A stretch of 21,802 bases of DNA, taken from IMG/VR virus record IMGVR_UViG_3300037042_005793, positions 1 to 21,802 of that record, one strand, 5' to 3'. Shown piece by piece: positions 1 to 21,802 of this stretch. Position 1 is the stretch's first letter; each line of letters begins with the position of its first letter. The translations under genes were made by a program, and so were the position numbers. The DNA comes from a virus. The notes under the pieces are model-generated. The model made no database searches. It was not told the DNA's origin and worked only from the letters and a program-made list of their open reading frames with translations.

Positions 1-485
1 AAAACAATGCTATCGGGATAATGGTTGAAGCTAAAGGTTTTAATCTTTCTGCGGCGCGGAATATTGGAGCAGCGCAATGCAAATCAGATTGGATTTTCTT
101 TGCAGATGCAGATACAATTTTTGAAAGTAATTTTTTTGATGAATTAAATTTAGAAAAAGGCTTTTATTATACCGGCGAGCCGCATTGTAGCGGAAATTGT
201 ATTGTTAAAAGAGAAGATTTTATTGGTTATGATGAAAATTTTATTGGATATGGCGGCGAGGATACCGATTTGTATATTGGATTAACAAGAAAAGGATTAA
301 TTAAAAAACAATTATTAAATTTTAATTACATAATGCACAATGATTTTGAAAGATTGCGCAATTACAAAAGTGATAAAAAATGGGAGCAGCAAAAAAGGAA
401 CATTTTATACCTTATGAAAAAACATCCGCATGAATTTATCTTTCCACAATATGTACCAAATGAAATGAAAGGAATTTTATTATGA
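1..485 (+). CDS. GT-A (family 2-like) glycosyltransferase, 5' end missing
   Basis: The reading frame is open from base 3, with codons for NNAIGI before the first Met at 21, so the gene almost certainly begins outside the window. The visible part matches the middle and end of a GT-A glycosyltransferase. It has the S-A-A-R-N helix before the sugar-nucleotide site, then FADADTIF with the DxD metal-binding motif, and GYGGEDTDLYIGL, the acceptor-side (galactosyltransferase C-terminal-like) motif with E-D. Such enzymes move a sugar from a nucleotide donor; the acceptor cannot be told. It overlaps the next gene by 4 bases and stands two genes from another glycosyltransferase, just before the portal gene. 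Virion or host-surface glycosylation, or decoration of modified DNA, are all possible. Confidence 0.8.
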   Translation, partial: NNAIGIMVEAKGFNLSAARNIGAAQCKSDWIFFADADTIFESNFFDELNLEKGFYYTGEPHCSGNCIVKREDFIGYDENFIGYGGEDTDLYIGLTRKGLIKKQLLNFNYIMHNDFERLRNYKSDKKWEQQKRNILYLMKKHPHEFIFPQYVPNEMKGILL

Positions 486-757
486 TAGAAAAAGCATTTA
501 TTATTAGTTTACTTTGTTTTGGCTTTTACCAAGTTACAAGATTTGGTCAAATCATGTTTTTTGTACAAAGGATTGCAGCTAAATTGCCTGCAATATTAGG
601 CAAGCCAATTTGTTTGTGTTTAACTTGTATGGCATCTTTTCATACTTTATTTTGGTATCCCATTTTTTATGGTTTTAATTCACAATTAATACCGGTTGCA
701 ATTATAGCAGCAGGATTAAATTATTTAATAGGAATTTTATCTTCTCATTATGAATAA
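482..757 (+). CDS. Small membrane protein with C-x-C-x2-C motif
   Basis: A 91-residue hydrophobic protein with about three possible membrane segments (roughly residues 5-19, 52-66 and 69-86). Between the first two lies PICLCLTCMASFH, with Cys44, Cys46 and Cys49 and a nearby His, which could bind metal or form disulfides. Its start overlaps the glycosyltransferase stop (ATGA-type, 4 bases) and its end overlaps the next glycosyltransferase, so it is co-translated with both. I do not recognise a named family. It could anchor a glycosyltransferase at the membrane or act in superinfection exclusion; neither is shown by the sequence. Confidence 0.7.
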   Translation: MIEKAFIISLLCFGFYQVTRFGQIMFFVQRIAAKLPAILGKPICLCLTCMASFHTLFWYPIFYGFNSQLIPVAIIAAGLNYLIGILSSHYE

Positions 758-1475
758 ATTAGCAGGAATTTGGAATGTTTGGGATGGCGATGAACATTTA
801 CGCCGCTCTATTGAATTAATTAAACCGCATTTAGATGCAGTAATAGTTATTTATCAGAATATGAGTAACATAGGCGAGATATACGAGCCGAATATACCAT
901 TTGATATATTAGATTTTAACGAATTTTATATTCCAAAATTAGATGCATCTGCGCAATGGAATGAAATGCAAAAAAGAAATAGAGGTTTGCAGTTAGCAAA
1001 AATGATTGGATGCACTCATTTTATCCAATTAGATTGCGATGAGATGTATTTTAGTCATCATTTTGAGGCAGCAAAGGCAATTGTCTATGAAAAAGATTTA
1101 GATGCTTCTTATTGCCGGTTAAAAACTTATTATAAATATCCTACCAAACAATTAGTTCCGGAAGAAGATTATTTTGTACCATTTATACATAAAATTTATC
1201 CCGAAACTATAATGACTTTTGATAAAAGATATCCGGTATTAGCAGACCCAACAAGAAGAACAAACACATTTGCAATACATGAGGAAATAGAATGGCTGCG
1301 AATGCACCATTATTCTTTTGTTAGAGAAAGTATTGCGCGTAAATTACGCAATTCAAGTTCGGCATCTGCATTTGCAGGGCAACATCATTTGTGGGATAAA
1401 TTTGAAACAACCGGAGAGATGATACATTTTAAAAATTATAAGACAATAGATGTTTTTAACCATTTTAATTTGTAA
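750..1475 (+). CDS. GT-A-like glycosyltransferase
   Basis: A 241-residue protein with a GT-A fold pattern. It starts with a short strand (LAGIWNVWDGDEHLRRSIE) like the 'variation on a theme' start of family-2 transferases, continues with PHLDAVIVIYQNMSN, and reaches HFIQLDCDEMY (about residues 91-101), a D-x-D-E metal and nucleotide-sugar site. Later His-rich segments (IHEEIEWLRMHHYSF) resemble the acceptor side of these enzymes. It overlaps the preceding membrane-protein gene by 8 bases. The donor and acceptor sugars are unknown. It has low similarity to the glycosyltransferase at the window start, so the pair does not look like a recent duplication. Confidence 0.65.
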   Translation: MNKLAGIWNVWDGDEHLRRSIELIKPHLDAVIVIYQNMSNIGEIYEPNIPFDILDFNEFYIPKLDASAQWNEMQKRNRGLQLAKMIGCTHFIQLDCDEMYFSHHFEAAKAIVYEKDLDASYCRLKTYYKYPTKQLVPEEDYFVPFIHKIYPETIMTFDKRYPVLADPTRRTNTFAIHEEIEWLRMHHYSFVRESIARKLRNSSSASAFAGQHHLWDKFETTGEMIHFKNYKTIDVFNHFNL

Positions 1476-1507
1476 ATAAATTGCAAAAGTTTAAAATTAA
1501 ATATCAA

Positions 1508-1515
1508 TAAATTTG
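1508..1515 (+). promoter_or_regulatory. Possible Bacteroidota -7 box before the portal gene
   Basis: TAAATTTG fits the TAnnTTTG -7 consensus and lies in the 47-base gap before the portal start. A TTG at 1481-1483 is 24 bases upstream, slightly beyond the usual 17-23 spacing. The motif is expected by chance many times in DNA this AT-rich, so only its intergenic position supports it. Confidence 0.3.
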
Positions 1516-1522
1516 TACCAAT

Positions 1523-2953
1523 ATGGAATTAACCCAAATATCAGATAATTATTTTTTATTCCAAGCCAAAGCACCGGCAGATTTAACCATCTTTAATCAG
1601 ACTGATGATGTTTCGCGAGGTATTATACGCTATGGATTAAATAATAATTTTCCACAAGAGATTATCAAATCAGTTCAAACTTCACCAATTGCAAATTCTT
1701 GCGTTGAAACTCACGCAAAATTTTTGTATGGCGATGGTTTAAATTTTGAAACGCCAAATAATCAGCCAAGTGCATTTGCAGAAAAATTAAAAGTAGTTTT
1801 TAATGATGCATTGTACCAAAGGATTTGTTATGATATGGCTTATTTTGAAAGTTTGGGAATAATTTTGCAATTTAATATAAATGGTTTTTTAACAAATGTG
1901 AAAAGCCAAGATTTTTCTACTATTAGATTAGGTGTTCCTAATGATAAGAATAGTGAAATTACCTATGCTAAATTATCAAGTAATTGGCAGCAGGAAAATA
2001 AATTAAAAAGATACAAAGCAGTTCCAATTGATTTATTTAATGACATACAAACTAAATCTAAAATTTATAATTTTAGCATCAATGGTTTATACGATGATTT
2101 TCAAAAATGGAATGGCGCATTAAAATACATTAGGCGATATAAACCCGGTCAAGTATATTATTCTCAACCAAAATACGCATCGGCGTTGAAATGGATTTAT
2201 GCTGATGCACAAATTCAAAACTTCCATGCAAACAATATTGATAATTCATTTGCACCGGCATTTATCGTTTATGTTCCTTGGAAATTAGATGGCGTAGATG
2301 AAAATGGCGTTCCAATGAAAGATAGTTTGCGCAATTATATTGAAGATAGATTAACCGGCGCAGACAATGGAGGCAAGTTTGCAATATTAGATGGCGCAGC
2401 AAAAGAAGGTAGCATACAAATAGTTCCTTTTACGCAAAGCACATCGCATGAAATGTATATTGCATTGTCAAATTTAATTCGTGACCATATTGCAACCGCA
2501 TTTCAAGTACCACCAATATTAGCAGGCATACAAGTTGCAGGAAAATTAGGTACTGCAAAAGAGTTAGCAGATGCAACTTTATATTATCAAAATGCAATTA
2601 TAAAACATGACCAAAATTTATTAATGTTTGAATTAAATAATTTAGCAAAAATGATGGATGGTTATGATGGAACTATTATTTCGGTTTCTAATTCAATCCC
2701 ATTAGGATTTATTGCGGATAGTTTTGCATCAGCATTTACTGAAGAAGAAATTAGAAGCGCGTTTGGATATGGTGCTAAAGAAGTAAAATTAAATACAAAA
2801 GCGACAAACATTATTGATAATATTAACGCATTATCTCCTTTAGTTGCAAATAAAGTATTAGAAAGTATGGCAGAGGAAGAAATAAGAACTCTTGCCGGAT
2901 TACTTGGAAAAAAACCAACCGATAATGTTCCACCTATAAATCCATTACCATGA
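1523..2953 (+). CDS. Phage portal protein
   Basis: A 476-residue protein of normal portal length. The order of features is typical: an N-terminal PIANSCVETHAKFLYGDGL segment (helix and 'a.fl.G.G' strand), a central wing region, a stem-like stretch around KWIYADAQIQNFHANNID, and a C-terminal FQVPPILAGI followed by GTAKELADATLYYQNAI. This last block is the hallmark 'P..l.G......n..e....f' region of portal proteins. The portal forms the dodecameric ring at the capsid vertex through which DNA is packaged and ejected. It starts after a 47-base gap and overlaps the next gene by 4 bases. It is about 17 kb away from the large terminase gene, which usually sits right beside it. Confidence 0.85.
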   Translation: MELTQISDNYFLFQAKAPADLTIFNQTDDVSRGIIRYGLNNNFPQEIIKSVQTSPIANSCVETHAKFLYGDGLNFETPNNQPSAFAEKLKVVFNDALYQRICYDMAYFESLGIILQFNINGFLTNVKSQDFSTIRLGVPNDKNSEITYAKLSSNWQQENKLKRYKAVPIDLFNDIQTKSKIYNFSINGLYDDFQKWNGALKYIRRYKPGQVYYSQPKYASALKWIYADAQIQNFHANNIDNSFAPAFIVYVPWKLDGVDENGVPMKDSLRNYIEDRLTGADNGGKFAILDGAAKEGSIQIVPFTQSTSHEMYIALSNLIRDHIATAFQVPPILAGIQVAGKLGTAKELADATLYYQNAIIKHDQNLLMFELNNLAKMMDGYDGTIISVSNSIPLGFIADSFASAFTEEEIRSAFGYGAKEVKLNTKATNIIDNINALSPLVANKVLESMAEEEIRTLAGLLGKKPTDNVPPINPLP

Positions 2954-3456
2954 GTTGTTGCAAATGTCAATTTATCCAACAAGAAAATTTTTATGGGATA
3001 GTTCCTTTATCAAGGAATGTTGAAAGTCAAAATATTGATATAGCGATAAATAATACGCAGGTAAAATATATCAATCCATTACTTTGTCAAGATTTATTTG
3101 ATGAGTTATGTCAACAAATTGAGGATGGAGAATTAACTGCTGCAAATGAAGCATTACTTTGCTATTTAGAAAAGGTGCATGTTTGTTACGCATACGCAGA
3201 TTTATTATTTTTTCACTCGGTGCAGGTAACAAAAGAAAGTGTTGTAAGAAAATTTACTGAAGAAAGTGAATTTATTGATTTTGATACCAATTCAAAGCAG
3301 GCAGATTATTGGACAAACATGGCGAGAAATTACGCTAATGAAATGTTTGAATGGATGAAAAATAATATTTATTTAAACCCTTTATTCGACCAATCTAATT
3401 GCAATGATTGCGAAGACCGCACAGAGAATTCAAGAAGTACATGGGGGATTAGCTAA
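2950..3456 (+). CDS. Putative head-tail connector protein
   Basis: A 168-residue protein starting inside the portal stop (4-base overlap). It opens with a Cys-rich MSCCKC, has a segment like QVKYINPLLCQDLFDELCQQIEDG, and a helical middle and end (ADYWTNMARNYANEMFEWMKNN). This helical, 150-170 residue make-up directly behind a portal gene resembles the connector/adaptor proteins of Bacteroidota phages, which close the portal and join the tail. The assignment rests on position and length more than on a decisive motif. Confidence 0.5.
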   Translation: MSCCKCQFIQQENFYGIVPLSRNVESQNIDIAINNTQVKYINPLLCQDLFDELCQQIEDGELTAANEALLCYLEKVHVCYAYADLLFFHSVQVTKESVVRKFTEESEFIDFDTNSKQADYWTNMARNYANEMFEWMKNNIYLNPLFDQSNCNDCEDRTENSRSTWGIS

Positions 3457-3819
3457 ATGATTAACATTTACCAAAATCTTGATACAAAATTAACGCTCTT
3501 TATTGAAGAGGCGCATGATTATTACTTATTTGTATTTACAAAAAATAATGGATGCACTGAAGTAAAAAATATTTACACTGCAATTGAGTGTGATTTTTTT
3601 TCTTTTATAGTTAATGAAGATTTAGAAGAAGGTACTTGGATTTTAAAAATTTATGGACAAGATAATTACTCAAATTACAATCCGGAAAATGCAATTTTAG
3701 TTTTTGAAGATAATTTAAGAGTAAATGGTTTTGAAGATACCGGAGCAAATTATTTAATTACACAAGATTGTAAGTATTTTATTACCGAAGCAGGCGAGTT
3801 TATAATTTTAGAGCAATGA
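3457..3819 (+). CDS. Small putative virion protein, function unknown
   Basis: A 120-residue, beta-rich acidic protein that starts immediately after the stop of the preceding gene. It has alternating hydrophobic strands (KLTLFIEEAHDYYLFVF, GTWILKIYGQDNYSN) and ends with a repeat-like pair of strands, NYLITQDCKYFITEAGEFIIL. The pattern is like short immunoglobulin-like or tail-decoration domains, but I recognise no family. Its place between the connector-like gene and the holin suggests a late, possibly structural protein. Confidence 0.55.
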   Translation: MINIYQNLDTKLTLFIEEAHDYYLFVFTKNNGCTEVKNIYTAIECDFFSFIVNEDLEEGTWILKIYGQDNYSNYNPENAILVFEDNLRVNGFEDTGANYLITQDCKYFITEAGEFIILEQ

Positions 3820-4187
3820 AAAATTACATTTTAAATAATATTAGTTTGATTATAACTTTTTTAGCAGTTTATTTTGCACCTGCATATCCAATTATAATTG
3901 GAATTGGGTTTTTAGTTACTATGGATTTTGTAACCGGTATTTTAGCAGCTAAAAAACGAGGCGAAATAATTACATCTAAAAAGATGCGACCAACAATCAT
4001 GAAAGGTTTTGGTTACATGGCTTCAATCTTAATTGCATTTGTTATGCAAAATATTTTTTTAATTAATATGGAAGTCATGAAAATAGTTAGCGGATTAATA
4101 GCCATGATTGAATTAAAATCTTTAGATGAAAATTTAACAAGCATTACCGGCAAGAGTATTTTCAAACAATTCTTAAAAGATAAATAA
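3816..4187 (+). CDS. Holin
   Basis: A 123-residue membrane protein with three to four hydrophobic segments (about 8-22, 24-44, 64-84 and 86-100). The second one ends in MDFVTGILAAKKRGE, with the D-x-x-T-G and following basic K-K-R-G-E that mark the toxin-secretion/phage-lysis holin family (phage_holin_4 type). Holins form the timed hole in the inner membrane that lets the endolysin reach the cell wall. The gene overlaps its predecessor by 4 bases and is followed within 30 bases by the endolysin gene, as expected for a lysis cassette. Confidence 0.85.
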   Translation: MKNYILNNISLIITFLAVYFAPAYPIIIGIGFLVTMDFVTGILAAKKRGEIITSKKMRPTIMKGFGYMASILIAFVMQNIFLINMEVMKIVSGLIAMIELKSLDENLTSITGKSIFKQFLKDK

Positions 4188-4192
4188 TATCT

Positions 4193-4200
4193 TACCTTTG
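4193..4200 (+). promoter_or_regulatory. Possible -7 box before the endolysin gene
   Basis: TACCTTTG matches TAnnTTTG and sits in the 29-base gap between the holin and endolysin genes, 16 bases before the ATG. No TTG lies at the expected distance upstream, so this may be a weak or chance match. Confidence 0.3.
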
Positions 4201-4216
4201 TTTTAAATCTAAAGCC

Positions 4217-4645
4217 ATGATAAGTAAACACATATCAGAAGAAGAGGCATTTAAAAGCCAAACCGCCATTAGACATGGTATAAAAAATCAAACTACCGAT
4301 GCAGAAATATTAGCAAATATGAAACATATTGCTGAAAATATTTTTGAGCCAATTAGAAAACATTTTAATAGACCAATTGGCATCTCATCTTTTTATCGCT
4401 GCGAGATATTAAATAAAAAAATCGGAGGTGCTAAAAATTCCCAACATACTACCGGCGAAGCGATAGATATTGATGCAGATATTTTTGGAGATTTAACCAA
4501 TAAAATAATTTATGAATGGGTAAAAGATAATCTCGAATTTGACCAATTGATTTGGGAATTTGGAGACAAAAATAATCCTGCATGGGTACATGTATCATTA
4601 AAAAGAATTGGAAAGAATAGAAAACAAATACTGCGCGTAAGATGA
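4217..4645 (+). CDS. Endolysin, M15-type peptidase
   Basis: A 142-residue zinc peptidase of the M15 (D-Ala-D-Ala carboxypeptidase-like) group used by many phages to cut peptidoglycan cross-links. The full metal site is visible: S-Q-H77-T-T-G-E-A-I-D84 gives the H-x6-D pair, and WVHVS supplies the third ligand His125. SSFYRCEILNKKIGG is the substrate-side S/R motif that precedes it. There is no signal peptide, so export relies on the holin encoded upstream. It overlaps the following phosphoesterase gene by 4 bases. Confidence 0.9.
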   Translation: MISKHISEEEAFKSQTAIRHGIKNQTTDAEILANMKHIAENIFEPIRKHFNRPIGISSFYRCEILNKKIGGAKNSQHTTGEAIDIDADIFGDLTNKIIYEWVKDNLEFDQLIWEFGDKNNPAWVHVSLKRIGKNRKQILRVR

Positions 4646-5862
4646 AACAATCAAAATGGTTAAAATATGTAGAGCCAAATAAAAGTCTTTATAAAAAATT
4701 AAACGGAAATAAAACTCATTTCGCAAACGCACTTATTGATGCCTATCCGGAATTAAAAAAATCGGATTTTGGTGGCTTGCATTGGTTTTTGAAACAATAT
4801 TTTAGCGGTAATGGATTTGAAAAGTCAGAGCCAATTAAAAAAGAAATAAATATTGAAGATGCAATTCAAGAAGATAGAAAGTATCGCGCATTAAACTCAA
4901 AGCTGCAAGACATAAGTAAAAAAAATATCTATTTACTTGAAAAATTAACCGAGCAAGAAAAACTTTATGATGATTTATTAAGCATTAAAGAGCCAATTGA
5001 GGTTTTTGAAATACAAATTGCAAAAGAAAGTAAAGTTAATCGGGCAATTCCTGTTATTAGTTTATCGGATTGGCATTTAGAAGAAAATGTTTACGCAGGA
5101 CAAGTAAGTGGATTTAATGAATACAATTTAAAGGTTGCAGAGCGCAGAGCATTTACTATTTTTCAAAATATTTTAAAGTGTATAAAAAAGGAAAGTAAAG
5201 ATGTTCAAATAGATGATTGTATTATTTGGTTAGGAGGCGATTTTATTTCCGGATATATTCATGACGAATTAATTGAAAGCAATAACCTATCCCCAATTGA
5301 GGCAACAAGATTTGCAAAGCGTTTATTAATTAGTGGGATTGAATTTCTTTTAAAGCATTCTAAATTAAATTTTATATTACCATGTTCGGTTGGTAATCAT
5401 GGAAGGACAACTAAAAAGATGATGGCATCAACCGGCTATAAAAATAATTATGAATTTGGAATGTACTGCGATTTGCAGGATTATTTTAAAAGAGAAAAAA
5501 GAATTAAATTCCACATACCAATTTCTGATGATTGTTACATTGAAGCATTTGGTAAGACATTAAGATTTTTTCATGGAGATGCTTTAAAATATGGCGGCGG
5601 CATAGGTGGTTTATCTATACCTTTAATTAAATACTTACATAGGAAAGATGAGCAGCGCAAGGCAGATTTTAATTTCCTTGGTCATTTCCATCAATTATTA
5701 TATCCAACGCATGCAAGTTGTGTTAATGGAAGTTTAATTGGGTTAAGTGCTTATGGATATAAGATTGGATTTAAACCGGAAAGACCTGCGCAGGCATTTA
5801 CTTTATTAGATGAGAAAAGAGGATTTACAATTAAGATACCAATTTTTGGAGATGAAAAATAA
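4642..5862 (+). CDS. Calcineurin-like metallophosphoesterase
   Basis: A 406-residue protein. Residues 1-130 form a Lys/Glu-rich helical head that may bind DNA or form a coiled coil. From 135 on, the five metal motifs of the calcineurin-like phosphoesterases appear in order: SLSDWH (D143, H145), GGD (D200), GNHGR (N252, H253), FFHGD (H311) and GHFH (H348, H350). The family hydrolyses phosphodiesters or phosphomonoesters with two metal ions; members include nucleases such as Mre11/SbcD and nucleotide phosphatases. The substrate here is unknown. Its place inside a lysis cassette is odd, since nothing suggests a role in lysis. Confidence 0.8.
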   Translation: MKQSKWLKYVEPNKSLYKKLNGNKTHFANALIDAYPELKKSDFGGLHWFLKQYFSGNGFEKSEPIKKEINIEDAIQEDRKYRALNSKLQDISKKNIYLLEKLTEQEKLYDDLLSIKEPIEVFEIQIAKESKVNRAIPVISLSDWHLEENVYAGQVSGFNEYNLKVAERRAFTIFQNILKCIKKESKDVQIDDCIIWLGGDFISGYIHDELIESNNLSPIEATRFAKRLLISGIEFLLKHSKLNFILPCSVGNHGRTTKKMMASTGYKNNYEFGMYCDLQDYFKREKRIKFHIPISDDCYIEAFGKTLRFFHGDALKYGGGIGGLSIPLIKYLHRKDEQRKADFNFLGHFHQLLYPTHASCVNGSLIGLSAYGYKIGFKPERPAQAFTLLDEKRGFTIKIPIFGDEK

Positions 5863-6076
5863 ATCAGAAGAGCCGGAAGATTTAAATCTTGATGATATTG
5901 AAGAAATGTCAGATGAAAATATTTATAAAGAATTATATTTCCTAAAAGAATTTTTATGGGAAATAGAAGAAAATACTTTGCTTTATTTTCCTAATATAAA
6001 AGTTGAATGGCAAACCCAATTAATAAAATTAATAGACCAAAGATTAAAATGGTTAAATTTTGAAGATGATGAGTAA
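5852..6076 (+). CDS. Small acidic protein, function unknown
   Basis: A 74-residue acidic protein. I chose the ATG at 5852 rather than the in-frame ATG at 5810, because the longer form would lie deep in the end of the phosphoesterase gene and its extra residues look like out-of-frame sequence. The 5852 start gives an 11-base overlap, in line with other junctions. The protein is rich in Glu and Asp, with amphipathic helices (ENIYKELYFLKEFLWEIEE; VEWQTQLIKLIDQRLKWL). I recognise no family. Confidence 0.55.
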   Translation: MKNKSEEPEDLNLDDIEEMSDENIYKELYFLKEFLWEIEENTLLYFPNIKVEWQTQLIKLIDQRLKWLNFEDDE

Positions 6077-6239
6077 AGAAGAAGAATTAATAGCATTAGA
6101 AAAAGAGATTGAACAATTAGAAGAAATATTGATTAATAAAAAAAATAAATTAAATGAAATTAAAAATAGCAATAGTAGCAACTCTTATTTTTTTAGTTGG
6201 ATGCAAAACCAAAGAGGTAAGGGTAGAAAACACTTTTAA
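6066..6239 (+). CDS. 57-aa coiled-coil-like protein overlapping the spanin gene
   Basis: An ATG at 6066, just before the stop of the preceding gene, opens a frame of 57 codons. Its first 33 residues form a heptad-like acidic/basic helix (SKEEELIALEKEIEQLEEIL, then Lys/Asn-rich). The tail runs out of frame over the spanin signal peptide. The junction fits the translational coupling seen elsewhere, and the helix looks genuine, but the C-terminal part may be a by-product of the spanin frame. It could be a short regulator of lysis; that is speculation. Confidence 0.45.
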   Translation: MMSKEEELIALEKEIEQLEEILINKKNKLNEIKNSNSSNSYFFSWMQNQRGKGRKHF

Positions 6240-6591
6240 AAGTGATAGCAGCAACCATGTTGAGATAAAAAAAAATATTGAAATTTTAACCCTGCAAACT
6301 GATACCGGAATTGTAATTGAAGAAGAGGTAACCGATTATCAAATCACTACCGATAGCGCAGGGATAAAAACAAGTATGCCTATTAAAAAAATAAAAAAGA
6401 AATTCCATAAATATAAAATTGAAATAAGAGCCGCAGCGCGAGAAGAAACAAAAGTAGAGCAAATGGCTATTGTTAAGAAAGAAATTAAAAGAGAGAGCGT
6501 AGAAAGGACTTCATTTCAAATTAAATGGTCTATATTGATTATCTTATTTTGTTTGCTGCTGCTGCTGCTGCTATTTCTTTATATTAAATAA
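6154..6591 (+). CDS. Unimolecular spanin (u-spanin)
   Basis: A 145-residue protein with the exact layout of a u-spanin. It has an N-terminal lipoprotein signal (MKLKIAIVATLIFLVGC, lipobox L-V-G-C17), a periplasmic Lys/Glu-rich middle of about 105 residues with beta-prone repeats, and a C-terminal membrane segment at about 124-143 (ILIILFCLLLLLLLFLYI). The lipid would sit in the outer membrane and the C-terminal segment in the inner one. The protein would fuse the two membranes at the last step of lysis, as gp11 of phage T1 does. It is the last gene of the lysis cassette and is followed by a terminator. The six-leucine run is written largely as a CTG repeat. Confidence 0.75.
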   Translation: MKLKIAIVATLIFLVGCKTKEVRVENTFKSDSSNHVEIKKNIEILTLQTDTGIVIEEEVTDYQITTDSAGIKTSMPIKKIKKKFHKYKIEIRAAAREETKVEQMAIVKKEIKRESVERTSFQIKWSILIILFCLLLLLLLFLYIK

Positions 6592-6641
6592 ATCGTATAT
6601 TACATTACTTCATAGTGTAATTTGTTTAAATAGCGTATTTA

Positions 6642-6664
6642 GGGGGGTATTTTGCCCCCCTTTT
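6642..6664 (+). terminator. Rho-independent terminator after the lysis cassette
   Basis: GGGGGG, a 7-base loop (TATTTTG), CCCCCC, then TTTT. It is a GC-only 6-bp stem in very AT-rich DNA, 50 bases after the spanin stop, and would end the late transcript. The remaining gap to 6816 holds homopolymer A and T runs and the candidate promoter box at 6770. Confidence 0.85.
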
Positions 6665-6769
6665 GCGTTATTTTCAATTTTTTTTCAAATTATTTTCAGC
6701 GATTTCGGGCAGAAGAAGCTCGATTTTGAAATAAATTAAAAAAAAATTCTTTTTTTTAATTCTTCTTTC

Positions 6770-6777
6770 TATATTTG
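6770..6777 (+). promoter_or_regulatory. Possible -7 box of the early promoter
   Basis: TATATTTG matches TAnnTTTG, lies after the terminator at 6642 and 40 bases before the first small early gene, where a promoter is needed. T- and A-runs precede it; no TTG occurs at the usual distance. Confidence 0.45.
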
Positions 6778-6816
6778 TGAATGCAATAAGGCATAAAAAA
6801 CTAAAACCAAAACAAA

Positions 6817-6987
6817 ATGTCAAGATTTGAAGAATTACAAAAGCTAATTTTAATAAATGGTAAAGGTAGAGAATTACAATTTTTAACTCTTTTAGCAAGC
6901 GCAATTGAAAAAGAAGAAATTAGCATATCTGAAAATGTAATTTTATTACAAGATTTAATTTATTTTAAAAAATTCTTAAATAAATAA
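6817..6987 (+). CDS. 56-aa protein, function unknown
   Basis: An ATG preceded by ACCAAAACAAA opens a 56-residue frame (MSRFEELQKLILINGKG..., ending FKKFLNK). It is the first gene behind the early promoter region. The protein is helical and mildly acidic. Its last four codons plus the following leader are repeated at the end of the gene at 7436. A long open frame runs opposite on the minus strand but has no sign of being a gene. Confidence 0.6.
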   Translation: MSRFEELQKLILINGKGRELQFLTLLASAIEKEEISISENVILLQDLIYFKKFLNK

Positions 6988-7000
6988 TTAACCAAATTTT
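6975..7000 (+). repeat. 26-bp direct repeat, copy 1 (gene end plus leader)
   Basis: A perfect 26-bp match to 7615-7640. It begins CTTAAATAAATAA, which encodes the LNK-stop gene end in the same frame in both copies, and continues into ATTAACCAAATTTT of the next leader. It suggests that small early genes have been duplicated or shuffled as gene-plus-leader cassettes. Confidence 0.7.
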
Positions 7001-7021
7001 AAAACCTCAAAACAAAAAAAA
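6988..7021 (+). promoter_or_regulatory. A-rich translation leader, copy 1
   Basis: The gap starts TTAACCAAATTTTAAAACC, then TCAAAACA and a run of A up to the ATG at 7022. The same order of blocks (TTAACCAA, T-run, ACCT, CAAAA, A-run, ATG) recurs at 7403-7435 and 7628-7662. It contains no Shine-Dalgarno site; A-rich starts are the norm in Bacteroidota. Confidence 0.6.
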
Positions 7022-7402
7022 ATGAATACTCAAAACAAATCCGACAATGTAAAATCAGTAATGTTTAGCATTAAGCAAGCTGAAGGAAAAGTAGAACAAT
7101 TGCAAAGTAGATTAAATGAAAACTATTTAGGAAATTTTGCATGGGCAGCTGAAGACCTTTGGAGACAATCTTTTATAGTAAATGATTTAAAAAGAAAATT
7201 AAACTATTTATTGGATGAAGAAACTTCATTAACGGAATTAGAAAAAATTAATGAAATTATTGATACCTATCAAAATATTTTAGATAGAACTTATAATGTT
7301 CGCAGTAATAGCAGCGGAAGTTTGCACCGCGAAGTTTCAACTTGGGAATACCAAGAAACTTTAGATTTAAAAAGATTTTTTAAAACTTTATTAAATAGTT
7401 AA
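7022..7402 (+). CDS. 126-aa helical protein, function unknown
   Basis: A 126-residue helical protein beginning MNTQNKSDNVKSVMFSIKQAEGKVEQLQSRLN, with a coiled-coil-like N-terminal half and a further helix at LTELEKINEIIDTYQNIL. I recognise no family. It is read from the conserved A-rich leader at 6988-7021 and belongs to the run of small early genes. Confidence 0.65.
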   Translation: MNTQNKSDNVKSVMFSIKQAEGKVEQLQSRLNENYLGNFAWAAEDLWRQSFIVNDLKRKLNYLLDEETSLTELEKINEIIDTYQNILDRTYNVRSNSSGSLHREVSTWEYQETLDLKRFFKTLLNS

Positions 7403-7435
7403 TTAACCAATTTTTTAGACCTCAAAAACAAGAAA
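7403..7435 (+). promoter_or_regulatory. A-rich translation leader, copy 2
   Basis: TTAACCAATTTTTTAGACC followed by TCAAAAACAAGAAA and the ATG at 7436. It shares its block order with 6988-7021 and 7628-7662, with small indels in the T-run. Confidence 0.6.
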
Positions 7436-7627
7436 ATGAAAACTAAAATGTCAAGCTCGCAAATTTGGGATACCAATATTTTTCTTATAAAATATTTATT
7501 CTTAATTACTGAATTAAATTACAATAGAGATAATGCAAATGATGTTGCAAATACAAAATTCAAAAAATTAAGTTTAATTGATAAAATAAACATTACAAGA
7601 AAAATTAAAGAATACTTAAATAAATAA
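7436..7627 (+). CDS. 63-aa protein, function unknown
   Basis: A 63-residue basic, helical protein (MKTKMSSSQIWDTNIF..., ending KEYLNK). A second ATG four codons in could also be the start. Its end (codons for LNK and stop) and the following 14 bases repeat those of the gene at 6817. No family is recognised. Confidence 0.6.
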   Translation: MKTKMSSSQIWDTNIFLIKYLFLITELNYNRDNANDVANTKFKKLSLIDKINITRKIKEYLNK

Positions 7628-7640
7628 TTAACCAAATTTT
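7615..7640 (+). repeat. 26-bp direct repeat, copy 2
   Basis: A perfect match to 6975-7000, covering the last codons of this gene and the beginning of the leader for the gene at 7663. Confidence 0.7.
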
Positions 7641-7662
7641 TAAACCTTAAAAACAAAACAAG
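7628..7662 (+). promoter_or_regulatory. A-rich translation leader, copy 3
   Basis: TTAACCAAATTTTTAAACC followed by TTAAAAACAAAACAAG and the ATG at 7663. A shortened form (TTTTTTAAAACCTTAAAACAAAACAA) precedes the gene at 11159. Confidence 0.6.
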
Positions 7663-7872
7663 ATGTCTATTCAGCAAATTATTATCAAATCAAATGAAAT
7701 TATCGTAGGTGCTAATTTCACTAAATTAAAAACCACTACATCGAAAAAGCCAATGTATTTAATAGCTGCGCTAAAAGATGGTTTTGAATTATGGGGCGAT
7801 TATCCCACCTTTAGTAATAAGTCGGTTAAGTTTTATGTAACCATAGACAATGCGAAATTTAGATTAGCATAA
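7663..7872 (+). CDS. 69-aa protein, function unknown
   Basis: A 69-residue, beta-rich basic protein (IIIKSNEIIVGANFTKLKTT, MYLIAALKDGFELWGDYPTF). It has no membrane segment and no recognised family. It is read from the third copy of the conserved leader. The 58-base gap behind it holds an A-run, GAGGGGAGC and a short GCAG/CTGC inverted repeat. Confidence 0.6.
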   Translation: MSIQQIIIKSNEIIVGANFTKLKTTTSKKPMYLIAALKDGFELWGDYPTFSNKSVKFYVTIDNAKFRLA

Positions 7873-7930
7873 TAAAAAAAAAAGAGGGGAGCAGCATCCT
7901 ACCAACTGCATTACTTAAACAAAAAAAATC

Positions 7931-8149
7931 ATGTCATCACAAAAACAAAAAGTAGAAAATCTATTATCAATCGAAATTGATTTAGACAATTTTTATGCAA
8001 TTCGAATTTACGACGCTAAAATTCAATTGCAAGGCGAAGCAAGAAAATCAACAATTTCTGAATGCGAAGCAGCAGGATATGTATTCCAATATGAGAATCA
8101 TTATTTGGAAGCAAAAAAAGATGGCGTTGAAATTACTTTAACCTTTTAA
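7931..8149 (+). CDS. 72-aa protein, function unknown
   Basis: A 72-residue acidic protein starting after an A-run (AAACAAAAAAAATC-ATG). The sequence SIEIDLDNFYAIRIYDAKIQLQG has an alternating strand pattern, and the end, HYLEAKKDGVEITLTF, is also strand-like. I recognise no family; it is one of the run of small early proteins. Confidence 0.6.
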   Translation: MSSQKQKVENLLSIEIDLDNFYAIRIYDAKIQLQGEARKSTISECEAAGYVFQYENHYLEAKKDGVEITLTF

Positions 8150-8159
8150 TTTTATTATC

Positions 8160-8279
8160 ATGAAAAAATCAGAAAACAAAAACAATTTTATTGACAATGA
8201 AACAATTGTTAGTTTAGTTATTCTTATCATATTGTCATTTACAACTATGATAGTATTATTCTCATTAAGAAATTTTTAA
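8160..8279 (+). CDS. 39-aa single-pass membrane peptide
   Basis: An ATG at 8160 opens a 39-codon frame: a polar N-terminus (MKKSENKNNFIDNET) followed by one membrane segment (IVSLVILIILSFTTMIVLF) and SLRNF. It fills the gap between two genes with the ATTATC-ATG / TTTTTAATC-ATG spacing seen at its neighbours, which supports its being translated. A small membrane peptide in an early phage region may act on the host envelope or block superinfection, but nothing here shows it. Confidence 0.5.
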   Translation: MKKSENKNNFIDNETIVSLVILIILSFTTMIVLFSLRNF

Positions 8280-8281
8280 TC

Positions 8282-8461
8282 ATGAAAAAGTATCAACAAA
8301 ATTTAAGAGTAGAGGGTAACAAGGTTATTTCTTATACTACGCATGTGGCTACTATTGATGGACAAAATTTACTTGAATTGGGTTATTGGTCAAAGACAAC
8401 CAAAAAGCATATTAATTATGTAGCAAAAGAATATTGTTTAACTATTATTAAAAACTATTAA
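8282..8461 (+). CDS. 59-aa conserved phage protein, function unknown
   Basis: A 59-residue basic protein: MKKYQQNLRVEGNKVISYTT, then HVATIDGQNLLELGYWSKTT and KKHINYVAKEYCL. The pattern of a short N-terminal sheet and a C-terminal WSKTTKKHINYVA helix recalls a small family often seen in Bacteroidota phages and plasmids, with no known function. It is spaced two bases from genes on both sides, which supports translation. Confidence 0.6.
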   Translation: MKKYQQNLRVEGNKVISYTTHVATIDGQNLLELGYWSKTTKKHINYVAKEYCLTIIKNY

Positions 8462-8463
8462 TC

Positions 8464-8817
8464 ATGGAAGTATTATTAAATAACTTAAAGCGCAGCGCGC
8501 AAAAGTTTCTATACGATGATAGATTAACTGAATTAGAAGTATATCAAGTTTTATCTTCAGACAATGGTTTTAATTACATGGCTAACATTGATATTGCAGG
8601 ATTAGAATTTAATGTATTACTTTCTTATTCGGATGTAGTTAGATATATTGAAAAAAATTATCCAACAAGAATAAACAAATATTGGGGCGAAGAGTATAGC
8701 TGCATTATAGAAACGGATGATGAGGGCGATGAAATATATTGCATCCCAATAGATGAATATTTTGCGGAAAACTCTTTATTAATTGTAAAAGATTTATTAA
8801 CTTTAATTCTAAAATAA
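8464..8817 (+). CDS. 117-aa acidic protein, function unknown
   Basis: A 117-residue strongly acidic protein (e.g. ETDDEGDEIYCIPIDEYFAEN). Small, very acidic early phage proteins are often DNA mimics or inhibitors of host enzymes, but there is no motif that allows such a claim. It starts two bases after the previous stop. Confidence 0.6.
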   Translation: MEVLLNNLKRSAQKFLYDDRLTELEVYQVLSSDNGFNYMANIDIAGLEFNVLLSYSDVVRYIEKNYPTRINKYWGEEYSCIIETDDEGDEIYCIPIDEYFAENSLLIVKDLLTLILK

Positions 8818-8818
8818 A

Positions 8819-9208
8819 ATGAAAAGATTAAAATTTAATTTAGCAGGGCAGTGTCATACAATAATCAATGGTATTGAATATAGCATTGTACAAGTAGGGC
8901 ATGACTTATTTACTTTTGTAAATCATATTACAAGAGAAACGGAAACTTATCCAACATTGATGCATGCAATGGCTGCAATAAGAGCAATAAATGGGAATTA
9001 CTTTCCAATAGCTGCGCAGTATAAGCAAACGCAATCACATAAGATTGGAAAGTTAGCAATTGATGATACCTTAATTATAAATGATGATGAGATTTATAAA
9101 GTAAGACCATTAATTTCTTATTACAAAAAAACATACAACAAATTATTTACTATTGAAACCATTATAAAAGATGGAATTAAATCTTACGAGATAACAAGAT
9201 GCAGATAG
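8819..9208 (+). CDS. 129-aa protein, function unknown
   Basis: A 129-residue basic protein, one base after the previous stop. Its N-terminal half (MKRLKFNLAGQCHTIINGIEYSIVQVGHDLFTFV... TYPTLMHAMAAIRAINGNY) is strand-rich and then helical, and the second half is again strand-rich. No family is recognised. It overlaps the following gene by 10 bases. Confidence 0.6.
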   Translation: MKRLKFNLAGQCHTIINGIEYSIVQVGHDLFTFVNHITRETETYPTLMHAMAAIRAINGNYFPIAAQYKQTQSHKIGKLAIDDTLIINDDEIYKVRPLISYYKKTYNKLFTIETIIKDGIKSYEITRCR

Positions 9209-9414
9209 AAATAAAATATAACAACCATTTTGATGAGCAAGGCTTGCCGGTGGTTAAAAAAATTAATGTTCAATCTTCGGTAGGTCTTTCGCCACAAGAA
9301 AGAAATTTAACAATTTATCAATGGGGCATGTCTATAAGATGTCAATTGCAATTGCTTGAAAAGAAGATTAGCAAATTAGAAAAAAGAGATAACTATTTAT
9401 TATTTAATCACTAA
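9199..9414 (+). CDS. 71-aa protein, function unknown
   Basis: A 71-residue basic protein with a strand-like start (MQIEIKYNNHFDEQGLPVVKKINV) and a helical end (CQLQLLEKKISKLEKRDNYLLF) that may form a short coiled coil. It starts inside the end of the previous gene and stands just before the recombination genes. Confidence 0.55.
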   Translation: MQIEIKYNNHFDEQGLPVVKKINVQSSVGLSPQERNLTIYQWGMSIRCQLQLLEKKISKLEKRDNYLLFNH

Positions 9415-9430
9415 AAAACCAATTAACATT

Positions 9431-9991
9431 ATGAAACAATTAATTGAAATTCAAAATGAATTAAAAGCACCAAAAAATCATTTTAATAAATTCGGAAATT
9501 ACAACCATAGAGTTGCCGAAGATATTTTGGAAGCCTTAAAACCTATTTGCCTAAAGCATGGTTGTTTATTAACCAATGATGATGAGGTAAAAGAATTAAA
9601 TGGCGTTTTATTTATTCAAGCCACTTGCACTATTAAGCATAAAGATTGGGAGCATCCAATTAGCGCAAAAGGAAACGCAGGCATTGAATTAAATCGTAAG
9701 GGGATGGATTTATCCCAATCCTTTGGCGCATCAAGTAGTTACGCACTCAAGCGCGCATTAGGAAATTTATTCTTATTAGATGATGCAAAAGATGCAGACA
9801 CTACTAATACGCATAGCAAAGAAGAAGCAGCAGCACCAAAACAAAAGAAAGATTTAATCCATGGTACGCCTGCTTATAATCAATGTATTTTAAAATTAAA
9901 AAGCGGAGAGATTACAATAGATGATGTTTATGAAAAGGTAAATGTTTCTGCTGCGGTATTAAAACAAATTCAAAACGATATAAATGTATAG
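9431..9991 (+). CDS. ERF-type single-strand DNA annealing protein
   Basis: A 186-residue protein with the ERF superfamily pattern. It has an N-terminal LKAPKNHFNKFGNY with RVAEDILEALKPIC, and later KGMDLSQSFGASSSYALKRA, then LGNLFLLDDAKDAD (residues about 90-123). The 'sQ..GaasSYa.ryaL..lf.ldd.kDaD' block is the family signature. ERF proteins pair single strands during phage recombination. The gene overlaps an Exo8-like nuclease gene by 8 bases, giving a typical exonuclease-annealase pair. Confidence 0.9.
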   Translation: MKQLIEIQNELKAPKNHFNKFGNYNHRVAEDILEALKPICLKHGCLLTNDDEVKELNGVLFIQATCTIKHKDWEHPISAKGNAGIELNRKGMDLSQSFGASSSYALKRALGNLFLLDDAKDADTTNTHSKEEAAAPKQKKDLIHGTPAYNQCILKLKSGEITIDDVYEKVNVSAAVLKQIQNDINV

Positions 9992-10823
9992 TCAGCAGCA
10001 AATTAATGATTTGATAAATGGTTTATTAAATCAAGAAAAGCATTTAAGTTATTCATCTTTATCTGCTTTTAAAAAATCGCCATTAGAATTCTTGCATTAT
10101 AAGTTTAAGCAAAAAGAGCAAACGCCTGCAATGGCGTTTGGCTCAATGGCGCATAATTTTATCTTGCAATACGATACATTCTTTTCTAATTATTATGTAA
10201 TAGATAATGATGCTCCAAAAAGACCAACCATTGCGCAGTATAATGCAAAAAAACCAAGCGATGATACTTTAGCAGCGATTGAATATTGGGATGATTTAGA
10301 ACAAGAAGCATTTGGCTCTATTTTAATAACGCAAAATGATTTAAAAGAATTGGATAAACTTTCTAATTCGCTTTTTAAAAATGCGGCGGCGATGCAATTA
10401 ATTATTCAATGCAAAGATTTTGAAAAAGAATATGATTTTAATCATGATAATTTTTCATTTAAAAGTTTTATAGATGCAGAAGATAGCAAGATAAGATTAG
10501 ATTTAAAAATTGTTCAAAGCGCAGAGCCAAAAAAATTCCAACGCGATGCTCTTGCATACGGATACCACATGCAAGCAGCAATGTATGAAATAGCAGGCGG
10601 TAAAAGAGATTATTATTTAATTGCTCTTGATAGAAATGGCGGCGTATCCGTAAATAAATTATCCGAAGAATTAATCGCTTATGGTAAGCAAGAGATAAAT
10701 AATTTATTAGAAAGTTTTAATCGCTGCATATTGGAAGATGGATGGTTGCAGTCTTATGATTTTCATTCATCAAGGAAAGATGGAATATACGATTTAGAAT
10801 TACCAAAATATCTTAATATCTAA
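9984..10823 (+). CDS. Exo8/RecE-like PD-(D/E)XK exonuclease
   Basis: A 279-residue nuclease. The family layout is clear: LSYSSLSAFKKSPLEFLHYK at the start, then FGSMAHNFI with His57, FEKEYDF with Glu149, FIDAEDSKIRLDLKIV with D164, D173 and K175 (the D-x-K core), and GYHMQAAMYE at about 193-202. Such enzymes chew one strand of double-stranded DNA to give tails for the annealing protein encoded just upstream. D-L-K is followed by I-V rather than the usual T, a mild deviation near the active site. Confidence 0.85.
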   Translation: MYSQQQINDLINGLLNQEKHLSYSSLSAFKKSPLEFLHYKFKQKEQTPAMAFGSMAHNFILQYDTFFSNYYVIDNDAPKRPTIAQYNAKKPSDDTLAAIEYWDDLEQEAFGSILITQNDLKELDKLSNSLFKNAAAMQLIIQCKDFEKEYDFNHDNFSFKSFIDAEDSKIRLDLKIVQSAEPKKFQRDALAYGYHMQAAMYEIAGGKRDYYLIALDRNGGVSVNKLSEELIAYGKQEINNLLESFNRCILEDGWLQSYDFHSSRKDGIYDLELPKYLNI

Positions 10824-10844
10824 CAATTTAAAAAACAAAAAAAA

Positions 10845-11090
10845 ATGTCAAAAGAAACAAATTATGTTGGGCAAGGAAAGACAATGGAATTTTCTTGGGG
10901 AACAAAAGAAGCATTAAATCTTAATCGTGAAAAGATTATGCAATTGCCGGTTGATAAATATGGTAACATTAAAATAGATGTTACTAAACGCAAATCGCCG
11001 GATAAATTTGGAAATGATTTGTCGGTAGTGGAAAATACTTATGTTCCAAAAGCAAAAGAAGTTAATGCAGAAGATGATTTAACTTTTTAA
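10845..11090 (+). CDS. 81-aa protein with SSB-like acidic tail
   Basis: An 81-residue protein starting after an A-run. It contains short strands (TMEFSWGTKEALNLN; GNIKIDVTKRKSP) and finishes with KAKEVNAEDDLTF. An acidic end closed by Phe, as in bacterial SSB (…DDDIPF), is how single-strand binding proteins recruit partners. The body is too short for a full OB fold of the usual kind. Its place right behind the annealase-nuclease pair and just before a terminator fits a recombination accessory protein. Confidence 0.6.
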   Translation: MSKETNYVGQGKTMEFSWGTKEALNLNREKIMQLPVDKYGNIKIDVTKRKSPDKFGNDLSVVENTYVPKAKEVNAEDDLTF

Positions 11091-11099
11091 ACAATTAAC

Positions 11100-11138
11100 A
11101 TATTGCAGATAGATTAATTTCTATTTGCAATATTTTTT
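11100..11138 (+). terminator. Rho-independent terminator after the recombination genes
   Basis: ATATTGCAGATAGA (11100-11113), loop TTAATT, TCTATTTGCAATAT (11120-11133). This is a 14-bp stem with a single G-U pair, closed by a run of six T. It lies 10 bases after the stop at 11090 and would end or reduce transcription before the replication genes. Confidence 0.8.
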
Positions 11139-11158
11139 AAAACCTTAAAACAAAACAA

Positions 11159-11530
11159 ATGATTACAAATTTCGAAGAATATACTTATGAGGTAAATAAG
11201 TATGAAAAACGCGCAGCAGATTATATTGAAGCATTACTTCGTTCAAATGGAAATATTTATTCCAATAAACAATTAGCTGAAAAAATATATCAGCGTTCCG
11301 GCGAATTAAAAGAATACAAATTTGCAGATAGCAGAATAAGAAGTATAATTAATTACTTACGCCGAACATCAGCACCAAATATTATTGCAAATAGTAATGG
11401 ATATAAAATAACTGACAATAAAGAAGAGTTATTAAAGTATCATCAATCCATAACTGAAAGAATTGGTGCTATGCAAGTGATTGCAGACCAAGTTGCATTC
11501 CATATTAAAAAAAATAATATTAATTTTTAA
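11159..11530 (+). CDS. Winged-helix-like DNA-binding protein
   Basis: A 123-residue basic protein. Residues 15-82 (YEKRAADYIEALLRSNGNIYSNKQLAEKIY..., DSRIRSIINYLRRT, NIIANSNGYKIT) read as helix, turn-helix and a beta wing, the layout of a small winged-helix domain. It is followed by a long C-terminal helix. It probably binds DNA as a regulator or replication accessory. It follows a terminator and a copy of the A-rich leader. Confidence 0.6.
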   Translation: MITNFEEYTYEVNKYEKRAADYIEALLRSNGNIYSNKQLAEKIYQRSGELKEYKFADSRIRSIINYLRRTSAPNIIANSNGYKITDNKEELLKYHQSITERIGAMQVIADQVAFHIKKNNINF

Positions 11531-11540
11531 TTAAAAAAAT

Positions 11541-11774
11541 ATGGTAGATAATTTAACGATTCAGTATATTATTGAGATGCATGTTATAAATGGTTTTGAT
11601 TTAAATAAAATAGCCTTAATTTCGCACTGCGATAAGCAATTTTGTTTTGATTTAATACAAATGTATTACGGCAATGGAGATTGGGCTTTAAAACGCCTTA
11701 AACAAAGCGACAAAACTATTTATCAGCCAATAATTTATAATGCAGATAAGAATTTAATAATTATAGTAACTTAA
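11541..11774 (+). CDS. 77-aa protein, function unknown
   Basis: A 77-residue protein with a helical start (IQYIIEMHVINGFDLNKIALISHCDKQFCFDLIQMYYG) that could be a short helix-turn-helix, followed by a basic linker and a strand. It starts after a run of A, 10 bases behind the winged-helix gene. No family is recognised. Confidence 0.55.
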   Translation: MVDNLTIQYIIEMHVINGFDLNKIALISHCDKQFCFDLIQMYYGNGDWALKRLKQSDKTIYQPIIYNADKNLIIIVT

Positions 11775-11787
11775 ACAAAACAAAACA

Positions 11788-12504
11788 ATGAAAGAAACAT
11801 TTTATTTTTCGCATGATTATAACGCGCGCAGCGATACAAAGATTAAAAAATTACTGCAAAAACATGGTTATTTAGGATATGGTATTTATTGGGCATTGAT
11901 TGAAGACCTTTATCTAAATGAAAATAGTTTGCAATGCGATACTGAATGTATTGCCTTTGATTTAAGAGTAAGTGAAAATATTATTAAAGAAATAATAAAC
12001 GATTTTAATTTATTTGAAATTGAAGATGGTTTTTTTAGCAGCCAATCAGTAGAGAAAAGATTAAATAAGCGAAATGAAAAATCTGAAAAAGCTCGCTCTA
12101 ATGCATCTAAAAGATGGAATGATGCAAACGCAATGCAAACGCAAAGCGACCGCAATGCTATAAAGGAAAGTAAAGTAAAGGAAAGTAAAGTAAAGGAAAT
12201 TAAAATAAAAGATAAAAAATCTTTACATTTATTTGCTGATAGTGAATACTTTAACTTTGAAAAGTTTACTTTAAAATTATCTGATTGGTCAAATGAAAAA
12301 TGTAAATTTTATTATGATGCTGCAATTGGATATTCGGAAAGCAAAGGCGCAAAATATTTAGATTGGATAGCAGCAGTTAAAAATTGGGATAGAAAACAAC
12401 CTTATACTAAAAAACAAAACAATTATGAAGCAGGAAAGCAGCAGCGTGATGAATTACGCAACCGAGCAGAACAATTTATCGCCAATAAATTACTCGGCAG
12501 TTAG
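11788..12504 (+). CDS. Phage replication protein with DUF4373/Lin1244-like N-terminal domain
   Basis: A 238-residue protein. Its N-terminus (FYFSHDYNARSDTKIKKLLQKHGYLGYGIYWALIEDLY) is the mark of the Lin1244/Lin1753-like domain found at the front of DnaD-like replication proteins. A Lys/Glu/Ser linker (KESKVKESKVKEIKIK, about 126-141) joins it to a C-terminal helical part with KYLDWIAAVKNWDRKQPY. Such proteins bind the phage origin and help load the replicative helicase. The gene overlaps the next one, as in other Bacteroidota phages. Confidence 0.75.
   Translation: MKETFYFSHDYNARSDTKIKKLLQKHGYLGYGIYWALIEDLYLNENSLQCDTECIAFDLRVSENIIKEIINDFNLFEIEDGFFSSQSVEKRLNKRNEKSEKARSNASKRWNDANAMQTQSDRNAIKESKVKESKVKEIKIKDKKSLHLFADSEYFNFEKFTLKLSDWSNEKCKFYYDAAIGYSESKGAKYLDWIAAVKNWDRKQPYTKKQNNYEAGKQQRDELRNRAEQFIANKLLGS
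12165..12209 (+). repeat. 15-bp tandem repeat in the linker of the replication protein
   Basis: GGAAAGTAAAGTAAA occurs twice in a row (12165-12179 and 12180-12194), followed by a diverged third copy (GGAAATTAAAATAAA). It keeps the frame and encodes repeated K-E-S-K-V units. Such repeats change length easily. Confidence 0.8.
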
Positions 12505-13132
12505 ACAAATAGTTGAAAGTCAACCAATTAGTTTAGCCGTAATAGGTAAAACTGAAGGAAATGATTTAGTAAATGCCTTACTAATTAGATTAGTAGAGGG
12601 TTTATGCAGCAGTTTTAATGTTGCAAAAAATATGGATGTAAATCAAATACAAGAATGCGCAAGTTTACTTTATCAAAATTATTATCATTTTAGCGTTGCT
12701 CATTTTAAAACCGCATTTGATAGGTTTAAAATGAATAAATATCCGGAAATTAAAATTTATGACCGGTTTGATTTAAGTATTGTATTTGCAATTATTGAAA
12801 AATTTGATTTAGAATTAAGAGAAATGCGAACAAAAGTTGAACAAGAAAAATTGCAGCAGCAGCAAAAGGAGTGGAGCGACAATTCAGTACCTATGCCGGA
12901 TAATGTGCGAGAGGAATTAGATAAACTAAAGCAAAAGTTTATTAAGCCTGCATTTGTTAGCAATGCACCCGAGCCAAAAGAATGGAGCCAAACAAAAGTT
13001 TGGATAGAAGATTTTAATAAAATTTATAAAGAGCAGGGAGATACAAGAGGGGGAATTAAATACATAAAGGTTGATGGATTGGTAATGGATAGAAACGGAT
13101 ATCTATTACATAGATTAATTGAAATTCAATAA
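12425..13132 (+). CDS. Conserved protein downstream of the replication initiator, function unknown
   Basis: A 235-residue protein. The ATG at 12425 gives an 80-base overlap with the preceding gene. An ATG at 12449 (MNYATEQNNLSPINYSAVRQ) may be the true start and gives 56 bases. The core ISLAVIGKTEGNDLVNALLIRLVEGLCSSF with VAKNMDVNQIQECASLLYQNYYHFSVAHFK and KIYDRFDLSIVFAIIEKF is a family I associate with Bacteroidota phages, always near replication genes. A helicase-loader role is likely but unproven. A Gln-rich helical stretch (EQEKLQQQQKEW) follows. Confidence 0.65.
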   Translation: MKQESSSVMNYATEQNNLSPINYSAVRQIVESQPISLAVIGKTEGNDLVNALLIRLVEGLCSSFNVAKNMDVNQIQECASLLYQNYYHFSVAHFKTAFDRFKMNKYPEIKIYDRFDLSIVFAIIEKFDLELREMRTKVEQEKLQQQQKEWSDNSVPMPDNVREELDKLKQKFIKPAFVSNAPEPKEWSQTKVWIEDFNKIYKEQGDTRGGIKYIKVDGLVMDRNGYLLHRLIEIQ

Positions 13133-13139
13133 ATTTTAT

Positions 13140-13147
13140 TATCTTTG
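13140..13147 (+). promoter_or_regulatory. Candidate promoter -7 box (TTG-N18-TATCTTTG)
   Basis: TATCTTTG fits TAnnTTTG and has a TTG at 13119-13121, 18 bases upstream, within the 17-23 range of Flavobacterium promoters. It is the best-spaced candidate in the window. It sits only about 20 bases before the terminator hairpin at 13168. Confidence 0.45.
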
Positions 13148-13167
13148 ATTGTTTTGTTTTAGGTTCT

Positions 13168-13206
13168 ACCGCAGTCATCATTTATTTGGTGCTGCGGTTT
13201 TTTTTT
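13168..13206 (+). terminator. Rho-independent terminator after the replication genes
   Basis: ACCGCAG (13168-13174) and CTGCGGT (13192-13198) form a 7-bp GC-rich stem with a 17-base loop, followed by nine T. It lies 35 bases after the stop at 13132 and ahead of the gene at 13221. Confidence 0.8.
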
Positions 13207-13220
13207 GTTTAATTTGCTGC

Positions 13221-13466
13221 ATGCAAAACTATTATGAATTAACAATTGGCGTATCTTCGGTCACAAAAAAAATAAAAATTGTGACAAAAGAAATGGATTG
13301 TAATAATTTTGAATTATTTGATGCGCATTATAGCAGAAGAATTAACAGAGAGTTATTTGGTAAAGCTACCGCAAAACCTTATAAGATATTGAATATCAAA
13401 CTATTGAAAGAAAATTTAGGATTAAATGTCCATGAAACTTTACTAAAAATTTATGCAAACATTTAA
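13221..13466 (+). CDS. 81-aa protein, function unknown
   Basis: I place the start at the ATG at 13221. The same frame is open from 13149, but the extra 24 residues (MFCFRFYRSHHLFGAAVFFCLIC) are encoded by the terminator hairpin and its T-run and look like an artefact. The remaining 81 residues (MQNYYELTIGVSSVTKKIKIVTKEM...) are basic with no recognised family. The end of the gene carries the first copy of a 12-bp repeat of the control region that follows. Confidence 0.55.
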   Translation: MQNYYELTIGVSSVTKKIKIVTKEMDCNNFELFDAHYSRRINRELFGKATAKPYKILNIKLLKENLGLNVHETLLKIYANI

Positions 13467-13617
13467 CAAGCACCAAAAAAACATTTAACAAATGATGGAA
13501 AATAATATCCAATTTTATGCTTATGATGGAAAAAATAGGGTGTACCCCCTAATTTTTGCCCCTAAATTACCCTTGTAATTTGTACGCTTTTTTTGTACAT
13601 ACTTAAAAACATACTTA
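13458..13617 (+). repeat. Control region with paired direct repeats and hairpins
   Basis: The 216-base gap 13467-13682 is the most structured non-coding part of the window. It holds AACATTTAACAA at 13458 and 13480 (22 apart), ATGATGGAAAA at 13492 and 13523 (31 apart) and ACATACTTA at 13597 and 13609 (12 apart). A GGGT-GT-ACCC inverted repeat lies at 13538-13547, and an AATTAC-CCTT-GTAATT hairpin at 13565-13580. It contains unusual C-runs for this DNA. It may be a replication origin or an operator region between replication and late genes. Confidence 0.6.
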
Positions 13618-13638
13618 TGTTGGGGAATGTTAGGGACT

Positions 13639-13675
13639 TTAGTAGTATTTTAGTAATATTAGTAATACATTAGTA
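13639..13675 (+). repeat. Four helically phased TTAGTA repeats
   Basis: TTAGTA begins at 13639, 13650, 13659 and 13670, spacings 11, 9 and 11, so all four copies face the same side of the helix. The array ends 8 bases before the HNH gene. Such spacing suits cooperative binding of a regulator or replication initiator. Confidence 0.65.
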
Positions 13676-13682
13676 AATAAAA

Positions 13683-13931
13683 ATGCAGAAACATACTAAA
13701 ATTTATTTTAATCATTTTGGATATAATATATCAGATTTTGTTCCATGTGAAACCTGCGGCAGCAAAGCGGTTGATATACATCACATAGATGCGCGCGGCA
13801 TGGGTGGAAGCGATAAAGATAGTATTGAAAACTTAATGGCTTTATGTAGAGAGTGTCATATTAAATATGGAGACATAAAAGATAAAAAAGAATGGTTAAA
13901 GGAATTGCATACATCCAACCTTTGTCGGTAA
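13683..13931 (+). CDS. HNH endonuclease
   Basis: An 82-residue single-domain HNH protein. It shows C22-x2-C25 (PCETCG), DIHHIDARGMGG with H33 and H34, SIENLMALCREC with N50, C55 and C58, and HIKYGD with H59. The zinc-stabilised beta-beta-alpha-metal fold is complete. The enzyme cuts DNA, and small HNH proteins often help packaging. Here it stands before the RusA gene, which it overlaps by 40 bases. Confidence 0.85.
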   Translation: MQKHTKIYFNHFGYNISDFVPCETCGSKAVDIHHIDARGMGGSDKDSIENLMALCRECHIKYGDIKDKKEWLKELHTSNLCR

Positions 13932-14221
13932 ATGAGGCATGGCAAGGAAAAAGATTTAAAACTAAAAAGTATAAAAGCTATGAAATAGAATTGCTTTACC
14001 TATTACCGCCTTTACAAATACCTAAAGGCAATTTAGATATAGATATTGAGTTTGGTTTTAGTAATGTGGCTAAAGATATAGACAATCCGGTTAAACCTTT
14101 TTTGGATATTTTACAAAAAAGATATACTTTTGATGATAAACGGATTTATAAATTAACAATTGTAAAAAAAATAGTTCCAAAAGGTAGCGAATACATAGCT
14201 TTTAAAATAAATGAAAACTGA
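13892..14221 (+). CDS. rusA: RusA-like Holliday junction resolvase
   Basis: A 109-residue protein, close to the usual RusA length of about 120. It begins with PLSVNEAWQGKRFKTKKYKSY, the N-terminal 'P.s.N..w....r..Tk....y' motif. KDIDNPVKPFLDIL (D62, D64, D72) and FDDKRIYKL (D81, D82) carry the acidic residues that bind metal in RusA. It would resolve four-way junctions made by replication and recombination before packaging. Its 40-base overlap with the HNH gene is long, but the start is needed for the first motif. Confidence 0.85.
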   Translation: MVKGIAYIQPLSVNEAWQGKRFKTKKYKSYEIELLYLLPPLQIPKGNLDIDIEFGFSNVAKDIDNPVKPFLDILQKRYTFDDKRIYKLTIVKKIVPKGSEYIAFKINEN

Positions 14222-14747
14222 AACAATTAACATCTCAAAAATTAAATCAAATCCAAATAATCCAAGAATTATTAAGGACGATAAATTTCACAAATTAGTT
14301 AATTCAATAAAAGAGTTTCCTAAAATGTTAGAAATTAGACCAATTGTTGTTAATAATGAAATGATTGTATTGGGCGGCAACATGCGCTTAAAGGCTTGCA
14401 TAGAAGCAGGCTTAAAAGAAGTTCCAATTATTAAAGTAACTGACATGACTGAAGAAGAACAAAACGAATTTATCATAAAAGATAATGTTGGTTTTGGAGA
14501 ATGGGATTGGGATATTTTAGCAAATACTTGGGACATGCAGAAATTACTAATTTGGGGATTAGATACAATTAAACACGATTGGGATAAATTAGATTACATT
14601 GAAGACCAAGTGCCTACTCCTAAATTAAATAATGATAATGAATTAGTTATTCTTATTTGCGATGAATGGATGGAAGATAAAAGGCAAGTTGAGGATGGAA
14701 TAAAACAATATTTATCTGATAATTTTAGCGGTTGTGGTATCAAATAA
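14211..14747 (+). CDS. ParB-like (ParB/Srx fold) protein leading the modification operon
   Basis: A 178-residue protein. Residues 5-75 are a ParB-type N-terminal domain: NPNNPR at 14-19, LVNSIKEFPKMLEIRPIVV, and GGNMRLKACIEAGLKEVP with the G-G-N-M-R box at 55-59. In Bacteroidota phages this domain usually precedes or is fused to a DNA methyltransferase; here a DpdA-like enzyme takes that place, overlapping by 14 bases. ParB/Srx domains bind and hydrolyse nucleotides, and the bacterial Dpd system also needs an ATPase partner (DpdB). It may therefore position or power the transglycosylase; whether it is related to DpdB cannot be seen here. Confidence 0.75.
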   Translation: MKTETINISKIKSNPNNPRIIKDDKFHKLVNSIKEFPKMLEIRPIVVNNEMIVLGGNMRLKACIEAGLKEVPIIKVTDMTEEEQNEFIIKDNVGFGEWDWDILANTWDMQKLLIWGLDTIKHDWDKLDYIEDQVPTPKLNNDNELVILICDEWMEDKRQVEDGIKQYLSDNFSGCGIK

Positions 14748-15630
14748 TACTTATTTTAATATTTTAGTTAGTTTTGCCTATTTAGGTAAATCTAAATCTT
14801 TTTGCGATAGCGTTTTTAAATTAAGCACTAATGGCACCGCAAACATTATGATTGATAGCGGCGCATTTACTTTATTTAATGCAAAAAAAGAACAACCATG
14901 GTTAAATTTAGATGGCTATTGTAATTTTTTAGAGCAATATGGCGAGTTAGTAGAAAAATATGTAATGCTTGATGTTATTGGCAATGAACATAAGAGCAAA
15001 GAGAATTATGAAATAATGTTAAAAAGAGGATTTAATCCAATGTTTGTTTTTACAATGGCGGATAACGATTACTCTTATTTAAAACAAGCAGTGGCTAATA
15101 ATCCTCATTTGTGCGTTGCAGGAGGCGTAACTACTAAAGGAGATTGGATGACTAAAAGATTTCAAGATGTCTATTCTAAAACGCAAGCTAAAATTCATGG
15201 ATTAGGATATGTTAGTTATCCAAAAATATATCAATTGCCTTTACATAGTGTGGATAGCAGCAGTTGGGTACAAGCAAGTCAAGTTTATGGAGTGTTAAAC
15301 TATTTTGATAATGGATTAAAAGGAGTTTCTTATAGAGATGTCTTATCAAAAAAGAAAAAAATACCTACTAAATTAATTGAGTTATTAGAAAAGGTAAAAA
15401 TATCGCCTAAAGATTTTAGCAACATAGAATTTCATAAAGGAAATAGAAGCATAGCAACCTTGGTAGGTATAATTGCATACATGGAATACCAAAAGCTATC
15501 CAAAAGAAAAGATATTAATTTATTTTTAGCAGTAGCTAATGAATTGCAAATCAAACTATTAAGTTATGTTAATAAAGAATATCAAAACGGAACTTTAGAT
15601 TATGAAAAATTTAGAAAAGGTAATTTATAA
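14734..15630 (+). CDS. dpdA: DpdA-like DNA guanine transglycosylase
   Basis: A 298-residue protein starting at a GTG inside the ParB-like gene. It resembles the tRNA-guanine transglycosylase barrel as reduced in phage DpdA proteins. IMIDSGAFT (D41) corresponds to the TGT DSGGF base pocket, VMLDVIG (D80) to the second pocket Asp, and CVAGGV (130-131) to the GGL loop. HSVDSSSW (D174) matches the GVD strand with the catalytic nucleophile Asp. The Cys/His zinc site of classical TGT is absent, since there is no cysteine after residue 127. It would exchange guanine in phage DNA for a 7-deazaguanine base made by the downstream genes, protecting the DNA from host nucleases. Confidence 0.8.
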   Translation: MVSNNTYFNILVSFAYLGKSKSFCDSVFKLSTNGTANIMIDSGAFTLFNAKKEQPWLNLDGYCNFLEQYGELVEKYVMLDVIGNEHKSKENYEIMLKRGFNPMFVFTMADNDYSYLKQAVANNPHLCVAGGVTTKGDWMTKRFQDVYSKTQAKIHGLGYVSYPKIYQLPLHSVDSSSWVQASQVYGVLNYFDNGLKGVSYRDVLSKKKKIPTKLIELLEKVKISPKDFSNIEFHKGNRSIATLVGIIAYMEYQKLSKRKDINLFLAVANELQIKLLSYVNKEYQNGTLDYEKFRKGNL

Positions 15631-15943
15631 ATATGTTGTAGTTAAGTTACAATTTGAAGGCATACATAGATGGGAGAATTGCCATTTAGATGAAGTTTTC
15701 TTTTTAAAAGATTACCATAGACATATTTTCCATGTTGAGTTAACTAAAAAAGTTAGCCACAATGATAGAGATATCGAAATAATTAAATTAAAAAGAGACA
15801 TTTTAGAATATTTTGGTACTCAACCGGTGCATTTAGATAATCAAAGTTGCGAAGATATTGCAGAGAAGTTATTAATAAAATTTGATGCATGCAGCGTTAA
15901 GGTACTTGAAGACAATGAAAATGGAGCATTTGTAACCTTATGA
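15602..15943 (+). CDS. Small T-fold (QueD-like) protein without catalytic Cys
   Basis: A 113-residue protein overlapping dpdA by 29 bases and the next gene by 4. Its motif order follows the QueD/pterin-synthase T-fold: GIHRW with H22, YHRHIFHVEL with H39 and H41 (the three zinc His), SCEDIAEKLL where QueD has 'tsEnla..i', and VKVLEDNENGAFV with E103 where QueD has the pterin-binding Glu. The position four residues before the first His of the pair, where QueD has its catalytic Cys, is Leu35. It may act on a 7-deazaguanine base, as the T-fold enzyme QueF does, or assist DpdA. The assignment is from pattern reading only. Confidence 0.5.
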   Translation: MKNLEKVIYKYVVVKLQFEGIHRWENCHLDEVFFLKDYHRHIFHVELTKKVSHNDRDIEIIKLKRDILEYFGTQPVHLDNQSCEDIAEKLLIKFDACSVKVLEDNENGAFVTL

Positions 15944-16902
15944 TAGTATACCTGCCTTTAGAAAGTATTGATATGCGCTATACGGCGCACTTGGATAGAG
16001 ATATAAGAGAGTATTTAAACCTTATGCACAACAATAATTACATTGTGTTAGAGGCAGAGAAAGGAGATGGTAAAATAAGCGCAGGAAGTTTTTTAGATGC
16101 AGGCTTAACCATAATGAGTAAAAGCAAACAAATACATCAATTGGCTTTATTGTATAGAAATAATACAATTAATGATAATGATATTATTTTTACAAGCGAT
16201 TTATGGTTTCCGGGAATAGAAAGTGTAGCATATTTGAATTACTTTTATAATAAAAAGGTAAAATTAAAAGGAATAATCCATGCAGGCAGCTTTACCGATA
16301 CCGATTTTGTTAGAGACATGGAAAGGTGGGCAAAGAATTTTGAAGATGTCATATTTGATATATCCGATACCATTTTTGTAGCAAGCGAGTTTATTAAAAA
16401 TGATATTTTAAAGAAAAGATTAGTAGCTAAAGATAAAATAGTAGTTAGTAATTTGCCTTTAGATTATAAATTAATGAATGAGTTTAAAAATAATGCAGAG
16501 AAAAAGAATGTAATTATATTTAATGGGAGGAATGTTGATGAAAAGCAACCTTGGTTATTTGAGGAACTTAAAAAGCAATTGCCTCAATATGAATATATTA
16601 ACACTCATGAGTTAAATTTAAACAAAAAGGATTATTATAAATTACTATCAACATCAAAAGTGGTTGTTAGCTTTGCGCTGCAAGAAAACTTTGGTTATGG
16701 TATCCAAGAGGCAGCTTATTTAGGTTGCATTCCTATTTTACCTAATAGATTGGTTTATAAAGAACAATTTGATATAAAATATAGGTATGATAATTTTTTA
16801 GATTGTATAAAATTGGTAGCAGCAGCAATGGAAAACCAAATAGAGCAATCTAAATTAAAAGAAATAAATAATAATTTAATATTTAATAAATGGTTTAACT
16901 AA
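15940..16902 (+). CDS. GT-B-type glycosyltransferase inside the 7-deazaguanine operon
   Basis: A 320-residue protein with two Rossmann-like halves. The first contains GIIHAGSFTDTDF (about 111-123) and DTIFVASEFIKNDIL, the classic end of a GT-B N-terminal domain. The second begins NVIIFNGRNVDEKQPW and holds QENFGYGIQEAAYLGCIPIL (248-267), the E-x7-E donor-sugar motif of GT4-like enzymes. The general layout recalls tRNA-queuosine mannosyltransferase relatives. Its position between the transglycosylase and QueD, with a 4-base overlap upstream, suggests that it glycosylates the inserted 7-deazaguanine. Donor and acceptor are not proven by sequence. Confidence 0.65.
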   Translation: MIVYLPLESIDMRYTAHLDRDIREYLNLMHNNNYIVLEAEKGDGKISAGSFLDAGLTIMSKSKQIHQLALLYRNNTINDNDIIFTSDLWFPGIESVAYLNYFYNKKVKLKGIIHAGSFTDTDFVRDMERWAKNFEDVIFDISDTIFVASEFIKNDILKKRLVAKDKIVVSNLPLDYKLMNEFKNNAEKKNVIIFNGRNVDEKQPWLFEELKKQLPQYEYINTHELNLNKKDYYKLLSTSKVVVSFALQENFGYGIQEAAYLGCIPILPNRLVYKEQFDIKYRYDNFLDCIKLVAAAMENQIEQSKLKEINNNLIFNKWFN

Positions 16903-16903
16903 T

Positions 16904-17350
16904 ATGTATATCTCAACAAAAGTATTTGATAATTATTCTGTTGCTTTAAGACAATGGAAGGCAGGGCATAGCCATTGTCAGCTGCTGCATGGTTATGCTT
17001 TAAAGTTTAAAGTATGGTTTAGTGCAGAAAAATTAGATGAAATGAATTGGGTGGTTGATTTTGGCGGTTTTGGTCATAATGGATTTAAAGAATGGATGAA
17101 TAATATGTTTGACCATACTTTATTAATTGAGATAGATGACCCTTATCGCGATTTATTTGACCAAATGGGGCAAATGAATTTATGTAAGGTACAATTTTTA
17201 GAAAATATGGGTTGCGAAAGCCTTGCAAAATTAGTATTCGATAAACTTTCCTACATTTTAGAACATCAAGATGCAGGCAGGTGCAAAGTAATTAAAGTAG
17301 AAGTATTTGAAAACGATAAAAATAGTGGAATTTATGAAATTAAGAATTAG
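16904..17350 (+). CDS. queD: 6-carboxytetrahydropterin synthase (QueD)
   Basis: A 148-residue QueD. It converts dihydroneopterin triphosphate, made by FolE, to 6-carboxytetrahydropterin. Visible marks are RQWKAGHSHCQLLHGYAL with the catalytic C25 and H29, NWVVDFG (48-54), FDHTLLI (D70, H71), CESLA (104-108) and VEVFENDKNSGIYE with E136. It belongs to the 'HSHC...HGYAL' variant in which the usual H-G-H is H-G-Y. This form is known from other bacteria, so it is likely active. It lies one base after the glycosyltransferase and overlaps queE by 17 bases. Confidence 0.9.
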   Translation: MYISTKVFDNYSVALRQWKAGHSHCQLLHGYALKFKVWFSAEKLDEMNWVVDFGGFGHNGFKEWMNNMFDHTLLIEIDDPYRDLFDQMGQMNLCKVQFLENMGCESLAKLVFDKLSYILEHQDAGRCKVIKVEVFENDKNSGIYEIKN

Positions 17351-17936
17351 TGAAATATTTTATTCTTTGCAAGGCGAAGGATTAAGAATAGGAACGCCAA
17401 CCATATTTATTAGGACGGCAGGATGCAAAGCAAAATTTGCCTGCTTTAAAGCGGGAATAGTATGCGATACTGAATTTGAGAGCGGCAAAGATTATACTTT
17501 AGAAGAAATTTTAGTATGGTTAAATACAAATGCGCCGCAATGCAAAGAGATTACTTGGACGGGCGGAGAGCCAACCGACCAATTGACTGAAGAAATGGTA
17601 TCTTATTTTAAAGAGAAAGGATTTTACCAAGCAATTGAAACAAGTGGTTTAAACCCATGCCCTAAAGGCATTGATTTTATTTGCGTATCGCCAAAGGTAG
17701 CAGAGCATGTAATAAAGAAAAACTTTCCTAATGGCGTAACTGAATTAAGATATGTAAGGCATAAAGGTCAAGAGATACCAAATCCAAGTATTGAAGCGCA
17801 GCACTATTGGATTAGTCCTCATTCAGATGGCTTTAATATTAATTCTGAAAATATGAAGCATTGTATTGACCTATGTGTTAAAAATGGAAAGTGGAAACTA
17901 TCATTACAAAATCATAAAATATGGAATATATTATAA
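17334..17936 (+). CDS. queE: 7-carboxy-7-deazaguanine synthase (QueE), radical SAM
   Basis: A 200-residue QueE. I start it at the ATG at 17334, which gives MKLRISEIFYSLQGEG, the usual family start; an in-frame ATG at 17307 would add nine unrelated residues. It contains SLQGEG (11-16), TWTGGEP (74-80), AIETSG (100-105), CVSPK (117-121) and the C-terminal WKLSLQNHKIWNI. It turns 6-carboxytetrahydropterin into 7-carboxy-7-deazaguanine. The iron-sulfur cysteines are oddly spaced: C31, C37 and C44 (C-x5-C-x6-C) followed by D-T, against C-x3-C-x2-C in most QueE. It overlaps queD by 17 bases and folE by 16. Confidence 0.9.
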   Translation: MKLRISEIFYSLQGEGLRIGTPTIFIRTAGCKAKFACFKAGIVCDTEFESGKDYTLEEILVWLNTNAPQCKEITWTGGEPTDQLTEEMVSYFKEKGFYQAIETSGLNPCPKGIDFICVSPKVAEHVIKKNFPNGVTELRYVRHKGQEIPNPSIEAQHYWISPHSDGFNINSENMKHCIDLCVKNGKWKLSLQNHKIWNIL

Positions 17937-18736
17937 CATGGAAAGAAATTATCGAACGCGTAAGTAAGTTTGATAAGAGTTTAAAATATTATGGAGTTCC
18001 AAGAGGCGGTCAATATATCGCTGCAATGCTTAATCCGGTTGATACAATTGAGGAGGCAGATATAATAATTGATGATTTAATTGATAGCGGCAAAACCAAA
18101 ACCAATTACGAGGCTTATAATAAACCTTTTATTGCTTTATTTGATAAACAAAAAGAAGAAGAGTTAAAAGGCAAGTGGCTAATCTTTCCATGGGAGATAA
18201 AAGAAGAGCCAATTGAAGATAATTTTGTACGCATATTGCAATACCTCGGAGAAGACACAACAAGAGAGGGGTTAAAAGATACACCAAAAAGGTATATTAA
18301 GTTTATGAAAGAGTTTCTTGAACCTAAAGAGTTTAATTTTACTACTTTTGATGCAGAGGGAACTGATGAAATGATATTGCAAACCAATATTCCTTTTTAT
18401 TCCTTATGTGAGCATCATACTGCTCCATTTTTTGGGGTAGCAAATATAGCTTATATTCCAAATGGTAAAATAGTTGGGTTAAGTAAATTAGCAAGGTGCG
18501 TTGATTTATACGCAAATAGGTTTCAAAATCAAGAAAGAATAACTACTCAAATTGCAGAAAGATTAATGTTAGAGTTAAATCCAAAAGGTGTCGCAGTTAC
18601 TTTGAAAGCGCAGCATCTCTGCATGTGCATGCGAGGCGTTAAGAAGCACGATACTTGGACAATGACAAGTAAGCTAATCGGAGTATTTAAAGAGGATGAC
18701 AAGGCTCGTAATGAGTTTTTAACGCTAATAAGATGA
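17921..18736 (+). CDS. folE: Phosphoribosyltransferase-GTP cyclohydrolase I fusion (FolE)
   Basis: A 271-residue two-domain protein. Residues 20-92 are a short phosphoribosyltransferase domain: KYYGVPRGG at 22-30 and ADIIIDDLIDSGKT at 46-59, the PRPP-binding loop. Residues 98-271 are a full GTP cyclohydrolase I with zinc ligands C163 and H166 (SLCEHH) and C234 (QHLCMCMRGV), plus NGKIVGLSKLARCVDLYANR and FQNQERITTQIAE. FolE opens GTP to give dihydroneopterin triphosphate, the first step to 7-deazaguanine. The role of the fused domain is unclear; it may handle a purine or 7-deazapurine base. It overlaps queE by 16 bases and the terminase gene by 4. Confidence 0.9.
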   Translation: MEYIITWKEIIERVSKFDKSLKYYGVPRGGQYIAAMLNPVDTIEEADIIIDDLIDSGKTKTNYEAYNKPFIALFDKQKEEELKGKWLIFPWEIKEEPIEDNFVRILQYLGEDTTREGLKDTPKRYIKFMKEFLEPKEFNFTTFDAEGTDEMILQTNIPFYSLCEHHTAPFFGVANIAYIPNGKIVGLSKLARCVDLYANRFQNQERITTQIAERLMLELNPKGVAVTLKAQHLCMCMRGVKKHDTWTMTSKLIGVFKEDDKARNEFLTLIR

Positions 18737-19116
18737 CAAATAGTGACATAAATAAAAAGGCAATGATAGAAGCGATGGAAAAATCGCTCGGAATTGTTAC
18801 AACTGCTTGCAAGTCAGTAGGCATAAGTAGGGAAACCCATTATAGATGGATACGCGAGGATGAGAAATATCGAATTGAGGTAGAAAGTATTTCGGATATG
18901 GCTTTAGACTTTGCAGAAAGTCAATTGCATAAACAAATCAGCGAGGGAGAAGTATCCGCAACTATTTTTTACCTCAAAACCAAAGGCAAGAAACGCGGAT
19001 ATGTAGAAAGGGTTGAGCAAGAGGTAACCGGAAAGATGGATAATCACTTGCAAATATCAATTGTAAGAACAGATTATAAAATTAATAAATCGGAAAACGA
19101 TATTTTATTAGATTAA
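18733..19116 (+). CDS. terS: Terminase small subunit
   Basis: A 127-residue protein. An N-terminal helix-turn-helix (LGIVTTACKSVGISRETHYRW, about residues 20-40) is followed by a helical oligomer part (MALDFAESQLHKQISEGEVS) and ATIFYLKTKGKKRGYVER, a block typical of small terminases of this type. It recognises phage DNA and passes it to the large subunit encoded directly downstream (1-base overlap). It overlaps folE by 4 bases, so the modification operon appears to be co-expressed with packaging. Confidence 0.8.
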   Translation: MTNSDINKKAMIEAMEKSLGIVTTACKSVGISRETHYRWIREDEKYRIEVESISDMALDFAESQLHKQISEGEVSATIFYLKTKGKKRGYVERVEQEVTGKMDNHLQISIVRTDYKINKSENDILLD

Positions 19117-20252
19117 TGTTTGAGACAACTGAATTATTTGATGAAAATTTGCAAGCAAATACCAAAATTGTTGTCAATCAAGGCGGCACTTGGTCATCAA
19201 AGACATATTCTATCTTACAAGCCTTATTTTACATTGGATTAACCGATGCAGGCTGCCTCATTACAATAGTTGGGCAAGATATTCCTAACCTTAAACGCGG
19301 TGCGCTGCGCGACTTTCAAAATATTTATTATGATGCTCCATTAATTGAAGCGGAAATATTAAATTTTAATAAGTCAGAAAGGACTTTTACGCTGCGCAAT
19401 GGTAGTATAATTGAATTTCAAAGTTATGATAATGCGCAAGATGCTAAATCCGGCAAGCGCGATTATTTATTTATAAATGAAGCCAATGGTATTGATGTAA
19501 ATATTTGCAAGCAGTTGATAATCAGAACAAAGAAAAAAGTTTTTATTGATTACAATCCCGATGCAGAGTTTTGGGTGCATGAGGAATACTTAAATAACCC
19601 AATAGCCACATTCCTTTATTCCGATTATAGAAATAATCCTTATGTGCCGCAAAGTATTATAGATGAAATAGAAGGCTTAAAGGCAATTGATTATGAATTA
19701 TGGAAAGTTTATGCGCGAGGCGTAACAGGAAGAATTGAAGGATTAATTTATAGGCATTGGAATACTTCAAATGCGTTTCCGGATGACATTCCTTTTGTTT
19801 ATGGATTAGACTTTGGTTATAATCACCCTACTGCGCTAATTAAAACCGGTTGGAGCGACACTACTTTTTATGCGCAGGAATTAATTTATGAAAGCGGATT
19901 AACAACCGCAGCATTAATTGAAAAGATGCGCAGCTTAAATTTAGGCAGCGTACAAATTTACGGAGATGCAGCGCGACCGGATACTATAGAAGAACTATAT
20001 CAAGCAGGATTAAATGTTTATAGCGCAGAGAAGCCGGTTAAAGATGGTATAAATGCAGTAAAAAGTAAACCATTGTTTATAATTGATAGTCCAAACTTAG
20101 TAAAAGAGTTACGCACCTATAAATGGAAAGTAGATAAAAATAATAAACCTTTAGATGAGCCGGTTAAATTTAATGATGATGGAATGGATGCAATGCGCTA
20201 TGGTTTCTATAATGGTTTAAAGGCAGCAAATAAAAAAATATCATGGTTTTAA
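19116..20252 (+). CDS. terL: Terminase large subunit
   Basis: A 378-residue packaging motor and nuclease. The ATPase part shows NQGGTWSSKTYS (21-32, Walker A), FINEANG (Walker B with Glu) and DYNPDAEFWV. The RNase H-like nuclease part shows YGLDFGYNHPTALI, YGDAARPDTIEEL and the C-terminal DDGMDAMRYGFYNG, which supply the acidic metal ligands. It is at the short end for the family (usually 400-500 residues) but has all key motifs. It pumps DNA through the portal into the capsid and cuts it. Confidence 0.92.
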   Translation: MFETTELFDENLQANTKIVVNQGGTWSSKTYSILQALFYIGLTDAGCLITIVGQDIPNLKRGALRDFQNIYYDAPLIEAEILNFNKSERTFTLRNGSIIEFQSYDNAQDAKSGKRDYLFINEANGIDVNICKQLIIRTKKKVFIDYNPDAEFWVHEEYLNNPIATFLYSDYRNNPYVPQSIIDEIEGLKAIDYELWKVYARGVTGRIEGLIYRHWNTSNAFPDDIPFVYGLDFGYNHPTALIKTGWSDTTFYAQELIYESGLTTAALIEKMRSLNLGSVQIYGDAARPDTIEELYQAGLNVYSAEKPVKDGINAVKSKPLFIIDSPNLVKELRTYKWKVDKNNKPLDEPVKFNDDGMDAMRYGFYNGLKAANKKISWF

Positions 20253-20977
20253 TAACAATAGATAAGGAATATCAGTTTCCTACGCAGCTAAATGAAATAA
20301 CATTGCGCCAATTTATAGCAGTATCAGAAAAAATCAATAATGAGGATTATGATAATATAGTATTTGATTTAATACCCATACCAAAAGAAATTTTTTTTAA
20401 CATTGGCATAGAGGGGCGATTTAAAATTATTGAATTAATTGATATTTTAATGGATGGTCAATTTGTGCATGAGCAAAAAGATATTGATTTGCATTTGCTA
20501 ATAGATTGTCCAATTGGTCAATTTGAGGATTGGAAAGCAATGATAATGCATCAAAAAGAAAAACCATGGAATGCCCTGCCATATTTATTCCTTTTAGAAA
20601 AAGGTGAATATAACTTTGATAATAGAATTAAAGAGAGATTGAATGTTTGGTTAGACATGCCGGCATCAGTTGCACTTTTCTACCAAAATATTATCAATCA
20701 AGAATTTGAAGATATTAAAAATAAATTTTTACCTTTGTTTGATAGCGAGGTTGAGGATATTCAATTAGAAGCAGGATTACAAACGCTGCAACAATTTGGA
20801 GGGTATTTAACTTTGGTACAATTGGCAGGGGGCGTTTATAAAGACATTGAAGCAGTTTCAAGAACATCAGTTGGCGAAGCATACACTTTTTTAACTTATA
20901 AACACATAGAAAAACAATATGAGAGAAATTTACAAAAATTATTAAGTGAAAAATCTAATAGAAATATTCAAGACTAA
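20243..20977 (+). CDS. 244-aa late protein, function unknown
   Basis: A 244-residue acidic protein overlapping the terminase gene by 10 bases. It starts with short strands and an ITLRQFIAVSEKI helix, and ends with FGGYLTLVQLAGGVYKDIEAV then SVGEAYTFLTYKHIEKQYERN. The end resembles tail assembly chaperone-like proteins, but I cannot place it firmly. Its setting among terminase and tail-joining genes supports a role in virion assembly. Confidence 0.6.
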   Translation: MVLITIDKEYQFPTQLNEITLRQFIAVSEKINNEDYDNIVFDLIPIPKEIFFNIGIEGRFKIIELIDILMDGQFVHEQKDIDLHLLIDCPIGQFEDWKAMIMHQKEKPWNALPYLFLLEKGEYNFDNRIKERLNVWLDMPASVALFYQNIINQEFEDIKNKFLPLFDSEVEDIQLEAGLQTLQQFGGYLTLVQLAGGVYKDIEAVSRTSVGEAYTFLTYKHIEKQYERNLQKLLSEKSNRNIQD

Positions 20978-21398
20978 AGCAGAGAAGTCATTTTACTTTG
21001 GAAATGGTACAATGATTGAATTAAATGCGCAGTCAGATGCAAAGTATCCTTTAATATGGATGTTATTTCCAATTACTATTTCAAATAATAGTACCAATAA
21101 CTTTATTGTTAGTCAAACTTATAACTTTAATTTATTGTTTTTACAATCCGGTCATACAACCGACAAACAATCAACCATGAATAAATGGTTTGATGAGATG
21201 AATAATATAATGGTTGGCTATATTCAATCTATGCAAATCGAAAATGAAGATTTAGAACGCAATTTAATGACATTTGGTCAAGCAACTATGATTAATAAAA
21301 AACAAGACAATGTTCATTATGGTTGGTCAGTGCCGGTAAATGTTACGCTACCAATAGATAGTTCTTTATGCTGCAATATGTTTGAGGATGGAATTTGA
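20946..21398 (+). CDS. 150-aa putative head-tail or tail-completion protein
   Basis: A 150-residue protein that starts at a GTG inside the preceding gene (32-base overlap). If this GTG is wrong, the next ATG in frame lies about 60 bases further on. It has a helical start, then strands (YPLIWMLFPITIS; FIVSQTYNFNLLFL) and ends SVPVNVTLPIDSS. That make-up (strand-rich, minor-tail-like) and the gp10-like gene downstream suggest a tail terminator or neck protein. No decisive motif is present. Confidence 0.5.
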   Translation: MKNLIEIFKTKAEKSFYFGNGTMIELNAQSDAKYPLIWMLFPITISNNSTNNFIVSQTYNFNLLFLQSGHTTDKQSTMNKWFDEMNNIMVGYIQSMQIENEDLERNLMTFGQATMINKKQDNVHYGWSVPVNVTLPIDSSLCCNMFEDGI

Positions 21399-21802
21399 TT
21401 TAACAATAGAAGAGGTATTTAATTTAAAAGATGCGCTAATTGAAAAATTAGGCAAAGCAGGCTCATTATCTAATTCACATAAAGTAGAAGTAAATGAGCA
21501 AATAACCTTTACTGAAATAAAAATTGTTGCAAATGAATATTGGTTTTGGCAAAATACCGGTAGAGGCAAAACAAAAAAAGGCAATACTCCTCCTTTATTA
21601 AGACCAAAAATTGATGAGTGGGTACAAAAATTACCTACTTGGTATAAAGCCAATGGCGCAGCGATGACAAAAGATGAACAAGCATTTTTAGTTACTCGTA
21701 AAATTCATAAAGAAGGATATGAGGGCAACCATTATGTAGATGATACCTTGCCTATTTATGAAGCCTTAATAAACAAAGCAGTTTTTGAAGACATACAAAA
21801 TT
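21388..21802 (+). CDS. HK97 gp10-like tail-completion protein, 3' end missing
   Basis: An ATG at 21388 opens a frame that runs past the end of the window (138 codons visible). It begins MEFDLTIEEVFNLKDALIEKLGKAG. The middle NEYWFWQNTGRGKTKKGNTP and later AFLVTRKIHKEGYEGNHYV are the pattern of gp10-like neck or tail-completion proteins ('..G..Rp..', 'l.r.i...G..g..f'). It overlaps the previous gene by 11 bases. Confidence 0.55.
   Translation, partial: MEFDLTIEEVFNLKDALIEKLGKAGSLSNSHKVEVNEQITFTEIKIVANEYWFWQNTGRGKTKKGNTPPLLRPKIDEWVQKLPTWYKANGAAMTKDEQAFLVTRKIHKEGYEGNHYVDDTLPIYEALINKAVFEDIQN

Follow-up and report, generated by a model that had tools for sequence, protein, structure and literature searches.

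We have identified a phage operon that probably encodes a self-contained, QueC-independent pathway in which a DpdA-like enzyme would insert 7-deazaguanine into phage DNA and a glycosyltransferase (GT) would glycosylate it. The operon lies in an IMG/VR record of 21,802 nt, referred to here as the window. Its gene content and predicted enzyme families, the donor-site residues of the putative GT, the linkage of GT to DpdA, the exclusion of QueC and the accompanying sugar-supply genes are supported by sequence comparisons and structural models. The seven overlapping or abutting genes of the initial annotation were all recovered in an ORF check of the record, tightly packed on one strand and followed by the terminase genes:

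14211-14747, + strand: ParB_N-domain protein (Pfam ParB_N, 1.3e-8; phrog_498, 1.5e-26)
14734-15630, + strand: DpdA-like protein, a putative DNA guanine transglycosylase (phrog_887, queuine tRNA-ribosyltransferase, 5.1e-31)
15602-15943, + strand: TF, a predicted QueD-like T-fold paralogue of 113 aa (phrog_17812, unknown function, 6.2e-24)
15940-16902, + strand: GT, a predicted GT-B, GT4-like retaining glycosyltransferase (AlphaFold2 and Foldseek)
16904-17350, + strand: QueD, 6-carboxytetrahydropterin synthase family (Pfam PTPS, 1.3e-15; phrog_2389, 1.5e-31)
17307-17936, + strand: QueE, 7-carboxy-7-deazaguanine synthase, radical SAM (phrog_2076, 4.9e-23)
17921-18211, + strand: phosphoribosyltransferase-like N-terminal domain of FolE (translation motifs; phrog_8995, 9.1e-4)
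18212-18736, + strand: FolE (GTP cyclohydrolase I) domain (Pfam, 5.8e-64, residues 98-271)
from 18733: terminase small gene, overlapping the FolE ORF by 4 nt
from 19116: terminase large gene, after terminase small

The ParB_N and DpdA ORFs overlap by 14 nt and the DpdA and TF ORFs by 29 nt; QueE, which starts at TTG 17307 or ATG 17334, overlaps QueD, and QueE and FolE overlap by 16 nt. GT had been placed between dpdA and queD by 4-nt and 1-nt junctions. The 4-nt overlap upstream and the 1-nt gap before queD hold, but the upstream neighbor is the TF gene, and it is this gene, not GT, that dpdA touches. Pfam and phrog matches uphold the FolE, QueD, QueE, DpdA-like and ParB-like assignments, and with the TIGR matches they place FolE, QueD and QueE together in the operon: TIGR04508 covers nearly the full length of QueE (2.2e-32), under its curated cut-off, and TIGR00063 passes its curated cut-off for FolE. 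The FolE ORF (17921-18736) encodes a GTP cyclohydrolase I as first proposed, but it also includes a fused phosphoribosyltransferase-like N-terminal domain that had been missed. The roughly 90 residues of this domain carry, in translation, an IPRGG-like motif and a PRPP loop (IIIDDLIDSGKT), and they give weak library matches; a separate Pribosyltran gene occurs in 80 of 206 GT loci of relatives. The ParB_N protein possibly has a DNA-binding or targeting role. The ParB-DpdA-TF-GT order recurs in the independent contigs L006, L086, L087/L088 and L331, with proteins 47-70% identical to the window copies and GT identity as low as 23%. For the ParB_N protein, which comes first in this order, the range in L006, L086, L087 and L331 is 47-59%. 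Contig L331 belongs to a Flavobacterium MAG.

The GT was modeled with AlphaFold2 (pLDDT 94.3, pTM 0.91), and its closest folds in Foldseek were MshA, BshA and PglA (probability 1.00), indicating a GT-B fold. These GT4 enzymes share with it the R-x4-K and E-x7-E donor site (R197-x4-K202 and E249-x7-E257 in the window protein), but they are only ~10-15% identical to it and their acceptors are small molecules or lipids. In an alignment of relatives, R197, K202 and E257 are found in 50/50 sequences and E249 in 46/50. The window GT scores 22.4 bits against Pfam Glycos_transf_1, under the gathering score of 26.4, and 32 of the 50 relatives match this family at E below 0.01. From the model we confidently predict a GT-B, retaining GT4-like enzyme with an intact donor site. 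A likeness to queuosine-tRNA glycosyltransferases, for which a comparison had been proposed earlier, was not supported: the best fold matches were MshA/BshA-type GT4 enzymes, and we rejected this identity because the tRNA-queuosine mannosyltransferase family (QTMAN/GTDC1) was absent from the Pfam matches of the 50 relatives.

The best fold match of the TF model (AlphaFold2, pLDDT 95.5) is E. coli QueD (4ntk, E 1.6e-5). Across 41 sequences the His triad H22, H39 and H41 is invariant, as are R56, E59, S82-C83-E84 and E103; no conserved Cys precedes H39-x-H41 (positions 32-38) in these sequences, in which C83 is the sole invariant Cys. The model has a T-fold in which the His triad is predicted to bind Zn. 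A second ordinary QueD agrees with the fold but was rejected, as the QueD catalytic Cys is missing. The original T-fold call is thus retained for the fold, and we now describe TF as a QueD-like paralogue without the catalytic Cys and as a second signature part of the pathway. An annotation in RHph_I1_18 had pointed to a macro-domain protein as the partner of TF; this idea was dropped, since the true partner there is a DpdA3-like gene. In 2023, Cui and colleagues reportedly described dDG and dCDG, the enzyme DpdL, which decarboxylates CDG, and DpdA3 as a subfamily; TF could be DpdL.

In tblastn, the window DpdA matched proteins of EC151, Typha and MiCath that are annotated as queuine tRNA-ribosyltransferases; a PDB search gave it only chance matches. 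Residues D41, D80, H155 and D174 are invariant across 23 relatives, and the conserved Asp residues are presumably the TGT catalytic ones. By sequence, the enzyme is assigned to the phage 9g/DpdA1-like lineage. DpdA1-like and DpdA2 profiles were treated as separate groups because only a short stretch with a conserved His and a DS motif aligned between them (E 0.1). The GT/TF pair is common to these two unalike groups.

From IMG/VR we took loci in which dpdA is flanked on each side by 4 kb or more, and collapsed them at 90% DpdA identity. In the combined set, none of the 107 loci with GT has QueC, all five DpdA2 loci with QueC are without GT (Fisher p for GT vs QueC, 3e-5), and GT is missing from 12/12 loci in which TF accompanies a DpdA3-like enzyme (Fisher p for GT vs this class, 4e-13). 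TF is present in 105 of the 107 GT loci; given the DpdA3-like loci, it is not always paired with GT. Around GT anchors with flanks of at least 4 kb, dpdA and TF were found in 55/55 loci, folE in 54/55 and queE in 50/55. Every adequately flanked GT-anchored locus examined contains dpdA, in scans that were ranked by query similarity and may miss unlike GT relatives without dpdA. Among 49 DpdA2-anchored loci with 4 kb flanks, 47 have GT (45 with TF) and the remaining two have QueC instead; DpdA1-like loci were sampled through GT or TF anchors only. Co-occurrence in the TF-, DpdA2- and GT-anchored scans rules out GT as a chance neighbor. The proposal that GT belongs to the deazaguanine pathway is therefore sustained by its neighborhood, in that GT occurs with dpdA and not mostly without it.

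Complete genomes follow the same pattern: phages PAC2, Phosso, ACP17, X1 and BUCT-ZZ01 have GT and TF and no QueC over the cut-off; in Ps15, nt-1 and pf16, QueC is present and both GT and TF are missing. QueC had no match in the operon or the other window ORFs, and its absence from GT phages rests on contig fragments and five complete genomes. The exclusion is not absolute, since in Xanthomonas phage PhiXhv-12 a distant GT homologue adjoins a Gat-QueC-like gene. Host QueC could make preQ0 for GT phages. In all, GT accompanies the pathway in well over a hundred virus fragments and several cultured phages, and the module is contained in PA5oct-type phages, Paride, ACP17, X1 and BUCT-ZZ01. The carriers in the PA5oct/Paride group include cultured P. 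aeruginosa phages. Bacterial genomes of 84,980 species yielded six GT relatives, five with FolE on the same contig.

GT4 acceptors are mostly cell-wall, lipid or small-molecule compounds, and GT might serve another purpose, for instance the glycosylation of proteins or of the host surface, while 7-deazaguanine in the DNA stays unglycosylated. We regard this as quite improbable, because GT neighbors the pathway in 107 loci of the nonredundant set, accompanies two DpdA groups that are not alike, and has a distribution complementary to that of QueC. Action on a soluble pterin or on free 7-deazaguanine, perhaps as a way of trapping or activating the base ahead of its insertion by DpdA, is unlikely. 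The gene cluster produces pterin intermediates, the GT fold matches include tetrahydrobiopterin alpha-glucosyltransferase (5ze7, 5zer), and a cyanobacterial UDP-glucose:tetrahydrobiopterin glucosyltransferase provides a precedent for a pterin acceptor. Nevertheless, GT tracks DpdA and is missing from the DpdA3-like loci, dpdA2 loci with queC also make pterins yet are without GT, and the DpdA pocket would need room for a bulky glycosylated base.

Sugar-supply genes are also found beside GT. A GalE-family epimerase (UDP-glucose 4-epimerase) is encoded in 51/206 GT loci (about a quarter), where it usually abuts GT and in 34 cases is no more than 20 bp away from it, and one representative passes the TIGR01179 cut-off. 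HldE/cytidylyltransferase-type genes occur in 31/206 loci, 24 of them within 20 bp. In deazaguanine loci without GT the corresponding counts are 0/30 and 1/30. These co-located GalE and nucleotidyltransferase genes strengthen the earlier proposal of a sugar step; that the sugar is placed on the DNA base itself, we infer.

In the proposed pathway, FolE, QueD and QueE would convert GTP to 7-carboxy-7-deazaguanine (CDG), and TF would take over the following step from QueC, with CDG or a related intermediate as its substrate. QueC, which converts CDG to preQ0, belongs to the preQ0/dG+ branches and not to all members of the pathway; the inserted base is probably not preQ0, because QueC is lacking. 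DpdA would put the base so formed into phage DNA in exchange for guanine, and the guanine set free would probably be salvaged to GMP by the phosphoribosyltransferase domain. With DNA itself as its putative substrate, GT would move a sugar from a nucleotide sugar onto the inserted 7-deazaguanine, the acceptor atom, the sugar and the order of steps being our conjecture; glycosylation of the free base ahead of insertion is less likely. The donor is probably host-made in the window phage and in others probably derives from co-encoded GalE or nucleotidyltransferase genes, so that the sugar probably varies between phages. If TF strips the CDG carboxylate, no obvious C7 handle for a sugar would remain, which counts against glycosylation. 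Doubtful, too, is a scheme in which TF decarboxylates CDG, plain 7-deazaguanine is inserted, GT C-glycosylates it at C7 with a phage-specific sugar and, in some DpdA1-like phages, the base is altered further by a radical SAM enzyme encoded alongside.

T4 alpha- and beta-glucosyltransferases are phage-encoded GT-B enzymes that place sugar on hydroxymethylcytosine. They resemble GT in origin and fold but differ in acceptor base and pathway, and they were not among its best 50 PDB fold matches. With this T4-like precedent, GT might merely be housed in the operon and glycosylate another modified base, such as a 5-hydroxymethylpyrimidine; this is very improbable, since no hydroxymethylase-type gene was recognized in the frequent families near GT and QueC-type DpdA2 phages are without GT. 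To our knowledge, none of the eight 7-deazaguanine derivatives of phage DNA counted in the 2023 work of Cui et al. carries a sugar. The literature searched, in which coverage of key papers was incomplete, yielded no description of a glycosylated 7-deazaguanine in DNA. Among the DpdA phages of Hutinet et al. (2019, PMC6884629), 9g has dG+, and nt-1 uses DpdA2 and has dPreQ0. The window operon has FolE, QueD, QueE and DpdA with conserved Asp in common with these systems, but is without QueC and has TF and GT in addition. The DpdA3-like phages identified in our analysis (Cellulophaga phage phiST, Aeromonas Ahp1 and Vibrio D479) have FolE, the same TF invariants and no strong QueC, and phiST has the whole FolE-QueD-QueE-TF set; however, their DpdA subfamily differs from that of the window and GT is missing.

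If the proposed pathway of insertion and glycosylation is correct, base replacement and sugar coating of DNA, two main anti-restriction strategies of phages, would be joined in one widespread pathway, and the modification may protect the DNA from restriction. Functions would be provided for two vaguely annotated or unannotated gene families, including phrog_17812, and it would be explained how many DpdA phages manage without QueC. As the module is present in cultured phages, the modification is directly testable, and it would help to predict phage resistance to restriction, CRISPR or type IV enzymes.

Seven genes on one strand make up the operon (14211-18736). Their positions are as given in the initial annotation, and its gene names agree with family scans:

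14211-14747, ParB_N protein
14734-15630, DpdA
15602-15943, QueD-like T-fold paralogue (TF)
15940-16902, GT-B, GT4-like glycosyltransferase (GT)
16904-17350, QueD
17307-17936, QueE
17921-18736, FolE, with a phosphoribosyltransferase-like N-terminal domain (17921-18211)

The first three pairs of neighbouring genes overlap by 14, 29 and 4 bases, GT and queD lie 1 base apart, and the genes after queD overlap again. GT had been placed between dpdA and queD; queD does adjoin it, but its other neighbour is the T-fold gene. No queC was found in the operon.

The GT structure model is confident (pLDDT 94.3, pTM 0.91) and matches GT-B, GT4-type retaining enzymes, including MshA, BshA, PglA, glycogen synthase and tetrahydrobiopterin glucosyltransferase. 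Among 50 relatives, R197, K202 and E257 are kept in all and E249 in 46; these pairs (R197-x4-K202 and E249-x7-E257) are the diphosphate- and sugar-binding residues of the GT4-type group. Since the donor-site residues are retained, GT would be expected from its sequence to be a working nucleotide-sugar enzyme. The 113-residue TF is a T-fold protein closest in fold to E. coli QueD, and its His triad is invariant. In contrast to QueD, no conserved Cys was found at the catalytic position among aligned TF relatives, and R56, E59, S82-C83-E84 and E103 are invariant instead. DpdA keeps D41, D80 and D174 and, judged by sequence, belongs with the 9g/EC151-type enzymes (DpdA1-like).

Every one of the 55 GT loci flanked by 4 kb or more on both sides carried dpdA and TF, with folE in 54 and queE in 50. 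When TF was the anchor, GT accompanied DpdA2 (nt-1 type) and DpdA of the type seen in the window, but was missing from all 12 loci with a DpdA3-like enzyme. DpdA2-anchored loci had GT in 47 of 49 and QueC in the remaining two, and when QueC-type phage sequences led a second DpdA2 scan, 47 loci had GT, 4 had QueC and none had both. The pooled set, collapsed at 90% DpdA identity, held 107 GT loci without QueC (105 with TF), 5 QueC loci without GT, and 12 with TF and a DpdA3-like enzyme without GT. Whole-genome searches of 14 complete phage genomes gave the same split, except in D479 and PhiXhv-12. Because GT and QueC split in this way across loci and genomes, the GT/TF pair, which accompanies two unalike DpdA groups, is QueC's counterpart in position, occupying the place that QueC has in nt-1, pf16 and Menderavirus phages. 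Vibrio phage D479 (TF and DpdA3-like) has a partial QueC-family match (33 bits, over the cut-off; 153872-154066).

In 206 GT loci differing in GT sequence, a GalE-family epimerase (representative above the TIGR01179 curated cut-off) occurred in 51 and an HldE/cytidylyltransferase-type gene in 31, mainly in DpdA2 loci and within 20 bp of GT in 34 and 24 cases, respectively; 30 deazaguanine loci without GT had none and one. Their company with GT independently supports a nucleotide-sugar reaction, with sugars that differ. DpdA1-like GT loci instead carried a radical SAM gene close to GT in 13 of 30 (L013, L015, L017 and ten others), abutting it in at least nine; its 440-470-aa product (CPNGCAFC motif) possibly performs a further hypermodification step. 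A second, longer protein (~450 aa) encoded near DpdA2 in locus L168 (6373-7713; glycosyltransferase-like) and 28 other DpdA2 loci suggests a disaccharide or a different sugar. An IMP dehydrogenase/GMP reductase gene adjoins GT in most of L029, L032, L037, L052, L125 and L164, and a phosphoribosyltransferase, fused to FolE or separate, occurs in 80 of the 206.

Xanthomonas phage PhiXhv-12 (L174, 6747-9978) encodes a distant GT homologue (E = 4e-41) next to genes for a Gat-QueC-like protein and a PIG-L (BshB/MshB-type) deacetylase; TF is absent beside it, and the phage encodes FolE and a QueD-family protein elsewhere, along with a weak match to DpdA. The pairing resembles that of MshA-MshB and BshA-BshB and suggests GlcNAc addition followed by deacetylation.

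The window is a linear 21.8-kb IMG/VR fragment (G+C 30%) of a tailed phage; it encodes a portal protein, an Erf-like annealing protein, an exonuclease and terminase. The closest relatives of its large terminase come from an unannotated human-faecal phage scaffold and from phages of Phocaeicola and Parabacteroides (36-39%), which makes a Bacteroidota host likely.

The comparisons show which genes are present, their families, the fold, the retained donor site and the associations; beyond this, we infer that FolE, QueD and QueE would yield 7-carboxy-7-deazaguanine (CDG), TF would take over the QueC step, DpdA would put the base into DNA, and the phosphoribosyltransferase may recycle the guanine that DpdA releases. 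GT would attach a sugar; the simplest acceptor would be the base already in DNA, because GT tracks DpdA type and not TF. Cui et al. reportedly described, in 2023, a CDG decarboxylase (DpdL), DpdA3, and dDG and dCDG bases in phages. TF may be DpdL, since it occurs with a DpdA3-like enzyme in phiST; the sugar would then have to sit on the C7 carbon or N2. If TF is not DpdL, the CDG carboxylate is the natural sugar handle.

The literature searched, whose coverage of the most relevant work is incomplete, yielded no report of a sugar on 7-deazaguanine in DNA, and as far as it shows the predicted sugar step would be new relative to the 7-deazaguanine DNA modification already known. Among the window's relatives, GT identity is 23-30% in L086 and L087, against 47-63% for DpdA, TF and ParB (for L086, DpdA 63%, TF 52%, GT 23%), as if GT had been swapped to change the sugar.
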